Positions 1-64,000 of a DNA stretch of 64,000 nt are shown here, piece by piece. This DNA comes from Thermoplasmata archaeon. GTDB taxonomy: Archaea > Thermoplasmatota > Thermoplasmata > RBG-16-68-12. The stretch lies in contig DASWDU010000022.1 of assembly GCA_036395115.1 (NCBI GenBank), forward strand, positions 30,474 through 94,473, written 5' to 3'. The number at the start of each line of letters is the position of its first letter. Position 1 is the stretch's first letter. The notes beneath the pieces were generated by a model that saw nothing but the letters and a program-made list of their open reading frames with translations, made no database searches and had not been told where the DNA came from. The translations under genes and the position numbers were made by a program.

Positions 1-1
1 G

Positions 2-445
2 GAGCAGTTCCCCGGGCTCATCTACCGCATCAAGGAACCGAAGACCGCCATCCTGCTGTTCCGCAGCGGGAAGGTCGTCTGCACCGGCGCGAAGAGCCTC
101 GAGAACGTCAAGATGGCGATCGACCTGGTCGCGAAGCAGATCGAGGCCGCGGGCATCCCGATCAAGAAGAACCCGGAGATCGAGGTCCAGAACATCGTCG
201 CCACGTCGGACCTCGGCGCCCAGATCGACCTGAACGCGGTCGCGATCACCTTGGGGCTCGGTGCCGTGGAGTACGAGCCGGAGCAGTTCCCCGGCCTCGT
301 CTACCGGATCGACGAGCCCAAGGTCGTCCTGCTCATGTTCGGCAGCGGCAAGGTCGTGTGCACCGGCGCGCGCAAGCCTGCGGACGTCGAGAAGGCCGTC
401 GACAAGATCACGGCCGAGCTCAAGGCGAACGGGCTTCTGCACTGA
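2..445 (+). CDS. tbp: TATA-box-binding protein TBP (5' truncated by window edge)
   Basis: General archaeal transcription factor that binds TATA boxes and recruits TFB and RNA polymerase. The frame is open from base 2, so the N-terminus lies outside the window; 147 residues remain. Two homologous segments are visible: the end of repeat 1 (YRIKEPKTAILLF then SGKVVCTGAK) and a full repeat 2 (IEVQNIVATSDLG, then YRIDEPKVVLLMF and SGKVVCTGAR). This is the pseudo-symmetric saddle typical of TBP. The archaeal family is usually about 180-190 residues, so roughly 35-40 are missing. The next gene, ribosomal L35Ae, is on the same strand 63 bp downstream. Identification is secure. Confidence 0.97.
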   Translation, partial: EQFPGLIYRIKEPKTAILLFRSGKVVCTGAKSLENVKMAIDLVAKQIEAAGIPIKKNPEIEVQNIVATSDLGAQIDLNAVAITLGLGAVEYEPEQFPGLVYRIDEPKVVLLMFGSGKVVCTGARKPADVEKAVDKITAELKANGLLH

Positions 446-508
446 TCGCGCGCCCCTTCGAAGCGCATGCGGAGGCCTTATAGCGCAGGGAGCGGTGGCG
501 CTCCTCGT

Positions 509-775
509 ATGGCGAAGGCCGAGGCGTCCGGAACGGTGACCGCGTTCCGTCAAAGCAAATTCAAGCAGGACAGCTACCAGACGATCGTGGACCTCGCCAA
601 ACCGGAGCATGCGGCGGAACTCGTGGGAGCCCGGGTGGTGTGGGCCCGCAAGGACGGCCTCCAGATCCTGGGCCGGGTCGTGGCCCTCCACGGCTCGAAG
701 GGCGCGCTCCGCGTACGGTGGGACCGCGGCTTCCCGCCTCAAGCCCTCGGCACCCAGGTCAAGATCATTCCCTGA
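509..775 (+). CDS. rpl35ae: 50S ribosomal protein L35Ae (eL33)
   Basis: Small basic protein of the large ribosomal subunit. The ATG at 509 gives 88 residues, the usual archaeal length; an ATG 42 bp upstream would add a Pro/Gly-rich segment atypical of the family. Family-like features are VTAFRQSKFKQ near the N-terminus, the central GARVVWARKDG, then LGRVVALHGSKGALRVRW and the terminal LGTQVKIIP. It is an informational gene next to TBP on the same strand. No rearrangement is visible. Confidence 0.9.
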   Translation: MAKAEASGTVTAFRQSKFKQDSYQTIVDLAKPEHAAELVGARVVWARKDGLQILGRVVALHGSKGALRVRWDRGFPPQALGTQVKIIP

Positions 776-1221
776 CGCCACGCCCGGCGCGCTTCGCGGG
801 CACGGCGCGGATCCGCCGACGCTCCGTTCTCACTCGCGGCACGGGGTAGCATTGTTGTCGAGGTCGTGATCTGGTCCTATGAGTCAATCTGCTTTCTTAG
901 ATGGCGTGGAATGATCACGGCATCGACTTCCCGCCTGGCGTCCTTGATCCGCCTCAGGGCGCTCGGTGTCGCACTGTACCGGCGCAGGATAACGATGCGG
1001 GTAGCATCGACGAGTCCGAGCTTTTCAACGGATTTCTTCCGTGGCGAAGCTGCGTCGAGCTCGATCATGACTCTCTCGTTGGGACGTTATCGTCCTTGCG
1101 AACTGCCCCACCAGGCTTAACCCGTCTTGACAAAGTGGCTTATCAGAGAGTCGGGATATTGAGAAATACGAGGAAGCAGCTTGGGCCAACCTCAAACCGG
1201 AGGCCTGCTGGCTTGAAGACC
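776..1221 (+). other. Intergenic stretch with no supported gene
   Basis: About 450 bp between L35Ae and the next supported gene. From about 860 the composition becomes visibly more AT-rich than the flanking core genes, and it stays so to about 2500. Short open frames occur on both strands (for example a 63-residue minus-strand frame at 877-1068), but none has a recognisable motif, ribosome binding site or TATA box in a convincing position. The plus-strand frame entering the next gene is open from 901, so a longer N-terminus for that gene cannot be excluded. Confidence 0.5.
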
Positions 1222-1482
1222 ATGTACGATCATCTTGGTCTGTCCAAGGACGAATTCACCAAGCTTTCCGACCAGTTCCGTCATGACGCTGCTTGGTTCC
1301 ACGGCAACCTGGAGAAACTTCGCAGGGGCCACGCAGGAAGATATGTTGCGGTTCTTGGTGGCAAGGTTATCTCTGAGAATCGAGAAATTGATGAGGTCAT
1401 TCGCGAAGTCGAAGCTTCAGGCGCCAATTCGCGACTGACCTTCGTCGGATTCGTGACCCCTAAGCCCATTGACCTGATCTAG
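1222..1482 (+). CDS. Small DUF5678-like protein paired with retropepsin-like protease
   Basis: An 86-residue protein from the ATG at 1222. The C-terminal half reads as a compact alpha/beta module: AWFHGNLEKLRRGHAGRYVA, then VLGGKVISENREIDEVIREV, then LTFVGFVTPKP. This pattern (W, then N-x-x-x-L, then a G-x-YVAV strand, G-x-V-I, and a final V-x-P) matches my memory of DUF5678. Such proteins are often encoded next to a clan AA aspartic protease, as here, 8 bp upstream of 1491. The frame is open upstream to 901, but that part looks random. Function is unknown; a substrate or partner of the protease is only a guess from the pairing. Confidence 0.65.
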   Translation: MYDHLGLSKDEFTKLSDQFRHDAAWFHGNLEKLRRGHAGRYVAVLGGKVISENREIDEVIREVEASGANSRLTFVGFVTPKPIDLI

Positions 1483-1490
1483 TATCTCGG

Positions 1491-1931
1491 ATGCCCGTCA
1501 TGCGGATCGCTGGCGAATCAAGGGACGATGGGCCGTACGTCATTTGTGGCGTTCGAACGCTCACCGGAACCTTCGGTGGCGAGGCTGAATTCCTTCTAGA
1601 CACAGGAGCATCGCGTAGCCTCCTAAGTCTCTTTGATTTCCGACGTCTTGGAGGGAAGGTCACCGATCTTAGGCCAACGAAGGCGATTCGACTGACTAGC
1701 CTGACGACCCAAGTCCCATGTCGATTGCTCGAGGGAGCGGTGCTTGATTTCCGCGGAGAGGAGAAACAGGAAGTCCATTTGGAATTCGATCACATTGCGG
1801 TTCCGACAGCGGAGCTATGGGCTCCAAGTATGCTGGGTCGCGATTTCCTACGAATTAGCGGCTGGATCCTCCGGTATCAGCCAAGCCGGGGGGTTTGCGA
1901 ACTTGGGGCTTGGGCGGAAGCTAGTTCTTGA
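1491..1931 (+). CDS. Retropepsin-like (clan AA) aspartic protease
   Basis: 146 residues, the size of a single-domain retropepsin fold that must dimerise. The catalytic motif is FLLDTGASRSLLS at about residues 37-49 (D-T-G-A-S). The second hydrophobic-Gly motif comes near the C-terminus as SMLGRDFLR, as in retroviral and clan AA proteases. The start could be either of two in-frame ATGs, 1491 or 1500. It sits 8 bp after a DUF5678-like gene and probably shares its transcript. There is no signal peptide, so it acts in the cytoplasm. The substrate is unknown. The AT-rich surroundings and nearby toxin-antitoxin genes suggest an accessory region. Confidence 0.75.
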   Translation: MPVMRIAGESRDDGPYVICGVRTLTGTFGGEAEFLLDTGASRSLLSLFDFRRLGGKVTDLRPTKAIRLTSLTTQVPCRLLEGAVLDFRGEEKQEVHLEFDHIAVPTAELWAPSMLGRDFLRISGWILRYQPSRGVCELGAWAEASS

Positions 1932-2026
1932 CCATGCGCCGCTGTTACAAAACGGAGCGTCAAGAATTCGGCAGTCGCGTAGCACTGTGCCGAGAATGCT
2001 ATCGCAGCCGCGACCGTCCCGCTCCC

Positions 2027-2293
2027 TTACCGATAGCCCCGCCCACGGATGAAGATCTCGACGACCTTCACTTCGCGCTCCACGACCGCGTAGATCGCCC
2101 GATAATCTCCGATCCGGATACGATACTTCCTTGGATCCGTCCCCTCGATGACTCGAATGTCGGCCTTCGGACGAGGTCGAAACGGATCCTCCTCGAGGAC
2201 ACGCAAACCCTTTACGATGCGAGTTCGCGTTCCGGCAGGCAGTTTGCGCAGCTGCCGAGCCGCTGTCTCCGACAGCGTGACCCGGAACCTCAT
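2027..2293 (-). CDS. RelE/ParE-family toxin
   Basis: An 88-residue basic protein of the RelE/ParE fold: an N-terminal strand (MRFRVTLSETAARQLRKLP), two helices, then a beta sheet with DIRVIEGTDPRKYRIRIGDY and RAIYAVVEREVKVVEIFIRG. The RIGDYRAIY segment followed by VEIFIRGRGYR is characteristic of the family. RelE-type toxins cleave mRNA in the ribosomal A site; ParE types poison gyrase; the sequence alone does not decide which. The start overlaps the end of the upstream antitoxin gene by 4 bp (ATGA), so translation is probably coupled and the pair is one operon. Confidence 0.85.
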   Translation of the reverse strand: MRFRVTLSETAARQLRKLPAGTRTRIVKGLRVLEEDPFRPRPKADIRVIEGTDPRKYRIRIGDYRAIYAVVEREVKVVEIFIRGRGYR

Positions 2294-2478
2294 ACCTCAT
2301 CCAATGAGATGAACTCCTCTTCCTCGAGGATCCGGTTCCACCGGGCATCGAGTTCTTTGATCGATGCTTTTTCTATCAGTTCCCGGATGACCTCGTCGTA
2401 AGTCTGGCCCTTCGAGCCCAGCTTGCGGAGCATTTCCTTCGTTTCCTTCTGCAGGGAAATCGTTGTCGAGCCGGCCAT
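2290..2478 (-). CDS. Antitoxin of the RelE-type pair
   Basis: 62 residues from the ATG at 2478: MAGSTTISLQKETKEMLRKL, then GQTYDEVIRELIEKA, then an acidic tail ending EEEEFISLDEV. A short beta strand followed by two helices (TTISLQKETKEML / TYDEVIREL) is the ribbon-helix-helix-like DNA-binding start seen in many archaeal VapB/RelB-type antitoxins; the acidic tail would bind the toxin. An upstream ATG at 2520 would add a His/Gly-rich leader, but a TATA-like element at 2504-2512 lies about 26-30 bp above 2478, which favours a leaderless start at 2478. It probably represses its own promoter. Confidence 0.8.
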   Translation of the reverse strand: MAGSTTISLQKETKEMLRKLGSKGQTYDEVIRELIEKASIKELDARWNRILEEEEFISLDEV

Positions 2479-2503
2479 ATCATGGCCACCATGGCCGCCA
2501 TGG

Positions 2504-2512
2504 TACTTATGC
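2504..2512 (-). promoter_or_regulatory. TATA-like box of the toxin-antitoxin operon
   Basis: On the minus strand this reads GCATAAGTA. It is centred about 30 bp upstream of the ATG at 2478, which fits a leaderless archaeal transcript starting at or just before that codon. It would place the alternative ATG at 2520 upstream of transcription. Confidence 0.45.
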
Positions 2513-2540
2513 TTGACCATGTTACGTCATGAATGGAGTG

Positions 2541-3128
2541 CTACGCCGGGGGGCGCCGGTCGGCAAGCCACCGCCGAAGAGAGACGAGAAGATCCTCGAC
2601 GTCGTACTCCGCCGCCAGACGCTCCACGTACGCCCATTGAATCCGGTCTTCATACCCCGCAGCCAGGAGCTGGGCATGATCCGCGTCGTGAGGCCGCCGC
2701 CAGTGCTTCGCCGAGGCGAGCCGCTTGACGATCAGATCCTCCAGGGCCGCGAGGCGGATGGATCCGTACGGCGTCTCCAAGGCCTGTGTGCGCGCCAGGT
2801 CGCCCGTGTAGGGAGGCTTGACGAAATCGAGAATGATGCCCAACCGTTCGTTCAGCCAGATACGACCTTGGCGGATGAAGCGCCACCCGAGCAGCACCTT
2901 GTCGACGTCCGCGCGTCCCGTGTAGACCACGTCGACGTCCCCCGTCGTGTACTGCCCCCGCGTATAGAATTCGATGGCCGAGCCTCCCACGACGACGAAC
3001 TCCGTTTCCGATGCCCGGAGCTCCGAGGCGAGCAGCGCCGCAAACCGTAGCCGACGCTCCGTGGGCGACGGCGCCCCGGACACGATGGCCTCGACCTCGC
3101 GATAGGCGACCAACGGTGCCCTCTCCAT
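2541..3128 (-). CDS. Nucleotidyltransferase, AbiEii/MNT-like toxin candidate
   Basis: 195 residues with a polymerase-beta type nucleotidyltransferase core: VVVGGSAIEFYTRG (G-S motif) followed by GDVDVVYTG (D-x-D metal ligands), then a later acidic strand in GIILDFV. The C-terminal helical part includes AALEDLIVKRLASAKHWRRP, typical of AbiEii/DUF6036-like proteins that act as toxins of type IV toxin-antitoxin pairs. The ATG at 3128 overlaps the stop of the upstream HTH gene by one base (TGATG). Frame is open further upstream but that part is only the shadow of the HTH gene. Function as a toxin is inferred from family and context. Confidence 0.78.
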   Translation of the reverse strand: MERAPLVAYREVEAIVSGAPSPTERRLRFAALLASELRASETEFVVVGGSAIEFYTRGQYTTGDVDVVYTGRADVDKVLLGWRFIRQGRIWLNERLGIILDFVKPPYTGDLARTQALETPYGSIRLAALEDLIVKRLASAKHWRRPHDADHAQLLAAGYEDRIQWAYVERLAAEYDVEDLLVSLRRWLADRRPPA

Positions 3129-3595
3129 CAATCCGACGGATGTGACCGGGCGACTCGCCGCAACGCGCGGTCCTTGTCCGGAGGTCGTTCGAACTCCCGG
3201 TAGTTGGGGAGCTGTTCCCGTTTCATCCGGGATGGCCGGGGCGCGAATCGTACCGGCCGGAGTCGGTCCAGACTCGCCTCCCTCTGCCGCACGCGCACCG
3301 GCGAGAACCACTCCTGGAGGGTCGTGATCCTCACGTGGCGCAGGAGGAAGCGTCGGAGATCCGGATCGACGAGGGAGTAGCGCCGCACGGCCGGTCGATC
3401 CGAGAGGACCTGCACGAGGCCCGCCTCTGCGAGGCCGCGGAGGATCCCGTACACCTTCGTAGGGTTCGCCCGCGCCGCCTTCGCGAGCTCGTATCCGGTC
3501 TTCGGGACCGTAGCGTCCGCGAGCAAGCCGAGGACTCTCGCCCTCGTTTCTCCACCAAGGAGACGACGGAGCGCCGGCTGGAGGATCGTGGACAT
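3128..3595 (-). CDS. Winged-helix regulator upstream of nucleotidyltransferase (AbiEi-like antitoxin candidate)
   Basis: 155 residues. The N-terminal 80 form a winged helix: LLGGETRARVLGLLADATVP, then TGYELAKAARANPTKVYGIL with the recognition helix, then LAEAGLVQVL and a wing (RPAVRRYSLVDP). The C-terminal half is basic and without a known fold. Pairing and TGATG coupling with the nucleotidyltransferase resemble AbiEi/AbiEii systems, in which the HTH protein is antitoxin and repressor. The region just upstream (3601-3630) is very AT-rich and holds several overlapping TATA-like elements near the ATG, so leaderless, self-repressed expression is plausible. Confidence 0.75.
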   Translation of the reverse strand: MSTILQPALRRLLGGETRARVLGLLADATVPKTGYELAKAARANPTKVYGILRGLAEAGLVQVLSDRPAVRRYSLVDPDLRRFLLRHVRITTLQEWFSPVRVRQREASLDRLRPVRFAPRPSRMKREQLPNYREFERPPDKDRALRRVARSHPSD

Positions 3596-3777
3596 CGATA
3601 ACCATATAGTCTAAATGGGATAATGAATATTGTCCTTTTAGGATCCGCCACGCGGGCTCCCCGCGGCCTCCGTGAAACCGCGACCAACGGTGTGCGCTGA
3701 GCCATGCGCGCACCGATGAGTTTATCCCTTCCGCCGAAACCCCGCCGTCCTCCCATGACGCCGCCGATACGATCGTA

Positions 3778-4014
3778 ATGGAAGACTGGACCGTAATCTT
3801 GAGGCGGCCCGACGGCCGACTCGAGTTCGAGCACGTCGAGGCGGAGTCGTTCGCCCTTGAACTCGATCCGCTCTCGAAGAACTCCCGAATCCGGTACTAC
3901 GTCCTCCGCGACTCGGACCGCGCCGAAGTCGCACGGTTCAACGAGAAGGACGTCGTGGGCATTCGGAAGGGGCGTCACATCGACATCACGGCGAAACACG
4001 ACTGGGACTGGTAA
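3778..4014 (+). CDS. Small uncharacterised acidic protein
   Basis: 78 residues beginning MEDWTVILRRPDGRLEFEHV and ending HIDITAKHDWDW. I do not recognise a family. Predicted secondary structure is mostly beta strands, with a central SRIRYYVLRDSDRAEVARFN. There is no signal peptide or membrane segment. A TATA-like AGTTTATCC at about 3718-3726 lies about 55 bp upstream, allowing a leader of about 30 nt. Codon use matches the neighbouring high-GC genes, which supports a real gene. Confidence 0.6.
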   Translation: MEDWTVILRRPDGRLEFEHVEAESFALELDPLSKNSRIRYYVLRDSDRAEVARFNEKDVVGIRKGRHIDITAKHDWDW

Positions 4015-4178
4015 TCCGGTGGCCGGCGCGCTACTCTCTCCGGTTGGATGCCTGATCGGAAGCGCCGTTGCAGGCACGAGAGGGAAGACGGCAAACCGAA
4101 CCCGCCGTCGCTGTCACGAGGCCGCAGTCGCGCTGGGCCGAGGCTCCCTTCCCGTAACCTCGATGCGGTCCGGGTCGC

Positions 4179-5933
4179 CTACAGCCGGCGGATTAGTCGC
4201 CGCGATCCCAGAGGGACCGAGCGCTGCCTGTGTCCCGACGCACGGCTCGGTGGATTGCCCGTCGGCAACGTCGGCAAGAACGACGGCTTGCGTCGCGCCC
4301 TCATCGTGGCCTCGAAGCCCGAGGCGACCTTGATCAGAGTCGGCTCGCTGAACGCGGTCCCGTAGAAGCTCATCCCGAGGGGCAGGCCGAACGCGTCCCC
4401 CATCGGCACGTTGATAATCGGGTATCCGGCGATCGCCGCGGGCGCTGACGTCCCGAAGATGAAGTGGTCGCCGTTCACGAGGTCCGACGTCCACGCCGGC
4501 GAGTCGGTCGGCGAGATGAGGGCGTCGAGCCCGTTGCCCTGGAGGACGGCGTCGATCCCGTCGGTGCCGCCGGTCCGCCGGGCCTCGGGCGCCGCAGCGT
4601 CGTACGTCGCTTGGTCGAACGGATCGGCGTCCGCGAGCTCGAACCACTCTTGGCCGAACCACTTCAGCTCCTCGGCCGCGTGGGCCTGATTGAAGGCGAT
4701 CAGCCCCGCGAGGGTCCGATCGTACCCTTCGCGGTCGAGGGCCACGTCGCTCCGTGTCGCCAGGTACGCGTTCAGGTCGCGCTTGAACTCGAACACGAGG
4801 ACGACGATCTCCTCGAATGCCGCGTTGATCTGGTCGATCGTCGGGATGTCCGCCGGATCGACGATCGTCGCTCCGGCGCCCTCGATCGCGGCGACGGCCG
4901 CGTCGAACGCGCCGCTCACCTCCTCCGTCACAAAGTCTGTCACGCCCGCGCGGGGGATGCCGATCCTCGCGCCGTCGAGGCCGTCCGGGTCGACGAACTG
5001 CACGTAGTCATCGTAGACGGCGCCCCGGTTCCCGATCGGGCCCGTGTTCGTCGCGGGATCCCTCGGATCCGGCTCGACGCTCGCGATCGCTCCGAGGACG
5101 GCGGCGGCGTCCGCCACGGTCCGACCGTGCGGGCCGACCGTGTCCTGGCTGTGGGCGATCGGCACGACGCCCGCTCGGCTCACCAGCCCGACGGTCGGCT
5201 TGATGCCGACGACCCCGTTCGCGTTCGCGGGACACACGATCGATCCGTCCGTCTCCGTGCCAATCGACGCGGCGGTCAGGTTCGCGGACGGCGCGGCGCC
5301 CGAACCGGACGAAGAGCCGCACGGGTTTCGGTCGAGCACGTACGGGTTGAGGCACTGCCCGCCGCGGCCGCTCCACCCGCTCGAGGAGAAGAACGACCGG
5401 AAGTTCGCCCATTCGCTCAGGTTCGTCTTGCCCAGGATGACGGCTCCGGCCGCGCGCAACTTCGAGGCGACCGTGGAATCGAGCGACGGGGCGGCGCCCA
5501 CGAGGGCGAGGGACCCCGCGGCCGTCACCATCGCGTCCGCCGTGTCGATGTTGTCCTTCAACACGATCGGAATCCCGTGCAGCGGCCCGCGCACGATGCC
5601 CTGACGTCGTTCCGCATCGAGCGCCATCGCGATCGCCTCGGCGTCTGGGTTGACCTCGAGGATCGAGTTGAGCCGCGGACCGCTTTGATCCAGCGACCGG
5701 ATCCGCGTGAGGTACATCCGCACGAGAGAAAGGGCCGTGAGCGACCCCGCCGTCATCGCGGCCTGCAGGTCGGCGATCGTGGCCTCCTCGATCTGCGGAG
5801 CGGGCGCTCCGAGCTCTTCGACGGTCCGCGTCTCCGGGGCGACCGCCCCTCCCGCTCCGATGACTCGAGCCGCCGCCGTGGCCGCGGCCGCCGTCGCTCC
5901 GAGGCGCAGGAAGTCCCTGCGGTCGAGGTCCAT
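4179..5933 (-). CDS. Tat-exported amidase-signature hydrolase
   Basis: 584 residues. It starts with a twin-arginine signal (RRDFLRLGATAAAATAAA), so it is folded before export. The amidase-signature core follows: Lys126 in IVLKDNIDTAD, the Gly/Ser loop CGSSSGSGAAPS at about 205-216 holding the cis-serine, and DGSIVCPAN at about 229-237 holding the nucleophile Ser231, giving the Ser-cisSer-Lys triad. The family hydrolyses amide bonds of varied substrates. There is no GatB or GatC neighbour, and the signal peptide argues against a role as GatA in tRNA amidation. The C-terminal 40 residues are basic and probably variable. The substrate is unknown. Confidence 0.88.
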   Translation of the reverse strand: MDLDRRDFLRLGATAAAATAAARVIGAGGAVAPETRTVEELGAPAPQIEEATIADLQAAMTAGSLTALSLVRMYLTRIRSLDQSGPRLNSILEVNPDAEAIAMALDAERRQGIVRGPLHGIPIVLKDNIDTADAMVTAAGSLALVGAAPSLDSTVASKLRAAGAVILGKTNLSEWANFRSFFSSSGWSGRGGQCLNPYVLDRNPCGSSSGSGAAPSANLTAASIGTETDGSIVCPANANGVVGIKPTVGLVSRAGVVPIAHSQDTVGPHGRTVADAAAVLGAIASVEPDPRDPATNTGPIGNRGAVYDDYVQFVDPDGLDGARIGIPRAGVTDFVTEEVSGAFDAAVAAIEGAGATIVDPADIPTIDQINAAFEEIVVLVFEFKRDLNAYLATRSDVALDREGYDRTLAGLIAFNQAHAAEELKWFGQEWFELADADPFDQATYDAAAPEARRTGGTDGIDAVLQGNGLDALISPTDSPAWTSDLVNGDHFIFGTSAPAAIAGYPIINVPMGDAFGLPLGMSFYGTAFSEPTLIKVASGFEATMRARRKPSFLPTLPTGNPPSRASGHRQRSVPLGSRRLIRRL

Positions 5934-6164
5934 GCTATCCCTCCCGCGATCCGAGAATCGAGTCCGTGAAGTCGCCCGTCCGAGACACGCCGCAAGGCCG
6001 AAGGCTACCGGGACCGACTGGTCGTGTCATGACCCCTTCCCCCAGAGGCTGGGCGCCGCGGCTGAAGGCCTCCACCCGCATAAGACTTGTCCTCACTCGC
6101 GGCGTCCGATCGAGGCGGCCTGAGCCGAGTCGACGTCCGCCGGATCGGCGAGACAGCTTGACCC

Positions 6165-6212
6165 TCAGACGCTGCACGACTGCTCCTCGATCACCTGAAA
6201 CCCGTTCCCGTC
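6165..6212 (-). pseudogene. Truncated C-terminal tail of a VOC/glyoxalase-fold gene
   Basis: The minus strand encodes DGNGFQVIEEQSCSV and a stop codon. This matches the last residues of the intact VOC gene 100 bp away (DPDGNEFQVMEGDV and stop). No upstream part of such a gene precedes it: the adjoining base, 6213, begins the tail of an amidohydrolase on the other strand. This is best read as the remnant of a deleted paralogue. Confidence 0.55.
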
Positions 6213-6314
6213 GTCCACGGCGACCCGCTCACGGATCCGACGGCGCTGTGGCGAGCGTGGCGCGTGGCGTGGCTGCCCGAAGCGGTCGGTCCGGCGGAAC
6301 CCACCGCGAATTAG
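6213..6314 (+). pseudogene. Truncated C-terminal tail of an amidohydrolase gene
   Basis: 33 codons plus stop on the plus strand: VHGDPLTDPTALWRAWRVAW, then LPEAV and a short tail. The intact amidohydrolase at 8018-9259 ends VHGDPLADPTALWRVWKVAW, so the two share a recent ancestor. The upstream catalytic parts are absent. The tail starts exactly where a VOC-gene tail ends on the other strand, which points to a deletion joint. Confidence 0.7.
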
Positions 6315-6655
6315 ACGTCTCCTTCCATCACTTGGAACTCGTTCCCGTCGGGGTCTGCGAACCAGAAGATCGTGCCCCACTCCTCTTTCTTGACCGGCTT
6401 GGTGATCTTGACGCCCTTCTTCCGGAGCGCCGCCTCCTCCTGCTTCGCGTCCTTCGTGGAGAAGAGGTATCCCGTGTTCCCCTTCTCCGGGCGGGAGTCG
6501 GGGCACAGATGCAGCCGGACATTCGCGCCGCGGGGCGCCACGGTGACCCAATGGGGGAACGAGGTCACGACGCGGAAACCGATCTTGTCCTTCCAGAACT
6601 TCGTCGCCTTTCCCTCATCGCGCACGACGAGCGCGACCGTCTCGAACCTGAGCAT
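6311..6655 (-). CDS. VOC-superfamily (glyoxalase/bleomycin-resistance fold) protein
   Basis: 114 residues in the beta-alpha-beta-beta-beta arrangement of the VOC fold: FETVALVVRDEGKATKFWKD, GFRVVTSFPHWVTVAP, then GTIFWFADPDGNEFQVMEGD. The closing DPDGN-x-F-x-V motif is typical. Such proteins use a paired fold to bind a metal and act as lyases, dioxygenases or drug-binding proteins; the substrate cannot be read here. The likely first metal ligand position, usually His, is VAL in this protein, so catalysis is uncertain. Its stop overlaps the end of the amidohydrolase remnant on the opposite strand. Confidence 0.8.
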   Translation of the reverse strand: MLRFETVALVVRDEGKATKFWKDKIGFRVVTSFPHWVTVAPRGANVRLHLCPDSRPEKGNTGYLFSTKDAKQEEAALRKKGVKITKPVKKEEWGTIFWFADPDGNEFQVMEGDV

Positions 6656-6727
6656 GGGCGCGGGAATCCGCCGTGACGCATGAGACCGCGGGAGGACCGC
6701 AACAAACGACTTCGCTCCCGATCGAGG

Positions 6728-7366
6728 CTACCGCTCGTCCTGTCGGAGCCGCTCGAGGTACGCGTCGACCGGATTGAAGGCGATGAACAGGACCGGCAGG
6801 GCCACGTAGATGCGCAACGAGGCCGGGGGACTCACGAACGCGAGGGCGATCGCGACGAGGGCGATCACGGGCCCGACGGCGATCCAGTGTTGGACCTTGC
6901 GGACCAGGCCCGGGTCCATCCCCTCGACCACGAGCCCGCGGTCCCCGGTCATGTACCACCAGGTCACGTACCCGAGGACGGTCAGGAGGCCGATGGCCCC
7001 GTCGTACAAGGTGAGGGCAATCGGGTCGTCCGGGTGTGCGCCGAGGACGGACGCGACGAATGGGATCAGGGCGACCCCCAGGAAGAACCCGATGCTGAGC
7101 CAGACCAGCGTGCGGTTCACCCGGACGAGGAAGTGGAACGTCTGGTGATGCGCGAACCAGAAGACCCCGAGGACGACGAAGCTGATGACGAACGTAAGGA
7201 AGGCGGAGCGCAGCCCGACCAGCTGCGTCGCGAGATCCGCGTTGCTCCCGTCGGGCAGCCGCAGATCCAGCACGAGGAGCGTCATCGCGATCGCGAAGAT
7301 GCCATCCGCCAACGTGAGGAGGCGGCCCGGCGGCATCCCGACGACGGTGCGCGTTCCCGACTCCAT
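6728..7366 (-). CDS. TMEM175-like (DUF1211) membrane protein, potassium channel candidate
   Basis: 212 residues with about six membrane segments. The first segment holds the family signature LLTLADGIFAIAMTLLVLDL, equivalent to the R-x-x-x-FSDG motif of prokaryotic TMEM175 channels. Family members are tetrameric potassium channels with one six-helix unit per subunit. The later HHQTFHFLVRVN, with paired His after the third helix, is also common. Downstream helices include VWLSIGFFLGVALIPFVASV. It is not in an obvious operon. The annotation follows the signature and topology; ion selectivity is inferred from the family. Confidence 0.85.
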   Translation of the reverse strand: MESGTRTVVGMPPGRLLTLADGIFAIAMTLLVLDLRLPDGSNADLATQLVGLRSAFLTFVISFVVLGVFWFAHHQTFHFLVRVNRTLVWLSIGFFLGVALIPFVASVLGAHPDDPIALTLYDGAIGLLTVLGYVTWWYMTGDRGLVVEGMDPGLVRKVQHWIAVGPVIALVAIALAFVSPPASLRIYVALPVLFIAFNPVDAYLERLRQDER

Positions 7367-7399
7367 GCTTGGTGCTCTCCCCGTGTCCGATGGAGCCGC

Positions 7400-7891
7400 T
7401 CACTTCTTTCGTCGAGTTCCGGAGGACCGGCTGTGCCGATAATCGCGCTCCATCGCCGCGCCGAAGCGCTTCCACGCAACCCGCGCGGACGCCTCGCGCT
7501 GCGCCTTGGTGAGTTCCTTCGTGCCGGGCATTGTGGGCCGCCGCCTCCAGCGAAGCTCGAGCTGCGTCCGGCCGTCCGGGAGCGATGTCAGCACGTAGTC
7601 AGCCGTGACGTCGCGGCGATTGCCGACGCCGTCCATATGCCAACGGTTCGGAGGACGCAGGGTGACGACGTCCCGCCCCCAGAACCAGCCGTCGGGCATC
7701 TCCTCGAGGTCCTCGAACACGACGCGCCGCGCCGACCGCTCGATGATTTTCCGCTGGTATGCCTCGCCTTCGAGGGCTGCGTCCGCGGGCGTGTAGTCCG
7801 TACACCAGGCGAACGCGAAATCGAGCGGCACGCGGAACGTCGCGGTGATGCGGTACTCCGGTCCCCATCCACTCCTGCGACCCGGCGCCAT
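7400..7891 (-). CDS. SRPBCC-fold protein (START/Bet v1-like)
   Basis: 163 residues from the ATG at 7891 (MAPGRRSGW). The hydrophobic-ligand-binding SRPBCC pattern is visible: an initial strand YRITATFRVPLDFAFAWCTD, a beta-rich middle with RRVVFEDLEEM and VVTLRPPNRWHMD, strands RRDVTADYVLTSLPDG and TQLELRWRRRP, and a long C-terminal helix (LTKAQREASARVAWKRFGAA). These proteins bind or modify lipids and polyketides, or act as cyclases. There is no membrane segment. Frame is open far upstream, but only as a shadow of the plus-strand amidohydrolase. The specific role is unknown. Confidence 0.75.
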   Translation of the reverse strand: MAPGRRSGWGPEYRITATFRVPLDFAFAWCTDYTPADAALEGEAYQRKIIERSARRVVFEDLEEMPDGWFWGRDVVTLRPPNRWHMDGVGNRRDVTADYVLTSLPDGRTQLELRWRRRPTMPGTKELTKAQREASARVAWKRFGAAMERDYRHSRSSGTRRKK

Positions 7892-8017
7892 GATGGCCTC
7901 CCTTCGTCTCGAATCCCGGGACGCAGATATGCGAGATAAGTCTTGCCGCGGTGGATTCCGATCCGTTCCACGAACTCTCGCGCATCCCTTAAGTGAGGCG
8001 ATGCATCCGGTGCCGCG

Positions 8018-9259
8018 ATGATCGAAGGCCAGCCCACACTCTATCGGGACGCCGCGCTCGCGGACGGCAGCGGACCCTCGCTCACGAACGGCGTGAGCGT
8101 CCTGGTCGAGCAAGGCCGCGTCCGTTCGATCCGGCCGACATCCGACGAGGGCGAACTCCCTCCCGATGTCCACGTCGTCGACGCGGGCGGAGCGACGATC
8201 GTCCCGGGGATGGTCGATGCCCACAGCCACGTCACCCTCCCCGGCGGCTCGCATTGGATCGACCGCGGATTCGACCCCGCAGAGGAGTTGCTCGACGTCG
8301 CGGAACACAACGGGGATCTCCTCGGACGCGCGGGAGTCCGCTGGGCACGCGACGTCGGGTCGCCGGCGGCTGTCGACCCGCGCGACGGGAGGATGCGGGC
8401 GCTCGCGCTCCGCGTCCGCGAGCGATGGCGCGACGATCTGTCGCGGCCGCGGCTCCGCGTCGCCGGAACGTGGATCGCGCACGGCGGCGTCCTCCCCCCA
8501 GGCCTCACGATCGATGCGGACGACGGCCCGGCACTCCTCGCGGCGGCCGCCAAACAGCTCGACGACGGCGCGGACCTCTTGAAGCTCTACCTCGACGGAC
8601 CGAAGAAGGAGGAGGCCCCTTGGTCGACGGAGACCGTGCGGGCCGTCGTCGACCTCGCGCACGGCCGCGGGGCGAAGGTCACCGCGCACTCCGGCCTCCT
8701 CGCCGGCGCTCGCGTCGGAATCGACGCCGGGGTGGACTGCCTCGAGCACGGCTTCGAACTCGACTCCGACGCCGCCGCGCAGATGGTCCGCCAGGGGACG
8801 TTCCTCGTCAGCACGCTGGCGATCTTCCGGTCGTGGGCGTCATTCGCCCATACGACGACATTGGCGCGATTCGTAGGCGACGAGGGGAAGGAACGTACGG
8901 CGCGCCGCCGAGAGCGGGCGATCGAGAGCGTCCGGCTCGCCCACCACGCCGGCGTGAGGATCGCGACAGGGACAGACTTCGGCGGCGGATCGTTGCGGGC
9001 GAACCACCTCGCATGGGAGGTCGAGGCGCTCGTCGAGGCCGGCCTGAAGCCGTGGGAGGCGCTCGCCTCCGCGACGTTGCGGGGCGGGGAACTCCTCGGA
9101 GAGGCCGATGCCGGCCGGATCGTCGAGGGCGGACCCGCCGACTTCTTCCTCGTCCACGGTGACCCGCTCGCCGACCCGACAGCCCTGTGGCGGGTGTGGA
9201 AAGTCGCGTGGCTCTGGGAGCCTCAGGCTCGCCCCCGCGGATCGTCGGTGGCAGTCTAG
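8018..9259 (+). CDS. Metal-dependent amidohydrolase (imidazolonepropionase-like)
   Basis: 413 residues. An N-terminal beta-sandwich leads to the TIM barrel with VDAHSHV (metal ligands His69 and His71), then ADLLKLYLDG (possible carboxylated or substrate-side Lys), VTAHSG and CLEHGFEL (two more His ligands) and TGTDFGGG (catalytic Asp). The C-terminus returns to the sandwich (GRIVEGGPADFFLVHGDPL). Such enzymes hydrolyse dipeptides, imidazolones and related cyclic amides. There is no signal peptide. A truncated copy of its last 33 codons lies at 6213-6314, so the gene family has been duplicated here. The substrate is not predictable. Confidence 0.87.
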   Translation: MIEGQPTLYRDAALADGSGPSLTNGVSVLVEQGRVRSIRPTSDEGELPPDVHVVDAGGATIVPGMVDAHSHVTLPGGSHWIDRGFDPAEELLDVAEHNGDLLGRAGVRWARDVGSPAAVDPRDGRMRALALRVRERWRDDLSRPRLRVAGTWIAHGGVLPPGLTIDADDGPALLAAAAKQLDDGADLLKLYLDGPKKEEAPWSTETVRAVVDLAHGRGAKVTAHSGLLAGARVGIDAGVDCLEHGFELDSDAAAQMVRQGTFLVSTLAIFRSWASFAHTTTLARFVGDEGKERTARRRERAIESVRLAHHAGVRIATGTDFGGGSLRANHLAWEVEALVEAGLKPWEALASATLRGGELLGEADAGRIVEGGPADFFLVHGDPLADPTALWRVWKVAWLWEPQARPRGSSVAV

Positions 9260-9761
9260 CCGCCTCGCCGCTAGGGTACCCAATTGCAGAAGGTTGCCGC
9301 ACGGAAACCTCACGGCACGGCCCTGCCGTTTACGGCCGGTACGATTGTCGGACGACGAATTCCGTCGCACTTTCCTTGCCGTGCGGGATGTTGCAGATTT
9401 GTGCAGTACCACCGGTCCTGAACGAGAATCGCATTGGGGAAGCCGCACCGAGGACATGCCGTCTTCGAGAACGTTCCGATTGGATTAGGGTACCCTGGAC
9501 GACGCACCGCGATCGGGGACAAGGGGGTGCGTCAGCGGGGACGTTGCGACGCGCCCCCATCTACGGGTCGGCACGAGCAAGGGGCCAGGTCCGACCATCA
9601 GCAGTGGAGGAACCGGGGGGAGGGACTCTTTTCGAGTTGTCGCTCGGGAAACCGACGGAGGGGCCCCCGACGCCTGCAGCGAGCGCCGTGCGGTTCCGGG
9701 ATCGGCGGAGGATAACTTTCTTGGCTCCGAGCGACGTGTGACCCGTCGAGCGTGATCGCGC
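9260..9761 (+). other. Intergenic stretch, mostly without a supported gene
   Basis: About 500 bp between two plus-strand genes. The only feature I can defend is a possible small zinc-binding frame on the minus strand at 9310-9522. A GGTACCC motif occurs at 9275-9281 and again (as GGTACCC after a GGATTAG run) near 9489, but without a clear repeat unit. I see no tRNA, hairpin terminator or CRISPR-like array. Confidence 0.4.
9310..9522 (-). CDS. Possible small zinc-ribbon-like protein (weak)
   Basis: A 70-residue frame with a cysteine pattern that could bind zinc: TACPRCGFPNAILVQDRWYC then a further Cys in QGKCDG. The CPRCG knuckle followed by a W-Y-C strand resembles archaeal zinc ribbons, but the second knuckle is not a clean C-x-x-C. 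There is no recognised family, no clear promoter, and the frame overlaps other random open frames. It may be a decayed zinc-ribbon gene rather than an active one. Confidence 0.3.
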   Translation of the reverse strand: MSPIAVRRPGYPNPIGTFSKTACPRCGFPNAILVQDRWYCTNLQHPARQGKCDGIRRPTIVPAVNGRAVP

Positions 9762-10328
9762 ATGGCGAAGATTCGCGACTGGGAGGATATGCGGACGATG
9801 TCCGCCCGCCTCCTCGAAGAACGGACGGGAGAGGGCGTGGCGGCTTGGAATCGGCGCGTCCAGAAGGAGGGTTTCGAGGACGAAGAGGGACTTCGCACGT
9901 GGTTGACGGAACACGGGGTGACGGGATACGCCCAGACGCTCCTGGTGATGGAACGGTTCGGTTACCCGGACTTCCTCACTGCGACGGCGGACGAACTCAT
10001 CGACGGGCAGTATGCGGATCGGCCGCAGCTGAGGCCCATCTACGATGCCGTCATCGACGCGGCTGCAGGCCTCGGGGACGTCACGATCCAGGCCCGCAAG
10101 ACGTTCGTCTCGCTCGTCTCGCCCCGCCGGACGTTCGCGCGCATCCAGGCCACGACGAAGGACCGGGTCGATCTTGCGTTGCGCACCGAGCGGGTGAAGC
10201 CTGGCGGACGCCTGCAACCATCGAGGATCCACGAGACGATGCCCGTCCACATCGGCCTCCGGTCCGCGAAAGAGGTCGACGCCGAAGTGGTGCGTTGGCT
10301 ACAGCGAGCGTACCGCGAGAACGCCTGA
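9762..10328 (+). CDS. DUF4287/DUF5655 two-domain protein
   Basis: 188 residues. The N-terminal part (about 15-70) carries a DUF4287-like helical module, with GEGVAAWNRRVQKEGFEDEE, LRTWLTEHGVTGYAQTLLVM and the following segment. The C-terminal part (about 80-185) resembles DUF5655: RPQLRPIYDAVIDAAAGLGD, then a beta strand KTFVSLVSPRRTFARIQATT and VDLALRTE. The two domains are often fused in bacteria and archaea. Function is unknown. A stand-alone DUF4287 protein occurs at 41284-41511. Cytoplasmic, single gene, facing away from the exporter operon. Confidence 0.78.
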   Translation: MAKIRDWEDMRTMSARLLEERTGEGVAAWNRRVQKEGFEDEEGLRTWLTEHGVTGYAQTLLVMERFGYPDFLTATADELIDGQYADRPQLRPIYDAVIDAAAGLGDVTIQARKTFVSLVSPRRTFARIQATTKDRVDLALRTERVKPGGRLQPSRIHETMPVHIGLRSAKEVDAEVVRWLQRAYRENA

Positions 10329-10352
10329 GAGGTTGATTCGGAAGAAGATGAT

Positions 10353-11189
10353 TCACTCCGCCTTCAGGTAGCGACTGGCGATCGCGGTTCCCGAAACGAG
10401 CATGCCCGTCGCGAAGAGGGCGAGGTATCCGAGATACGACCACTCCACGGTCCCGAAGACGACGATCCCGCGACCCAGGAGCGCGGAGAACGAGACCGGG
10501 TTGACGCTCGCGATCGCCTGCATCCACGCGGGGAAGTTGGCGAGCGGGAGGAGCGCGCCGCTCGCGAACATGAGCGGCATCGTGATGAAGTTGGAAATCA
10601 CGCCGGGCGTCTGCCAGTCCGTGCTCGACGCGGTCACGGCGAGGAAGAAGCACGACATGCCGAGCCCGAGGAAGAAGATCCCAAGGATCCATCCGAGCCA
10701 CATGAGGGGATCCCCCGCGAAGCGCACGCCGAACACGAGGGCGGCCACGATCATCACGGGGATCTGAATGAGCCCGCGGCTCGTCGACCCGAGGACCTTG
10801 GACCAGTACACGGTCGCCTTGCTCGTAGGCGTCAGCAGGATGCGTTTCATGAATCCGAAGCGTTTGTCCTGAATCGTGCTCATCGATCCGAACATGCCAA
10901 CGGTCAGCATCGACGTCGACAGGACCCCGGGGAGCAGGAAGGCGATGTAACTGTCCGTGTGGAAGATCGTTTGCACCAGGGCGGGCGAGGCCCCACTGAA
11001 ACTGCTCCCGAAGAACGCGAGCCACATGAACGGTTGGACGAACGTGATGACGAGCACCCACGGATTCCGGAAGGTCCGAAGGAGCTCACGAGCGTACAGC
11101 CCGACGAACTGGCTCCGCTGGCTCACCCGCGGTCGTTCGGACACGAACTCCCGCCGCGATACCCGTGCATGGGTCGTTTCCGTGCTCAT
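10353..11189 (-). CDS. ABC-2 type exporter permease (second exporter)
   Basis: 278 residues from the ATG at 11189. It has the six-helix ABC-2 layout: an amphipathic start (QFVGLYARELLRTFRNPWVL), helix 1 VITFVQPFMWLAFFGSSFSG, the conserved MLTVGMFGSMSTIQDKRFGF connecting region, and the C-terminal hydrophobic helices with PLMFASGALLPLANFPAWMQ before the last. This is the DrrB/NodJ pattern of drug or lipid exporters. Its ATG overlaps the end of the ATPase gene by 4 bp (ATGA), so the two form one transporter. Frame is open further upstream only as a shadow. It is the last gene of a five-gene PadR operon. Confidence 0.87.
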   Translation of the reverse strand: MSTETTHARVSRREFVSERPRVSQRSQFVGLYARELLRTFRNPWVLVITFVQPFMWLAFFGSSFSGASPALVQTIFHTDSYIAFLLPGVLSTSMLTVGMFGSMSTIQDKRFGFMKRILLTPTSKATVYWSKVLGSTSRGLIQIPVMIVAALVFGVRFAGDPLMWLGWILGIFFLGLGMSCFFLAVTASSTDWQTPGVISNFITMPLMFASGALLPLANFPAWMQAIASVNPVSFSALLGRGIVVFGTVEWSYLGYLALFATGMLVSGTAIASRYLKAE

Positions 11190-12175
11190 CGTCGAGCCCT
11201 CCTCATCTGCGCGTAGAATTTGCGGTAGTCGGGCACATCGGACCCCGGTTGGTCGATCCGCTTGCCCGTGATGTCCAGGAAGACCGTCTCGAGGCTCGGC
11301 TTCTCCACATTGATCCGCCGGATCTCGTCCGTCTTCAGCGTCGAGAAGAGATGGGGGAGGACCTCTTCCGCCGCGGACACGCGTAGGATCCACGTCTTCC
11401 CCTGGGTGCGGACGTCGGAGACGCCGGGGATCGCGCGCAACCTCGCTTCATCGACCTCCTCGCTTGTCTCGAGCTCGACGAAGTCCGACTTGACCCTGGC
11501 CTTGAGGTCCGTCGGGCTCCCCGAGGCGACGAACTTCCCATGGTCGATGATCGAGATCTGCTCGCAGAGTGCGTCCGCCTCCTCGATGTAGTGGCTCGTC
11601 AGCAGCACCGTGATCCCGAACTCCCGGTTCACGCCCGTGATCAAGTCCCAGAGCATGTGTCGCGTGTTCGCGTCGAGGCCGATCGTCGGCTCGTCCATGA
11701 ACACGACCTCGGGTTGATGGAGCAGCGCCAGGGCGATCTCGAGCTTCTTTCGCATCCCCGTCGAGAAGGTCTTCACGCGATCCTTCCGACGATCGAGGAG
11801 GCCGAAGTACTTCAGCAGGTTCTCCGCCCGGTCCTTCCACTCTGGAAGGCTCTGGAGCTTCGCCTGCAACCAGAGGTTCTCCCACGCCGTGAAGTCGTCG
11901 TCGAGGATGACCTCGGACGCGACCCAGCCAATCCGCTGCTTGACGTGCATCGGATCCCGGCGGACGTCGAAACCTGCGACGGACGCATCGCCCTCCGTCA
12001 TGTCGGTCAGGCCCGTGAGCAGCTTGATCATCGTCGTCTTGCCGGCCCCGTTCGGGCCGAGGAGTCCGAAGACCGTCCCCGAGGCGACGTTCAGGGTGAC
12101 GTGGTCGACGGCCGTCAGCTTTCCGTACACCTTCGTCAGATTTTCCGTGACGATCGCGTTGTTGACCATGGCCAT
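11186..12175 (-). CDS. ABC exporter ATPase (DrrA-like, second exporter)
   Basis: About 329 residues. Walker A is GLLGPNGAGKTT, the signature is FSTGMRKKLEIALALL, Walker B is VVFMDEPTIGLD, and the switch His is in VLLTSHYIEEAD. A C-terminal extension of about 90 residues (VELETSEEVDEARLRAIPGV and following) matches the DrrA regulatory domain. The start is chosen at 12175 because GAGG lies 7 nt upstream; ATGs at 12181 and 12169 are alternatives. It couples ATP hydrolysis to export through the permease that overlaps its 3' end. The PadR gene ends 8 bp upstream. Confidence 0.9.
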   Translation of the reverse strand: MAMVNNAIVTENLTKVYGKLTAVDHVTLNVASGTVFGLLGPNGAGKTTMIKLLTGLTDMTEGDASVAGFDVRRDPMHVKQRIGWVASEVILDDDFTAWENLWLQAKLQSLPEWKDRAENLLKYFGLLDRRKDRVKTFSTGMRKKLEIALALLHQPEVVFMDEPTIGLDANTRHMLWDLITGVNREFGITVLLTSHYIEEADALCEQISIIDHGKFVASGSPTDLKARVKSDFVELETSEEVDEARLRAIPGVSDVRTQGKTWILRVSAAEEVLPHLFSTLKTDEIRRINVEKPSLETVFLDITGKRIDQPGSDVPDYRKFYAQMRRARR

Positions 12176-12183
12176 TCCCATCC

Positions 12184-12660
12184 TCACTTCGAGAGGATCC
12201 GCAGCGCCTTCTCGCGCATCTCGACGACCATCCGGCGGAGCTCCTCCGCCTGTTTCGGGGTCACGTCGCTCATGTTCGCCCGGAGGAGCTTGCCCGTCGC
12301 TCGGAACTCTCGGAACAGCGCGGCCCGCTCCGGCCCGACCGCGGACTCGAAGGCGCGGAAGCGCGCCTCGATCTCCTTCCGACGACTCCGCAGATACGCC
12401 TTGCCTTCGCGGGTGATGCGGTACGTCTTGCGCCGCTCCTCGCCGCTCACGGAGAGATACCCCTTGCGCGAAAGCGCCCTCAGCGCCGGATAGATCGCAC
12501 CCGCGCTCGGCTTGTAGAACCCGTGGTATCGTTCCTCGATCGCCTTGATGATCTCGTACCCGTGCATCGGGCGTTCCTCGAGCAGCCGGAGGACGAGCTC
12601 TTTGAAGTCGCCCTTGCCGAAGAAATGGAAGAACCCGCCGAACTTCTCGGGGGAGCTCAC
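12184..12660 (-). CDS. PadR-family transcriptional repressor
   Basis: 158 residues from a GTG at 12660 that overlaps the stop of the upstream permease by 4 bp (GTGA). Typical PadR winged helix: FKELVLRLLEERPMHGYEII, then FYKPSAGAIYPALRALSRKG, then a wing with RRKTYRITREGKAYL. A C-terminal helical dimerisation domain follows and ends in an antiparallel coiled-coil-like PKQAEELRRMVVEMREKALR. PadR repressors control drug exporters and lose DNA on ligand binding. Its place inside an operon of two exporters, with a perfect palindrome at the operon promoter, suggests autoregulation. Confidence 0.9.
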   Translation of the reverse strand: MSSPEKFGGFFHFFGKGDFKELVLRLLEERPMHGYEIIKAIEERYHGFYKPSAGAIYPALRALSRKGYLSVSGEERRKTYRITREGKAYLRSRRKEIEARFRAFESAVGPERAALFREFRATGKLLRANMSDVTPKQAEELRRMVVEMREKALRILSK

Positions 12661-13454
12661 GAGGAGAGCTCCCGTCGCCGGAACCAGAGGATCGCGAGCA
12701 CGCCGCAGACGATGGCGTACGCCGCGAAGACGAGGACGGAGGTCGCGGGATCCGGCACGAACCCGACACCCTCCTGGCCTCCTCCGGGTCCCGGTCGCAC
12801 CCCTGTGCCACCGAGCGCGTTCGTGATGATCCCCGAAGCCGACGTCGGGATGAACCAGGGGTCGATCTTCGCGACCGGGAGGATCGCCCCGACGATGCCG
12901 AAGATCAGCGTGAACAGGAAGAACGTCAGGACCGTCGCCGCGACCGTGCTCTTCAACAACGCCGAGAGGAGATAGGCGACCCCGACGACCGCGGTCATGT
13001 ACGCGAGCGCGTAGAGGTAGGAGAGCCCGACGTCCCACGTCAGGGAGCCCGTGATCGCGAGGGCCGCGATCGCCGCGGCGCCGTAGTACACGGTGAGGAC
13101 GGCGGCGGAAACGATCAGACTGGCGGCAATCTTCCCGACGACGAGGACCTCCCGGCGGACCGGGTTCGGGAACAGGAAGTAGCCCGTCCGCTTTTCGTGC
13201 TCTGAGACGAGCGCGTCGGCCGCGAAGAGGACCCCGCTGAGGACCACGAGCAAACCGCTGAACGTCGCGAACGTCGAGACGAACGCGTTCGGGGTCGACG
13301 CGTACGGGATCCCCAAGCCCGGCGGGAGGCCGAGGAAGAGGCCGATGATCAGCCCCACGAGGATCAGCATGCCGAGGAGGCGGCGGCCCCGGATGTACTT
13401 GCGAATCTCGTAGCTCGCGACGGTGACGACCTGACCGAACGGCGTCGTCGTCAT
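12657..13454 (-). CDS. ABC-2 type membrane subunit (first exporter)
   Basis: 265 residues with six predicted membrane helices. The N-terminus is VVTVASYEIRKYIRGRRLLG, then a helix LILVGLIIGLFLGL, an extracytoplasmic loop, and the cytoplasmic ALVSEHEKRTGYFLFPNPVR loop that is characteristic of NatB/YhaP-like ABC-2 permeases (E-x-x-x-G-x-x-x-x-x-P). A Gly-rich loop (TGVRPGPGGGQEG) precedes the last helix. It overlaps the upstream ATPase gene by 4 bp and the downstream PadR gene by 4 bp, so all three are translationally coupled. Confidence 0.85.
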   Translation of the reverse strand: MTTTPFGQVVTVASYEIRKYIRGRRLLGMLILVGLIIGLFLGLPPGLGIPYASTPNAFVSTFATFSGLLVVLSGVLFAADALVSEHEKRTGYFLFPNPVRREVLVVGKIAASLIVSAAVLTVYYGAAAIAALAITGSLTWDVGLSYLYALAYMTAVVGVAYLLSALLKSTVAATVLTFFLFTLIFGIVGAILPVAKIDPWFIPTSASGIITNALGGTGVRPGPGGGQEGVGFVPDPATSVLVFAAYAIVCGVLAILWFRRRELSS

Positions 13455-14422
13455 AGGCGATCCGACTCCTGGATGCGGTCGAGGTAGAGCTGTTCGAGCG
13501 ATGAGCCGAGCGGCCGATACGTGATGACTTTCAGGCCGCGGGTCACCATCGCTTCGAGCACTCGCGCCTGCCCTTCTTCACCGCCCGAGATTCGGAGGTC
13601 GATCGTCGAGTCACCCTCGTTCTTGATCTCCACAATTCCGGGGACTGATGCGAGGGCTTCGAGATCTTCCGGCGTCGGCGGACGGAGGAAGCTCGTCTGG
13701 AACGTGGAGGTGTCGGACCCCCGGGAAAGGTCGCGCACGGAACCGTGGATCAGAAGCTCCCCATGGTTCAGGAGCGCGACATCGTCGCAGACCTCCTGGA
13801 CCTCGCCGAGGAGGTGGGAGCTCATGAAGATCGTCCGGCCCTCGCCTTTCAGCGATTGGATCACGTCGCGGACCTCCGCCATGCCCCTCGGATCCAAGCC
13901 CGACGTGGGCTCGTCGAGGATGAGGAGGGCGGGTTCGTTGAGGAGCGCCTGGGCGATCGCGAGGCGCTGTTTCATTCCCTTCGAGAACTCCTGGATCCGG
14001 TGGTCGGCCCAGTCGCTCAACTTGACGCCTTTCAGGACGTCTTCGCTGCGCGATTCGATCTCCTTGGACGACATGCCGCGGAGGCGTCCTGCGTATGCGA
14101 GGGTCTCGAGCGGCGAGAGGTAGCCGTAGAACTCCGGGGTCTCGATGACCGCGCCGATCCGTGCGAGCGCGCGGGTCGGCTCCTTCCGGACATCGATGCC
14201 GAACAACGCGGCACGGCCTCGGGACGGTCGAATCAGGTTCGTCATGATCTTGATCGTCGTGGACTTCCCCGCACCGTTCGGCCCGAGGAAGCCCAGGGAC
14301 GTGCCCTCCGGGACCGTGAGGTCGAGTGATTTCAGCGCGGTGAAGTGACCGTACTCCTTGCCGAGCCTTTCGAGCTGGACCGGGAAATCGCGCGTGCTCG
14401 ATCGTGCGCGGGAGGATTGCAT
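13451..14422 (-). CDS. ABC exporter ATPase (first exporter)
   Basis: 323 residues. Walker A GFLGPNGAGKSTTIKIM, signature FSKGMKQRLAIAQALL, Walker B LLILDEPTSGLDP and switch His in IFMSSHLLGEVQEV are intact. The C-terminal 100 residues form a CcmA/NatA-like accessory domain. It is the first gene of the five-gene minus-strand operon. A TATA box 26 bp upstream places the transcription start at the ATG, so the message is leaderless. The 16-bp palindrome between TATA and start is the likely repressor site. Confidence 0.92.
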   Translation of the reverse strand: MQSSRARSSTRDFPVQLERLGKEYGHFTALKSLDLTVPEGTSLGFLGPNGAGKSTTIKIMTNLIRPSRGRAALFGIDVRKEPTRALARIGAVIETPEFYGYLSPLETLAYAGRLRGMSSKEIESRSEDVLKGVKLSDWADHRIQEFSKGMKQRLAIAQALLNEPALLILDEPTSGLDPRGMAEVRDVIQSLKGEGRTIFMSSHLLGEVQEVCDDVALLNHGELLIHGSVRDLSRGSDTSTFQTSFLRPPTPEDLEALASVPGIVEIKNEGDSTIDLRISGGEEGQARVLEAMVTRGLKVITYRPLGSSLEQLYLDRIQESDRL

Positions 14423-14427
14423 GGGAA

Positions 14428-14443
14428 TCGCGATATATCGCGA
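14428..14443. promoter_or_regulatory. Perfect 16-bp palindrome, candidate PadR operator
   Basis: TCGCGATATATCGCGA is identical on both strands. It begins 6 bp upstream of the start codon at 14422 and touches the TATA box at 14443-14453. Protein bound here would block initiation of the leaderless transcript. The operon itself encodes a PadR repressor, the obvious candidate to bind. Confidence 0.65.
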
Positions 14444-14453
14444 TATACTTAAA
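14443..14453 (-). promoter_or_regulatory. TATA box of the PadR/ABC operon
   Basis: Minus strand TTTAAGTATAT, centred about 26 bp upstream of the ATG at 14422, the distance expected for leaderless initiation. Confidence 0.6.
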
Positions 14454-14571
14454 CTCTTCGAGGTGGTTGCGAGAACACGGGTTCACATGCCGACACGTAC
14501 CGTAGAACGAGGGCCGGCCATCCAGCATGCTTCTTATGGTCTGAGTCGTTCCCCGCGTTAGGCCTCGAGAC

Positions 14572-15438
14572 ATGTTGGATCCAGGTCCGTCTCCGGGCGT
14601 TCGCCCCTTGATCAAATCGATGCGTTGGCTCTTGTACGCGGCGAGCGCCCTCGTCTTCCTCGCGGGTTTCCAACTGACGGTGTTCTCGGAGCAGACGGCC
14701 ACCTATTTCGCTTGGACCGTCTCGCCGCCCATCACCGCGGCGTTCCTCGGTGCGGCGTACTGGGCCGCCGTACCTGTCGAGGTCATCGCCGCACGCCAGA
14801 AGACCTGGTCGCACGCGCGCGTCGCGGTCCCGGCGATCTGGCTCTTTACGACACTCACCCTCGTCGTCACCCTCGTCCACTTCGACCGCTTCCACTTCTC
14901 CAGCTCCAGCTCGGTCCCGAGCGCCCAAGGCGCGGCGTGGTTCTGGCTCGCGATCTACACAGGCGTGCCAATCGCCATGCTCCTCGTCGGCTGGCTGCAA
15001 CTTCGCGCGCCGGGAGTCGATCCGCCGGCCGGGCCCGCCCCTCCGAGGTGGATGCGGATCGTGGTCCTCGCCCAAGGCGGCGGCATGCTCGCCTTCGGGT
15101 TGGGCCTCCTCGCCGCGCCGACCGACGTCGGCCGGATGTGGCCGTGGGCCCTGACGGCGTTGACCGGACGGGCGATCGGGGCGTGGCTCGTCGGGATTGG
15201 CTTCGCCGCGTTCCACGGGGTCCGGGAGAACGACTTCCTCCGCATCCGGCCGCTGGGTGGCGGTTACACGGTCTTCGCGATCTTGGAACTCGTCGCACTC
15301 GGTCGGTACTCCGGGGGAGTCGATTGGAGCGGCCCCTCCGGGTGGGTATACCTTGCTTTCCTGTTGAGTATCCTCCCGCTCGGACTGTACGGATGGTTCG
15401 GCCACGGTGGCGTCCCCCGGTGGATACGGCGGAAATGA
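14572..15438 (+). CDS. Uncharacterised multi-pass membrane protein
   Basis: 288 residues with about eight hydrophobic helices, for example LLYAASALVFLAGFQLTVFS, VAVPAIWLFTTLTLVVTLVH, IYTGVPIAMLLVGWLQL and VYLAFLLSILPLGLYGWFGH. The helices fall in two groups of four separated by a Pro-rich loop (APGVDPPAGPAPPRWMR), suggesting an internal duplication. I do not recognise a family, and there are no catalytic motifs. The gene diverges from the ABC operon and its start lies 150 bp away. Confidence 0.75.
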   Translation: MLDPGPSPGVRPLIKSMRWLLYAASALVFLAGFQLTVFSEQTATYFAWTVSPPITAAFLGAAYWAAVPVEVIAARQKTWSHARVAVPAIWLFTTLTLVVTLVHFDRFHFSSSSSVPSAQGAAWFWLAIYTGVPIAMLLVGWLQLRAPGVDPPAGPAPPRWMRIVVLAQGGGMLAFGLGLLAAPTDVGRMWPWALTALTGRAIGAWLVGIGFAAFHGVRENDFLRIRPLGGGYTVFAILELVALGRYSGGVDWSGPSGWVYLAFLLSILPLGLYGWFGHGGVPRWIRRK

Positions 15439-15474
15439 ATCCGGGTCGGCAGCTTCCCGATAAACGAGCGATCG

Positions 15475-16281
15475 CTAGGCCCTAATCGCGCGCGTCATCA
15501 GGAAGTCTTGGTGCACGACGTTCCGGTCGAAGTACTGGGCCACGATCCCGTCGTACTCGCGACGGAAGGCGGCCAGGCGCGTGGGATCGTCCTTCAAGGT
15601 CTGTATGACCCGGACCATCGGTCCACCGGTCTGCTCCATCATCCGCCGATAGTGCTGGGGGCTCAGGGCCGGCGCGGTTTGCACCCCGCGGTCGAACGTC
15701 ACGTCGCGGACGGCACTCCCGAGCCTCTGGAGCACGACGTTCGGATCGCCCCACTGGCTCGCGGGAGCGGGCTTCGGGTCCGGGGGCGGAGGCATGTACT
15801 GCGCGACGAGCGCGAACACCCGACCGAACATCAATTCCGGAGGCCACGTGTGGAAGGCGATCGTGCCGCCCCGCTTCAGCACGCGGAGCATTTCCTTGAC
15901 CGCAACTTCGGGACGAGGGGCGAAGATGTGCGCGAACTGGCTCAGCACGACGTCGAACTCGCCGTCTCGGAAGGGCAGGCTCTCCACGTCGCCCTCCTTC
16001 CACGCGATGTCGTCGACTTCGGAAATCGCCGCGTTCTCCTTCGCGACCGCGAGGAGTTCCGGCGTCAGGTCGAGGCCCGTGACGACGGCGCCCACGCGCC
16101 GCGCCGTGATCGCGACGACGCCGGTCCCGCATCCGACGTCGAGCACCTTCTGTCCCGGCCGGACGTCGGCGAAGTGCACGAGCTTCGCCGCGGTCGGCGT
16201 CGTCATCTGAGCGAGCGGCGCGAACGATTTCCACACCTCGCGTTGGGCCATCTTGAACGCTTCGAAGGGATCGGACGTCAT
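15475..16281 (-). CDS. Class I SAM-dependent methyltransferase (UbiE-like)
   Basis: 268 residues. Motif I is VLDVGCGTGVVAITA, the acidic motif II is VTGLDLTPELLAVA, then EGDVESLPFRDGEFDVVLSQ and the post-core MLRVLKRGGTIAFHTW. This layout matches UbiE/COQ5-type methyltransferases, which act on small molecules. The C-terminal 110 residues vary within the family and would set substrate choice. There is no operon partner: it converges with 14572-15438 and diverges from the SDR gene, whose TATA box lies at 16377. Confidence 0.88.
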   Translation of the reverse strand: MTSDPFEAFKMAQREVWKSFAPLAQMTTPTAAKLVHFADVRPGQKVLDVGCGTGVVAITARRVGAVVTGLDLTPELLAVAKENAAISEVDDIAWKEGDVESLPFRDGEFDVVLSQFAHIFAPRPEVAVKEMLRVLKRGGTIAFHTWPPELMFGRVFALVAQYMPPPPDPKPAPASQWGDPNVVLQRLGSAVRDVTFDRGVQTAPALSPQHYRRMMEQTGGPMVRVIQTLKDDPTRLAAFRREYDGIVAQYFDRNVVHQDFLMTRAIRA

Positions 16282-16376
16282 GGTTTCGCCCGCGGCAGCG
16301 CATTGAGGCGGATAACGCTTCGGGCGCCGTTTGCGAATGGCCCCAAGCCAGCTGGTCGCACCGGACCGGGCGGGCG

Positions 16377-16386
16377 TTTTATAAAG
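16377..16386 (+). promoter_or_regulatory. TATA box of the SDR gene
   Basis: TTTTATAAAG, 37-46 bp upstream of the ATG at 16423, allowing a short leader of about 15 nt. Confidence 0.6.
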
Positions 16387-16422
16387 AGGCTCTGATTTCG
16401 AGGCTCAGAGGCCCGAGGCGAG

Positions 16423-17220
16423 ATGAACCTCCGGGGCCTAGTCGCCTTCATGAGTGGTCGTATGAGCGCCCTCGACGGCAAGGTGGCGTTGGTCACAGGC
16501 AGTTCGCGCGGCATCGGTGCGGCGATCGCCAAGCTCTTCGCCGAGAGAGGCGCAAGCGTCGCGGTGCACGGCAGAGATGTGGCAGCCCTGTCCGCGGTGC
16601 AGGCGGAGATCGAGCGCGCGGGCGGACGCGTGATTCGAGTCGTGGCGGAGACGACCAACTTCGCCGAGATCGAGGCGATGCGTCACCAGATCGAACGAGA
16701 GCTTGGGCCCATCGACATCCTGGTCGCGAACGCGGGGGGCAGCCTCACGCCACCCGGGCCGCTCGAAGACACGCCCGAGGAAGGGTGGCACGCGCCGGTC
16801 GACGGCAACCTCACCGCGACGTTCCTGACGATCAAGAGCATCCTGCCCGGCATGAAGGAACGGAAGCGCGGAAACATCATCACGATCTCCTCCTCCGCGG
16901 GCCGCCGACCCCATCCCCGGTCCCCCATCCCATACGCCGCCGCGAAGGCGGGCATCGAAATCCTCACGCAGGACCTCGCCGCTCAAATCGGCCCGTACGG
17001 CATCCGGGCGAACTGCATCGCCCCCGAGACGATCCTCACGGAACGCAACAAGGAGTGGATCACCAAGGCGCAACAGGAGGCACTCATCGAGACGCACCCA
17101 GTCCGACGTCTTGGCACGCCCGAGGACGTCGCGCGCGCGGCGCTGTTCCTCGCCTCCGACGAATCGACGTGGATCACCGGCGTCGTCTTGGACGTGACCG
17201 GTGGTGCGGTCATGGTGTAG
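16423..17220 (+). CDS. Short-chain dehydrogenase/reductase
   Basis: 265 residues. NAD(P)-binding motif TGSSRGIGAA near residue 26, NAGG in ILVANAGG, then the catalytic Ser (ISSSAG), Tyr and Lys in PIPYAAAKAG, and PG-x-x-x-T replaced by CIAPETILT. The C-terminal RLGTPEDVARAALFLASDES and ITGVVLDVTGG are typical of FabG-like classical SDRs. An in-frame ATG at 16453 (MSGRM) or 16465 (MSALDG) could also be the start, since the conserved part begins at ALDGKVALVTG. Substrate unknown; the family oxidises alcohols or reduces ketones. Confidence 0.88.
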   Translation: MNLRGLVAFMSGRMSALDGKVALVTGSSRGIGAAIAKLFAERGASVAVHGRDVAALSAVQAEIERAGGRVIRVVAETTNFAEIEAMRHQIERELGPIDILVANAGGSLTPPGPLEDTPEEGWHAPVDGNLTATFLTIKSILPGMKERKRGNIITISSSAGRRPHPRSPIPYAAAKAGIEILTQDLAAQIGPYGIRANCIAPETILTERNKEWITKAQQEALIETHPVRRLGTPEDVARAALFLASDESTWITGVVLDVTGGAVMV

Positions 17221-17314
17221 TCGCGCGTGGACCAGCCACTGGCGCCCGATTTGCCCGTTCCTTCGTTTGAAAGTTCCTGTGTCGCATCGACACGGCTTTA
17301 CATAGGTAGGACGG

Positions 17315-17785
17315 ATGGCGGGCACCATGACGACCGTCCTCTTGCAGACGACGATGGGCGACGTGAAGATCGAGCTCTTCGATGATCGCATGCCGATCAC
17401 GACAGGGAATTTTCGCAAGCTCGTCGAGACGCACTTCTACGACGGCACGATTTTCCATCGCGTGATCAAGAGCTTCATGATCCAAGGCGGCGACCCCGAG
17501 GGCACCGGACATGGCGGACCCGGCTATACGATCAAAGACGAGCTCCCCTCAGACAACCGGAACGCGCGAGGGACGATCTCCATGGCGAACGCAGGACCGA
17601 ACACGGGCGGGAGCCAGTTCTTCATCAACGTCGTCGACAACGCGCGGCTGGACCGGAAGCATCCCGCGTTCGGCCGGGTCGTGGACGGGATGGAGGTCGT
17701 CGACGCGATGAGCCGAGCGCCGACGGACGACCAGGACCGGCCCCGGACGAAGGTCACGATCCGGAAGGCGAGCGTTCTACCGTAG
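17315..17785 (+). CDS. Cyclophilin-type peptidyl-prolyl isomerase
   Basis: 156 residues. It shows the cyclophilin core: VLLQTTMGDVKIELFDD, FHRVIKSFMIQGGDP with the catalytic Arg, GYTIKDEL, MANAGPNTGGSQFFI, and the substrate-binding HPAFGRVVDGMEVVD. It catalyses cis-trans isomerisation of prolyl bonds in protein folding. There is no signal peptide, so it is cytoplasmic. The conserved part starts just after an internal ATG at 17327, so the first four residues may not be translated. A TATA-like TTTACATA lies about 15-20 bp upstream of 17315, which favours 17327. Confidence 0.93.
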   Translation: MAGTMTTVLLQTTMGDVKIELFDDRMPITTGNFRKLVETHFYDGTIFHRVIKSFMIQGGDPEGTGHGGPGYTIKDELPSDNRNARGTISMANAGPNTGGSQFFINVVDNARLDRKHPAFGRVVDGMEVVDAMSRAPTDDQDRPRTKVTIRKASVLP

Positions 17786-18037
17786 GTTGGGTCTCTTCGG
17801 ACTCTTGCCGTCGAGAGACAAGGCGACTCTTGGGCGGCGGAATGAGCTACGACTGAGCGTGAAACGCCAGCCATTACCCGAGAGCCGATCGCTTTCGGTC
17901 CGCCGAACCGCGTCCAACTGCGTGACATACCTCCGAAAGTTCTATCATCTATGACATGTGTTCACGCCCCCGGGGTAGAGGAGATTCTGCACCGGCTCGG
18001 TCTCGACGAAGTCGCCGCCAACTAGTCCGGTCGCGCA

Positions 18038-18727
18038 ATGGGGGAGGAGACCTCGTCCGCGTTCACACTTCACGGCAAGATCATCACGGCTGGACGGGAG
18101 CCACTCAAAGGTGCGACCGTGGCGGCGTATGACAGCGACCCACTCATCAATCCGGACGATTTCCTCGGCGAGGCCACGAGCGACGAACGCGGAACCTTCC
18201 GAATCGACTTCGACAGTTCGAAGTTCGCGGGATTCCTCGCGGTCCTGGAGGGATCTCCGGACGTTTACCTCATCATGAGGGACGCGCACGGAAAGGAAAC
18301 GCTCAGGACCTCCGTATGCAAGACCGGAAAGGAAATCGAGTATCACATCAAACTCGGCGATGAGAAACCGCATCCCGACGCCATCGACCCATACGCAGGC
18401 AATGCGCGTCGCCTGCTCGCGTACTTGCGGGAGGCGGGCGCGACGATGGGAATCGAGCATCGCTGGAATCTCGACGTCCTTCAGAACCCAAACTTCCCAA
18501 CCGACATGCAGGACCGGTTGCGCCAGTCGACGGAGGCGTTCGACGACAACCTCGCGAACTTCAACCATCTCATGGCCCTGCTCGATGGCGTCGTCAATCG
18601 CGACATGGAGGAGCGCCGGCTGGGCGCAATCGGGTATGACGGCCCACAGGTCCCGCACATACCGCGTCGTGAAGCACACGCAGACGCGATTCAGTGGTCG
18701 CGTCGGGAGGGATTTCGATGGGCGTAA
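18038..18727 (+). CDS. Transthyretin-like domain protein, partner of the GMC oxidoreductase
   Basis: 229 residues. The N-terminal 100 form a transthyretin/carboxypeptidase-regulatory-like beta-sandwich: LHGKIITAGREPLKGATVAA, a loop, DERGTFRIDFDSSKF, and VYLIMRDAHGKETLRTS. The remaining 120 residues are helical (RLLAYLREAGATMGIEHRWN, LRQSTEAFDDNLANFNHLMA) with no family I know. There is no signal peptide. Its last 10 bases overlap the GMC start, so the two are coupled. It may be a small subunit that docks on the oxidoreductase, as small subunits do in other membrane-linked dehydrogenases; this is inference from context. Confidence 0.75.
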   Translation: MGEETSSAFTLHGKIITAGREPLKGATVAAYDSDPLINPDDFLGEATSDERGTFRIDFDSSKFAGFLAVLEGSPDVYLIMRDAHGKETLRTSVCKTGKEIEYHIKLGDEKPHPDAIDPYAGNARRLLAYLREAGATMGIEHRWNLDVLQNPNFPTDMQDRLRQSTEAFDDNLANFNHLMALLDGVVNRDMEERRLGAIGYDGPQVPHIPRREAHADAIQWSRREGFRWA

Positions 18728-21300
18728 TTTTCGGCGTCGACGACGTGCCCCGGCGGAACGAGCGGTATGAGGTCGTCTCGGGAGACGTCGTCGACACCGC
18801 GGACGTCTGCATCATCGGCTCCGGCGCGGCGGGAGCTGTCCTCGCGAAAGAGCTCGTGGAAGGGGGCCGAAGTGTCGTGCTCCTCGAGCGCGGAGGGTAC
18901 TACGAAGGACCGGACATGAACCAGAGGGATGTCGACATGATGCCCCTGCTCTGGAAGAACGGCGGCTTCAACTTCGACGACAACTTCCGAATCCCGATCG
19001 CCCAGGGGTCATGTCTCGGCGGCTCGACCATCATCAACGACGCGGTTTGCTTCGACCCACCCCTGCGGGTCATCTCCGAGTGGCGGTCCCTCGGCGTCGA
19101 CTTCACGGACCGGGAATGGAGCGACCACACGGCACGGGTGAACCGCATCCTTCAGGTGACGGACGTGTCCGAGGAGGAGCTGAACCGCAACAATCGCATG
19201 GTCCGCCAAGGGGCGAAGGCGATCGGATTGAATGATCATCGGAAGAACCGCCGGAATTGCGTGAACTGTATGCAGTGCGGATTCTGCCATCTCGGCTGTC
19301 ACTACGAAACCAAGCGGAACGTCCTGGTCACGTACCTGCACGACGCCCTTCAACGGCCCGACGACCCAATCCGCGTCTACTGCAACTGCTACGCGAATCG
19401 GATTGTACACGAGGACGGCGTGGTCGAAGGCGTCGAAGGCGAGTTTCGGGACATCGACGGAAATCCACGGTATCGGATCCGGGTGAACGCGAAGCTCACG
19501 ATTGTGAGCGCCGGGGCGATCGCCTCGAGCAAGCTGCTGTTACAGAACGGCATCGCGCAAGAAACGGCGGGCCGCGGTCTCTGTCTCCACCCAGCCCCGT
19601 TCCTCATTGGCGACTTCGACTATGAGATCAAAGGGAATCAGGGCATTCCGATGGCCTACACGATTCACGACTTCGGGGTCACGCGGACTTCGGAGGCCGC
19701 CAGGGATTCGTACAACTTCCACGATGGGGAGTTTCTGATCGAAGGCATCTTTCTCCCGCTCGTTCAGCTCTCCATGGCAATCCCCGCCGGCGTGGGGGAA
19801 CACCGCAAACTGCTCCAGCGGCTCAACAACCTCGCCATGGCCGGGGTCCTCATCCGAGACGCGAACAACGGCCGCGTGTCCCTGACGTCCACGGATCGGG
19901 CGAGCGTGCAGTATCGCCTCAGCGACCGGGAGCGGGACGTCACTGCGTTGGGGATCTCGCTCATCGGCAAGATGTGGTTCGCCCTTGGCGCCAAGCGAGT
20001 CATCACCCCGCATCGAGACCTGACCGTCGTCGAGCGGGAGGCCGACCTGCCGAAGCTCACGGACTTGATCCGCGGCGCCTCCGACCACCTCCTCCTCGGT
20101 TCCGCTCATCCTCAATCCGGGAACCGAATCGGAAGCGATCCACGCGATTCGGTCGTCGACTCCCGGTGCCGCGTCCACGGGTTTCAGAACCTCTTCGTGT
20201 GCGATGCGAGCGTCTTCCCGACCTCCGTTGGCGTGAACCCGCAAATCACGGTGATGGCCATCGCGTCGATGACAAGTGCACGGATCCTCCTGGATTGGAG
20301 CACGGACTATGCCAGGCTGACCGTCAGCGAGAGTCTCGGCCGCACGGGCTCGCTCACGCAGCCGATGTATTGCGACCGGGCCAACCTCTCGCAGCTGTTC
20401 GACACACTGGAGCCTAAACTGGGGACCGAGGTGCTTCCGAATAGCTCGAGCGAGATCGCAGACTCGACGAACTGGTCCTTCGACCCGCACACACTGATGA
20501 TCGGGAACAATTCTCATTGGAAGGGAATCTTCCCCCGCGACGGGGACGTCGCGAGCACCCTCACGCACTACTTCGGAGGCTTCTGGAAGCGATTCGGACG
20601 GGGGCCGACCGGGGTCGAGGGGACGACGCATCCCTACCTGTTTCCCGTGTACGCTCGGAATCGGGCGATCGATTGGGAGACGCCGGAGTTCGGCAAAGCC
20701 ATCCGGCTCGATTATCCGGATGCTCCCTACTCCTTGTTCCACGACGTGCTCAAGGTCGTGAACCAAGACATCCTCCTGGGAAAGGCCTTCCTGATCGAGC
20801 CGAAGCGAGGCCAGGAAGTCTTGACGTTCTGCATGGCCCGCCGGTATCCGCTTGAGTTCATGACGACGGAGGACCACGCCATGCTCTACGACCGGATGAC
20901 CAAGCCGAACCTCGAGACGATGGTCGGAGTGTGGGACGGGCAGTTGGTATCCGACTCCGCCTGGACGGATCCGCTCTTCCGTTTCCGATATTACTTCGAT
21001 GGCCCGACCCTCAAAAACGACTACGTGTTCAACCGGACCTTGGCCGGGACCGCGGTGGTGAACGAGGCGGAGGATCACCTCGAGATGCAAGACATCACCG
21101 GTGCATTCCACGACGAGATCCGAGAGGTGAATCGGGACCTCATGGTCGGCCGCTACGTATCCCCTAGGGACGGCCTCTTTCGCTGGCTCCCCGATGGTTT
21201 AGACTTCCTCCGAATCGACCGGTCCCAGTCGACCGTAACGATTCCGTACGTCCTCAAGAGAATCGGCAGCGCCTCCGCGTTCCGGGAGTATAGCGATTGA
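18718..21300 (+). CDS. GMC-type FAD oxidoreductase with long C-terminal extra domain
   Basis: 860 residues from the ATG at 18718. The FAD motif is VCIIGSGAAGAVLAKEL, followed by LLERGG. The Cys-rich CVNCMQCGFCHLGCHYETKR resembles the cluster of fatty-alcohol-oxidase-like GMC proteins. The active-site region is DHLLLGSAHPQSGN (His), and the end of the GMC domain is FVCDASVFPTSVGVNPQITV, with His replaced by Asn-Pro context as usual. About 310 further residues follow (from about 550), beta-rich with YFDGPTLKNDYVFNRTLAGT, not present in ordinary GMC enzymes. It is probably an alcohol, sterol or lipid dehydrogenase. A second start at 18694 is unlikely. Confidence 0.85.
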   Translation: MGVIFGVDDVPRRNERYEVVSGDVVDTADVCIIGSGAAGAVLAKELVEGGRSVVLLERGGYYEGPDMNQRDVDMMPLLWKNGGFNFDDNFRIPIAQGSCLGGSTIINDAVCFDPPLRVISEWRSLGVDFTDREWSDHTARVNRILQVTDVSEEELNRNNRMVRQGAKAIGLNDHRKNRRNCVNCMQCGFCHLGCHYETKRNVLVTYLHDALQRPDDPIRVYCNCYANRIVHEDGVVEGVEGEFRDIDGNPRYRIRVNAKLTIVSAGAIASSKLLLQNGIAQETAGRGLCLHPAPFLIGDFDYEIKGNQGIPMAYTIHDFGVTRTSEAARDSYNFHDGEFLIEGIFLPLVQLSMAIPAGVGEHRKLLQRLNNLAMAGVLIRDANNGRVSLTSTDRASVQYRLSDRERDVTALGISLIGKMWFALGAKRVITPHRDLTVVEREADLPKLTDLIRGASDHLLLGSAHPQSGNRIGSDPRDSVVDSRCRVHGFQNLFVCDASVFPTSVGVNPQITVMAIASMTSARILLDWSTDYARLTVSESLGRTGSLTQPMYCDRANLSQLFDTLEPKLGTEVLPNSSSEIADSTNWSFDPHTLMIGNNSHWKGIFPRDGDVASTLTHYFGGFWKRFGRGPTGVEGTTHPYLFPVYARNRAIDWETPEFGKAIRLDYPDAPYSLFHDVLKVVNQDILLGKAFLIEPKRGQEVLTFCMARRYPLEFMTTEDHAMLYDRMTKPNLETMVGVWDGQLVSDSAWTDPLFRFRYYFDGPTLKNDYVFNRTLAGTAVVNEAEDHLEMQDITGAFHDEIREVNRDLMVGRYVSPRDGLFRWLPDGLDFLRIDRSQSTVTIPYVLKRIGSASAFREYSD

Positions 21301-21319
21301 TGCGCAGCGAGCGAGAAAA

Positions 21320-22582
21320 GTGACGACCGACCCCGTCGTGTACACGATCGCAGACACCCATCTCGGGCTGCGGGAGCGCGGCTGGGAGCGGAGCAGCGAT
21401 GCGCCGGCCGTCGTCGCGGGTTTCCTGCGGTGGCTTTCCCGGCTACCTCCCGCGGGGGAGGCCATCCCCGTCTTGGAGCCCGTGGGAATCGGGACTCGAA
21501 CGCTCAAGCCCCTCACCCATCTGATCCTCTTGGGTGACATCCTCGAGCTCTGGGACGCGGAGAACCAGACCGTCCTCCTGTCGGCCGCTTCCGTCGTGCC
21601 GTTCCTCGCCTCGATCCAAGGCCAAATCGTTTACGTGCTCGGAAACCACGACAACATCCTCGAAGAATCCGCCGGAACCTACCCGATCTCGGCGCTCTCG
21701 ATGAGCGTCGTACCCAACGTCTTCCCGTTGCCCGGCAAAGATGGGATAGTAGAGCCCCTCCAGATCGGTGACCAGTCCTATGTCTTCGTTCACGGCCATC
21801 AACTGGACCGACATTTCATGCACGCGGGACGCACGTGGAGATTGCTCGGACATCTACGGCACATCGGCGCCGCCCTGGGGAGTTACGCTTGGGTTTTCTT
21901 CGGCCTCATGCTCCTTGCGGTCCTCTCGGTCTTAATCGTGGCGCCGGTCGCGGCTGCCTGGCTTCTGCTCGTGGCGCTCATTCTCTTGTTCACCCCTCGG
22001 GCCTATATGACGGTCGGCCGACGCCTTTGGCGTCGTCTCTTCGGCACGCGGTATCGGCGATCGGCCGCACGAGACGGATTCCATCGGTGGTGGAATCGTT
22101 TTCGGGAGGAGGTACGGCTGACCGCGTCCCTGGCCGTCGTCTTCGGGCACACCCACGTCTTGGACTGGTTCGAGGTCGACCCTCCACCAAAAGCGCCCGC
22201 CGTGCGACCGCAACGCGACCTAGCTGCTGACGCTCCTGAGCGGCGCCGGGAGCAGGCTCACGCGGCCTACAACATCTCGTCCTGGATCTCGGCTGGAGGT
22301 GGCTACGAAACGGTCACGTCGGCGACGCTTCTATACGCGGACGCAGAAGGCCCTCTATTCCTCGGCTGGGACTGGAACGCAAAGAAGCCATTTCATATCC
22401 CGTTCGAATTCGTCAGCCTTCGACCGACGCGCCGGCTCTCCTCGTCAGAAGCGGAAATCGCGCAACGTCTGGGTTGGCCGGAAAAGCTAATCGAAAAGTG
22501 GAGTCGGACGGACGAGAAAGCGCGGACCATATGGTCCGCTCGATCGGAATCCCGAAGGCTCATGCATGTCCAGAAAACCTGA
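21320..22582 (+). CDS. Membrane-inserted metallophosphoesterase
   Basis: 420 residues from a GTG at 21320, 19 bp after the GMC stop. Calcineurin-like motifs are all present: IADTHLG (Asp12, His14), LLGDILE (Asp73), LGNHDN (109-111), VHGHQ (158, 160) and GHTHV (277, 279). Between the last two lie two hydrophobic helices at about 187-224, so the catalytic domain is split by a membrane hairpin and would sit on the cytoplasmic face. It may hydrolyse lipid-linked phosphates, as UDP-diacylglucosamine hydrolases of this superfamily do. The link to the GMC gene is by position only. Confidence 0.82.
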   Translation: MTTDPVVYTIADTHLGLRERGWERSSDAPAVVAGFLRWLSRLPPAGEAIPVLEPVGIGTRTLKPLTHLILLGDILELWDAENQTVLLSAASVVPFLASIQGQIVYVLGNHDNILEESAGTYPISALSMSVVPNVFPLPGKDGIVEPLQIGDQSYVFVHGHQLDRHFMHAGRTWRLLGHLRHIGAALGSYAWVFFGLMLLAVLSVLIVAPVAAAWLLLVALILLFTPRAYMTVGRRLWRRLFGTRYRRSAARDGFHRWWNRFREEVRLTASLAVVFGHTHVLDWFEVDPPPKAPAVRPQRDLAADAPERRREQAHAAYNISSWISAGGGYETVTSATLLYADAEGPLFLGWDWNAKKPFHIPFEFVSLRPTRRLSSSEAEIAQRLGWPEKLIEKWSRTDEKARTIWSARSESRRLMHVQKT

Positions 22583-22938
22583 ATGAGCCCCCCAAGAGAA
22601 CCGCCGCGGAACGCTCGACACCGCGCACCGGTTTCCATTCGGCAGTCCAACCGGGTTTCTGACCGCGTGCGGCCCGCCGTGTTTTCCACGGGCGGCATTC
22701 CTGCTATTTCTCATGATGGCCACCCCGACCATGACCGTCACGGACACGTCGGGCAAACAGGACGACGTCACCATCGTCGTCCAATGTTTCCCAAGCCCGG
22801 GCAGGGGATGGCCTCCCTCCCCACGCACGCGGGGCTGTTCGTACTCGGACCCATGATCGGTCTGCCGGCTCCGAGCTGCGTCTTCCACGCCGCACGGCGG
22901 AGCGAATCGACGCATCCCCGCGGGGAATTTGGGCCCCA
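22583..22938 (+). other. Intergenic stretch between converging genes
   Basis: About 355 bp between the 3' ends of the metallophosphoesterase and the second amidohydrolase. Open frames here have no family resemblance. No hairpin followed by a T-run is obvious, and I see no RNA gene. Confidence 0.4.
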
Positions 22939-24192
22939 TCACGCGGAAACGCTCTTGACGAGCCGCCCGGACTTCCACACCCGAACGATCGCCTCGGGCG
23001 ACGTCAGGATCGACAGATCCGCGAGCGGATCCTTCCGAACCGCCAGGATGTCCGCATCGTACCCTGACCGGAGCTGACCCGACTTCGGCGCCTGCGGCCC
23101 CAACGTCAGCGGCCCGTTCGCGGTCGCGGCCTCGATCGCCTGCAGGGGTTTCATCCCGGCCTCGATGAGGTGGAGGAACTCCCGCGCGTTCTGGCCCCAC
23201 GGGGCGATCGTGTCTTCGCCGGTACTCCAGATGTCGGTCCCGAGGGCGATCCGCACGCCTTTCCGGACGGCGAGCTGCAGCGAGCGCTTGTGCTGGTCCC
23301 CGAAGGCGACGACCTTGCGGTACGCGTAGTCCGGCACGCCGAATTTCGGACCCTCCTTGAGCAGGCGCTCGATGATGTACCGCGTCGGGACGAGGATGGC
23401 GTTCTTCTCGCGCAAGAGGTCCGCGGCCTCGTCGTCGAGGAACGAGCCGTGCTCGATCGTCGCGCACCCGGCCTTCAACGCGGCCATGATGCCCGGCTTG
23501 CCGTGGCAGTGCGCCGCGACGGCGCGTTCCGCTCGCGCTGCCTCCCCGACGATCGCCCTCAACTCGTCGTCGGAGAACTGCTGGTGCTCCGGGTGGTCCA
23601 CCTCGCTCATCACCCCGCCGGACGCGCACAGCTTGATCACCCTCGCGCCGAGACGGAGCTGGTTGCGCACGCCCCGCAAGCACTCGTCGACGCCGTCGCA
23701 GATCTGGAAGTAGTGCCCCGATTCGCCGAGCGCATGGATGTACGACGTCGGGAACATGTGCAGGTCGCCGTGGCCCGCGGTGGGGCTGAGCATCGCCCCG
23801 CCGCCGTAGATGTGCGGACCGGGGAGCGTTCCCTCGTCGACCACCCGCGCAAGGTGCACGCCGAGGCCGACGAGATCGCGCACGCTGGTGAAGCCGGCCA
23901 TCAGCCCGGTCTCCGCGTTGTTCATGGCCCGCGCCGCCATGACCGGCAGCGACGTCTTGGCGGTCTCCTCGACGTTCGCGGACCGGATGCCCATCAGGTG
24001 GCCGTGGCAATCCCACATCCCCGGCATGACAGTGGGCACGCGATGCACGGGGACATCCTGTGGCGTCTTCGGCGCACCCTCAATCGGCCCGGCGTATGCG
24101 ATTGTCGGGCCATCGATCACGACGCACCCGTTCCGGATCGGCTCGCCGCGTCCCGGGATCACGAGGTCGGCTTCGATGCGTTCCATGCCCAA
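22939..24192 (-). CDS. Metal-dependent amidohydrolase (prolidase/imidazolonepropionase-like)
   Basis: 417 residues. Metal-binding CHGHLMG (H-x-H), RVIKLCASGGVMSEVDHPEH with the bridging Lys, VAAHCHG and TIEHGSFLDD (two His), and ALGTDIWS (Asp) make a complete binuclear site. The C-terminus rejoins the sandwich as SGYDADILAVRKDPLADLSI. The CASGGV...HPEHQQFS loop is typical of the Xaa-Pro dipeptidase/Sgx-type subgroup, which splits dipeptides or N-acyl amino acids. There is no signal peptide. It is only a distant paralogue of the amidohydrolase at 8018. It stands alone on the minus strand. Confidence 0.87.
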   Translation of the reverse strand: MGMERIEADLVIPGRGEPIRNGCVVIDGPTIAYAGPIEGAPKTPQDVPVHRVPTVMPGMWDCHGHLMGIRSANVEETAKTSLPVMAARAMNNAETGLMAGFTSVRDLVGLGVHLARVVDEGTLPGPHIYGGGAMLSPTAGHGDLHMFPTSYIHALGESGHYFQICDGVDECLRGVRNQLRLGARVIKLCASGGVMSEVDHPEHQQFSDDELRAIVGEAARAERAVAAHCHGKPGIMAALKAGCATIEHGSFLDDEAADLLREKNAILVPTRYIIERLLKEGPKFGVPDYAYRKVVAFGDQHKRSLQLAVRKGVRIALGTDIWSTGEDTIAPWGQNAREFLHLIEAGMKPLQAIEAATANGPLTLGPQAPKSGQLRSGYDADILAVRKDPLADLSILTSPEAIVRVWKSGRLVKSVSA

Positions 24193-24354
24193 CGGGAACG
24201 CCTCCGTATGAATGAGGATTCTGGGAGCGTTGCACAGCGCGGGTGGCCTTGTTCGCGCTCCGCAATCGAGAGCCGCAACCGCGCCCCGAGGACGATTTGG
24301 GCATACGACTATCTACCCGGCACGGGCCATCCCGCGCCTCACGGGGCGGGGATC

Positions 24355-25434
24355 ATGGTGAGGACTTCTGGATTCAATGGCGTGAAGAAAATCGGCATAC
24401 TTGCGTTCGCATTGGCGGCGGTCGCGGTCCTCACGGCACCGTCCGCCGCCGCGGTCAGTCCGAACCGATACACCGTCACGCCCCTCGTCTCAAACAACGG
24501 CGTGCCGGGCACGGTGGTGGACGCGAACCTCGTGAACGCATGGGGTCTCGTCGCCGGCCCAGCGACGCCTTGGTGGGTCGCGGACAACGGCGCGGACCTA
24601 TCGACGCTCTACAACGCGACCGGGGCGAAGCGCGCCCTCGAAGTCGGCGTTGCGGGTGCTCCGACCGGTCTCGTCTTCAACTGCGATTCGACGAGCTTCC
24701 GTGTGGGCAGCAGCAACGCCGGGGCGTTGTTCATCTTCGCGACCGAAGGCGGCACGATTGCCGGCTGGCATCCGTCCCTCGGGACCGTGGCGCAGGTGAA
24801 GGTGGACTCCTCCGGCGCGGGCGCGGTCTACAAGGGGCTCGCGATCGCCTCGACCGCGACCGGGCTGCAGCTCTATGCGACCGATTTCGCCAACGCGCGC
24901 GTCGATGTGATCAACACGACCTGGGCCGTGCAGACGACGGGCGGATTCGTCGATCCGAGTCTCCCCGCCGGATACGCCCCGTTCGGGATCCAGACGATCG
25001 GCACGCGAATCTTCGTCACATACGCGAGGCAAACCCCGGGCTCGAATGACGAGACGGCTGGTCCGAGCCTCGGCTTCGTCGACGCCTACGACACCACCGG
25101 GAACCTGCTCGTCCGCGTCGCGCAGCGCGGCCAGCTGAACGCGCCGTGGGGCATTGCGATGGCCCCGGCGAGCTTCGGCTTCTTCGGCGGCGACCTGCTC
25201 ATCGGAAACTTCGGGGACGGCCACATCAACGCGTACCAAGAACAGGCGGACGGGACCTTCGAGCTGGCCGGTACGCTCCGCACGTCCGACGGACACAGGC
25301 TTGCAATCGACGGACTCTGGGCCTTGCAGTTCGGACACGGCGCGACGGCCAACGGCCCGACGGACACGCTGTTCTTCACCGCGGGCCCGAACGACGAGGA
25401 GGACGGACTCTTCGGCTCGATCCGAGCCGCGTAG
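24355..25434 (+). CDS. Secreted TIGR03118-like beta-propeller protein
   Basis: 359 residues from the ATG at 24355. A Sec signal peptide is clear: VKKIGILAFALAAVAVLTAP, with cleavage after SAAA. The mature part repeats short beta-propeller-like blades with the TIGR03118 hallmarks DANLVNAWGLVAGPATPWWV near the start, ANARVDVINTTW in the middle, APWGIAMAP, GDLLIGNFGDGHINAY, and the final GLWALQFGHGATANGPTDTL and FTAGPNDEEDGLFG. Extracellular; function unknown. Mostly bacterial in my experience, so horizontal acquisition is possible. Stands alone. Confidence 0.82.
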   Translation: MVRTSGFNGVKKIGILAFALAAVAVLTAPSAAAVSPNRYTVTPLVSNNGVPGTVVDANLVNAWGLVAGPATPWWVADNGADLSTLYNATGAKRALEVGVAGAPTGLVFNCDSTSFRVGSSNAGALFIFATEGGTIAGWHPSLGTVAQVKVDSSGAGAVYKGLAIASTATGLQLYATDFANARVDVINTTWAVQTTGGFVDPSLPAGYAPFGIQTIGTRIFVTYARQTPGSNDETAGPSLGFVDAYDTTGNLLVRVAQRGQLNAPWGIAMAPASFGFFGGDLLIGNFGDGHINAYQEQADGTFELAGTLRTSDGHRLAIDGLWALQFGHGATANGPTDTLFFTAGPNDEEDGLFGSIRAA

Positions 25435-25663
25435 ACCAATCGTGGAACCGAGTTCCCGTGCCGGGGTCGGCGAGGCTCGCATTCCGGCAACGAGGCTCGG
25501 AGCGCGTTTGGCTTTTCCGTCCATCGGCGGCGCCTTCGGGCCCGTCTGCCGCATTGATACCGCCCGGCTTGGCCCCCCGGTGCTGGGACTCAGCCATGAG
25601 AATGAGCGAGGAACCGTTAAGTCATCGAGAGACGACGGGCGGGCGTCGCAGAGCGGAGAGCCG

Positions 25664-26215
25664 ATGGCGGATGTCGTGCAGCTCAAGTCGAAGATCTGCC
25701 TCGTCGGCGAGGCGGCGGTCGGGAAGACGTCTCTGATCCGCCGGTTCGTCTTGGACCAGTTCGACGACTCGTACATCCGGACGCTCGGGGCGAAGGTCTC
25801 TAAGAAGTCGATGCGCCTCGAGCTTCCGGAGAAGAAAGCCGAGGTCGACATCACGATCGCGATCTGGGACGTCATCGGTCACTCCGGCTTCCGGCAGCTC
25901 CTCGGGGACGCGTTCTTCGACGGGGCGCAAGGGATCCTCGCCGTCGCGGACCTGACGCGGCGCGAGACCCTCACGGTCCTGCCGAACTGGGTCGAGGCGG
26001 TCGAGGAAGTCTCGGGCACGGTCCCGATCGTCCTCGCAGCGAACAAGGCCGACCTCAAGTCGGAGGCACAGTATGGCGAGACCGAGGTCGCCCCGGTGGC
26101 CGCGATCTTGGGGTGCGGTTTCCTCCCGACGTCGGCGAAGACGGGCCTGAACGTCGAAGACGCGTTCCTCCACCTCGGGAAGCTCATCGCGAAGGCGCAA
26201 CTCCGCGACGCGTGA
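25664..26215 (+). CDS. Ras/Rab-like small GTPase
   Basis: 183 residues. P-loop CLVGEAAVGKTSLI (15-23), switch I Thr in YIRTLGAK, G3 IWDVIGHSGF (69-73), G4 ANKAD (127-130) and G5 TSAKTG (156-159). The length and order fit the Ras superfamily. At the position of Ras Gln61 it has His73, which is uncommon and may lower or change intrinsic hydrolysis. There is no C-terminal Cys for prenylation. Archaeal Ras-like GTPases often work with roadblock/LC7 proteins; one is encoded at 35221. A TATA-like GTTAAG at about 25615 lies about 45 bp upstream of the ATG. Confidence 0.88.
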   Translation: MADVVQLKSKICLVGEAAVGKTSLIRRFVLDQFDDSYIRTLGAKVSKKSMRLELPEKKAEVDITIAIWDVIGHSGFRQLLGDAFFDGAQGILAVADLTRRETLTVLPNWVEAVEEVSGTVPIVLAANKADLKSEAQYGETEVAPVAAILGCGFLPTSAKTGLNVEDAFLHLGKLIAKAQLRDA

Positions 26216-26301
26216 GCCGCGGTGATTTGATAATCATCCCAGCGAGGTCGAAGACAAAGCGTTAAGGTGGGTCCCAGCGTCCGGCGCTCGGTGTCAATCC
26301 C

Positions 26302-27765
26302 ATGCCGCACCGGCCGTTCCACGGCACGGAACCGCGAGGGCTCCTGTCCGTCCTACGCTCCCCTGCCTTCGAGGGCCGATTCGGACGGATGTTCCCGAAC
26401 CTCCCGGCGTTCCTCCCGCCGGACGACGCGCTCGACGCGCTCGCGCGGGCGATGGTCGAGCCCGAGCCCAAGGAGGGCGAGGACGACACCGCGGGCGACA
26501 ACCCCGACATCCCTGCGGGCTTCACGTATTTCGGCCAGTTCGTCGACCACGACCTGACGTTCGATCCGACATCGAAGCTCCAGAGGGACAACGACCCGGA
26601 TGCGCTCGTCGACTTTCGCACGCCCCGCTTTGACCTCGACGCCGTCTACGGGCGGGGCCCGGACGACCAGCCGTTCCTGTACGAAGACGACGGCGTGCAC
26701 CTCCTGATCGGGAGGAATGAGGCGGGAGAGGACGACCTCCCTCGAAACGCGAAGGGTCGCGCGCTCCTCGGCGACGCCCGGAACGACGAGAACCTGATCG
26801 TCTCCCAACTCGCGCTCGGCTTCCTCAAGTATCACAACCGGGTCGTCGAGGCTCCCGCGGTCGCGGACGTGCCGCCGGAACGACGGTTCGACGAGGGCCG
26901 CCGGATCGTCCGCTGGCATTACCAGTGGGCCGTCGTCCACGACTTCCTCGGACGGCTCGTCGGGAACGAGGTGATCGACGACATCCTCCGACCCGTGTCA
27001 TTCAAGGTGCCCGCGGGTGGCGGATCAAGGACGATCAAGACGCTCTCGCCAGCTCTGAAGTTCTTCCATTGGAGGACCCGTCCGTTCATGCCCGTCGAGT
27101 TCTCCGTCGCCGCCTATCGGTTCGGGCACAGCATGGTCCGTGGAGAGTACGAGCTGAACGACGACGTGCAAGACGTCCCGATCTTCGCGAAGCCGCCGGC
27201 GGAGGACCTCCGGGGCTTCCGGCCCCTCCCGGCGGGGCATGTCATCGAATGGGCGCGGTTCTTCGAGTTTCAGGGCAGCCGCCTCGAGGTCCAGCCGAGC
27301 CGGAAGATCGACACGAAGCTCGCATTCGGGCTGAGCATCTTGCCCGAGGCGGTCGCGCGAGGCATCCGCGCGCTCGCGGAACGGGACCTGCGGCGAGGAA
27401 AGGCGCTCGGGCTGCCGTCAGGGCAGACCGTCGCTCGGGCGATCGGCCTTTCGGAGGATCTCATCATCCACGCTCGCGACTTGGAGCCCCTGCCGAAGAA
27501 TCTCGTCCGCGTCTTCGGGGAAGACACGCCCCTATTCTTCTACGTTCTCAAGGAAGCAGAGGTCCTGAGCAAGGGACAGCAGCTCGGCCCGGTCGGCGGC
27601 CGGATCGTCGCGGAGGTCCTCATCGGTCTGTTGCGCGGCGACCCGTTCTCGTTCCTCAGCATGCAGCCGAACTGGCGCCCGAAATCGGCCGAGTTCGGCG
27701 CACGGAAAGACGGCGAATTCACAGTCGCGGACCTGCTCCGGTTCGCCGGCGTGACGATCGGATGA
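26302..27765 (+). CDS. Animal-type haem peroxidase
   Basis: 487 residues with the peroxidase-cyclooxygenase signature: FGQFVDHDLT (distal His83 and ester-forming Asp84), GDARNDEN (catalytic Arg160), the helix LALGFLKYHNRVVE, and AAYRFGHSMVR (proximal His276). The later DLEPLPKNLVRVFGED part is also family-typical. There is no signal peptide, so unlike the animal enzymes it appears cytoplasmic. It probably oxidises small substrates or fatty acids with peroxide. The family is scattered in bacteria and rare in archaea, which suggests transfer. It lies downstream of the GTPase on the same strand but 87 bp apart. Confidence 0.9.
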   Translation: MPHRPFHGTEPRGLLSVLRSPAFEGRFGRMFPNLPAFLPPDDALDALARAMVEPEPKEGEDDTAGDNPDIPAGFTYFGQFVDHDLTFDPTSKLQRDNDPDALVDFRTPRFDLDAVYGRGPDDQPFLYEDDGVHLLIGRNEAGEDDLPRNAKGRALLGDARNDENLIVSQLALGFLKYHNRVVEAPAVADVPPERRFDEGRRIVRWHYQWAVVHDFLGRLVGNEVIDDILRPVSFKVPAGGGSRTIKTLSPALKFFHWRTRPFMPVEFSVAAYRFGHSMVRGEYELNDDVQDVPIFAKPPAEDLRGFRPLPAGHVIEWARFFEFQGSRLEVQPSRKIDTKLAFGLSILPEAVARGIRALAERDLRRGKALGLPSGQTVARAIGLSEDLIIHARDLEPLPKNLVRVFGEDTPLFFYVLKEAEVLSKGQQLGPVGGRIVAEVLIGLLRGDPFSFLSMQPNWRPKSAEFGARKDGEFTVADLLRFAGVTIG

Positions 27766-27781
27766 CGATCGACGTCATCTC

Positions 27782-29062
27782 CTACGACTCATCCGCGGGA
27801 CCGACCGCGGCCCGAATCGCGGCCTGATTCCGGCTCTCGCGGTACACCAAGAGCGTCATCGCGAACCCGATCGCCATGAGGCCTGCGCCGAGGAGGAACG
27901 GCGCGGCCGTGTTCACCTGTTCGAACAGGACGCCCGCGACCAAGGGACCCGGGACGCGCGCGAGGCTGCCGAGCGACTGGGTAATCCCAAGGATCGCGCC
28001 CTGCTCGTGCGGAGGCGTTCGCTTCGAGACGAGACTGGGGACGAGTGGGAATGCGATGGCGACTCCCGTCGCGACGACGCCGGTCAGGAGGACGTACGCG
28101 TTGACGTTGGCGATCCACGGCACGGCGGCCAGGCCTGCCATCATCGCGACCGTCCCCGTGGCCACGAGCCGCTCTTCCCCTGCACGGCGGGCGAGGCGGC
28201 CCGCCGCGGTCCCGACGACGATCTGGATCACGCCGATGTACACGAAGATCAACGCGAGTTCCGTCGTGCCCAGCCCGAAGTACGCGATCCCGAGACTCGG
28301 GAACGCGACGGGGATCCCGCTGAATGCGAACGACACGAGGATGAACGTGATCAGGAGCGCACGGATGGCGGGCCGCCGGATCGCATCGCGGAAGCTCGTC
28401 CGCCGGCGCGTCCCGTTCCGACGCCGCATATCCGGCGTCAGGGACTCCGGAAGGAGGAGGGCCGCGAGGCCGAAGTTCGATGCCGCGAGGGCGGCCGCGG
28501 CGAGCGCGGGCGCCGCAAGGCCAAGTGGAGCGAAGGTCCCGCCGATGACCGGCCCGACCGCGAACCCGACGCCGAAGGCCGCGCCGATCAATCCCATGCC
28601 CCGCGGCCGCTCCTGGGGCGTCGTGCGGTCCGCGACGTACGCCTGTGCAACGGAAAGGTTCCCGGACGCAACGCCCGCCAGAATTCGCGCCGTGAAGAGC
28701 AGCACGAGGGAGTTCGCGAAGGATAGCGTGAGGTGACCCGCGGTCGAGAGCACGAGGCTTCCGAGGAGGACCGGCCGCCGGCCCACGCGGTCGCTGAGCC
28801 GCCCGAGAATCGGCGAGAAGACGAATTGCATCGCGAAGAACGCGGCGATGAGGAGCCCGAGGATCGCCGGACCACCTCCGACTTGCTCCGTGTAGAACGG
28901 CAGGAGGGGAATGATGATCCCGAAGCCGATGAGGTCGACGAAGACCGTGAACAGCACGACGAGCAGCGGAGAGCGCTTCAGAGACCCAACCTCGAGAGGC
29001 CGTCGAGGACGTCGGTGGGATATATGATTGGCCCTGGCGTCCCCTCCCGAATGCGTCTCCAA
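27782..29062 (-). CDS. Major facilitator superfamily transporter (TetA-like)
   Basis: Up to 426 residues with twelve helices. MFS motif A is GRLSDRVGRRPVLLGSLV after helix 2, and motif C-like GLIGAAFGVGFAVGPVIGG lies in helix 5, as in proton-driven drug antiporters such as TetA. The conserved part starts at LKRSPLLVVLFTVFVDLIGF, about residue 28. The preceding frame to the ATG at 29062 overlaps a TATA-like ATATAT near 29021-29028. The true start may therefore be a non-ATG codon near 28981. Stops 17 bp from the converging peroxidase gene. Substrate unknown. Confidence 0.85.
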   Translation of the reverse strand: METHSGGDARANHISHRRPRRPLEVGSLKRSPLLVVLFTVFVDLIGFGIIIPLLPFYTEQVGGGPAILGLLIAAFFAMQFVFSPILGRLSDRVGRRPVLLGSLVLSTAGHLTLSFANSLVLLFTARILAGVASGNLSVAQAYVADRTTPQERPRGMGLIGAAFGVGFAVGPVIGGTFAPLGLAAPALAAAALAASNFGLAALLLPESLTPDMRRRNGTRRRTSFRDAIRRPAIRALLITFILVSFAFSGIPVAFPSLGIAYFGLGTTELALIFVYIGVIQIVVGTAAGRLARRAGEERLVATGTVAMMAGLAAVPWIANVNAYVLLTGVVATGVAIAFPLVPSLVSKRTPPHEQGAILGITQSLGSLARVPGPLVAGVLFEQVNTAAPFLLGAGLMAIGFAMTLLVYRESRNQAAIRAAVGPADES

Positions 29063-29102
29063 GAAATATGGATCTCCTCATACGGTCGACGCGGAAATTG
29101 AC

Positions 29103-30086
29103 ATGCCGTCAGAGAAGTCGATCACGACCTTGAAGAAAATCTCGATCCGCGACATCGAAGCCGCGAGGAAGCGGCTCGCCGGTCTCGTCCTCCGCACGCC
29201 GGTGATCCGGCTCGACGTGGAGGACGCACCCGCCGAAATCCACCTCAAGCTCGAGAACCTCCAGCCGACCGGATCGTTCAAGGTCCGCGGCGCGGGGAAC
29301 GCGATTTCCCTTCTTACTCCGACGGACCGGAAACGGGGCGTGTACACCTGCAGCGCCGGGAACATGGCGCAGGCTCTCGCGTGGCACGCCCGGCGCCTCG
29401 GCATTCCGTGCACGGTCATCGTGCCCGACACCGCGCCGCAGACGAAACTCGCCGGCATTCGGCGGTTCGGCGCAGAGATCGTGCAGCTCTCCTGGGACGA
29501 GGTCTGGAAGATCGGGATCACCCGCGTCTACGAACCGCTGAAGGACATGGTCTTCGTCCATCCGTTCAGCGAGTTCGGCATGATCGCGGGCAACGGGACG
29601 ATCGGCCTCGAGATTCTCGAAGACCTCCCGACGGTCGATGCGGTCGTCGTCCCCTACGGCGGCGGCGGACTGATCGGCGGCATCGCGACGGCGATCAAGG
29701 CGCGGCAGCCGAGGACGAAAGTGTACGCATGCGAACCGGAAACGGCCGCGCCGCTCGCGGCCTCCTTCGCGGCGGGCTCTCCGCAAGAGTTCAAGCGGAT
29801 CCCGAGTTTCGTAGACGGCTCCGGCGCGAGCAGCGTGCTCCCGGAGATGTGGGAATTGAATCGCCCGCTGCTGGCCGGTTCGATCGTCGTCTCCCTCCGC
29901 GAGGTCGCGTCCGCGATCAAGCTTCTCGTGGAGAGGCATCACGTCGTCTCGGAAGGTGCGGGCGGCAGTTCCGTCGCGGCCGCGCTCACCGGCAAGGCCG
30001 GAAGCGGGCGAGTCGTGGCGGTGGTATCCGGCGGCAACATCGATCCCGCGAAGCTGACGACGATCCTGGACGGCCGGGTCCCGTGA
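29103..30086 (+). CDS. Threonine/serine dehydratase-like PLP enzyme
   Basis: 327 residues, fold type II PLP enzyme. The PLP lysine is in LQPTGSFKVRGAGNA, the substrate loop is CSAGNMAQALA, the phosphate-binding loop is YGGGGLIGGIATA, and the C-terminal VVAVVSGGNID positions the ring nitrogen. It lacks the ACT-like regulatory domain of biosynthetic IlvA, so it resembles the catabolic or serine-racemase-like group. It deaminates threonine or serine to 2-oxo acids or racemises serine. The start is the ATG at 29103. It is divergent from the MFS gene with 40 bp between. Confidence 0.87.
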   Translation: MPSEKSITTLKKISIRDIEAARKRLAGLVLRTPVIRLDVEDAPAEIHLKLENLQPTGSFKVRGAGNAISLLTPTDRKRGVYTCSAGNMAQALAWHARRLGIPCTVIVPDTAPQTKLAGIRRFGAEIVQLSWDEVWKIGITRVYEPLKDMVFVHPFSEFGMIAGNGTIGLEILEDLPTVDAVVVPYGGGGLIGGIATAIKARQPRTKVYACEPETAAPLAASFAAGSPQEFKRIPSFVDGSGASSVLPEMWELNRPLLAGSIVVSLREVASAIKLLVERHHVVSEGAGGSSVAAALTGKAGSGRVVAVVSGGNIDPAKLTTILDGRVP

Positions 30087-30227
30087 ACGTGCACGGGGCG
30101 GACCGGCGATGGCCGGCCCAACGCCCTTGTCGCCCGACGTCATCGGGAGCACGATGACGCAGGGAGCAAAGGATAAGGACCGCGCACGGCATGGGACCGC
30201 GGACCCGTCGGGGGAGGCGAGCCCATC

Positions 30228-31424
30228 GTGTTGCATGTGACCTTCGCGACCCGAACGCACGGACCGCTGCAAGAACTAACGGAGCGGCGCGGGCGACTCA
30301 CGATCGAGGCGTATCCGCTCGGTCGGTACCTCCTGCTGCGCGGACTCGGAGACGTCGATGGCCTCGAGGACGCGCCGGAGATCGTCGCCTCCGGTCGGAA
30401 GGTCCTCCACGCGTCCCGCACGAACGGGGAACGCACTCTCCTCCTCGACGGCCACGCGGGAGACGAGGAGGTCATCGCGCGCCTCGCCGACCAGGACGTC
30501 CACGTCCTACCGCCGATCCTCTGGCGCCGGGGCGAGGCCCAGCTTTCGCTCCTCGTCGACGAGGCGACGGACCTCGTCACCCTCCAGGCGCGCTTCCCGC
30601 AAGCCCGGCTCGTGTCGAAGCGCACTCGAAAGGAAGCAGCGAAGGTCGCGTTGGCGTCGCCGCTCTTCCTCCCGGAGATGACGGAGAAGCAGGCCCGCGC
30701 GCTCCTCGCGGCGTCCGACGCCGGCTACTACGAGTTCCCGCGCAACGCGACCACGGAAGAGGTGAGTACGTCCCTGGGCGTCGCGCGCAGCACGTTCGAG
30801 CAACACCTGAACCGCGCCGAACATCACGTCGTGAGGGCGATGCTCCCGATGGTGCGGATGCGGGCCGGCCTCCCGCAGGACGAAGCCCTCGAGGTCTACT
30901 CGCGATTCAGCCGCGAGCTGGGGCTCTACGTCCGACTCGAGGTCCTCGGGGACGACGTGGCGGCCGTGTCGCTTTCCAAGGAACCGATCCCCGCCTCCGC
31001 GGGCGCGGACCATCCATACCTCGCGCGGATCCTCGAGCACATCCGAACGGGGGAGGACGACCTGCGAGACATCCCGCTGCAGTTGGAGCTCTCGCCGTTC
31101 GAGCGGGAGGTCCTCGAACTCCTGCGGACGATCCCGCCCGGCGCGACGATCACGTACGGTGAGATCGCGAAGCGGCTCGGGCACCCGAACGCCGCCCGCG
31201 CGGTCGGCAACGCGGTCGCCAGGAACCCCGCGCTCATCGTGATCCCGTGCCACCGCGTCGTGCCCGTGTCCGGCCGGCTCGGGAACTACTCGGGTGAAGG
31301 CGGCCCGGAGACGAAACGGCGGCTCCTGGAGCGCGAGGGAGCCCGGCTCGCAGTCCCCGGCGTCCCGCGAAATCCGATCAAGGACGCCGTCCGACCGCGG
31401 CCGCTCGCCCGATCCGGGACCTGA
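30228..31424 (+). CDS. HTH_10 (bacterio-opsin activator type) fused to O6-alkylguanine-DNA alkyltransferase
   Basis: 398 residues from a GTG at 30228. Residues 1-145 look like the N-terminal domain of archaeal BAT-type regulators (beta-rich, LSLLVDEATDLVTLQARFP). Residues about 150-202 are the HTH_10 domain: EMTEKQARALLAASDAGYYE then FPRNATTEEVSTSLGVARST and FEQHLNRAEHHVVRAML. The rest is a complete alkyltransferase: ELSPFEREVLELLRTIPPGA, TITYGEIAKRLGHPNAARAV, and the active-site PCHRV with Cys341. E. coli Ada joins the same enzyme to an AraC-type activator, so this may be an analogous alkylation-sensing regulator. That role is inference; a plain fused repair protein is possible. Confidence 0.88.
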   Translation: MLHVTFATRTHGPLQELTERRGRLTIEAYPLGRYLLLRGLGDVDGLEDAPEIVASGRKVLHASRTNGERTLLLDGHAGDEEVIARLADQDVHVLPPILWRRGEAQLSLLVDEATDLVTLQARFPQARLVSKRTRKEAAKVALASPLFLPEMTEKQARALLAASDAGYYEFPRNATTEEVSTSLGVARSTFEQHLNRAEHHVVRAMLPMVRMRAGLPQDEALEVYSRFSRELGLYVRLEVLGDDVAAVSLSKEPIPASAGADHPYLARILEHIRTGEDDLRDIPLQLELSPFEREVLELLRTIPPGATITYGEIAKRLGHPNAARAVGNAVARNPALIVIPCHRVVPVSGRLGNYSGEGGPETKRRLLEREGARLAVPGVPRNPIKDAVRPRPLARSGT

Positions 31425-31436
31425 GCTGCCGGCCGA

Positions 31437-31610
31437 TCACGCCTCCGTCGGCCGGATGCCGCCCGACACGGTGAACGGATGCTCCTCGGCCTCGGACGTC
31501 CTGGCCCGCCCTCGCTCGAGCTGAATCAGGAAGACGCGGAGCACGTGCGGGCGCCTTGGCAGGGACCTCGAAGCCTCCGATTCGCGGCACTTCACGAAAT
31601 CCAGAATCAT
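31437..31610 (-). CDS. Possible small protein with strong ribosome binding site
   Basis: A 57-residue frame, MILDFVKCRESEASRSLPRR and on to GGIRPTEA, with GGAGGAG at 31617-31623 six bases upstream of its ATG. It fills most of a gap between two genes and uses codons like its neighbours. I know no family; it has one Cys and is basic. The evidence is mainly the well-placed Shine-Dalgarno sequence, so it may be spurious. Confidence 0.35.
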   Translation of the reverse strand: MILDFVKCRESEASRSLPRRPHVLRVFLIQLERGRARTSEAEEHPFTVSGGIRPTEA

Positions 31611-31662
31611 GTCGAACTCCTCCAGAGAAATCAGATGGGAGCGAGCGCGGACAGGGTCCGGC

Positions 31663-32037
31663 TCACAGGGACTTGACGAAGCCCCAAATCGCTCCCACGA
31701 GGACGAGCGCCCCGGTCATCAAGCCCACGGTCGTGCCGGCCACGGCGACCAGCGCCAAGCCGGCGATCGCCGCGACGATCATCCCGTTCCGAACGTTGCG
31801 TTTCGACACGACGTAGCCTATCAGCCCGAGCGCGCCGAACAGCACGAGGAACACGGCCTTCGCGAGGGAGATGCCAAGGATTCGTTCCGCCACCAGGCTG
31901 GGCCCGAACGCCACGATGCCCACGAACGCGGCGATGGCCCCTCCGAGGGCGATCAGGACCTGGTAGGCCTGCATCCGCTCGAGCGCGCGCCACTTCGACG
32001 CGGCCCGCTCGGACCACGTTCCGGTTTCTGTAGACAT
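31663..32037 (-). CDS. Small four-helix membrane protein
   Basis: 124 residues. A polar N-terminus (MSTETGTWSERAASKWRALE) precedes four hydrophobic helices: VLIALGGAIAAFVGIVAF, LAKAVFLVLFGALGLIGYVV, GMIVAAIAGLALVAVAGTTV and GLMTGALVLVGAIWGFV. No motif suggests a function. The start is well supported: AGGAGGTGA lies at 32047-32055, 9 bases upstream, and a TATA-like GCTTAAGTA lies about 35-40 bp upstream. Confidence 0.75.
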   Translation of the reverse strand: MSTETGTWSERAASKWRALERMQAYQVLIALGGAIAAFVGIVAFGPSLVAERILGISLAKAVFLVLFGALGLIGYVVSKRNVRNGMIVAAIAGLALVAVAGTTVGLMTGALVLVGAIWGFVKSL

Positions 32038-32247
32038 GTTTCGTTCACCTCCTAATCCCGGCTGCGCGAGCGTACTTAAGCATCATTGGACGTTGGTCGA
32101 ACGCGGGGCGGGCGTCGATGGGATGATGTCGCGCGGGCGGACCGAAAAGGAGGACCCTCCCGCACAATCGGCGGGCTGCGGCGCGTCGAAGGACTTATAC
32201 CTTCCCCTCGATGCCCCGCGGGAGGCCTCGCGACGCCCAGGATCGAG

Positions 32248-32721
32248 ATGGACGGGGCCTTCCCGCTCGCCCTCGACGCGGTGTGGCGGCTTCTCCACGC
32301 GCATCTCGACGAGGTCACCCTCCGTGAGATCCATCCGTGGATCCTGAGCGGGCGGGTGGTCCGGGAGGGAGATGCGGTCCGACATGCCAGCTTGACGTTC
32401 CCCCGCGAGAAAATCGCGGAGCGAGAGGTGCGGATCCTGGGACGCCGGTCCCGCACGACGTGGACGTACGCAATCGAGCCGCCGTCGCGGTTCGCCTACG
32501 AAATCCGATTCGGGAACGGCTCGACGAGCCGCTTCGACAACGCATATGCGGCCGTCCCGACAGGCACGTTCGTCAAGACGGTCGGCGAGATCTCGATCAA
32601 GCGCGTGCCGACGTTCCTGGGAATCTGGGCCACCCGGCGACTCCTCGACCGCGCGGACGAGGAAGACCTTGCGTACGCCAAGAGGATGGAGCATCCTGAC
32701 GACCGAAATCAAAAAGGCTAA
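32248..32721 (+). CDS. SRPBCC-like small protein
   Basis: 157 residues from the ATG at 32248. The pattern fits the SRPBCC/START fold: a first strand AFPLALDAVWRLLHAHLDEV, beta strands with RVVREGDAVRHASLTFPREK and TWTYAIEPPSRFAYEIRFGN, then TGTFVKTVGEISIKRVP and a C-terminal helix (RRLLDRADEEDLAYAKRMEH). The family binds hydrophobic ligands. A TATA-like ACTTATACC at about 32201-32209 lies about 40 bp upstream. It ends 36 bp before the zinc-ribbon membrane protein gene on the same strand. Confidence 0.65.
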   Translation: MDGAFPLALDAVWRLLHAHLDEVTLREIHPWILSGRVVREGDAVRHASLTFPREKIAEREVRILGRRSRTTWTYAIEPPSRFAYEIRFGNGSTSRFDNAYAAVPTGTFVKTVGEISIKRVPTFLGIWATRRLLDRADEEDLAYAKRMEHPDDRNQKG

Positions 32722-32757
32722 GCCGACTCATTCGATAGATGGACCTCGGTGGAATTG

Positions 32758-33390
32758 ATGGCCCAGCAGTGCCCGAAGTGCGGTACGGACAACCGCGACG
32801 AATCACGTTTCTGCCTGTATTGCGGCGCGTCGCTCCCGGGCCCGACCCCCGAGGACGCACCACGGCCCGCTGTCACCGCGCCGATGAGCTCGTCCCCGCC
32901 GATCCGCGTGGACCCTCCGCCGGCCCTGCGCGAGCACATGCCTGATTTCGTCGGTCTCCTCGGGTTCGCGTTCTTCCTCGTCGTCCTCGGCGTCGTCTTC
33001 TACCTGAATCAGAATCTCTTCGCGGACCTTCGAGCGTGGTGGGACCAGACCGTCGCGGGCCAACTCCGGCCTCCGGAGAGGATCATCTCGTCCGCGATCG
33101 CGTTCTGGGGGTTGATCGGCGCTGCCGACCTCGTCGTCGCGGCGTTGCGGTGGACGATCCGGCGCACGAAAATCCACACACTGGGCGCGGCCCTTGGAGG
33201 CATCGGAATGATCGCGTTCGCGTACTTCCTCTACCGCTACTCCGTGCGCGAACTCAGTGGCTCCCAAGTCGTTTCGTTCGAGGCGGCGGTGATCGGAATC
33301 CTGCTGTTCGTCTACATCGGACTCGGGCTGCACTGGACGCGCGCGAAGCGCCGCCTCGCCTACGAGGCCACGGAACTCTCGCCGCGATAG
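32758..33390 (+). CDS. Zinc-ribbon membrane protein
   Basis: 210 residues from the ATG at 32758; a GTG 9 bp upstream is also in frame. It begins with a zinc ribbon (QCPKCGTDNRDESRFCLYCG), then a Pro-rich linker, then four to five membrane helices: FVGLLGFAFFLVVLGVVFYL, ISSAIAFWGLIGAADLVVAA, LGGIGMIAFAYFLYRYSV and AAVIGILLFVYIGLGLHW. Such zinc-ribbon (zinc-ribbon_2 type) membrane proteins are very common in archaea and uncharacterised. It converges with the gene at 33394, only 3 bp apart. Confidence 0.78.
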   Translation: MAQQCPKCGTDNRDESRFCLYCGASLPGPTPEDAPRPAVTAPMSSSPPIRVDPPPALREHMPDFVGLLGFAFFLVVLGVVFYLNQNLFADLRAWWDQTVAGQLRPPERIISSAIAFWGLIGAADLVVAALRWTIRRTKIHTLGAALGGIGMIAFAYFLYRYSVRELSGSQVVSFEAAVIGILLFVYIGLGLHWTRAKRRLAYEATELSPR

Positions 33391-33393
33391 CCT

Positions 33394-33705
33394 TCAAGGC
33401 CGGACGATGCTGAAGGACTCGGATCCGCCGGGCGGGATGAATTGGCTCCCGCACTCGCACGTCCAGACGAGCCCGGTCCTCTCGGCGATGACGAGCCGCG
33501 TGACCGTGTAGTCGAACCCGCATATCGTGCACGCGAGTACGACCGATGGCGCGGCCGCCTGTCGCGTCACGACGACCGGCGTTTCCTTCCTTCGAATCCA
33601 AGCCCTCAGCTTCGCGAGACGTCCCGGCCCCCCGTGCGCCGACTTCGGCCTGGCGCCCGGAGTCGCGAGAGAGATCCGTGCTTTAACTCGGGGACTTTCG
33701 ACCAC
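33394..33705 (-). CDS. Small zinc-finger protein
   Basis: 103 residues. A basic N-terminal half (KARISLATPGARPKSAHGG and on) precedes one zinc ribbon, LACTICGFDYTVTRLVIAER then WTCECGSQFIPPGG, with two clean C-x-x-C knuckles. It could bind nucleic acid or another protein. The real start may be internal, since the first 35 residues look unstructured. No known family name. Confidence 0.55.
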   Translation of the reverse strand: MVESPRVKARISLATPGARPKSAHGGPGRLAKLRAWIRRKETPVVVTRQAAAPSVVLACTICGFDYTVTRLVIAERTGLVWTCECGSQFIPPGGSESFSIVRP

Positions 33706-33816
33706 AGTCCTCCACTCCCGCGTTAGCTATTCGTTCGCCACCAGATAAAGGTCCGCGAGCTACTGCGGTCGATAATGAGAACGTGATGCGGTGTCCCGCA
33801 TCCGATTCGTTCACCG

Positions 33817-34260
33817 TCACATCGATTGCGTCGGGAAGTGTGCGCGCTCCGAAGGATCCGCGCGGAGCCGATCGAGCGCGTCCTCCAGGACCTCGATAAC
33901 CCGATCCCTCTCGGAAGCTTGATCCGGGTACTCGCAGCTCCAGCGACGCCAATAGGGCCGCTTGTGGGCGATCTTGTACTTGAGGCCGGACATGAACGTC
34001 GCGTAGCTGTCCTCGTCGATCTTCCGCACACGCTGATGCCCGAGGAGATACCAGTGGTAGAGCGTGCCCGGAGGCACTCCGGATCCCGGAGGCGCGGGCC
34101 TGCTTCTCCGTTTCACACTCTTGAAAGTGAACTCCCAGCGGTCCGGCGCGACCTTTTGCTCCCGCCAAATGGCATCCGTGTAGCGCCAGGAGTGCGATTC
34201 GCCGACCGCCATCCCGCTGTACGATTGCCCGTTGAATTCCTTGAGGTCGTCGAAGGACAT
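33817..34260 (-). CDS. Uncharacterised basic protein
   Basis: 147 residues, alpha/beta, rich in Trp, Tyr and Arg: SFDDLKEFNGQSYSGMAVGE, SHSWRYTDAIWREQKVAPDR, GVPPGTLYHWYLLGHQRVRK, KYKIAHKRPYWRRWSCEYP, and a final helix VIEVLEDALDRLRADP. I do not recognise a family. There is no membrane segment. Codon use and length support a real gene. It lies alone between two minus-strand genes. Confidence 0.6.
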   Translation of the reverse strand: MSFDDLKEFNGQSYSGMAVGESHSWRYTDAIWREQKVAPDRWEFTFKSVKRRSRPAPPGSGVPPGTLYHWYLLGHQRVRKIDEDSYATFMSGLKYKIAHKRPYWRRWSCEYPDQASERDRVIEVLEDALDRLRADPSERAHFPTQSM

Positions 34261-34392
34261 GAATCGGACGCCCCACGGACGGCAACATAGAAGGCGTTTC
34301 TCCGGGGAGAGATGGGTGAAAGTGACGCGCGAGGGGACCTCCGGACGCGGTCGGATGAGACGGCCGTCCCGGCGTCGACCCAGGGGACCGAC

Positions 34393-35076
34393 CTACCAGG
34401 GAAGCCCCAACGCTCCCGCGAGGAACCGGTTGAGCGAATCCATGGACGTGCACGCCTCGATGAACGAATCGAAGAAACGATCGCTCGTGACCTCGGGATC
34501 TCGGAACGGGCGCGCCCCCACGAAATCCTTCCGGCGAAGGTCCTGGATGAGAGGATGGTTCGGGTCGATGCCCGACGGCGGTCGCTTCAGCGATTCGCCC
34601 TCGAGTCGCACCTTGCTCCGGAGGACGTCCTTCCAGCGGTCCGGCTCGTCGAGGATGCGGCCTCGGATCTTCGCGAGCGTCGGCGGTTCCGGATGCCATA
34701 CGCCGGAGTAAGCGGCGCTCTCGCCGGGTCCCAGGTGCAGGAAGAATCCGGGCGTCATGTGCTCGGGTCCCACCGCCTTCGCGTGCCAGAAGTGGATCCC
34801 GACGTGCGTCTTGTACGGGCGCTTGTCCGGGGAGAAACGGATATCCCGATAGATCCGCGAGAGAGATCCACCGAACGGCCGCGCGTCGCCGACGAGGTAC
34901 GGGCTGAGCCTCTGCAAACGCGCGCTGGCATCCTTGATGAATCGGACTGCGGGCTCCTGGACGACCTTCTCATACCGCTCCTTGTTCGCCGTGAACCACG
35001 GTTTGTTGTTGTTCTTTCCCAGCTCGCGGAAGAATTCCATGAATTCCGACGTGAAGTACCGCACGCGTTCGGCCAT
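34393..35076 (-). CDS. DUF2461 family protein
   Basis: 227 residues matching DUF2461 (TIGR02453): FTSEFMEFFRELGKNNNKPW then FTANKERYEKVVQEPAV, the central GGSLSRIYRDIRFSPDKRPY, KTHVGIHFWH, then GFFLHLGPGESAAYSGVWHP. The F-x-x-x-NR-DIRFS-DK-PYK core is intact. The family is widespread in bacteria, less so in archaea, and its function is unknown. There is no signal peptide. It diverges from the roadblock gene at 35221. Confidence 0.85.
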   Translation of the reverse strand: MAERVRYFTSEFMEFFRELGKNNNKPWFTANKERYEKVVQEPAVRFIKDASARLQRLSPYLVGDARPFGGSLSRIYRDIRFSPDKRPYKTHVGIHFWHAKAVGPEHMTPGFFLHLGPGESAAYSGVWHPEPPTLAKIRGRILDEPDRWKDVLRSKVRLEGESLKRPPSGIDPNHPLIQDLRRKDFVGARPFRDPEVTSDRFFDSFIEACTSMDSLNRFLAGALGLPW

Positions 35077-35220
35077 CCCGAGGTCCCCCGACTCCCTGCC
35101 TCACAGAATGCAGCGGTCCCGGTTCAACGTTCGGGCGGCGGACCGTCCCGTCGTGAGGAAATTTCGCCCGGTGAGAACGGGAGGCAAGCTTGCTTAAGGC
35201 GCCACCGCGAGTCGTCTTTG

Positions 35221-35658
35221 ATGGCCGCGCAGATGACACGGGCCAAAGCCGACGACCCGCTCCAAATGCTCGTCGTCTCCCCCCCGGAGGGCGTCGCCGA
35301 ACGCCTGCGCGCCGCCCTCGCACCGATTCGACAGGTCCCCGGGTTCGTCTCCGCCGTCGTCACGCGCCGAGACGGCCTTGTGATCCATCACACCTTCAAG
35401 ACGGCACGCGACGCCGCCGGCCTGAGCGCCATGGCCGCCGCGATGATCGGCGCCGCGCGCTCGACCGGCCTGGAACTCCGCAAGGGCTTGCCGGAATACG
35501 GGTTCTTCCGATTCCAAGAGGGCGTCCTCCTGATTCGAGACGCCGGGCCCGCGGCGCTCCTCGCCTGTTTGCTCGAGACGGATGCGAACATCGGCTATGC
35601 GATCGCCAAACTCACGCGCGTTTCCCAGCTCGTGCAAGAGACGCTTGAGGAACTCTGA
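35221..35658 (+). CDS. Roadblock/LC7-domain protein
   Basis: 145 residues. After a short helix the roadblock fold follows: VPGFVSAVVTRRDGLVIHHT, a helix LSAMAAAMIGAARSTGLELR, a strand GFFRFQEGVLLIRDAGPAAL and a final pair LLACLLETDANIGYAIAKLT. These proteins bind or regulate Ras-like and MglA-like GTPases. A Ras-like GTPase is encoded 9 kb away at 25664. The next gene, encoding a V4R sensor, begins 9 bp downstream, so the two are one operon. Confidence 0.8.
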   Translation: MAAQMTRAKADDPLQMLVVSPPEGVAERLRAALAPIRQVPGFVSAVVTRRDGLVIHHTFKTARDAAGLSAMAAAMIGAARSTGLELRKGLPEYGFFRFQEGVLLIRDAGPAALLACLLETDANIGYAIAKLTRVSQLVQETLEEL

Positions 35659-35667
35659 GATGAGACG

Positions 35668-36279
35668 ATGATCCACCGATTCACGTTGTCGGACGAACAG
35701 AGCCGCGCGGAATTCCAGCAGGTCTCGAAGGACCTCCTCGAGCACAACGCGACCCAGGGCGTGAACTACTGGGCCGGCTCGCCATTCCCGACGATGCTCA
35801 TCTGGGCCGGCCGGGTCTTCGACTTCCTCCGCGTGATGGAGGAGATCGTCGGATTCTATCCGGCGCGGCGGCAGAGCTACCTCGTCGGGTACCGCTCGGG
35901 AAGCGACGGCGCCGCGGTCACCCAGTCGCTCCTGAAGTCGACCCCGGACAAGGCGGAGCGGGCTCGGCTCCTGGGCCGGGGCAACTCGATCCTCGCAGGG
36001 GCCGGATGGGGCCGGTGCGCGATCGAGTACGACGAGGACGCGAAGAAGGTGCGATGGGAATTCCCCGAGGGCACGGCGATCGGACTCGCCGCCCACCTCG
36101 AAGGGGTCCGCGGCAAGCCGGCGTGTCCGTTCATGGCGGGATTCGTGGCCGGCTGGACGAACCGCTCCCTTGGGACCCAGTTGGAGTTCGACGAGACGGC
36201 GTGTGTCGGGCGGGGGGACAAGCACTGCATATTCGAATCAGTCGAATTCCTGCGGCCGAAAGACGAGTACATCGAGTGA
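35668..36279 (+). CDS. V4R (4-vinyl reductase) domain sensor protein
   Basis: 203 residues. The C-terminal 100 carry the V4R pattern: VRWEFPEGTAIGLAAHLEGV, KPACPFMAGFVAGWTNRSLG, then EFDETACVGRGDKHCIFESV, where the two late Cys and the C-P-F-x-x-G-F motif form the usual metal or small-ligand pocket. The N-terminal part includes VNYWAGSPFPTMLIWAGRVF. V4R domains sense small molecules in XylR/DmpR-type regulators and in BchJ. Encoded 9 bp after a roadblock protein, so a sensor that feeds a small-GTPase switch is a reasonable idea. Confidence 0.8.
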   Translation: MIHRFTLSDEQSRAEFQQVSKDLLEHNATQGVNYWAGSPFPTMLIWAGRVFDFLRVMEEIVGFYPARRQSYLVGYRSGSDGAAVTQSLLKSTPDKAERARLLGRGNSILAGAGWGRCAIEYDEDAKKVRWEFPEGTAIGLAAHLEGVRGKPACPFMAGFVAGWTNRSLGTQLEFDETACVGRGDKHCIFESVEFLRPKDEYIE

Positions 36280-36285
36280 GCGGCC

Positions 36286-36687
36286 TCAGCCCAGGGGCCG
36301 GAACTTGTATCCGTAGTGGATCACGCCGGCCTCGCCTTCCTGACCGAGCTTCCGGAACGACGCCTGGACCTTCATCCCGATCTTGACGTCCTCGAGTTTC
36401 GCGTCGATCACCTGGGACGTGAGCCGTACGCCCTCTTCCATCTCGACGATCGCCATCACGTACGGCTTCTGCAGCTCGAACTGCGCCGGCGCGTCGTGAA
36501 TCACGGTGTACGTGACGACGGTCCCTCGGCCCGTCAGCTTGACCCGCTGCATCCGTCCGACGGACTTGCGGCCGCAATCCGGGCACACGGCCCGGGGAGG
36601 GAAGTCGACCTTCCCGCAATGCCCGCATTTCGTGCCGATCAGGTTGTAGCGGCTCGGGACTTCACGCCAGAACCGAGGGATGGACAT
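36286..36687 (-). CDS. Zn-ribbon OB-fold protein (DUF35), scaffold of thiolase/HMG-CoA synthase
   Basis: 133 residues. The zinc ribbon is IGTKCGHCGKVDFPPRAVCP with a second DCG knuckle; the OB fold follows, with RGTVVTYTVIHDAPAQFELQ, KPYVMAIVEMEEGVRLTSQV and DVKIGMKVQASFRKLG. In methanogens the homologous DUF35 protein bridges acetoacetyl-CoA thiolase and HMG-CoA synthase in one complex that passes acetoacetyl-CoA between sites. It lies 1 bp after the thiolase gene at the end of the operon, the conserved archaeal arrangement. Confidence 0.93.
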   Translation of the reverse strand: MSIPRFWREVPSRYNLIGTKCGHCGKVDFPPRAVCPDCGRKSVGRMQRVKLTGRGTVVTYTVIHDAPAQFELQKPYVMAIVEMEEGVRLTSQVIDAKLEDVKIGMKVQASFRKLGQEGEAGVIHYGYKFRPLG

Positions 36688-36688
36688 C

Positions 36689-37858
36689 TCAGTCCCCTCG
36701 CTCGAAGAGGTGGACGACCGCCGTGGCGCCGGTGCCGCCCAGAGTGTGCGTGAGGCCGCGACGCGCCCCGACGACCTGCCTCTTGCCCGCCTCGCCGCGC
36801 AGCTGGTGGACGATCTCGACGGCCTGCGCGACTCCCGTCGCGCCGACCGGCTGGCCGCGCGCCTTCAATCCGCCCGACGTGTTCACGGAAACCTTGCCGT
36901 TCAGCGCCGTGACGCCGTCCATGGTCGCGGGGCCGCCCTTCCCCTTTTCGACGAACCGCAGGTCCTCGATCGCGAGGATCTCCGATATCGTGAAATTGTC
37001 GTGGACCTCCGCGACTTGGATGTCCTTCGGCGTGAGCTTCGCCTGATCGAACGCCCGCTTGCCCGCGACGACGGTCGCGTCCATCGTCGTCAGGTCCCGC
37101 CGGTCATGGAGGGCGAGGAAGTCGCTCGCCTGCCCGGACCCGCGTAGGACGATCGGCGTGTCGGTGAACTTGCGGGCCTTCTCCGCCGCGCACAGCACGA
37201 CCGCCGCGGCGCCGTCGCTGAGCGGGGCGCAGTCGAACAGCCCGAGCGGCTCCGCGACCCAGGGGCTCTGCAGGACGGCGTCCATCGTGATCTCCTTCTG
37301 GAACTGCGCTTCCGGGTTGAGCGCGCCGTTCTTGTGATTCTTCACCGCGACGGAGGCCATGTGCTCGCGCGTCGTGCCGTAGTCGTACATGTGGCGGCGG
37401 GCCATCATCGCGTACAGCCCGGCGAACGTCGCGCCGAAGACGCTCTCCCACTCTTGGTCCGCGGTCGACGACAGGATCTCCGCGGCCTGGACCTCCCCGA
37501 CGTCCGTCATCTTCTCCGCGCCCCCCACCACGACAATGTCGTACATGCCCGACGCAATCGCGAGGCGCGCTTGGAAGAGCGCGATGGCCCCGCACGCCCC
37601 GCCTCCCTCGACGCGCACGGTCGGGAGGTGCCGGTCCGCGAGGCCCGAGTAGTCCGCGACGAGGGCGGACACGTGCTCCTGGTCGATGAACTTCCCCGCG
37701 GACATGTTGCCAATGTACACGGCGTCGATGTCCTCCGAGCGGAGCTTCGCGTCCTGGATCGCCTTCAGGCCCGCCTCGATCCCCAGGTCTCGGAAGGAAC
37801 GGTCCCACAGCTCGCCGAATTCCGTCTCGCCGACGCCGATGACGGCGACGCCCCGCAC
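36689..37858 (-). CDS. Archaeal acetyl-CoA C-acetyltransferase (thiolase)
   Basis: 389 residues from a GTG at 37858. It condenses two acetyl-CoA to acetoacetyl-CoA, first step of the mevalonate route to archaeal lipids. The nucleophile Cys89 lies in EGGGACGAIALFQ; EVHDNFTISE supplies the His of the oxyanion site; GGTGATAVVHLF is the last loop. The usual G-H-P-x-G-A-T-G motif reads GLKARGQPVGATG, with Gln336 where the catalytic His is expected; the DNA clearly gives CAG. Gap to HMG-CoA synthase is 4 bp. The enzyme probably works in a complex with synthase and DUF35 protein. Confidence 0.93.
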   Translation of the reverse strand: MRGVAVIGVGETEFGELWDRSFRDLGIEAGLKAIQDAKLRSEDIDAVYIGNMSAGKFIDQEHVSALVADYSGLADRHLPTVRVEGGGACGAIALFQARLAIASGMYDIVVVGGAEKMTDVGEVQAAEILSSTADQEWESVFGATFAGLYAMMARRHMYDYGTTREHMASVAVKNHKNGALNPEAQFQKEITMDAVLQSPWVAEPLGLFDCAPLSDGAAAVVLCAAEKARKFTDTPIVLRGSGQASDFLALHDRRDLTTMDATVVAGKRAFDQAKLTPKDIQVAEVHDNFTISEILAIEDLRFVEKGKGGPATMDGVTALNGKVSVNTSGGLKARGQPVGATGVAQAVEIVHQLRGEAGKRQVVGARRGLTHTLGGTGATAVVHLFERGD

Positions 37859-37862
37859 CGGT

Positions 37863-38915
37863 TCATGCCTCCCGCATCAGGATCTTGCCGCGGTACTTCG
37901 CGTACGTCGAGTACTCGATGAACACGTGGTCCTCGATCTGCGCCTTGACCGTCGGCGTCGCCTCCCGCCGGATGCGCGCGATCTCGTCCGTCACCGTGAT
38001 ATCGAACCCGTCGGAGCCGGCGCCGCTCCCGTATCCGACGGCAAAGATGCGGTCGCCGGATTCGGCCTCGTCCAAGATGGCACAGAGGCCGACCATGATC
38101 GCTCCGCTGTACGTGTTCCCGATTTCCCGCACGCACAGGCCCGCGTCGATCTGGGCGTCCTTGAAGCCGAGTTGCTTCGCCACGCGGACCGGGAACTTCC
38201 CGTTCGGCTGGTGGAACACGGCGTAGTCGTAGTCCTCGGCCGTCGTGCCGGCCCGCTTGAAGAGGAGCTGCGCGCAGCTCATCACGTGCTTGAAGTACGC
38301 GGGTTCGCCGGTGAACCGGCCGCCGTGGCTCGGATATCGCTGGCCCTCCCGCCTCCAGAAGTCCGGCGTGTCGGTCGTGTACGAGACCGTGTGATCGATG
38401 TCCGCGATCGTCCGGTCCGTGCCGATCAGGAACGCCGCGCCGCCGGCGGACGCGCTGTATTCGAGCGCATCGCCCGGCGCGCCTTGGCTTGTGTCGGAGC
38501 CGACCGCCAGCCCGTACTTCATCATCTTCGAGAGGGTGAGGCCCATCGTCGTCTGCATCGCGGCGGTCCCGGCCTTGCACGCGAACTCGAAATCGGCCGC
38601 CGTCAGGACGGGGGCGGAACCGATCGCCTCGGCGACGATCGTGGCCGTCGGCTTGACGGCGTACGGATGCGATTCCGACCCGACGTAAATGGCGCCGATC
38701 TCCGTGGGGTCGATGTCCACCTTCGCCATGCACGCCCGCGAGGCCTCGACGGAGATCGTGATGACGTCCTCGTCCGGGCCGGGCACGCTCTTCGCGCGGA
38801 TGTTGAGCCCGCGGCCCATCGCCTCGCCGTCGGCGCCCCACACCGCCCCGATGTCCTTCGGCCGAATCCGGAAGCGCGGGATGTACGCGCCGTAGCTGAC
38901 GATGCCCGCCTTCAT
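37863..38915 (-). CDS. Hydroxymethylglutaryl-CoA synthase
   Basis: 350 residues, archaeal type. Catalytic Glu81 in [16 protein letters not shown], nucleophile Cys113 in [14 protein letters not shown], and the His in [15 protein letters not shown] are all present, along with [12 protein letters not shown]. It adds acetyl-CoA to acetoacetyl-CoA to form HMG-CoA. Its start overlaps the regulator gene by 4 bp (ATGA) and thiolase follows after 4 bp. HMG-CoA reductase is not in the window. Confidence 0.95.
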
Positions 38916-39589
38916 GCGATCCGCTCCAGTCTCGAGATCAGCTCGGGCTGATCGAGGTCCGTCCGGGCGAGGATGATGTTCTCCAGCTCCGCGAGCCGGA
39001 CCGCGAGTTCGTCGATGTTCTCCGGCTGGACGTAGACGACCATCGCCGGCTTCAGCGGATGGGCCTTGATCGCGATCATCGGCGATCGCCCGTATTTGAC
39101 CTCAGTGAAGAGCAGCGCCCTCTCGCTCGACGCCCCGTAGATGCGCAGCGCGTCGCTCGCGTCGAGGGTCGTGATCGCCTTGATCGAGTGGATGACCGTA
39201 TACCCGTTCACGAGCCGCCGAGTGTTCAGTTTCTGCGTGAGGAGCTTGCCGTCGATCTTGCGGAGGAAGTCCGCGGCGCGCACGCCGACGGCCCAGTCCC
39301 GCATCGACGGGATGACGTCGGAATATTCCTGGAAGCGCTTCGAGAGCCGCTGCCCCGACTGCTGGTCGATGTCCAGGAGGGCCTCGACGAGCCGGCGGAT
39401 CGTCTTGATCCCGGGAGACTCCCGCCGTCCCGCCTCGTAGTCGCTGATGACGCTGGGCGAGACGCGCATGTGGTTCGCTAGATCCGTCTGAGAGATGTGC
39501 AGCTCCTCGCGCCACTTCCGCATCGTCTTGCCCGGCTGGTCCGACAAGGCGATCTCGCCCGCGATCTTCTCGCGGAGCGGGAACTGCAT
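38912..39589 (-). CDS. XRE-family HTH regulator of the mevalonate-entry operon
   Basis: 225 residues from the ATG at 39589. The helix-turn-helix is [20 protein letters not shown] then [21 protein letters not shown] long C-terminal domain ([60 protein letters not shown]) is shared by archaeal regulators encoded before HMG-CoA synthase and may sense a metabolite. A TATA box at 39611-39619 is 26 bp above 39589, so a longer start at 39604 would be too close; the message is leaderless. Control of the operon by this protein is inferred from its position. Confidence 0.88.
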
Positions 39590-39610
39590 GCCCGAGCGAC
39601 ACATGGAGGG

Positions 39611-39619
39611 CTATATAAG
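39611..39619 (-). promoter_or_regulatory. TATA box of the mevalonate-entry operon
   Basis: Minus strand CTTATATAG, centred 26 bp upstream of the ATG at 39589. It fixes the start codon of the regulator and predicts a leaderless transcript. Confidence 0.7.
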
Positions 39620-39751
39620 CGTGTCGAAGAGTCTATCGACGCACGCCGAGCGACGGAACGCGGTCCGCGTCGCCGGATTCGAAGGCGCCCGACGAATTTG
39701 TCAACGCGGGCCGCTCCGGATTGACAATCCCTTTACCTGCGGCCAACGGCG

Positions 39752-40102
39752 ATGCGACGTCGCCCACCCATCGTGTCCGACGATTCTCCCCCGCGAAAAT
39801 CGAAGCGTCCGCAACGGACCGCGAGGAAGACGTTCTATCTGGTGGTGTGGTGGATGTCACAGAGCCCCTACGCCGCCATCTTCGAGAACCGCATCGCGGC
39901 GGATGCCGCGGCGAACGTTCGAAACGCGATCCTGATTACGGTCTCTGGGGACGGGACGCAGATTCCGGAGATCGTCGACTGGTACCGTCGGGATCCGGAG
40001 GGCAAGCCGATGCCGGTCGAGTGGAGGGACCTCGCGGGGCAGGTCCGCGTCCCATGGAAGTTCCAGACGATCGACCAGTCTGAGGCGGAAGCCGCAGCGT
40101 AA
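39752..40102 (+). CDS. Small uncharacterised protein
   Basis: Up to 116 residues. The N-terminal 30 are basic and look disordered (PPRKSKRPQRTARKTFYL). The rest is alpha/beta: MSQSPYAAIFENRIAADAAA, then NAILITVSGDGTQIPEIVDW and YRRDPEGKPMPVEWRDLAGQ. An internal ATG at about 39854 could be the start of the conserved part. I do not recognise a family. No membrane segment. Confidence 0.5.
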   Translation: MRRRPPIVSDDSPPRKSKRPQRTARKTFYLVVWWMSQSPYAAIFENRIAADAAANVRNAILITVSGDGTQIPEIVDWYRRDPEGKPMPVEWRDLAGQVRVPWKFQTIDQSEAEAAA

Positions 40103-40167
40103 CCCGACCCATCGCGGCGCTCCCGCTCTCCAGGCGAGAAAGAAAAATGAGGGAAAGGGGTGGGGCC

Positions 40168-40989
40168 TCAGAAGTCCTGCACGCAGCGACCGAGCAGGAA
40201 GTTGTCGGAGACCGGCGCCCCGCTCGCGCTGAGGAACTCGAGGTAGATCCACGGGTTGCCTCCGACACCGCCGAGCGACGGCTGCTTCTGGAACTCGATC
40301 GACTCGCCCGCCGGGATCAGGACGATGCTCACCCTGACCGGCTTGTCGTTCTCGTGCGGACCGCCGACCGGATTGTCGTTGTTCCGGAAGATCAGCTGGG
40401 CGTTGACCCCTGAGAGGCTGAGTTCGCCGCTCAGGCTGATCGTCGAGCCCGTGTTGTCGCAGGATCCACCCGTGACGTCGGCACGAGCCAGCGCCGAGAT
40501 CACGAAGTCCGTGTCCGCGGCAAAGGCGCCTTGGACGCAGCGTCCGAGGAAGATCTCATCGGACATCGCGTTCCCGCTCGTGTCCATGAACTGAACCCAG
40601 ATGAATGGGTTGCCTCCCGTCCCGCCCAGCACAGGCTGTTTCGGGATCGAGACGCTGTCGCCCTCTGGAATCAGCACGGCCGTGGCCGTCGTCGTTTCGG
40701 TGTGCTCGTGCGTCCCCTTGACGTTGTTCTGGAACGTCATCTGCACGCCGAGCCCCGCCAGGGCGAGTTGACCCGAGAGGGTAATCTTCGGCCCCGGAGA
40801 GTTCTGGCAGTCGGACGACGCCGCGTCGATATGGACGCCGACCGGCATGGGAACTTCCGCGCTCACCGATTGCTTCCCGATCGCGTCATCGGCCGTTGTC
40901 ACGGAGGTCGACGCATTGCTCCGCGGCAGGATGGCCGCGGACAGCGCCGCCAGCGCGAGTGCGAGCACGATCAGGCACACAATTGCCAT
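40168..40989 (-). CDS. Secreted or membrane-anchored protein with two homologous beta domains
   Basis: 273 residues from the ATG at 40989. A hydrophobic segment MAIVCLIVLALALAALSAAI serves as signal peptide or anchor. Two tandem domains of about 100 residues follow. Each begins with a Cys (SSDCQNS / GGSCDNT), continues with S-G-x-L-x-L-x-G-x-x-x-Q strands, a His/Glu turn (GTHEHTE / GGPHEND), VLIP-G-S, KQP-LGG-GGNP and ends LGRCVQ. The paired Cys probably form one disulfide per domain. AAGGAGGT lies at 41009-41016, 19 bases before this ATG, so an upstream non-ATG start is possible. Function unknown. Confidence 0.75.
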   Translation of the reverse strand: MAIVCLIVLALALAALSAAILPRSNASTSVTTADDAIGKQSVSAEVPMPVGVHIDAASSDCQNSPGPKITLSGQLALAGLGVQMTFQNNVKGTHEHTETTTATAVLIPEGDSVSIPKQPVLGGTGGNPFIWVQFMDTSGNAMSDEIFLGRCVQGAFAADTDFVISALARADVTGGSCDNTGSTISLSGELSLSGVNAQLIFRNNDNPVGGPHENDKPVRVSIVLIPAGESIEFQKQPSLGGVGGNPWIYLEFLSASGAPVSDNFLLGRCVQDF

Positions 40990-41283
40990 TCGGTTGCGAA
41001 TATTCTTTACCTCCTTGCGACACGTTCGTCTCCGGCATTCGGGATAAGGGGCAGGGCCCGGGGTGAACACATGTGGTGCAGCGCCGAGGGTATCACCTCT
41101 GAGAATTCGAACCGCGTCGGAACATTTCGGATGGTTAGCACGTTTCCCTCGGTGAAGGGTGCCCGCGTGACTTTGGCACCGAGAGGTGCCGACGGGTCCG
41201 TACGGATCCGAACGCGCGGTCGAGGCGTCCAATTCGGTCGGAACTCGTCATAAGAGCTAAGCCGAACGGGACGATGCCGATCC

Positions 41284-41511
41284 ATGACCTTTCAAGCATA
41301 TCTCGACAACATCAAAGCCAAGACCGGCAAGACACCGGAGGATTTCATGAAGCTCGCCAAGAAGAAGGGCCTGTTCCGGCCAGACATGAAGGCGGGGGAA
41401 CTTGTCGCATGGCTCAAGAAGGATTTTGGCCTCGGTCAAGGCCACTCGATGGCCCTCTGGGCCGTCTTCAAGGACGAAGGATGGGTCGAAGGTCCGCGGA
41501 AGAAGACCTGA
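41284..41511 (+). CDS. Stand-alone DUF4287 protein
   Basis: 75 residues matching DUF4287 almost end to end: FQAYLDNIKAKTGKTPEDFM, KLAKKKGLFRPDMKAGELVA, WLKKDFGLGQGHSMALWAVF. The T-G-K-T-x-E-D-F and LG-GHSMAL-A motifs are classic. Function is unknown; the domain may bind DNA or nucleotides. A perfect hairpin GGCACC-GAGA-GGTGCC lies about 95 bp upstream at 41177-41192. A related domain is fused to DUF5655 at 9762. Confidence 0.85.
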   Translation: MTFQAYLDNIKAKTGKTPEDFMKLAKKKGLFRPDMKAGELVAWLKKDFGLGQGHSMALWAVFKDEGWVEGPRKKT

Positions 41512-41605
41512 CCGCTCCCGAAGCCGAATTCCGTGCCGGAACCCTTTCCGCCGCACGAAGTCGAGCGAACCGTTTTCCTCGAATTGGAATCGTCGCCCAT
41601 GAAAG

Positions 41606-41656
41606 TGGGTCCATCCGGATTTGAACCGGAGTCTAGTGGTCCCAAAACACCAAGGA
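41606..41656 (-). pseudogene. Isolated 3' half of a tRNA-Pro gene (UGG anticodon loop)
   Basis: The minus strand holds the anticodon loop TTTGGGA, the 3' anticodon stem, variable loop, T arm with TTCAAAT and acceptor 3' strand TGGACCC plus A73. Over 51 bases it differs from the intact tRNA-Pro(CGG) at 46100 in only three positions. No 5' half (D arm and acceptor 5' strand GGGTCCA) is found within 100 bases upstream, and one change breaks the top anticodon pair. It is a truncated tRNA, an integration remnant, or a 3' half gene. Confidence 0.75.
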
Positions 41657-41691
41657 AGAGGCCTCAGAATCCCCCGGGGTCGATCCCGGTC

Positions 41692-43140
41692 CTACCCGAA
41701 TCCCGCGATCGTGTGGATGTGGACCGGATGGGTCGCGATGTACCGTCCGAGGGGACGGTACACCCAGTACGTGTGCCAGACGTACCAGGACGGGGCGATG
41801 AGCGGGGCGGCCACGAGGGCGGCGGCTTGCGGGACGGCGGCGGGCGGCAGGTTCGCGGCCAGGTAGGCGAGCCCGAGGGGCGCGACCCCGTAGCTCAGCA
41901 CGAGCGCGAGGTCCTCGACCTCCAGGGTGAGTTCGAAGAAGCCCCTTCGAGTGATCGCGCCGATGCAGTCCCGGAACACGTCGATCGTCTCCATGGGCTC
42001 GAGAGGACTCGCCGCCAGCATGGCGGAGGGCGCATAGGGCGGGTCGAAGACGCCCGCGAGATGCGACGCCGCGAAGGCGAATCGATCGACCATCGCCTCC
42101 CGCGCGATCTGCGACGAAGCAAGGATCGAGGCCGCGGCCTCGATGTGCAGGCCATCCCGGTACCCGCGCGCGGCCATGCCGGACATCGCCGCATCGAACC
42201 GGCCGAGCGCCTCCTCCACCGAGTAGGGCGAACGCGCGAGCGCGGAGACCAGGAGGGCGTTGAGGGCCGGACGCGTCCGGCGGATGCCGTCGACTCGCGC
42301 GAACACCGAGTCCCACGAATTCGGGTCGAGGTCCGCCATGGAGGCCGCCGCAAAGATCCGGTCTTCCGGCAGGATGCCGTGGGACTCCAGTCGAAACCGG
42401 ACTTGCTCGAAGTTCGTTCGGACGGGGCCGGGGTCGCCCGGGACCGAGGCCAGCACCGTCGAACCGACGAGACGGTCCTCCTTGTTCCAGCTGCCCCAGT
42501 TCACGTCCGAGTTGTAGAACTCGAACAGACGGGCGAGAAGGGTCGGATCCAGGGGCCGCTTCGAGAGGATCATCGATGCGAATCGGAGGTCCACGGTGGT
42601 GAACGGAGAGCCGAATGTCACCTCGTCCTCCGATCGCTCCTCTTCCGCCAGGAACAAGCTTCGGTACACCGCATCGGCGCGGGAAATCGTCTGAAGGAGC
42701 CCCTCGCGATAGCCGGCCATCTCCCGCTGGAAGTCCTCGAAGGAACGCCCCTCGAGCCGCTTCTGCCACGTGGACAGGTCCTCGAGGACGCCCTTCCCGG
42801 GGAGCGTGAGCCGGAAGTATTCTTGGGTCGGGCTGTTCCAGACGAGCGCATCCAAGCTCGTCTTCTGCCGCGTGATCTCCTCGAGGTCCGAGATCATCTT
42901 CTGGAGTTCCGGAGGCGCGGTCGGGCCAGGCGTCGCGAGGGCTTGGCGGGAGAGCTCACGCACGCGGTCTCGGAGGGGCAGCAGGCCGGACACGGCCGCC
43001 GTCCACCGGTCCCGCGTGGCTGGGTCGACAGGCCCGAGGAGACCTTCCGACACCAGAACGGCGCGCTCATCGGCGGTCACGGACACCTCCCGGTGGTCCG
43101 CAAGGGCTTGCAAGATCTCCCTCACGCGACCGCTCTCCAT
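41692..43140 (-). CDS. Unknown protein, third gene of a coupled cassette
   Basis: 482 residues from the ATG at 43140, which overlaps the previous stop by one base (TGATG). It is mostly helical: RVREILQALADHREVSVTAD, a long helix ELQKMISDLEEITRQKTSLD, and LEDLSTWQKRLEGRSFEDFQ. The middle has YNSDVNWGSWNKEDRLVGST and repeated Ala-rich helices. The C-terminus is hydrophobic with PLGLAYLAANLPPAAVPQAA then ALVAAPLIAPSWYVWHTYWV and may enter the membrane. I know no family. It works presumably with the two genes before it. Confidence 0.8.
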   Translation of the reverse strand: MESGRVREILQALADHREVSVTADERAVLVSEGLLGPVDPATRDRWTAAVSGLLPLRDRVRELSRQALATPGPTAPPELQKMISDLEEITRQKTSLDALVWNSPTQEYFRLTLPGKGVLEDLSTWQKRLEGRSFEDFQREMAGYREGLLQTISRADAVYRSLFLAEEERSEDEVTFGSPFTTVDLRFASMILSKRPLDPTLLARLFEFYNSDVNWGSWNKEDRLVGSTVLASVPGDPGPVRTNFEQVRFRLESHGILPEDRIFAAASMADLDPNSWDSVFARVDGIRRTRPALNALLVSALARSPYSVEEALGRFDAAMSGMAARGYRDGLHIEAAASILASSQIAREAMVDRFAFAASHLAGVFDPPYAPSAMLAASPLEPMETIDVFRDCIGAITRRGFFELTLEVEDLALVLSYGVAPLGLAYLAANLPPAAVPQAAALVAAPLIAPSWYVWHTYWVYRPLGRYIATHPVHIHTIAGFG

Positions 43141-44354
43141 CACGACCCGTCCTCGTCGGCAAGCTCGAGCTCGACGCGGCACGCGTCCGCATCGACGATG
43201 GGCTCTACGTGCAGGAGCAGCTTTCCTCCGTTAGACTCGAGGGCGAGATAGGGATCGGTCACGCAGGCGCGTCCGAGTGCATCGAGGATCCAGCGACGCC
43301 GCGCCGCCGGCCCGCGAGGCAGGCGCCATTGGCGTTCGACCGCGACCGCGAGCGCCTCCATGGCGTAGAACGCCTCGTACACGTTGCGGTGGAACTGTCT
43401 TGCGATTTCCTCTCGGACCCCGGCGGGGTCCCTCGCAACGACGTCCTCGATGCCTTCGAGATCCGCGAAGTACAGCGTCCCGTCGGGCGCGACGACCGCG
43501 TCCTTGTCGAGCCACACGTCGTGGTAGCCCAAGCCTGCGTACACACCGCGTCGATCGTCGTGCCGGAGCGTTCGCGCGTACAGGGTGAGTGCGGCCATCG
43601 ACGAACGCGCCAACTTCTCCAAGAACGACTCGGCGTCCTCGAACGATGCGATGCCGAACATCCCCAAGACGAGAGCGGTGTCGACCCCGAACGTCAGGGG
43701 GCTGTGAAAGTACACGCGGACGTTGGACGGCATGAGCCGGATTTCCTGCCAGTAGGCGCCCTCGTACCGACGATACCAGAAGAACCGCGAGGCGATCGCC
43801 GCGAACTCGTCCGGGATCCGGACCACGGAAACCACGGGGCACACATGGAAGCCTGCGATCTCGTCGCCGTCGGAGCGGAGGCTCGTGAGGAGGCCGATCG
43901 CCGCATTGTCGGGCGCCTGCGCGCCGTACGGGGTGTTCCCGAACCAGCGCTCGCCTGTGATGAGCCCCGACGCCGCGCCGTCTTCGAGCGCCAGGGCGTC
44001 GAGGAGAGCGCGATCCCGACAGATCGCTTTCGCTCGGGTGGCGGTCAGCGGAACGTTCTCGTACGCATCGGTCGCCGCACCGCATCCCTTGACCACGGCG
44101 ATGAACTCGCGGTCCCGGATCACCCATCGACACGTCGGGAGGAGCGCGGACCGGTTGTCGTCGCGCACCCCTTCGATCGGCACGCCGGCCGGCCGGCCCG
44201 CCAACTTCCACAAGAGCTCCGGCACGTAGCACCCGGCGAGGTCCCGCGACCAAAACGATTCGAACCGCCGATCGCCGAGGACCTCCAGGTCCCCCCGCAT
44301 CCGCACCAGGGACACGGCGTCGTTCGGGACCCAGACGGCGGGCCGCACCATCAC
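43140..44354 (-). CDS. Unknown protein with weak kinase-like motifs, second gene of a coupled cassette
   Basis: 404 residues. Cytoplasmic, no membrane segments. A segment at about 287-315, LGYHDVWLDKDAVVAPDGTL followed by YFADLEGIEDV, recalls the catalytic loop (H-x-D...) and metal-binding Asp (DLEG) of aminoglycoside-phosphotransferase-like kinases. The N-terminal half does not show an obvious Gly-rich loop, although Lys in FIAVVKGCG is possible. Kinase activity is only a suggestion. It overlaps the upstream gene by 4 bp (ATGA) and the downstream one by 1 bp (TGATG). Confidence 0.8.
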   Translation of the reverse strand: MMVRPAVWVPNDAVSLVRMRGDLEVLGDRRFESFWSRDLAGCYVPELLWKLAGRPAGVPIEGVRDDNRSALLPTCRWVIRDREFIAVVKGCGAATDAYENVPLTATRAKAICRDRALLDALALEDGAASGLITGERWFGNTPYGAQAPDNAAIGLLTSLRSDGDEIAGFHVCPVVSVVRIPDEFAAIASRFFWYRRYEGAYWQEIRLMPSNVRVYFHSPLTFGVDTALVLGMFGIASFEDAESFLEKLARSSMAALTLYARTLRHDDRRGVYAGLGYHDVWLDKDAVVAPDGTLYFADLEGIEDVVARDPAGVREEIARQFHRNVYEAFYAMEALAVAVERQWRLPRGPAARRRWILDALGRACVTDPYLALESNGGKLLLHVEPIVDADACRVELELADEDGS

Positions 44355-45994
44355 GTCTGCCTCTGGAGCGCCGCGGGAGCCGACTCCGGCTGCTTCGAGT
44401 AGTACACCGTCTCCCCGACGGGCGCGAAGCCCGCGCGGGTCGCAACGCGCATCGACGCGACGTTCTTCTTCGAGATCTCGAGGATCACCCGGTCCACGCC
44501 CAGGGCCGCGAGCGCCGACAACCGCGCGTTCATGATCTGGGTTCCGATCCCCCGCGCCCGATACGGAGCGTCGACGGTCAGCGTATGGAGGCGCGCGACC
44601 GTGCCGACGACCGTCGCGAATCCGAATCCTACGACGCGCCCGTCGACGACCGCGACGAAGCCCAGATCGCCTCCCTGGAAGGACGAGGCGATGAATCGAC
44701 CCGCGCTCGCCCGATACGTGGCCTGGGAGATGGCGGTGACCATACCCAGGTCGTCCGCTTGCATCGGCCGCACCAAGGATGTGTCGTAGTCGAGGGGCTG
44801 GGGATTGCGGAGCTGGAGAATCGCGAAGCGGTCGATCTCCTGCGACCGGAGGAGCCCGCTGGGGATCGTGGCGTCCGCGAAGAAGTCCCGCATCTTCACG
44901 CGCTTCAGAAGCACTCGGGCCACGGCATCGTCCGACGCGAAGAGGCTACCCATGCCCGACTCGCGATCGAGGAGGGCCAGCCCTCGGATTGTCCGGTCCG
45001 CCAGCGCCAGGACGACGGGATCGCCTTCCGCGACGGAGCGGTCGGCGAAGACCGGGAGGAACGGGCCGAAGAACGGAGAGCCGTTGGCCAGGAGGCCGGA
45101 GACGTCCCCGGGCTTCGTCGCCTTCCGGATCCGCACGTCGATCCGGGAGTCCTTCGAACCGACATGGAGCCGACTGGGTCCGCGCCTCGTGCGGATCGCC
45201 ACCGCGATCGCCGCGACCGTTCCCGCCGGGACGCCGAGGTCCACGAGCCCGAAGGAGACGAGGTTCACAGGGACGGAGTAACTACTCGCCGTCACGAAGA
45301 CCTCCGCGCGGAATCGGAAGGAGGCCGAGTAGGTCGAGTCCTGCTCGACGAACTCTTCCGAGACGATGAATCCGGAGTCCGGATCGAAGTAGTACGTATC
45401 CGTATAGGTCGCGGTGAATACGCCGTACGCGTCGTCGCGTGTGTAGGTGCCCGACGCCTGCAGCTGGACCGCGCGGTGGGGGATGATCCCGAACCACACG
45501 GTCGCGTCGGTGGAGCGGACCGTGAACACGTCGTCGAGCACGGCCACCGTCTGGCCCACGGAAACGGGCACGGGGATCCAGAACCACTCGGTCGCGTTCG
45601 CCTTCGTCGTGTTGACGTCCGAGCCCGAAATGTATTCGCGTGTCGTCAGGGAAAAGACCAGGGTCACGTCCGTGAGCCCAGAGAGATGCGTCCCGTCGGA
45701 GCCGTCGAACGTCCAAGATCCGAGACCGTGGACCGTCACCAGGTCGCCCTGGACCGACACGACGGAGTAGCGGGCGTGGGACCCCATAGTGTCCGTGTAT
45801 CCGTAGTAGTCCCCGGAACCCTGGTCCACGTGCGTGTTGTAGTCGTACTCGAAGAAGTCGCCGGATCGAGGTGCCGCCGCGGCGACGACCGGGGGGAGCA
45901 TCAGGCCGAGTCCGAGTGCGAGGACGCCGACGAGGCTCGCTAGCCTCCCCAAGGCATAGGGACCCGTGAGGAATCGAACCATCGAGATACCCAA
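44351..45994 (-). CDS. Secreted-sensor/membrane protein with cytoplasmic GNAT acetyltransferase domain
   Basis: 547 residues. A signal peptide or first helix (LASLVGVLALGLGLMLPPVV) is followed by a beta-rich outer domain of about 210 residues (DFFEYDYNTHVDQGSGDYYG and on), a second helix at about 250-275 (LVDLGVPAGTVAAIAVAI), and a linker domain. The last 150 residues are a GNAT fold: SLVRPMQADDLGMVTAISQA, GFVAVVDGRVVGFGFATV, and the acetyl-CoA loop APYRARGIGTQIM, ending NVASMRVATRAGFAPVGETV. This predicts an outside sensor tied to an inside acetyltransferase. First gene of the three-gene cassette. Confidence 0.82.
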   Translation of the reverse strand: MGISMVRFLTGPYALGRLASLVGVLALGLGLMLPPVVAAAAPRSGDFFEYDYNTHVDQGSGDYYGYTDTMGSHARYSVVSVQGDLVTVHGLGSWTFDGSDGTHLSGLTDVTLVFSLTTREYISGSDVNTTKANATEWFWIPVPVSVGQTVAVLDDVFTVRSTDATVWFGIIPHRAVQLQASGTYTRDDAYGVFTATYTDTYYFDPDSGFIVSEEFVEQDSTYSASFRFRAEVFVTASSYSVPVNLVSFGLVDLGVPAGTVAAIAVAIRTRRGPSRLHVGSKDSRIDVRIRKATKPGDVSGLLANGSPFFGPFLPVFADRSVAEGDPVVLALADRTIRGLALLDRESGMGSLFASDDAVARVLLKRVKMRDFFADATIPSGLLRSQEIDRFAILQLRNPQPLDYDTSLVRPMQADDLGMVTAISQATYRASAGRFIASSFQGGDLGFVAVVDGRVVGFGFATVVGTVARLHTLTVDAPYRARGIGTQIMNARLSALAALGVDRVILEISKKNVASMRVATRAGFAPVGETVYYSKQPESAPAALQRQT

Positions 45995-46099
45995 GCTCCT
46001 CCGAGGCTCGCCGTAGCGGCGATTTTGCGCTTAAAGGTCACGCCGGAATCCCTCGAACCCGCGGCGCACACAGAAACCGGGTTGCGCGGTCCACGGGAG

Positions 46100-46174
46100 T
46101 GGGTCCGTCCGGATTTGAACCGGAGTCTAGTGGTCCCGAACCACCAAGGATAGACCAAGCTACCCCACGGACCC
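46100..46174 (-). tRNA. tRNA-Pro (CGG)
   Basis: 75 nt, no intron. The acceptor GGGTCCG pairs with CGGACCC, with A73 as discriminator and no encoded CCA. The anticodon stem GGTGG/CCACT closes the loop TTCGGGA, anticodon CGG (proline). The T arm has CCGG-TTCAAAT-CCGG, and the D arm includes GGTAGCTTGGT. All arms fold by inspection. Near-identical 3' half sequence recurs at 41606-41656. Confidence 0.93.
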
Positions 46175-46345
46175 AGTGCATGCCGGCGTAAGAATGGGGC
46201 CCGCATAAGGGTTGTGAGCGATCGACCAGTACCGCGGAGCCGAGAAGGAACGGGGACCTCCCGCGGACCGAGAACCATCGTTCTCGGCCATCGAAGCCGC
46301 GAATCCTTATCCGCTCCGCATGCGTTCGCCGGCGAGAGGTTAACG

Positions 46346-46654
46346 ATGCAGCCAGGGTCTCCTCCCGAACCGCCGCAGCCGCCGTGGGGAGGGCCGCCAC
46401 TCGGTCCGCCTTGGAGGCGGGGACCACGCCCGTGGCGGGGGATGCGGTGGCGGGCGAGCGCGACGATCCTGATGATCACCGCGTGGCTCGTCTTCATCCT
46501 CCTCTACGCGGCCCTGTGGTCCGGACAGTTTACCCTCTTCCAGAATATCGTGATCTTCCTGGCGACGCTCATCCTGCTGATGGGGAGCATCGGCGCGCTC
46601 TGGGCCGCGTGGGGCATGCGATTCGCCGGTCCCGGATGGGAACACTGGCGCTGA
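46346..46654 (+). CDS. Small Pro-rich two-helix membrane protein
   Basis: 102 residues from the ATG at 46346. The first 35 are rich in Pro, Gly, Trp and Arg (GSPPEPPQPPWGGPPLGPPW). Two hydrophobic helices follow: ILMITAWLVFILLYAALWSG and LFQNIVIFLATLILLMGSIG. The form resembles many small archaeal membrane proteins with cytoplasmic Pro-rich tails. Function unknown. Frame is open upstream to 46214 without support. Confidence 0.7.
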   Translation: MQPGSPPEPPQPPWGGPPLGPPWRRGPRPWRGMRWRASATILMITAWLVFILLYAALWSGQFTLFQNIVIFLATLILLMGSIGALWAAWGMRFAGPGWEHWR

Positions 46655-46673
46655 GCTACGGCCGAGGGCGGCG

Positions 46674-47027
46674 TCAGGTGACGCGTTCGACCCGCAGCGA
46701 GCGGATCCGGCCGCGGTCGACCGAGAAGACGCCCCGATAGCGCCGGGCGCGGCCGGCATGGTATAGCGCGAGGACCTCGTGACCGCGTTCCTCGAGGCGA
46801 TCGAGGGAAACCGTGTTCGGCGTGCGATACTCGAGGAGGGATGCGGCGATCTCGCGGATGCCCTTCGATTCCTTGCCGGCCTCGTCCGTGAGGGTGGCGT
46901 CCGTGGTGAAGAGGTTCAACGCGTCGACGACTCGGCCTTGGGACAGGGAGTCGTAGTACTCCCGTACGACGTGAGCCGCCTCCTTGGGCGACAGCTGGGT
47001 TTGCAACGCGCACATCGGCCGTTCCAA
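46674..47027 (-). CDS. SnoaL/NTF2-like protein
   Basis: 117 residues: a first helix KEAAHVVREYYDSLSQGRVV, a strand-turn DALNLFTTDATLTDEAGKES, and a curved sheet VLALYHAGRARRYRGVFSVD. This is the cone-shaped NTF2 fold, used by ketosteroid isomerase-like and SnoaL-like enzymes and by non-enzymatic binding proteins. No clear catalytic Asp-His pair is visible. The start may be a few residues later (MCALQ). Confidence 0.7.
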   Translation of the reverse strand: MERPMCALQTQLSPKEAAHVVREYYDSLSQGRVVDALNLFTTDATLTDEAGKESKGIREIAASLLEYRTPNTVSLDRLEERGHEVLALYHAGRARRYRGVFSVDRGRIRSLRVERVT

Positions 47028-47070
47028 CGAATCCGCTGCTCTAAGGGTTTACGCCTTACTCTCCGGAGGC

Positions 47071-48084
47071 CTACGGAGTTTCCGTACCTCGGGCGACCGC
47101 GTAGTCGATCGCGATCTCCGCGATGTCGGTGGCGTAGCTCGCCGTGCGGCCGAGGCTGTCGACGATCGCGGCAAGCGCGAGGAGCTCCTCCCCCTTCTTC
47201 GCCGCCACATGATGCGACAAGCCGTCAATCAACTTCTGATGGCGCGTGAGGTCGTCGACCGCGGAATTTGCCCCATCGATGTCGGCCGTCAGGAGCGCCG
47301 TGAAGGCTTTGTCCAGGATCGCAATGGCGGATTCTCGCGCCGCATCGAACTCCTTCAGGAGCCTCGGGTCGAGCCCCCGCTCCGCGAACACGGAATACGT
47401 GCGGGCAATCCGCTCCGCGTGGTCCCCGATCCGCTCGAACAGCTTCGCGAGGAGCCGGTAGTTGTGGAGTTCTGTCTTCCCCTTCGGATCCGAGGCGCCG
47501 CCACCGGGCATATGCGCCATGTTGTACTGCTTCGCGATCATCCAATAGAGCCTGTCGACGTCCTGGTCCCGCTGGACCACGTCCCGCGCCAACACCTCGT
47601 CCCGCGTGCGCAGCGCGATGAGGGCGTCCTCGTGCATCGCGCGGACCGTGAGGTGCATCCGCCGCAGGCACTTCTCCGCGCTGAGTTCCGCGGTGTCGGA
47701 GAGATCCTGGATTACGACGGCGTTCCGCGTCTCTTCGATCACCTCGGGCCCGATGACCATGCGGCTGAAATCCCGTGCGACGCGGCGGACGAACGGCCCC
47801 ATCTCCGGCCGGAACCGCACCTCGATGTAGCTGAAGCCCGCGATGTACGCGCCGATCAGCTTGCGGAGGAGATGGTCCCGCCGTTCCTCACCCTTCTCCT
47901 CGAAGATCCGACGTCGCATCCGGGGCTTCTCGCCAGGCCGCGGCCGGATCGAGACCGCGCCGTCTCCGAGCGTGTCGAGGAAGACCGTGTCGCCCGCCTT
48001 TAGTCCAGCCTCCACGACCCACCGCTTCGGCAAGGAGACGACGTAGGTCGAACCGCCCGTCAGCTGTAATTTCCGTCCTTCCAT
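47071..48084 (-). CDS. AbrB-PhoU fusion, phosphate regulator
   Basis: 337 residues from the ATG at 48084. The N-terminal 45 are a SpoVT/AbrB DNA-binding hairpin: RKLQLTGGSTYVVSLPKRWV, then LKAGDTVFLDTLGDGAVSIR. The rest is two PhoU three-helix repeats with the metal-binding E-x-x-x-D pattern in the LLAKLFERIGDHAERIARTY and SLGRTASYATDIAEIAIDYA helices. In archaea this fusion often accompanies phosphate-uptake genes and probably represses them when phosphate is high. It is divergent from pstS, with a shared symmetric TATA box between them. Confidence 0.88.
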   Translation of the reverse strand: MEGRKLQLTGGSTYVVSLPKRWVVEAGLKAGDTVFLDTLGDGAVSIRPRPGEKPRMRRRIFEEKGEERRDHLLRKLIGAYIAGFSYIEVRFRPEMGPFVRRVARDFSRMVIGPEVIEETRNAVVIQDLSDTAELSAEKCLRRMHLTVRAMHEDALIALRTRDEVLARDVVQRDQDVDRLYWMIAKQYNMAHMPGGGASDPKGKTELHNYRLLAKLFERIGDHAERIARTYSVFAERGLDPRLLKEFDAARESAIAILDKAFTALLTADIDGANSAVDDLTRHQKLIDGLSHHVAAKKGEELLALAAIVDSLGRTASYATDIAEIAIDYAVARGTETP

Positions 48085-48139
48085 TCCCTCACTCGAGTCG
48101 TCCCACGGACTATGGAGCCAAAAGGGTTGGCCACGTAGT

Positions 48140-48147
48140 CTATATAG
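48140..48147. promoter_or_regulatory. Symmetric TATA box between AbrB-PhoU and pst genes
   Basis: CTATATAG reads the same on both strands. It could serve both directions, giving a leader of about 35 nt for the regulator and about 55 nt for pstS. Regulator binding here could control both. Confidence 0.45.
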
Positions 48148-48225
48148 TTCCCCCTTCGACACCGGTTGACAGGGCAGACTCCATCGCGAAGCGTCATAGG
48201 CCACGGAAAACTACGTCGGAGACGA

Positions 48226-49362
48226 ATGTCAGGAACACCAGAGGAGATGGAGCGGCTGCGTCGGGCGTCCCGCCCCCGGCGTACCTGGCTGATCGTCGCG
48301 GTCCTCGCCGTCGCCGGCGTCCTGCTCGCGGTCGCTGCGCTTGCGGGCTGGTTCTCGCAACCGGCGCAGACGACGCTCCTGGGAGCGGGCGCTACGTTCC
48401 CGTACCCGCTCCTCAGCAAGTGGTCGAGCGCGTACGTCAACCTCACGGGGGTGCGCGTGAACTATCAACCGATCGGCAGCGGCGGCGGTGTGTCCCAGAT
48501 CACCGCGAAGACGGTTGACTTCGCGGGCTCCGATGCGCCTCTAAATCCCGCGGAACGCGCCGCGGCCCCGGGGCTCCTCCACATTCCGGAGACGATCGGC
48601 GCCGTGACCGCAGCGTACAACCTGCCTGGGATCGGGAGCGGGCTGAACCTGACCGGCGCCGTCCTCGCGGACATCTATCTTGGGGCGATCACGACGTGGG
48701 ACGATCCGAGCATCACGGCGCTGAACCCTGGAGTCAGTCTGCCTGGAAGCGCGATCCACGTCGTGCACCGCTCAGACGGCAGCGGGACCACGTTTGTTTG
48801 GACGAGCTATCTCCACCTTGCGAGCGCGGCTTGGAACTCCTCGCTCGTGGGCAAGTCGATCAACTGGCCCGCAGGCATCGGCCAGTCGGGGAACGCGGGG
48901 GTGGCTGGTTACGTCCGACAGAACCCGTACACGATCGGGTATGTCGAGTTGGCGTACGCCGTCCAGACATCGATGACCGTGGCGAAGGTGCGGAATCCGG
49001 CGGGCAACTTCATCCTGCCGAGCCTCGACAGCACCGCCGCGGCGGCGGCAGGGGCGGCCGCGAGCCTTCCGTCGGCGAGCGGCGATTGGGGCAACGTCTC
49101 GATCCTCGACGCCCCTGGGACGGAGAGCTATCCCATCTCCAGCCTGACGTACCTGCTGGTGTACGTCGAACTCAGCGTGATCGGCCCTTCAATGACGCCC
49201 ACGAAGGCCCGGGCGCTCGTCGACTTCCTGTGGTGGGCCATCCATGACGGGCAGACGTACTCGTCGGCGCTCGTCTACGTGCCGTTGCCGCAGTCCGTCG
49301 TGATGCTCGACGAAACGGGAATCCGGTCGATCACGTTCAATGGACAAACGCTACATAGCTGA
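48226..49362 (+). CDS. pstS: Phosphate-binding protein PstS
   Basis: 378 residues from the ATG at 48226. A cytoplasmic start of 20 residues is followed by one membrane helix (LIVAVLAVAGVLLAVAALAG), so it is tethered rather than released. The binding domain has GAGATFPYPLLSKW, the phosphate loop PIGSGGGVSQITAKTVDFAG, and HRSDGSGTTFVWTSYL, both typical of PstS. It captures phosphate outside the cell and hands it to PstCA. pstC starts 24 bp downstream. Confidence 0.93.
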   Translation: MSGTPEEMERLRRASRPRRTWLIVAVLAVAGVLLAVAALAGWFSQPAQTTLLGAGATFPYPLLSKWSSAYVNLTGVRVNYQPIGSGGGVSQITAKTVDFAGSDAPLNPAERAAAPGLLHIPETIGAVTAAYNLPGIGSGLNLTGAVLADIYLGAITTWDDPSITALNPGVSLPGSAIHVVHRSDGSGTTFVWTSYLHLASAAWNSSLVGKSINWPAGIGQSGNAGVAGYVRQNPYTIGYVELAYAVQTSMTVAKVRNPAGNFILPSLDSTAAAAAGAAASLPSASGDWGNVSILDAPGTESYPISSLTYLLVYVELSVIGPSMTPTKARALVDFLWWAIHDGQTYSSALVYVPLPQSVVMLDETGIRSITFNGQTLHS

Positions 49363-49386
49363 GGCCGGTTCGCCCGATCAAAGACC

Positions 49387-50346
49387 ATGTCAGCATTCCG
49401 ATCCGCCTTGGCCCACGGTCGACGGATCCGAGCGGCGACCCTGGGGGATACCCTCTTCCGCTGGTTCTCCAGTGGGGTCGCCTTCGCCGTCATCGCGCTC
49501 CTCGTCGTGATCACGGTCACCCTTTTCGTCGCGGCGCAAGAATCGATCCGGTCCATCGGCATTGCCTTCCTGGGCGAGTCGGTCTGGGATGCGGTGGCGG
49601 GGAAATTCGGTGCCGTCCCGTTCGTCTACGGCACGCTCGTCACCTCGGCGCTCGCGCTACTGTTCGGCGTGCCGATCAGCCTGGGGATCGCAATCTTTCT
49701 CTCCGAGCTCGCGCCCCGCTGGTTGCGAATCCCCCTGACGTACGTCGTCGAGCTCCTCGCGGCGGTGCCGTCCGTCGTCTATGGCCTATGGGGAATCTTC
49801 GTCCTCGCGCCCACGATGCGGGCCTTCGTCGAGCCCGCGGTCCAAGGAGGGTTCGGGTTTTTACCGATTTTTCAAGGGACGGCAATCGGCACGGACAAGT
49901 TCACGGCGGGCGTCATCCTGGCAGTCATGATCATCCCGACGATCTCCGCGGTGTCGAGGGAGGCGCTCCTTGCGGTGCCACAGAGCCAGCGCGAGGCGGC
50001 GCTGAGCTTGGGCGCGACGCGTTGGGAAACGACGCGCGTGGCCGTCCTCCGATATGCGCGCGCGGGAATCTTCGGCGCCGTCATCCTCGGCCTCGGACGC
50101 GCCGTAGGCGAGACGATGGCCGTCACGATGACGATCGGGAACCGGAACGCGATCTCCGTGTCGCTGTTCGACCAGGGACAGTCCATCGCGAGCTGGATTG
50201 CAAACGAGTTCTTGGAGGCGGGACCTCTCGAACAGAGTGCGCTCATCGAGCTCGGGCTCGTCCTGATGCTGATGTCCCTCGCGATCAACATCTTCGCCCG
50301 GTTGATGGTCGGCCGGGTCCTCCGGGTCGCGGAGGCCACCGAATGA
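49387..50346 (+). CDS. pstC: Phosphate ABC transporter permease PstC
   Basis: 319 residues, six helices. Family marks are GKFGAVPFVYGTLVTSALAL, PSVVYGLWGIFVLAP, and the coupling EAA-like loop VPQSQREAALSLGATRWETT then GRAVGETMAVTMTIGN. It forms the membrane channel with PstA. Overlaps pstA by 4 bp (ATGA). Confidence 0.94.
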   Translation: MSAFRSALAHGRRIRAATLGDTLFRWFSSGVAFAVIALLVVITVTLFVAAQESIRSIGIAFLGESVWDAVAGKFGAVPFVYGTLVTSALALLFGVPISLGIAIFLSELAPRWLRIPLTYVVELLAAVPSVVYGLWGIFVLAPTMRAFVEPAVQGGFGFLPIFQGTAIGTDKFTAGVILAVMIIPTISAVSREALLAVPQSQREAALSLGATRWETTRVAVLRYARAGIFGAVILGLGRAVGETMAVTMTIGNRNAISVSLFDQGQSIASWIANEFLEAGPLEQSALIELGLVLMLMSLAINIFARLMVGRVLRVAEATE

Positions 50347-51206
50347 CGTTCCGCTTCGACCGCGACACGAGGCGCCGTTGGAAAGACTTGGGGATGAGCG
50401 TTGCCGCCCTCGCGTGCGTCGTCATCGCCCTGATCCCGCTGGGCAGCATCCTCGTGGAGGCGACCGTCCGCGGCCTCCAGGCGATCGGTCCGAGTTTCTT
50501 CGTCCTCGCCACGGGCGAGGGCGGAATCGGGAACGCAATCCAAGGGACGCTCATCTTCATCGGCCTCGCCTCCGCGATTGCGATTCCCACCGGCATCCTC
50601 ACCGGAATCTACCTGGCCGAGTTCGGGAAGAACCGAGTCGGCGCGGCAATTCGATTCTTCGTCGACGTCATGACGCAGATTCCATCGATCATCGCCGGAA
50701 TCTTCGCGTACTCGCTCATCCTCGAGCTAGGCTCGATCGGGATTGGAGACACACGCCTGTCCCTCAGTGCGATCGCGGGCGTGACGGCTCTCGCCGCGCT
50801 GATGATCCCGTTCGTCGCTCGCACCGCCGAGGAGGCGCTCCGGCTCGTGCCCGTCTCGACTCGGGAGTCGGCGCTCGCGCTCGGCATCCCTCAGCATCGA
50901 ACAATCCTCGGCGTCGTGCTCCCCTCGGCGGGTAGCGGCCTCGTGACCGGTGCCCTCCTCGGAGTTGCCCGGGTGGGCGGGGAGACCGCTCCACTCCTCC
51001 TGACGGGAAACAGCAGCCCGTTCTCCTTCGCGGGCTTGGACCATCCGGTCGAGTCGCTACCGCATACGATCTACCTATGGGCGCTGAGCCCGTACACGTC
51101 CCAAAATCAGGCGGCCTGGGGAGCTTCGCTGATCCTCGTGCTCCTGATGCTCACGATCAGCATTCTCTCCCGTCTCGCGACCCGCGTTCGTTCCGCATCG
51201 GGGTGA
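50343..51206 (+). CDS. pstA: Phosphate ABC transporter permease PstA
   Basis: 287 residues from the ATG at 50343. Helices and signatures include [49 protein letters not shown], the EAA-like [20 protein letters not shown], and [15 protein letters not shown]. The partner of PstC in the membrane channel. Frame is open further upstream only as a shadow of pstC. pstB follows after 7 bp. Confidence 0.94.
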
Positions 51207-51213
51207 TCGGGGC

Positions 51214-51966
51214 GTGGCGGTGAAGCTCCACACGGCAGGATTGTCTGCGTGGTACGGCCCCAAGAAGGCGATCGAGGACATCACACTGGACATCGAAGAG
51301 CACGCGGTCACCGCGATCATCGGACCATCCGGCTGCGGCAAGTCGACCCTCATCCGTTGCCTGAACCGGATGCACGAGACGATCCCAAAGACCCGCGTCG
51401 AGGGGCAAGTCCTCCTAGACGGGGTGGACGTCTACGGGCTGCCCGCCATGAGCGTCCGCCGCCGAATCGGAATGGTCTTCCAGAAGGCGAACCCGTTCCC
51501 GACGATGTCGATCTACGAAAACGTCGCGGCGGGATTGCGGCTGAACGGCGAGCGGGACCGGGACAAGCTCGACATCGCGGTCCTCGAAAGCCTCAAGGCG
51601 GCCGCTCTCTGGGACGAAGTGAAGGATTCGTTGGACAAGAGCGGGGCGAGCCTCTCGGGCGGGCAACAGCAGCGACTCTGCATCGCGCGCGCCCTCGCGG
51701 TCAAGCCAGAGGTCCTGCTCATGGACGAACCGTGCTCCGCCCTCGACCCGATCGCGACCGCGAAGATCGAGGACCTGATCTTCGACCTCAAGAAGGACTA
51801 TACGCTCGTGATCGTGACGCACAACATGCAGCAAGCCGCGCGCGTCGCCGCGACGACGGCGTTTATGTATCTGGGCAAGCTCATCGAGGTGAATGGGACG
51901 CGCGAGTTATTCGAGCGACCCCGCGAGACGCTCACAGAGAGTTACATCACCGGGAGGTTCGGATAG
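51214..51966 (+). CDS. pstB: Phosphate ABC transporter ATPase PstB
   Basis: 250 residues from a GTG. Walker [20 protein letters not shown], the PstB hallmark [20 protein letters not shown], signature [17 protein letters not shown], Walker [14 protein letters not shown] and the switch [11 protein letters not shown] are intact. Energises phosphate import. Its stop overlaps the phoU GTG by one base. Confidence 0.96.
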
Positions 51967-52688
51967 TGCCTCAGGCCGCAGAGCGCAAGGCGCTCGAGAA
52001 GGGACTCCGGAAGCTGAACGAGAACATGGTGACCCTCGCGGAGCTCAGCGAGCTCGCGATCCGCAAGGCGGTCGATGGGCTGACGCGCTTCGACACGGAG
52101 ACGGCCCGGGAGGTGTTCACCCTCGACCAAGAGGTGTACGGCCTCCAACTCGAAATCGAACGGACGTGCATCGAGCTCCTCGCGTTGCACGCGCCCGTGG
52201 CCCGGGACCTCCGGACGATTACGACATCCCTGAAGATCACGACGGATCTGGACCGCATCGGACGGTACGCGAAGGACCTGAGTGAGCTCACCCTGCAGTT
52301 CGGCGGTGCGCAGGCGGGGCCGCGCGCGGACATCGCGCGAATCCGCGAGATGGCGGATCACACGATCCGGATGGTCGACACGTCGATCGACGCATTCGTC
52401 AAGAGGGACGCCGAATCCGTGCGGAACATCATGGAGGTCGACGACGTCGTGGACAGGATGCACGACGAGGTCTTCGCCGACCTCGTACGCCGCATGGAGG
52501 AGCGCAGCCTCGACACGGAGAGCGGGGCCCGATACATCCTCGTGAACCGGTATCTCGAGCGGATCGCGGATCATGCGGTGAACATCGGAATGCGGGTCGT
52601 CTACATGGTCACGGGCGACTGGCTCCCGCGGGTCCGGGCGGCGGACCGCGTGAAGCGATATCCGAAGCCGGCCGGCGGAACCCCATAG
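51966..52688 (+). CDS. phoU: Phosphate-signalling protein PhoU
   Basis: 240 residues from a GTG at 51966. Two three-helix repeats with PhoU motifs: KLNENMVTLAELSELAIRKA, LDQEVYGLQLEIERTCIELL, LRTITTSLKITTDLDRIGRY (first metal site) and ARYILVNRYLERIADHAVNI (second, E-x-x-x-D-H). It has no DNA-binding domain, unlike the AbrB-PhoU protein across the promoter. It probably gates the Pst transporter. Last gene of pstSCAB-phoU. Confidence 0.93.
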   Translation: MPQAAERKALEKGLRKLNENMVTLAELSELAIRKAVDGLTRFDTETAREVFTLDQEVYGLQLEIERTCIELLALHAPVARDLRTITTSLKITTDLDRIGRYAKDLSELTLQFGGAQAGPRADIARIREMADHTIRMVDTSIDAFVKRDAESVRNIMEVDDVVDRMHDEVFADLVRRMEERSLDTESGARYILVNRYLERIADHAVNIGMRVVYMVTGDWLPRVRAADRVKRYPKPAGGTP

Positions 52689-52705
52689 TTCCCGAGTAAT
52701 CCCGC

Positions 52706-53083
52706 TCAGTCGAGCAACTCGATCCAGATCCCATCGGGATCCTTCACGTAGACCTCGGTGCCTTCCGACTTTTCGGGGGGCACCGCCGGCGTCGCGCCCT
52801 TCCGGATCAGCTCCCGGTACGCCTTCATGGCGTCGTCGACCACGAAGGCAAGGTGGTCCATCTCCTCGCCCTTCCGGTACGGCGAGTGGAACCGGCTGCC
52901 CGGCGGGTACCAGTTCAGCTCGAGCCGTTGGCGGGAGCCCGTCCCGACGAGTTGGACATACTTGCCGCCATGCGGCATCGTCCCCTGATTCACGATCTTC
53001 ATCCCCAAGGCCTTCGAGTAGAAATCGAGGGACCGGCGCAGGTTCCTCACCCGGATGCCCGCGTAATGGAAGCGGTATTTCAT
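52706..53083 (-). CDS. VOC-superfamily protein (glyoxalase-like)
   Basis: 125 residues with a metal-binding layout: FHYAGIRVRNLRRSLDFYSK with His6 near the start, RLELNWYPPGSRFHSPYRKG with Glu, HLAFVVDDAMKAYRELIRKG with His, and TEVYVKDPDGIWIELLD with the final Glu. This His-Glu-His-Glu set resembles glyoxalase I and methylmalonyl-CoA epimerase. So a metal-dependent lyase or isomerase is likely; the substrate is not clear. It converges with phoU. Confidence 0.82.
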   Translation of the reverse strand: MKYRFHYAGIRVRNLRRSLDFYSKALGMKIVNQGTMPHGGKYVQLVGTGSRQRLELNWYPPGSRFHSPYRKGEEMDHLAFVVDDAMKAYRELIRKGATPAVPPEKSEGTEVYVKDPDGIWIELLD

Positions 53084-53196
53084 GCGACCCGGGACGGGCG
53101 CACGGCGTATCTAGTTGGCACCGTCGTCCGGCGGCTCTCTGCCATCTGAGATCCGCGACGGGAAGACCGTGACGGACGGAGCCGCCGCCTTGCGGT

Positions 53197-53694
53197 TCAA
53201 TACACGCGTTCGTTCGGCTCGATGGCCCATCGTTTGTCGCGGATGGACTGCTCCAGCTTCTCGAGGGAGCGATTGAGATCATCGATGTGCGCGCGCTTCG
53301 CGGCCGGGTCGATTGCTTGCACTTCGATCATCGCCCGGACGCTCTTGAGGAGCGGCACCTGGATGTAGATCAAAGAGAGGAGCTCCTTCTGGTAAAGTCG
53401 TTCGACGAGGAAGGGGTTGCGCACCGTCCCCACGGTGGCCTGCGCGGACCAGAAGTGCACGACCTTGTCGAGGTAGAGGCCGAAGCCCACGATGACACCA
53501 AGCACTAACAGGAAGAGCAGAATTGCCGTCGTCAGATACGAGAAGCCGAACCGCTCCGTGAAAAGCGGGCCCAGGATGAGGGTGAAGACGCCCATGAACG
53601 AGAGGATCGTGAACACAATCCCGATGATGCCGCTGCTCAGGCTCCAGCGGTACAGCCACTCCGCGGCGCGAATCTTCTGACGCTCGTCGGCCAT
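53197..53694 (-). CDS. Membrane protein with two helices and C-terminal coiled coil
   Basis: 165 residues from the ATG at 53694. Two strong membrane helices: WSLSSGIIGIVFTILSFMGV and TTAILLFLLVLGVIVGFGLY. The C-terminal 90 residues are cytoplasmic and helical, with RLYQKELLSLIYIQVPLLKS and LNRSLEKLEQSIRDKRWAIE likely to form a coiled coil. No family is recognised. It could assemble as an oligomer at the membrane. Confidence 0.7.
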   Translation of the reverse strand: MADERQKIRAAEWLYRWSLSSGIIGIVFTILSFMGVFTLILGPLFTERFGFSYLTTAILLFLLVLGVIVGFGLYLDKVVHFWSAQATVGTVRNPFLVERLYQKELLSLIYIQVPLLKSVRAMIEVQAIDPAAKRAHIDDLNRSLEKLEQSIRDKRWAIEPNERVY

Positions 53695-53903
53695 GGAAGA
53701 ACCTCCGACCGACGAGCGCATGGCACGCGAGCGGATATTTCCCGCGCCTCCGACCGAACGACCCCGCCCCGAACCGCGGACGAGGGGCGGCGAACGGAGA
53801 GGCGGGAGGCCCCCGGTGCCCACGAGCCCCTACCATCGGGACGTTCAACAAATCGAACGAGATCCGTCTGGACGTGGAACCGCCTGCGGCACGCCCGCCG
53901 AAA

Positions 53904-54221
53904 TCACTTCGGCGTGTACCGCGTGGTCTCGAGCTGCATCGTCTCCTTGCGGGCGCGGTCCACCTCGGCGATCATGTCGACGGCATGCTTCAGATTGCGG
54001 TTGTTCGCGGTAATCCCCCAGAGGCCGAGCATGACGAGGATGACTGCAATCGAAGGCGCGAAGGCGCCGCCGGCCACGGCCCCGGATGCTTTCTGAATGG
54101 CGTCTTGAATCCCCGGGACCGAGACCAAGACCCCGATCGTGATGCCGACGATCAGCAGCATTGTCCAGAAGACGGTGAGACCGATCCGCCGCCCCACCCG
54201 CGCTTGGGAACTGAGTGTCAT
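53904..54221 (-). CDS. Small two-helix membrane protein with amphipathic tail
   Basis: 105 residues from the ATG at 54221. Helices are LTVFWTMLLIVGITIGVLVS and FAPSIAVILVMLGLWGITAN; the end, LKHAVDMIAEVDRARKETMQ, is an amphipathic helix. A TATA-like TTTTATCTA near 54260-54268 lies about 40-45 bp upstream. Unknown function. It diverges from the molybdoenzyme gene. Confidence 0.65.
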   Translation of the reverse strand: MTLSSQARVGRRIGLTVFWTMLLIVGITIGVLVSVPGIQDAIQKASGAVAGGAFAPSIAVILVMLGLWGITANNRNLKHAVDMIAEVDRARKETMQLETTRYTPK

Positions 54222-54300
54222 GGAGACAACTTGGTCGTGTCGAGAGGACGCGTGTCGAGATAGATAAAACGATGGGTCCGAATGACAGCTCTGGCACAAA

Positions 54301-55908
54301 TTGAAGGGGACGGCCGGCCTCCTCCCCGGCGTGGCCGGGCGCTTCGGAGCCGTTCGCGCGTTCGTCCGTCGACTTCCCTGGTACCGCTTCGGCGCGGGCG
54401 TGATCGCGGGAGGCGCAGGGCTCGTCGTCACCTTCCTGATGCGGTCGTTCGGGCTCGGCGTGTTCTTGCCGGAGATCGCGGTGGACTTCGCGGTCGGCCG
54501 CACGCCGGGCGCCATCGAGTCGTTCTTCATCCACACGCTCGGTGAAGGCGCGAAGTTCCTCGCCCTCCTGACCGCGCTCGGCGTCTTCCTCGCCCTCCCG
54601 GGCGTCTACGCGACGTTCTTCCGCCGCGTACAGGGATGGCTCAAGAACCGATGGTACGTCATGGCGTTCTACACGTTCAGCTCCGCGGCGATCGTCCTCC
54701 TGTTCATCTTGCCCCTCCTCGGCGCGGGTTTCTTCGGGTCCGTGACGTTCGTGGGCGCGGGCCTCGCGACGTTGAGCCAGCTGCTCGGCGCTTGGATCTA
54801 TGCCGCCGTCCTGGACCACATCCTGATCGAAGTCGCGGCGGAGTACCCGGAGGGTTTCGGCCTCTCCCGCCGGCAATTCATCGTCGGTTCGGTCTTCGCC
54901 ATCCTCGCGACCGTCCTGGCGTTCTACGGCCTGGCGAGTCTCGCGGCTCGGAAAGGACGGCTTGTGTTCGCGTCCATCGAGGAGATGTTCGCGAAGGAGG
55001 TCACCCCGACCTCCGAGTTCTACGTCGTCACGAAGAACCTGATCGACCCGGACCTCCATCCGGACGTCGCCGCGGATCGATGGCGACTCACCGTCGGCGG
55101 CCTGGTGTCGAACCCGATGTCGTTTGCGTACGCGGACCTCCCGGGACTTGCCGAGGTCACCGAATTCGTGACGCTGGAGTGCGTGAGCAACGAGGTCGGC
55201 GGAAATCTGATCAGCAACGCCGACTGGACCGGCGTGCGACTCTCGACCCTGCTCCAGTCCGCCGGGGTCGACCCCACCGCGGATTTTTGGGTCGTGTTCA
55301 CGTGCGCGGACGGTTATACCGCGGCGATCCCGAAGGACCGGGCGATGAACCCCGCTACGATCGTCGCGTTCCAGATGAATGGCCCGAACGAGCTGACCGC
55401 CGCTCACGGCTATCCCGCCCGGATTATCGTCCCCGGGCTGTACGGGATGTTCCACGCGAAATGGCTGACGAAAATCGAGGTCACAGGGGGCGAGTACCTC
55501 GGATACTGGCAACAGAAAGGCTGGACGAACTCGGACTACGACGTGAATAGCGGGCAGGAGAACGGGCGAATCCACACGACCGCGATCATCGCCACGCCGC
55601 GGGACGGCTCGGTCGTCGGCCCTCAGGTGACGATTGGCGGCGTCGCGTTCGCGGGCGACCGTGGGATCTCCTCGGTCGAGGTGAGCACGGATGGCGGGCA
55701 GACCTGGACCGCCGCGAACCTGTATCCGGCGAAATCGGGTCTCACCTGGAGGCTTTGGACCTTCGTCTGGACGCCTCCCGCCAGCGGATCCTTCAAGATC
55801 GTCGCGCGCGCCGTCGACGGCGCAGGGACGCGGCAGGAATCGACGATCGAGTCGCCATTCCGGGAGGGGGCCGAGGGCTACGACTCCATCACGCTGCTCG
55901 TCGGCTGA
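54301..55908 (+). CDS. Membrane-fused sulfite-oxidase-like molybdopterin enzyme
   Basis: 535 residues from a TTG at 54301; a GTG at 54331 is an alternative. Four to five membrane helices (about 30-215) precede a twin-arginine-like LSRRQFIVGSVFAILATVLA at about 188-207. The molybdopterin domain follows: the ligand Cys294 lies in TLECVSNEVGGNLISNADWT, with YTAAIPKDRAMNPATIVAF and HGYPARIIVPGLYGMFHAKW. An Ig-like dimer domain (GGVAFAGDRGISSVEVSTDG) closes the protein. It should face outside and oxidise a small substrate, perhaps sulfite, or reduce a sulfoxide. No haem motif is present. Confidence 0.87.
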   Translation: MKGTAGLLPGVAGRFGAVRAFVRRLPWYRFGAGVIAGGAGLVVTFLMRSFGLGVFLPEIAVDFAVGRTPGAIESFFIHTLGEGAKFLALLTALGVFLALPGVYATFFRRVQGWLKNRWYVMAFYTFSSAAIVLLFILPLLGAGFFGSVTFVGAGLATLSQLLGAWIYAAVLDHILIEVAAEYPEGFGLSRRQFIVGSVFAILATVLAFYGLASLAARKGRLVFASIEEMFAKEVTPTSEFYVVTKNLIDPDLHPDVAADRWRLTVGGLVSNPMSFAYADLPGLAEVTEFVTLECVSNEVGGNLISNADWTGVRLSTLLQSAGVDPTADFWVVFTCADGYTAAIPKDRAMNPATIVAFQMNGPNELTAAHGYPARIIVPGLYGMFHAKWLTKIEVTGGEYLGYWQQKGWTNSDYDVNSGQENGRIHTTAIIATPRDGSVVGPQVTIGGVAFAGDRGISSVEVSTDGGQTWTAANLYPAKSGLTWRLWTFVWTPPASGSFKIVARAVDGAGTRQESTIESPFREGAEGYDSITLLVG

Positions 55909-55911
55909 GCG

Positions 55912-56115
55912 TCACGCTTTCTTCGTCGTCGCGGGCCGCGTCGTCAGACCGAGGACGAGGATCCCGAATCCCGAGAAGGCCGTGATCCCGCCGACCCACA
56001 TCCACGTCGGGTCGTTCGACATGAAGGAGCCTTGCAGGATCCCGACGCCTTGGAGGGTCCACACGAGGCCCGCGAAAAGCAAGAGGATCCCGAAGACGAC
56101 GAGGACGAGACGCAT
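55912..56115 (-). CDS. Small two-helix membrane protein
   Basis: 67 residues: MRLVLVVFGILLLFAGLVWT, a short loop, then WMWVGGITAFSGFGILVLGL and a basic tail. It converges with the molybdoenzyme, only 3 bp apart. Its size suits a small subunit of a membrane complex, but nothing else supports this. Confidence 0.65.
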   Translation of the reverse strand: MRLVLVVFGILLLFAGLVWTLQGVGILQGSFMSNDPTWMWVGGITAFSGFGILVLGLTTRPATTKKA

Positions 56116-56154
56116 CGAGTCCTGTCACCTGGGTACGGCGGATAAACCTTGTCT

Positions 56155-56793
56155 CTATCGCAGGGCGTCCCGCACCGCCGACGTCTCGACGCCCCAGTCG
56201 TACACGAGATAGAACCGCTCGCGGCCGCTCGGGGCCTGCACGACGCCGACCAGCCACGGGTCCGCGGTCCCGACGGCCTGCCACACCTCGAGCCGATCGA
56301 AGTGTTTCAGCGATCCGCGCGCGCGGTGGACGGCCTCGGCAGGCAGCGCCTTGGCGCGGCGGAGCGACTGCCGTTTGAAGTTCCACACGGACCAATCGGC
56401 CCACAGGCGCGACTTCTTTGGAATCGCGACTGCGAGCTCCGGAGCGAGGACGGTCAGGTACTCCTTCCGGATCGAGGCGAACGAGCGGTCCATCGAGGCC
56501 ACCGGGATCTCCGCGAGCCCCGCGAGGGCCTCCTGCGCCCAGTGGTCGTAGGCGATCTCCGCGCGGCGGGCCGCGATGCGCGCGGGCAAGCTCTCCAGCA
56601 ACGCCCGCGTGTGCCGAGCGTCCGCCTCGAGCGCGCGAGCCGCCGACGCATCCGATTGGTACACCCCGATCTTCTCCTGGGCGTCCCGGAGCTCGTCTTG
56701 CCAGAGTCGCACGAGGTTGTCGTCGCTTTCCTCTTCGCCGGACACGGGTCTCTGTGCCGCTTCGATCCGAAGCTGCTCCGTGAGTTCCGTCAT
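56155..56793 (-). CDS. Uncharacterised helical protein
   Basis: 212 residues. The first 100 are helical and acidic to mixed (LVRLWQDELRDAQEKIGVYQ, LEADARHTRALLESLPARIA, LAGLAEIPVASMDRSFASIR). The second half is basic and beta-rich: RLWADWSVWNFKRQSLRRAK, HFDRLEVWQAVGTADPWLVG, and GRERFYLVYDWGVET. No known family. Cytoplasmic. Confidence 0.6.
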   Translation of the reverse strand: MTELTEQLRIEAAQRPVSGEEESDDNLVRLWQDELRDAQEKIGVYQSDASAARALEADARHTRALLESLPARIAARRAEIAYDHWAQEALAGLAEIPVASMDRSFASIRKEYLTVLAPELAVAIPKKSRLWADWSVWNFKRQSLRRAKALPAEAVHRARGSLKHFDRLEVWQAVGTADPWLVGVVQAPSGRERFYLVYDWGVETSAVRDALR

Positions 56794-56892
56794 CGCCCCT
56801 CACCCCGGGTACCTTCCCGGGTCGACCGAACTGACCTGTCATCTGCGGCGGGCGCTTAAAACTGCGCGTCCATGCAGTCGGTGTGGACGGGC

Positions 56893-57276
56893 TCAGCCGC
56901 CCGTCATGACGAGCCCTTCGTGCTCCCGCCAGCTCTTGTACAGCTCCTCGATCTCATACGGCGGCGCGTGGCACGAAAGGTACCGCAGGCGCGTACGGCC
57001 CACGTTCCGAATCCCGTGCGTGCTGCCCGCAGGGAAGTACACGGCCGTGTCGGGGCCGACGACCTTCGTCTCGCGGCCGGACGTGACCTCGCCGCGCCCC
57101 TCGACGATGTAGTACATCGACTCGACCGTGCGGTGCTCGTGGACCGGCGTGCTCCCGCCCGGGCGAATGTCGACAAGGGTGATCATGAACTTCCGCGAGC
57201 CGGCCGTGCCCGGGCTGATCAGCTGATACGAGAGGCTCTTGTCCCCCTTCAGAGCCTTGGCGGCCTTGAGGCGCAT
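56893..57276 (-). CDS. Cupin-domain protein
   Basis: 127 residues from the ATG at 57276; an ATG at 57333 would add 19 residues. Cupin motif 1 is GGSTPVHEHRTVESMYYIVE with G-x(5)-H-x-H-x(4)-E metal ligands, and motif 2 is VYFPAGSTHGIRNVGRTRLR with the last His. A single-domain cupin that may bind a metal and act as isomerase, dioxygenase or sensor. It is divergent from corA, whose TATA box lies at 57351. Confidence 0.85.
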   Translation of the reverse strand: MRLKAAKALKGDKSLSYQLISPGTAGSRKFMITLVDIRPGGSTPVHEHRTVESMYYIVEGRGEVTSGRETKVVGPDTAVYFPAGSTHGIRNVGRTRLRYLSCHAPPYEIEELYKSWREHEGLVMTGG

Positions 57277-57350
57277 GACCTTCGCGGGACCACCGCGCGC
57301 CACAACGGACGGAAGGCATTTGGAGTTTCGCATCGGGCGGACCGCACAAA

Positions 57351-57358
57351 TGTTAAAG
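57351..57358 (+). promoter_or_regulatory. TATA-like box of corA
   Basis: TGTTAAAG, centred 28 bp upstream of the ATG at 57383. This supports a leaderless start there rather than a longer frame upstream. Confidence 0.5.
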
Positions 57359-57382
57359 CGGCTTGCACGGGTTCGCGGCGCA

Positions 57383-58348
57383 ATGGTCCGCGTCCAGGTG
57401 ATCGCCTACACGCCGACCGATGTCGTCGAGGAGGCCGACGTCACGGTCGGACGCTGCCGAGAATTCTCAGAGAAATACGCGGTCACGTGGGTCAACGTCG
57501 TCGACCCGGACACGCGGACCCTCGAGGAGCTCGAGACGCTCTTCGGTTTCCATCCGCTCGCCCTAGAGGACGCCCAGAACCAGGACCTCGCACCGAAGAT
57601 CGATGTCTACGAGGACCTCGTCTTCGTCATCGCCCGCACCATCGTCTGGGCCGAGGACATCGACACGGACCAGCTCTCGCTTTTCGTCGGTCGGAAGTTC
57701 ATCGTCACGATCCACGACAAGGTGTTCCCGCAGCTCGAGGACGTGCGGATCCGACTGCGAAAGAAGAACCCCCGGATGTTGAAGGCCGGCGCGGACTTCC
57801 TCGCCTACACGATCCTCGACGTGCTCGTGGACTCGTACTTCCCGCACCTCGACCGATTCCAGTCCCTCCTGGACCAACTCGAGGACGAAATCGTCCAGCG
57901 TCCGAGCGGGGAGGGCATCTCGCGCCTCCACGAACTCCGGACGGACATCGTCCGGCTGCGGAACGCGCTCCGGCCTCAGCGGGACATGTTCGGCGTGTTG
58001 AGTCGTCTCGAGATCCCGCTCCTCCGGAAGGAGACGCGGAACTACCTCCGCGACGTGCAAGACCACATGATCAGCGTCCTCGACACGTTGGACGCGAACC
58101 GAGAAATTGTCGCGAGCCTGATGGAGGTCCAGGCGACGCTCGTCTCGAACCAGGTGAACGAGGTGATCAAGGTCCTGACGGTCATCTTCACGGTGACCCT
58201 GCCGATCGCGATCGTCTCAAGCGCGTTCGGGATGAACGTGGCGTTCTTCGGGTTCAACCAGCCGGAAGGGCTCTACCTCGCGCTCGCCCTGATGATCGCG
58301 CCGACCCTGGCGCTCGCCGTGTGGATTCGCCGGAAAGGTTGGCTTTGA
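57383..58348 (+). CDS. corA: CorA-family magnesium/cobalt transporter
   Basis: 321 residues. The cytoplasmic funnel has WVNVVDPDTRTLEELETLFG, HPLALEDAQNQDLAPKIDVY and long helices (LDQLEDEIVQRPSGEGISRL). Two C-terminal membrane helices surround the selectivity motif SSAFGMNVAFFGFNQPEG. The GMN is intact; the usual MPE after it reads QPE. It imports magnesium as a pentamer. Confidence 0.93.
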   Translation: MVRVQVIAYTPTDVVEEADVTVGRCREFSEKYAVTWVNVVDPDTRTLEELETLFGFHPLALEDAQNQDLAPKIDVYEDLVFVIARTIVWAEDIDTDQLSLFVGRKFIVTIHDKVFPQLEDVRIRLRKKNPRMLKAGADFLAYTILDVLVDSYFPHLDRFQSLLDQLEDEIVQRPSGEGISRLHELRTDIVRLRNALRPQRDMFGVLSRLEIPLLRKETRNYLRDVQDHMISVLDTLDANREIVASLMEVQATLVSNQVNEVIKVLTVIFTVTLPIAIVSSAFGMNVAFFGFNQPEGLYLALALMIAPTLALAVWIRRKGWL

Positions 58349-58397
58349 CGCCTCAACACGAAAATAGCGGGAGGTCAATGCCGCCCCGAGGACACGG

Positions 58398-59237
58398 ATG
58401 GCCCCGTGGAAGTACACGGACGAGTCCTACAAGGAGTACACGCGCACGACGTGGAACGAGAGCGCGCAGAACTATTCGAAGATCCTCCGGTGGCTCGAAC
58501 CGTACGGCTTCGATCTCCTCGCCCGCGTCGACCCGAAAATCCGGGAGAGGGCGCTCGACATCGCGACGGGACCCGGAGAACCGGCGTTGTCGATGGCCCG
58601 GATGGTCGGCCCTGAAGGCGACGTCATCGGCATCGATCTCTCCGAGAAGATGATCGAGCGAGCGACGAACGGCGCGAAAGAGCGGCGCATCGCGAACGCC
58701 GCGTTCCGCGTGATGGACGCGGAGAAAATGGACTTCCCCGACGACACGTTCGATCTCGCCACGAGCCGCTTCGGCTTCCAGATATTCACGAATCCGGAGG
58801 CGGTTGCGGCGGAGGCCTACCGAGTGTTGAAGCCCAAAGGCCGAATCGGCGCGACCGTATGGGGTACGGCGGAGAAGGCGGCCGCGCTCCATGTGATCGT
58901 GGGACCGATGCTCGAGTTCGCGGAGCCCGATGAGACCGGATACTTGCCGACGCCGTACGAACTCGGCGGACCGGGGGAGATGGTGAAGCTCCTCGAGGAC
59001 GCGGGCTTCAGTGAGACGAAGGAGGATCGTAAGACCCATTCGTTCGTCTGGAAGGACGAGGCCGAGTATCTCGAGACGATCTTGGGCGGGACGCCGCTTG
59101 GCCACTCGCTCAAGGAAGAAGATCCGCCAGTCCAGGAGAAGATCCTCGCGCGGACGCGGGAGAACCTCCGGAAATGGCGGAAAGGCCGGACCATCGAAAT
59201 TCCCTGCGAGTGCGTCATCGCGACCGCCCGGAAATGA
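58398..59237 (+). CDS. Class I SAM-dependent methyltransferase
   Basis: 279 residues. Motif I is RALDIATGPGEPALSMARMV, motif II is DVIGIDLSEKMIERA, then RVMDAEKMDFPDDTFDLATS and AYRVLKPKGRIGATVWGTAE. A UbiE-like methyltransferase of small molecules, with YTRTTWNESAQNYSKILRWL at the N-terminus that may cap the site. It starts 49 bp after corA. The substrate is unknown. Confidence 0.87.
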   Translation: MAPWKYTDESYKEYTRTTWNESAQNYSKILRWLEPYGFDLLARVDPKIRERALDIATGPGEPALSMARMVGPEGDVIGIDLSEKMIERATNGAKERRIANAAFRVMDAEKMDFPDDTFDLATSRFGFQIFTNPEAVAAEAYRVLKPKGRIGATVWGTAEKAAALHVIVGPMLEFAEPDETGYLPTPYELGGPGEMVKLLEDAGFSETKEDRKTHSFVWKDEAEYLETILGGTPLGHSLKEEDPPVQEKILARTRENLRKWRKGRTIEIPCECVIATARK

Positions 59238-59307
59238 GGTCCGTGGACGGTTCGAGATGCCGTCGGCGGGCCCTGTGTCGAGAGCGTCCGCTCGGTCGCG
59301 GCGTAGT

Positions 59308-59316
59308 GCTTATATG
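59308..59316 (+). promoter_or_regulatory. TATA box of the FtsX-type transporter operon
   Basis: GCTTATATG. Transcription would start near 59338. ATGs at 59314 and 59317 overlap the box and cannot be starts; the first usable codon is GTG at 59356. Confidence 0.55.
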
Positions 59317-59355
59317 ATGCGGGTCATTGACCGTAGAGGGGCGGAGGAAACCGCT

Positions 59356-62061
59356 GTGGCCCTGATTCGGTACGCGGTGATCAATGTCATTCGAAGTCGC
59401 CGGCGGACCATCACCGCGATGATCGGGGTCCTGTTGGCGGTAACGTTCGTCTCGGGCACATTCATCGCAATCGATTCGTCCACGCGGGCAACGCTCGATG
59501 CGTTCCTCGCGAACCTCCCGGCCGACATCAATTTGGAGGCACGGGCCTCGTCCAACGGGACCCAGCTACGTGCGGCGGTCGAGGGAATCCCGGGTGTCCT
59601 CCGCGTGGCCGTCACGCGCTTCACGGGTATTGGCAAGATCGAATCGGTTGCGGCTTCCAGTCCAGTCGGTGCCCTGGTAATCGGGGTGGAGCCGAATCGT
59701 CTTCCGTCGGCCCTCGAGGAAATCACGGTTGTCTCCGGTAGTTTCTCCCTTCCGCGAGGCACGACTGCATTGTCCGAAGACCTTGCGGCGCGACTGAATG
59801 TCTCCACCGGCGCGACGGTGAGTTTCCGTCTCTCCTCGTTCGATCCGTCCAATCAGACCGACCCGCGGGTGAATGTGACGATTGCCGCCGTGTTTAGCGG
59901 CGTGCGTCCCGGAGGTGGTACGGTCTCCGCGCCCCTTGCCGTCGTGCATGCGGACGATGCCGCCTGGTATGAGGAGCAACTCGGCTACCTATATGTCGGA
60001 GACGGACTCACGGGCGAGATACGAATCGACCGGGCGCAGGTGCTCGATCCGTACAACATCGAAGCGTCTCGCGCGAACTTGGCGGTGCTTGAGCGCCAAA
60101 TCAACAGCGTGTTGGGTACGTTCGGGGGTCACATAAGTTCCGACAACATCCCGGATGCGCTCTCGAGCTTCGAGAGCGCCCTGATCATCCAAAGGATCTT
60201 CTATCTGGGACTATCCACACCGGTCCTCCTGCTTGGCATCTACTTGGGGGCGATAGGCATCGACCTGAGCCACACGGAGCGTCGTCGGGAACTTGCGGTC
60301 CTGAAGACCCGCGGGGCGTCCCGAGACCAGACCCTGGGTCTGCTCGTGCTAGAGGCGGCCTTCGGAGGTGTCATTGCCGCCCTCATCGGCCTCGTGGCGG
60401 GCGTCGGCCTGAGCCGCTTCCTCCTGTCCTTCGTCAGTCTCTTCAGCACGGCCTCTGCCCCGCAATACGAACTCGTCGTCCTCTCACCCGCCACCATCGC
60501 AACCGTTGCGGGCCTCAGCGTCCTCTTCATGGCGGCGACGAGCTACCGGTCCGCGCGGCGGACGGCCGACCTCCCCATCGTGGAAACGCTTCGATACTAC
60601 GCCCCCGGTGAGACCCACATCCGATACCGGTCTTCGTGGGACGTCCTCCTCGTCACGCTGGCGGTCCTGACCTATGGCATGGTCCTGTACAGTCAGGAAA
60701 ACCCGGGCGACTTTGTCACCTTCCTGATTGGCCCGATGTTCGTCGTCCTCCTCCCCCTAGCGCCAATCTTCCTCATGGTCGGCTCGGGCCGCCTCCTCAC
60801 AAGGTCCTCGAGTAGGGTCTACGAGGCCGCTTCCCGCGTGAACAGGCCCTTTGCAAAGAACCTGCACCACGTGATCACTCGGAACCTGCAGCGAAATCCA
60901 CGGCGGGCTGCAAACGTGGCGGTGATCATCGCACTGGGCCTCGCGTTCGGCATGTTCACCCTCGTCACCTTCTCCTCTCAGTTTGCGTACCAGGAGAACC
61001 AGCTCCGGGCCGAGATCGGTGGGGACGTTGCCGTTGATGGCCCTCCTTCCGATCCAGGATTCGCAGCGAGTGTCGAGGCCCTCCCGGAAGTCGAAGGCCT
61101 CACGGTCGTCCAACAGGTGATCGTTCCGCCGCAGTTCGGCTCTGCGGATCTTTTCGCCTTGGACCCCGGAACGTATCTGTCCATAGCGAAGCCAGAACCC
61201 TGGTACTTCCGGGACTTCGACAGCGGAGCGGTGCAACAGGTGCTCGCGACTCCCGGACAGGTCCTCGCTACGGAAGCGTATCTGGCCAGCGCGCATCTGG
61301 CGGTCGGCGACGGGTTGAGCTTCACAAGGAAAGTCCGCAACGAAGCGGGTCAGCTCGAGACGGTTATCCTCAACTCGGAGATCGGTGGGACGGTTCGTGG
61401 GCTCCCCGGAACGTCTGTGGTCGGATCCGGCATGCCGCTGGCGATCTACGGTAGTTACGACACTCTGGGGCCCCTGATCGACCTGGCCAGGTCCCAGAAC
61501 ATCGACCCACAGCGATACCTCGTCGACCTCCGTGCCGGGGCGGACTGGCGAACGGCCGAGGAAGGAATTCGCAGCCTGGGCGCGAGCGGGATTCGCGTCG
61601 CCGACGAAGAGGTCGAGCAGCTGCGTTCTGTCCCGCTGTTCCGGGCCTTCTTTGGATTCATGGAGCTGGAGATGGCGTTCATGGTTGTGGTCCTCACAGC
61701 GGGACTCGGGCTCATCCTGTACGCGGCGACCCTTGAGAGAGAGGTCGAGTTGGCGTCCATCCGAGCGCGCGGCGCCAGCGGATGGCAGACCGCTGGCCTG
61801 TTAGTCGGTGAGGCGTCGTCGATCATGCTCGTCGGGCTGTTGGTTGGCGCTGGAATCGGCGTCCTCACTGCCTACCTTTCCACGACTTTGGGGCTCTCGG
61901 GTGCCGGGGAGAGCCTGGTGCCCCTCTTCCTGATCGTCCCAGTGACGTCGCTTCTGCTCCTCGCTGCCGCGCCGATCGCGATGCTCATCGTGTCCTTCCT
62001 CGTCTCGCTTCGAGTCGCGCGAATGGACATCGGACGCGTCCTCAAATTACGAGGTGGATAA
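59356..62061 (+). CDS. FtsX/MacB-type ABC permease, large two-repeat form
   Basis: 901 residues from a GTG at 59356. It starts VALIRYAVINVIRSRRRTIT and the first helix (MIGVLLAVTFVSGTFIAIDS). An outer domain of about 230 residues, three helices (YLGLSTPVLLLGIYLGAIGI and on), a further pair, then a second start-like segment HVITRNLQRNPRRAANVAVI, a second outer domain, and three closing helices (FMVVVLTAGLGLILYAATLE and on). So it is a tandem FtsX protein as in LolC-like or YknZ-like export/mechanical systems. The frame is open upstream to 59011 only as a shadow. Works with the ATPase 2 bp downstream. Confidence 0.88.
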   Translation: MALIRYAVINVIRSRRRTITAMIGVLLAVTFVSGTFIAIDSSTRATLDAFLANLPADINLEARASSNGTQLRAAVEGIPGVLRVAVTRFTGIGKIESVAASSPVGALVIGVEPNRLPSALEEITVVSGSFSLPRGTTALSEDLAARLNVSTGATVSFRLSSFDPSNQTDPRVNVTIAAVFSGVRPGGGTVSAPLAVVHADDAAWYEEQLGYLYVGDGLTGEIRIDRAQVLDPYNIEASRANLAVLERQINSVLGTFGGHISSDNIPDALSSFESALIIQRIFYLGLSTPVLLLGIYLGAIGIDLSHTERRRELAVLKTRGASRDQTLGLLVLEAAFGGVIAALIGLVAGVGLSRFLLSFVSLFSTASAPQYELVVLSPATIATVAGLSVLFMAATSYRSARRTADLPIVETLRYYAPGETHIRYRSSWDVLLVTLAVLTYGMVLYSQENPGDFVTFLIGPMFVVLLPLAPIFLMVGSGRLLTRSSSRVYEAASRVNRPFAKNLHHVITRNLQRNPRRAANVAVIIALGLAFGMFTLVTFSSQFAYQENQLRAEIGGDVAVDGPPSDPGFAASVEALPEVEGLTVVQQVIVPPQFGSADLFALDPGTYLSIAKPEPWYFRDFDSGAVQQVLATPGQVLATEAYLASAHLAVGDGLSFTRKVRNEAGQLETVILNSEIGGTVRGLPGTSVVGSGMPLAIYGSYDTLGPLIDLARSQNIDPQRYLVDLRAGADWRTAEEGIRSLGASGIRVADEEVEQLRSVPLFRAFFGFMELEMAFMVVVLTAGLGLILYAATLEREVELASIRARGASGWQTAGLLVGEASSIMLVGLLVGAGIGVLTAYLSTTLGLSGAGESLVPLFLIVPVTSLLLLAAAPIAMLIVSFLVSLRVARMDIGRVLKLRGG

Positions 62062-62063
62062 AC

Positions 62064-62744
62064 GTGCCAAGGATCCTGACGAAGGATTTGATCAAAGTCT
62101 ATCGAACGGGGAAAGCGGAAGTGATCGCATTGCGCGGCCTCGACATGCACGTCGATGACGGCGAATTCGTTGCGGTTCGAGGGCCTTCGGGGGGCGGCAA
62201 GACGACCTTCTTGAATATCCTGGGCGGGATCGACCGCCCGACCGCGGGTCGAATCGAGGTGAACGGATCCAACCTCGTCAACTTCAGCGAGGGAGAACTC
62301 GTTCGGTATCGATTGCGACAGACGGGCTTTGTCTTCCAGTTCTTCAACCTCGTTCCGACGCTGACCGCCGAGGAGAACATCGAGCTGCCGATGCGCCTCG
62401 CCTCCAAAGACGGCGTGGCCCGGAAGGCTCGGACGAAGGAACTCCTGGATCTCGTCGGCCTCGCCCGCCGTGCGCGCCATCGGCCGGACGAGCTGAGCGG
62501 CGGTGAGCAACAGAGGATCGCCATTGCGGTCGCCCTGTCGAACAATCCGCCCTTGCTCCTCGCGGACGAGCCCACGGGAGAGCTCGACACGAAGACTGGC
62601 CAGGAAGTCCTCAATCTGTTCCAGCGACTGAACCACGATCTCAAGAAGACCATCGTCGTTGTTACCCACGACGCTCGGGTTGCGGACATCGCCAATCGCG
62701 TCCTCGACATCCGAGACGGCAAGATTGTCGAGACCGCGGCTTAG
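62064..62744 (+). CDS. ABC ATPase of the FtsX-type transporter (LolD/MacB-like)
   Basis: 226 residues from a GTG, 2 bp after the permease stop. Walker A VRGPSGGGKTTFLNILGGID, then TGFVFQFFNLVPTLTAEENI, signature LSGGEQQRIAIAVALSNNPP, Walker B LLLADEPTGELDT and VVVTHDARV. The FVFQFFNL-PTLTA motif is specific to the LolD/MacB/FtsE group. It drives the large permease; the substrate may be a lipoprotein, lipid or drug. Confidence 0.93.
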   Translation: MPRILTKDLIKVYRTGKAEVIALRGLDMHVDDGEFVAVRGPSGGGKTTFLNILGGIDRPTAGRIEVNGSNLVNFSEGELVRYRLRQTGFVFQFFNLVPTLTAEENIELPMRLASKDGVARKARTKELLDLVGLARRARHRPDELSGGEQQRIAIAVALSNNPPLLLADEPTGELDTKTGQEVLNLFQRLNHDLKKTIVVVTHDARVADIANRVLDIRDGKIVETAA

Positions 62745-62799
62745 GAGCTCACGCGGCGCATCGCCCGCAGGGAGACTCAACCGTGTCTCTGGTCCAACG

Positions 62800-63363
62800 T
62801 CATCGCGGTCTACGCCTTCGTTCCAGCCGGTTTCGTTTGCGTGCGAGTCTCATCTGCATCATGTCGAGCAATCTAGCCTTCCTGGGATGCCAGGAGCCGA
62901 CTCGCCTGATGAAGGCTGGAATCGAGGACCGACGCACGAAGAAACGCCAGTAATCTGGATCGGCCCGCCGACTCGGATTATGGATCCTCCCGCAATCGAT
63001 CCCAATCCAGAGAGGCATCAACCACAAGGCCGTCAGGTCTGCCTTGTTCTTTTGCGCGAAGTAGAGGTACGGCCGTTCGTCGGCGATGGCAGGGATTCCA
63101 CCTTCAGCGTCGAAGTAGCCTCGGATGTAGTCGATTATCTCTTTGCGGGTCCTGACGACACACGAGTCGAGGAAGGAGCGAGCGAATTCGACCACGAACA
63201 ATTCACGGGTCTGTCCTTCTCGATAAATCCATGCGTTGCCACCAAGGGAAATGATGAGCCGCTGAACGGACCAGATGTACCCCTTCTCGCGTTGGGAGAT
63301 TCTCAGAGTACGGCGTCGAATAGTGCCGTCGTGCATGGCGCCGAGAAGGTAGGCTTTGCTCAT
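62800..63363 (-). CDS. LAGLIDADG homing endonuclease, encoded downstream of the 16S gene
   Basis: 187 residues from the ATG at 63363. Two LAGLIDADG motifs: AYLLGAMHDG (residues 4-13, Asp12) and DYIRGYFDAEG (78-88, Asp85), so it is a monomeric double-motif enzyme. Between and after them are the expected saddle strands and helices (LRISQREKGYIWSVQRLIIS, YLYFAQKNKADLTALWLMPL, SSIPAFIRRVGSWHPRKARL). It ends in a very basic tail. A TATA-like box 26-28 bp upstream of the ATG suggests its own leaderless transcript. It lies 172 bp beyond the 16S 3' end, outside the intron. It probably cuts an intron-less 16S or related target. Confidence 0.88.
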   Translation of the reverse strand: MSKAYLLGAMHDGTIRRRTLRISQREKGYIWSVQRLIISLGGNAWIYREGQTRELFVVEFARSFLDSCVVRTRKEIIDYIRGYFDAEGGIPAIADERPYLYFAQKNKADLTALWLMPLWIGIDCGRIHNPSRRADPDYWRFFVRRSSIPAFIRRVGSWHPRKARLLDMMQMRLARKRNRLERRRRPR

Positions 63364-63385
63364 CTCGAATCGAGGAGAGGTTCGA

Positions 63386-63395
63386 TAGATTATGC
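63386..63395 (-). promoter_or_regulatory. TATA-like box of the homing endonuclease gene
   Basis: Minus strand GCATAATCTA, centred about 27 bp upstream of the ATG at 63363. It supports independent expression of the endonuclease and fixes the start codon. Confidence 0.45.
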
Positions 63396-63445
63396 CTAGC
63401 TCCCAGGAGGTGCCTGAAAGTGAACAGAGCGTGCGCTCACTACGG

Positions 63446-63459
63446 CTCCAAAAAAGGAG
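63446..63459 (-). terminator. T-run terminator candidate after 16S
   Basis: CTCC, six T and GGAG on the minus strand, about 75-90 nt past the 16S 3' end. A T-run of this kind is the usual archaeal intrinsic stop signal. It would separate the rRNA transcript from the endonuclease gene. Confidence 0.4.
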
Positions 63460-63534
63460 TGGATTAGACGCTCGCGATCGGGAAGCAGAGGCCCTTTCTA
63501 CCTTGCCAAGACCTCCTCGCCTGATGGCGTTCTT

Positions 63535-64000
63535 AGGAGGTGATCCATCTGCAGGTTCCCCTACAGATACCTTGTTCACGTTCTCCCCATGTCGCCATGG
63601 GGCGTGGACTGTATCATCATCCTGTCGCTGACAGGAGCCCGGCGTGCAGTCTCTGAGGGTTCCGACCTCTTGCGAGATCGGCCTTCCCTGCGGATTGTCC
63701 GCACCTCGAGATTGTGACCGCGGTCGCGGTACTCGAGGATCCACGGAGTTCCCCGCATATAGCCAGGTTTGTTCCGTCGCCTTGCGGCGTCGGAGTCGCA
63801 ACACAGTTTACGACTTAGCCCTCCTTGCTGAACCTAGGTTCTAGCGCCGCAAAAACGGAACCATCACCCAGGCTCAACTCGGGTGGCTTGACGGGCGGTG
63901 TGTGCAAGGAGCAGGGGCATATTCACCGCGTGATGTTGACACGCGATTACTACGGAATCCATCTTCGTGAGGGCGGGTTACAGCCCTCAGTCCGAACTAC
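63535..64000 (-). rRNA. 16S rRNA, 3' end with an intron (5' part outside window)
   Basis: The 3' terminus GGATCACCTCCT (anti-Shine-Dalgarno) is at 63535-63546. The helix 45 region, GTAGGGGAACCTGCAGATGG, lies upstream, and the universal TGYACACACCGCCCGTCA site of 1391-1406 is at 63890-63907. Between AAGTCGT (63810-63816) and AACAAGG (63576 downward) a 233-nt group I intron intervenes. Exons are thus 63810-64000 and 63535-63576. The sequence of the 3' domain is archaeal. No 23S gene follows. Confidence 0.96.
63577..63809 (-). ncRNA. Group I self-splicing intron in 16S rRNA
   Basis: 233 nt inserted after U1498 (E. coli numbering). P1: exon AGUCGU pairs with intron GCGACU (63799-63794), ending in the required U-G pair. 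P10: UGUU with exon AACA. P2: CGCC-GCAA-GGCG. P3: CCUGGC/GCCGGG. P4: UGCGG/CCGCA. P6: CCGAUCUC-GCAA-GAGGUCGG. P7: GACUG/CAGUC. P8: CCUGUC/GACAGG. P9: CCCCAUG-GCGA-CAUGGGG. The conserved core strings ACAAUCCGCAG, UCAGAGACUGCACG and GAUACAGUCC are present, and the last base is G (omega-G). No protein is encoded inside. Bulge-helix-bulge splicing is not needed to explain it. Confidence 0.95.

What the first reader, a model, noticed from the sequence alone, without database searches (positions are those of the whole stretch)
63577..63809. Compact group I intron in archaeal 16S rRNA, after U1498
Archaeal rRNA introns are nearly always the bulge-helix-bulge type; group I introns in archaea are rare and were recognised only recently through covariance searches. 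Here the whole catalytic fold (P1 to P10), the U-G splice pair and the terminal G can be drawn by hand in 233 nt. The insertion point lies between the decoding helix h44 and h45, at the subunit interface, where unspliced RNA would be non-functional.
Basis: partly seen in the sequence, partly recalled or inferred. Interest (0 to 1): 0.93.

Follow-up and report, generated by a model that had tools for sequence, protein, structure and literature searches.

The report
Archaeal intron with outboard homing gene
An archaeal 16S ribosomal RNA gene carries a 233-base intron that is predicted to cut itself out, and a DNA-cutting-enzyme gene whose relatives elsewhere lie inside insertions at this same site sits here just beyond the ribosomal RNA gene, from where it likely still helps the intron spread.

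Summary
Minus strand 63577-63809 is a complete group I intron after U1498 of an archaeal 16S gene (RF00028 66.0 bits, cut-off 50). Guide, U.G pair and terminal G are present in 15 of 15 aligned introns of the order, core helices covary, and a strict bulge-helix-bulge fits 0 of 8. The kind is known: PMC6125680 lists archaeal group I introns at SSU/1498, LSU/1923 and LSU/1931; this genome has one at each.

In all 19 named relatives that one genome scan returned, the gene lies inside an S1498 insertion. In the window's order 3 of 4 copies lie in the 16S trailer beside a gene-less intron; the fourth is cut by its contig end. Near relative G009 has the intron and lacks a ~650-bp segment with the gene. 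The protein keeps both motif aspartates and has a confident I-DmoI-like model. Reading: a split mobile intron, whose enzyme likely cuts empty S1498 sites so that repair copies both. Splicing and cutting are untested.

The parts
63810..64000 (-). 16S rRNA gene, 3' part of exon 1, ending at U1498; runs off the window, whose end is a contig end
   Evidence: RF01959 match; exact 141-base overlap with contig C30, which carries the 5' part
63577..63809 (-). group I intron, 233 nt, no gene inside
   Evidence: RF00028 66.0 bits; junctions; covariation
63794..63799 (-). internal guide GCGACU, pairs with exon AGUCGU (P1) with the U.G pair at the 5' splice site
63647..63651 (-). P7, 5' strand (pairs with 63607-63611 in the pseudoknot core)
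   Evidence: 4 constant pairs, fifth pair occurs as GC, UA and AU
63620..63636 (-). P8, closed by a 3-nt loop; in four intron-borne relatives that were printed the endonuclease gene sits here
63607..63611 (-). P7, 3' strand
63535..63576 (-). 16S exon 2, AACAAGG to the 3' end GGATCACCTCCT
   Evidence: RF01959 was not extended over the intron, so this is by sequence
63450..63455 (-). run of six T in the 16S trailer, likely terminator; a T-run at this place is seen in the printed trailers of the genus
   Evidence: sequences printed; function inferred
62758..63411 (.). about 650 bp present here and absent in near relative G009; holds the endonuclease gene
   Evidence: BLASTN borders; alignment, which sets the left border some 35 bp differently; host flank 95.4% identical over 3231 bp
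62800..63363 (-). LAGLIDADG homing-endonuclease gene, 187 codons, outside the intron, starts 171 nt after the 16S end
   Evidence: PF14528 E 2e-8; 61-protein alignment with D12 and D85 invariant; model pLDDT 95.5; I-DmoI best fold match
62064..62744 (+). gene of an ABC-transporter ATPase, convergent with the 16S gene; marks the far side of the insertion
   Evidence: open frame, named by eye; same gene follows the 16S trailer in G009

Best explanation
The window holds a group I intron at 16S position 1498 that is predicted to splice itself out, and just beyond the 16S gene an uninterrupted LAGLIDADG gene of a family found inside S1498 insertions, whose enzyme likely cuts intronless S1498 sites so that repair copies the intron and the nearby gene. 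Shown: the intron's structure and place, the gene's place outside it, and the gene's kinship to genes inside S1498 insertions. Inferred: self-splicing, from the conserved catalytic fold and from the lack of another 16S copy in the assembly. Inferred: cutting at S1498, because all 19 named relatives that the scan returned sit at that site. Inferred: joint transfer, because the gene begins 214 bp and ends 774 bp from the insertion point, a distance that flank co-conversion can span (recalled). The direction of the change, from P8 to the trailer or the reverse, is not settled.
For: Intron: RF00028 66.0 bits, full length; 93.7% of 667 cells paired and 19 pairs with changes on both sides against a shuffled mean of 8.0, 0 of 500 as high; 15 of 15 guides fit their own exon best, with U.G and terminal G. 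Gene: 19 of 19 named loci of one scan have it inside the S1498 insertion, exon 2 following 33-83 nt after the stop codon; 3 of the 4 copies in the window's order lie in the 16S trailer beside a gene-less intron of 233-249 nt, the fourth is cut at a contig start but shares the following sequence with G021. G009, 95.4% identical over 3231 bp of flank, has the intron (5' end off its contig) and not the gene. D12 and D85 invariant in 61 proteins, model pLDDT 95.5, best solved match I-DmoI. pN/pS 0.31-0.50 in ten comparisons. Introns of G000 and G009 differ more than their flanks (82.8% against 95.4%).
Against: No cleavage or splicing data. The target site is inferred from kinship alone. 7 of the 10 S1498-intron genomes seen in the order have no such gene anywhere in their assemblies, so the intron persists without it. 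The gene lies beyond a likely terminator, and no promoter was tested. Only 3 of the 19 named S1498 insertions reach the RF00028 cut-off at that place; for the others the intron type rests on the exon position and the guide GCGA(C) seen in the 17 with a visible 5' exon. The evidence for exchange of introns between species rests largely on the P5 extension: without it the tree is unresolved (p-AU 0.35), and the pair G018/G016 is not more diverged than its flank (Fisher p 0.07 in all; 99.3% identical without P5). pS is near or above saturation.
Confidence: 0.65

Rival explanations
1. The intron is a working group I intron, but the gene next to the 16S is a passenger or relic with no part in the intron's spread.
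For: 7 of 10 S1498-intron genomes in the order lack the gene; it lies beyond a likely terminator; one near relative lacks it.
Against: The frame is open, the motif aspartates are invariant in 61 proteins, pN/pS is 0.31-0.50, and the same place beside the same intron recurs in G021 and in G031, which is in another family.
Confidence: 0.2
2. The gene homes on its own: the enzyme cuts gene-less 16S trailers rather than S1498 and spreads independently of the intron.
For: In G031 an imperfect repeat of about 87 bp of the trailer flanks the gene (0 of 500 shuffles), and in G000 the gene forms a discrete insertion in the trailer.
Against: 19 of 19 named relatives sit at S1498, not in trailers; trailers differ widely between G031 and the window's genus (sequences), whereas S1498 is conserved; no such repeat in G000 or G021.
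Confidence: 0.12
3. The insert is an archaeal bulge-helix-bulge intron, cut by the tRNA splicing endonuclease.
For: This is the usual type of archaeal rRNA intron (PMC6125680).
Against: A strict motif with 4 of 4 central pairs forms in 0 of 8 S1498 introns at any placement that gives the right exon (best 3 of 4, without outer helix). Relaxed forms were not tested. The group I match and covariation are not explained by it.
Confidence: 0.02
4. Misassembly placed the gene or the intron next to the 16S gene.
For: The 16S gene breaks at a contig end with a 141-base overlap, a sign of a branching assembly.
Against: Intron, gene and ABC gene lie on one 94-kb contig; intron and gene occur in the same order in G021 and G031; the flank matches G009.
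Confidence: 0.02

Closest known systems
Archaeal group I introns at SSU/1498 (IB4.8, IB4.19, IB4.26), LSU/1923 and LSU/1931, Nawrocki, Jones and Eddy 2018 (PMC6125680)
   Same: Same three insertion sites, same type of ribozyme, archaeal hosts
   Different: Their SSU/1498 hosts are Nanohaloarchaeota and Micrarchaeota; here most likely Thermoplasmata. They looked for endonuclease genes inside introns only. Subtype IB4 was not tested here
CPR 16S insertions at position 1498 with LAGLIDADG_2 or _3 genes (PMC11270868, passages)
   Same: Same site and same endonuclease domain family, PF14528 in 16S insertions
   Different: There the gene is inside the insertion, and the survey counted only frames overlapping the insertion by at least 80%; here it is outside, after the 16S end
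Collaborative (trans) homing in phages, as reviewed in PMC3984707 (passages)
   Same: A free-standing endonuclease gene next to an intron without a gene, with the intron site as proposed target
   Different: Phage protein genes there, a cellular rRNA gene here; cleavage at the intron site is shown there and only inferred here; a LAGLIDADG enzyme here
I-DmoI (PDB 2vs7)
   Same: Closest solved fold: E 1.7e-7, TM 0.62-0.65, one chain of similar length
   Different: About 20% sequence identity; no solved relative by sequence search; I-DmoI comes from a 23S intron (recalled)

Membership tests
Group I intron | Conserved core P3-P9 with P3/P7 pseudoknot | tested here: met
   RF00028 66.0 bits full length; covariation, P7 fifth pair GC/UA/AU
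Group I intron | Guide pairs with the 5' exon, U.G at the splice site, terminal G | tested here: met
   15 of 15 introns, own exon best in each
Group I intron | Splices itself with guanosine and magnesium | not testable with these tools
   needs an in vitro transcript
Group I subtype IB4 | Best match to the IB4 covariance model | not tested
   no subtype models at hand; only the shared sites point to it
Bulge-helix-bulge intron | Two 3-nt bulges around a 4-bp helix at the junctions | tested here: not met
   0 of 8 S1498 introns, strict form
LAGLIDADG homing endonuclease | Domain with two motifs, each with the acidic residue, and the LAGLIDADG fold | tested here: met
   PF14528, D12 and D85 invariant, I-DmoI-like model
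LAGLIDADG homing endonuclease | Cuts its target DNA | not testable with these tools
   needs purified protein
Collaborative homing pair | Intron without a gene, endonuclease gene outside it | tested here: met
   G000, G021 and G031
Collaborative homing pair | Endonuclease target coincides with the intron site, and the intron moves with its help | tested here: inconclusive
   target inferred from 19 of 19 relatives; intron exchange suggested but unresolved without P5

The most novel reading that the evidence does not exclude
A split mobile intron in a cellular ribosomal RNA gene: the ribozyme stays minimal inside 16S, while its cognate S1498 endonuclease lives in the 16S trailer and drives both by cutting empty sites, with co-conversion carrying the pair. 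That is collaborative homing in an archaeon, in an enzyme family whose other members ride inside S1498 insertions.
Probability: 0.5. Interest if true: 0.7.

Novelty: new variant of a known kind. Interest (0 to 1): 0.5.

Why it matters
The intron itself adds a host, most likely Thermoplasmata, to a known site. The outboard gene matters more. Collaborative homing, proposed as a route by which introns and endonucleases join, is described for phages (PMC3984707); here one enzyme family has members inside the insertion (CPR bacteria, DPANN archaea) and beside the intron (this order). That makes the joining or parting of ribozyme and endonuclease testable by comparing close relatives such as G000 and G009. 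It also means that surveys which look for endonuclease genes only inside rRNA introns would miss such genes.

Tried and rejected
Bulge-helix-bulge splicing: rejected in its strict form. Intron or exon-2 remnants beside the outboard gene, which would show a tandem duplication of the intron: none beyond shuffles in G000 or G031 (the best, G000 intron against the stretch after the gene, was reached by 55 of 500 shuffles). A trailer repeat around the gene in G000 or G021: not found. One common origin of the outboard genes: neither shown nor rejected (the quick tree needs two changes for the window and G021 copies; held together with P0001 and P0002 they score higher than the free search, p-AU 0.68; G031 was not in that tree). 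More outboard genes in wider groups: class search, 5 of 400 genomes hit, four of them G000, G020, G021 and G031, the fifth a weak 48-residue match in an 821-codon frame; phylum search, 4 of 389 hit, G000 and three weak matches in frames over 1,100 codons (G020, G021 and G031 are not among its matches, and I did not check whether they were drawn). Viral contigs: no relative. A solved structure by sequence: none. Papers reporting an endonuclease gene just after an archaeal 16S gene: none in the listings (open-licence PMC only; most listed papers were not opened).

Rows dropped before counts: from the gene tree, the partial G020 protein and P0061-P0120; from alignment A2, the partial introns of G009, G016, G018 (23S), G019 and G023. 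The 47 pairs counted leave out P1, P2, the P5 extension, P10 and the extra 3' helices of the 23S introns. 10 of 22 family genomes could not be typed at S1498.

Full report
OBSERVATION. On the minus strand the window reads the 3' part of a 16S gene from 64000 down to 63535. cmscan finds RF01959 and a full-length RF00028 match at 63585-63819, 66.0 bits, E 2.3e-15. The intron is 63577-63809, 233 nt. The same genome (G000, 2.4 Mb, 98.45% complete) has two more RF00028 hits over cut-off in its 23S gene, with an 8-nt exon between the two introns, at places that correspond to LSU/1923 and LSU/1931 (the E. coli numbers come from recalled helix 69 sequence). The 16S gene is broken between contigs C22 and C30, which share 141 identical end bases; the own-genome search found no other copy. 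The named hits to a window thiolase are mostly labelled Thermoplasmata or Thermoplasmatota, some Methanobacteriota or Euryarchaeota; I take the host to be most likely Thermoplasmata.

IS IT A GROUP I INTRON. I aligned 15 complete introns from this order (8 at S1498, 3 at L1923, 4 at L1931) and counted a core structure drawn from the window copy. 93.7% of 667 cells pair; 19 of 47 pairs show changes on both sides, against a mean of 8.0 in 500 shuffles with none as high; a weaker measure, further pair types, is 31 against 26.7 (13 of 500 as high); sliding the partners gives 30.0-44.7% pairing. P7, part of the pseudoknot, keeps four constant pairs, and its fifth pair occurs as GC, UA and AU. Not all helices fit: the two stretches of P8 pair in 70.4% and 66.7% of cells, since P8 differs in length and its alignment is loose, and one P5 pair fails in 12 of 15. 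In 15 of 15 introns the guide pairs best with its own site's exon (5-7 bp, against 3-4 bp with the exons of the other sites), the first pair is U.G and the last base is G. P10 is 3-4 bp at S1498 and 0-3 bp at the 23S sites. A strict bulge-helix-bulge cannot be drawn at the junctions of any of the 8 S1498 introns.

DISTRIBUTION. RF00028 at E 0.001 or better: 12 of 22 genomes in the family (10 over cut-off), 15 of 37 in the order (12 over cut-off). S1498 introns: complete in G000, G018, G014, G021, G006, G007, G002 and G031, partial in G009 and G016. Empty S1498 sites: G005, G012 and G019, 3 of 22 family genomes. The other 10 family genomes could not be typed at this site.

THE OUTBOARD GENE. 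Starting 171 nt after the 16S end, on the same strand, is an ATG-started frame of 187 codons (62800-63363) with a LAGLIDADG_3 domain (PF14528, E 2e-8). One scan of genome contigs, with peptides of this protein as bait, matched 47 stretches, of which 19 encode a relative (43-56% identity), mostly from CPR bacteria, with two Micrarchaeota, another DPANN archaeon and two bacteria of unnamed phylum. In 19 of 19 the 16S exon-2 sequence AACAAGG follows 33-83 nt after the stop codon (for L036, whose 16S end is altered, read from the printed letters), so the gene lies inside the S1498 insertion. The 5' exon is visible in 17; in L023 the contig starts too late, and in L029 the only match is internal. 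In those 17 the guide GCGA(C) follows the 5' exon (by eye). RF00028 reaches its cut-off at that place in only 3 of 19 (L031, L035, L036). The four examples printed have the gene between the two strands of P8. The window intron's P8 is closed by a 3-nt loop. Several unplaced metagenome proteins nearer to the window's (P0003-P0007, P0022, P0039) carry N-terminal extensions that read as translated intron core, so those genes too appear to sit inside introns (by eye).

In the window's order the gene occurs in 4 of 37 genomes: G000, G021, G031 and G020. In G000, G021 and G031 it lies in the 16S trailer, 171, 155 and 209 nt after the 16S end, beside S1498 introns of 233, 249 and 240 nt without a gene. 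In G020 the contig starts inside the gene; from the end of the gene onward it is 80.5% identical to G021 over 1632 bp. None of the 8 complete S1498 introns of the order, 228-249 nt long, has room for the gene. Of 10 genomes with an S1498 intron, complete or partial, 3 have the gene.

HOW IT GOT THERE. Against G009, 95.4% identical over 3231 bp downstream, G000 has an extra 650 bp or so holding the gene, between the T-run of the trailer and the convergent ABC gene. G031 has an imperfect direct repeat of about 87 bp of its trailer on both sides of the gene (0 of 500 shuffles); G000 and G021 do not. No intron or exon-2 remnant was found beside the gene in G000 or G031. Whether the outboard genes moved once or more often is open.

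IS THE ENZYME ALIVE. Across 61 aligned proteins D12 and D85 are invariant. The AlphaFold2 model has mean pLDDT 95.5 and pTM 0.90; the best solved match is I-DmoI (2vs7, E 1.7e-7, TM 0.62-0.65). pN/pS among three outboard and two intron-borne copies is 0.31-0.50 in ten comparisons, with pS 0.75-1.03, near or above saturation, so this is only a rough sign of constraint.

SIGNS OF MOVEMENT. The introns of G000 and G009 are 82.8% identical where their flanks are 95.4% (Fisher p 3.3e-10), and 89.0% without the P5 extension (p 0.0011). G009's intron groups with those of G007 and G016 (support 98/99), whose alignable host sequence is only 69-72% identical to G009's. AU tests reject G000+G009 narrowly (p 0.049) and G018+G016 more firmly (p 0.008), but without the P5 extension G000+G009 is not rejected (p 0.35) and the tree is unresolved. 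The introns of G018 and G016 are 90.5% identical against 94.0% in the flank (p 0.07), and 99.3% without P5, so that pair may show only an exchange of the P5 domain. I take all this as moderate support for exchange between species.

MECHANISM. Shown: a complete group I fold at S1498 in the only 16S gene found in the assembly; a conserved endonuclease gene, of a family that sits in S1498 insertions, outside the intron. Inferred: the intron splices itself; the enzyme recognises the joined S1498 sequence and is blocked by the intron; a cut empty allele is repaired from the donor, and because the gene begins 214 bp and ends 774 bp from the insertion point, repair can copy intron and gene together. 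The gene lies beyond a likely terminator, so its expression is open.

WHAT IS KNOWN. Nawrocki, Jones and Eddy 2018 (PMC6125680; parts 1-3 of 4 of the text read) report 39 archaeal group I introns, three of them at SSU/1498, and name 1498 as the one position not observed before; they translated the introns to look for endonuclease genes. PMC11270868 (passages only) discusses position 1498 in CPR bacteria and LAGLIDADG_3 frames found only in 16S insertions; it counted frames overlapping the insertion by at least 80%. PMC3984707 (passages only) describes collaborative homing in phages. My searches for an endonuclease gene after an archaeal 16S gene found no report, within open-licence PMC.

VERDICT. 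With its kindred endonuclease gene outside it, the arrangement is a new variant.

Noticed in passing
L004 6009-6274 and 6283-6538 (-); L017 1556-1806 and 1815-2078 (+): Twin group I introns at LSU/1931 and LSU/1923, separated by an 8-nt exon, in G000 and in G003; 69-85% identical in sequence to most S1498 and 23S introns of the family, so one intron lineage seems to occupy three sites.
   Followed up: partly
L050 1319-1404 and 2304-2388: In G031 the 16S trailer with its T-run is repeated imperfectly on both sides of the endonuclease gene, like a scar of the insertion.
   Followed up: partly
window 62800-63804 (-): The gene's frame stays open upstream through the trailer, exon 2 and most of the intron (334 codons), in the frame in which P0003 and others read the intron core; in G021 the frame closes in the trailer, so this may be chance.
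   Followed up: partly
L022 3245-3317, L028 1950-2039, L033 1103-1179: Group II intron D1-D4 matches (RF01998) shortly before the S1498 insertion in three of the CPR or bacterial loci.
   Followed up: no
L029 7261-7520, L032 7519-7774: Further group I introns in the 23S genes of two loci that carry the S1498 endonuclease gene.
   Followed up: no
window 64000; G000 contigs C22 and C30: The 16S gene is split at a contig end with an exact 141-base overlap, as at a branch in the assembly graph; strains with differing 16S regions may be mixed.
   Followed up: partly
G000 C22/C30 and C45: 16S and 23S genes lie on different contigs, and no 23S follows the 16S in the window: the rRNA genes look unlinked.
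   Followed up: no
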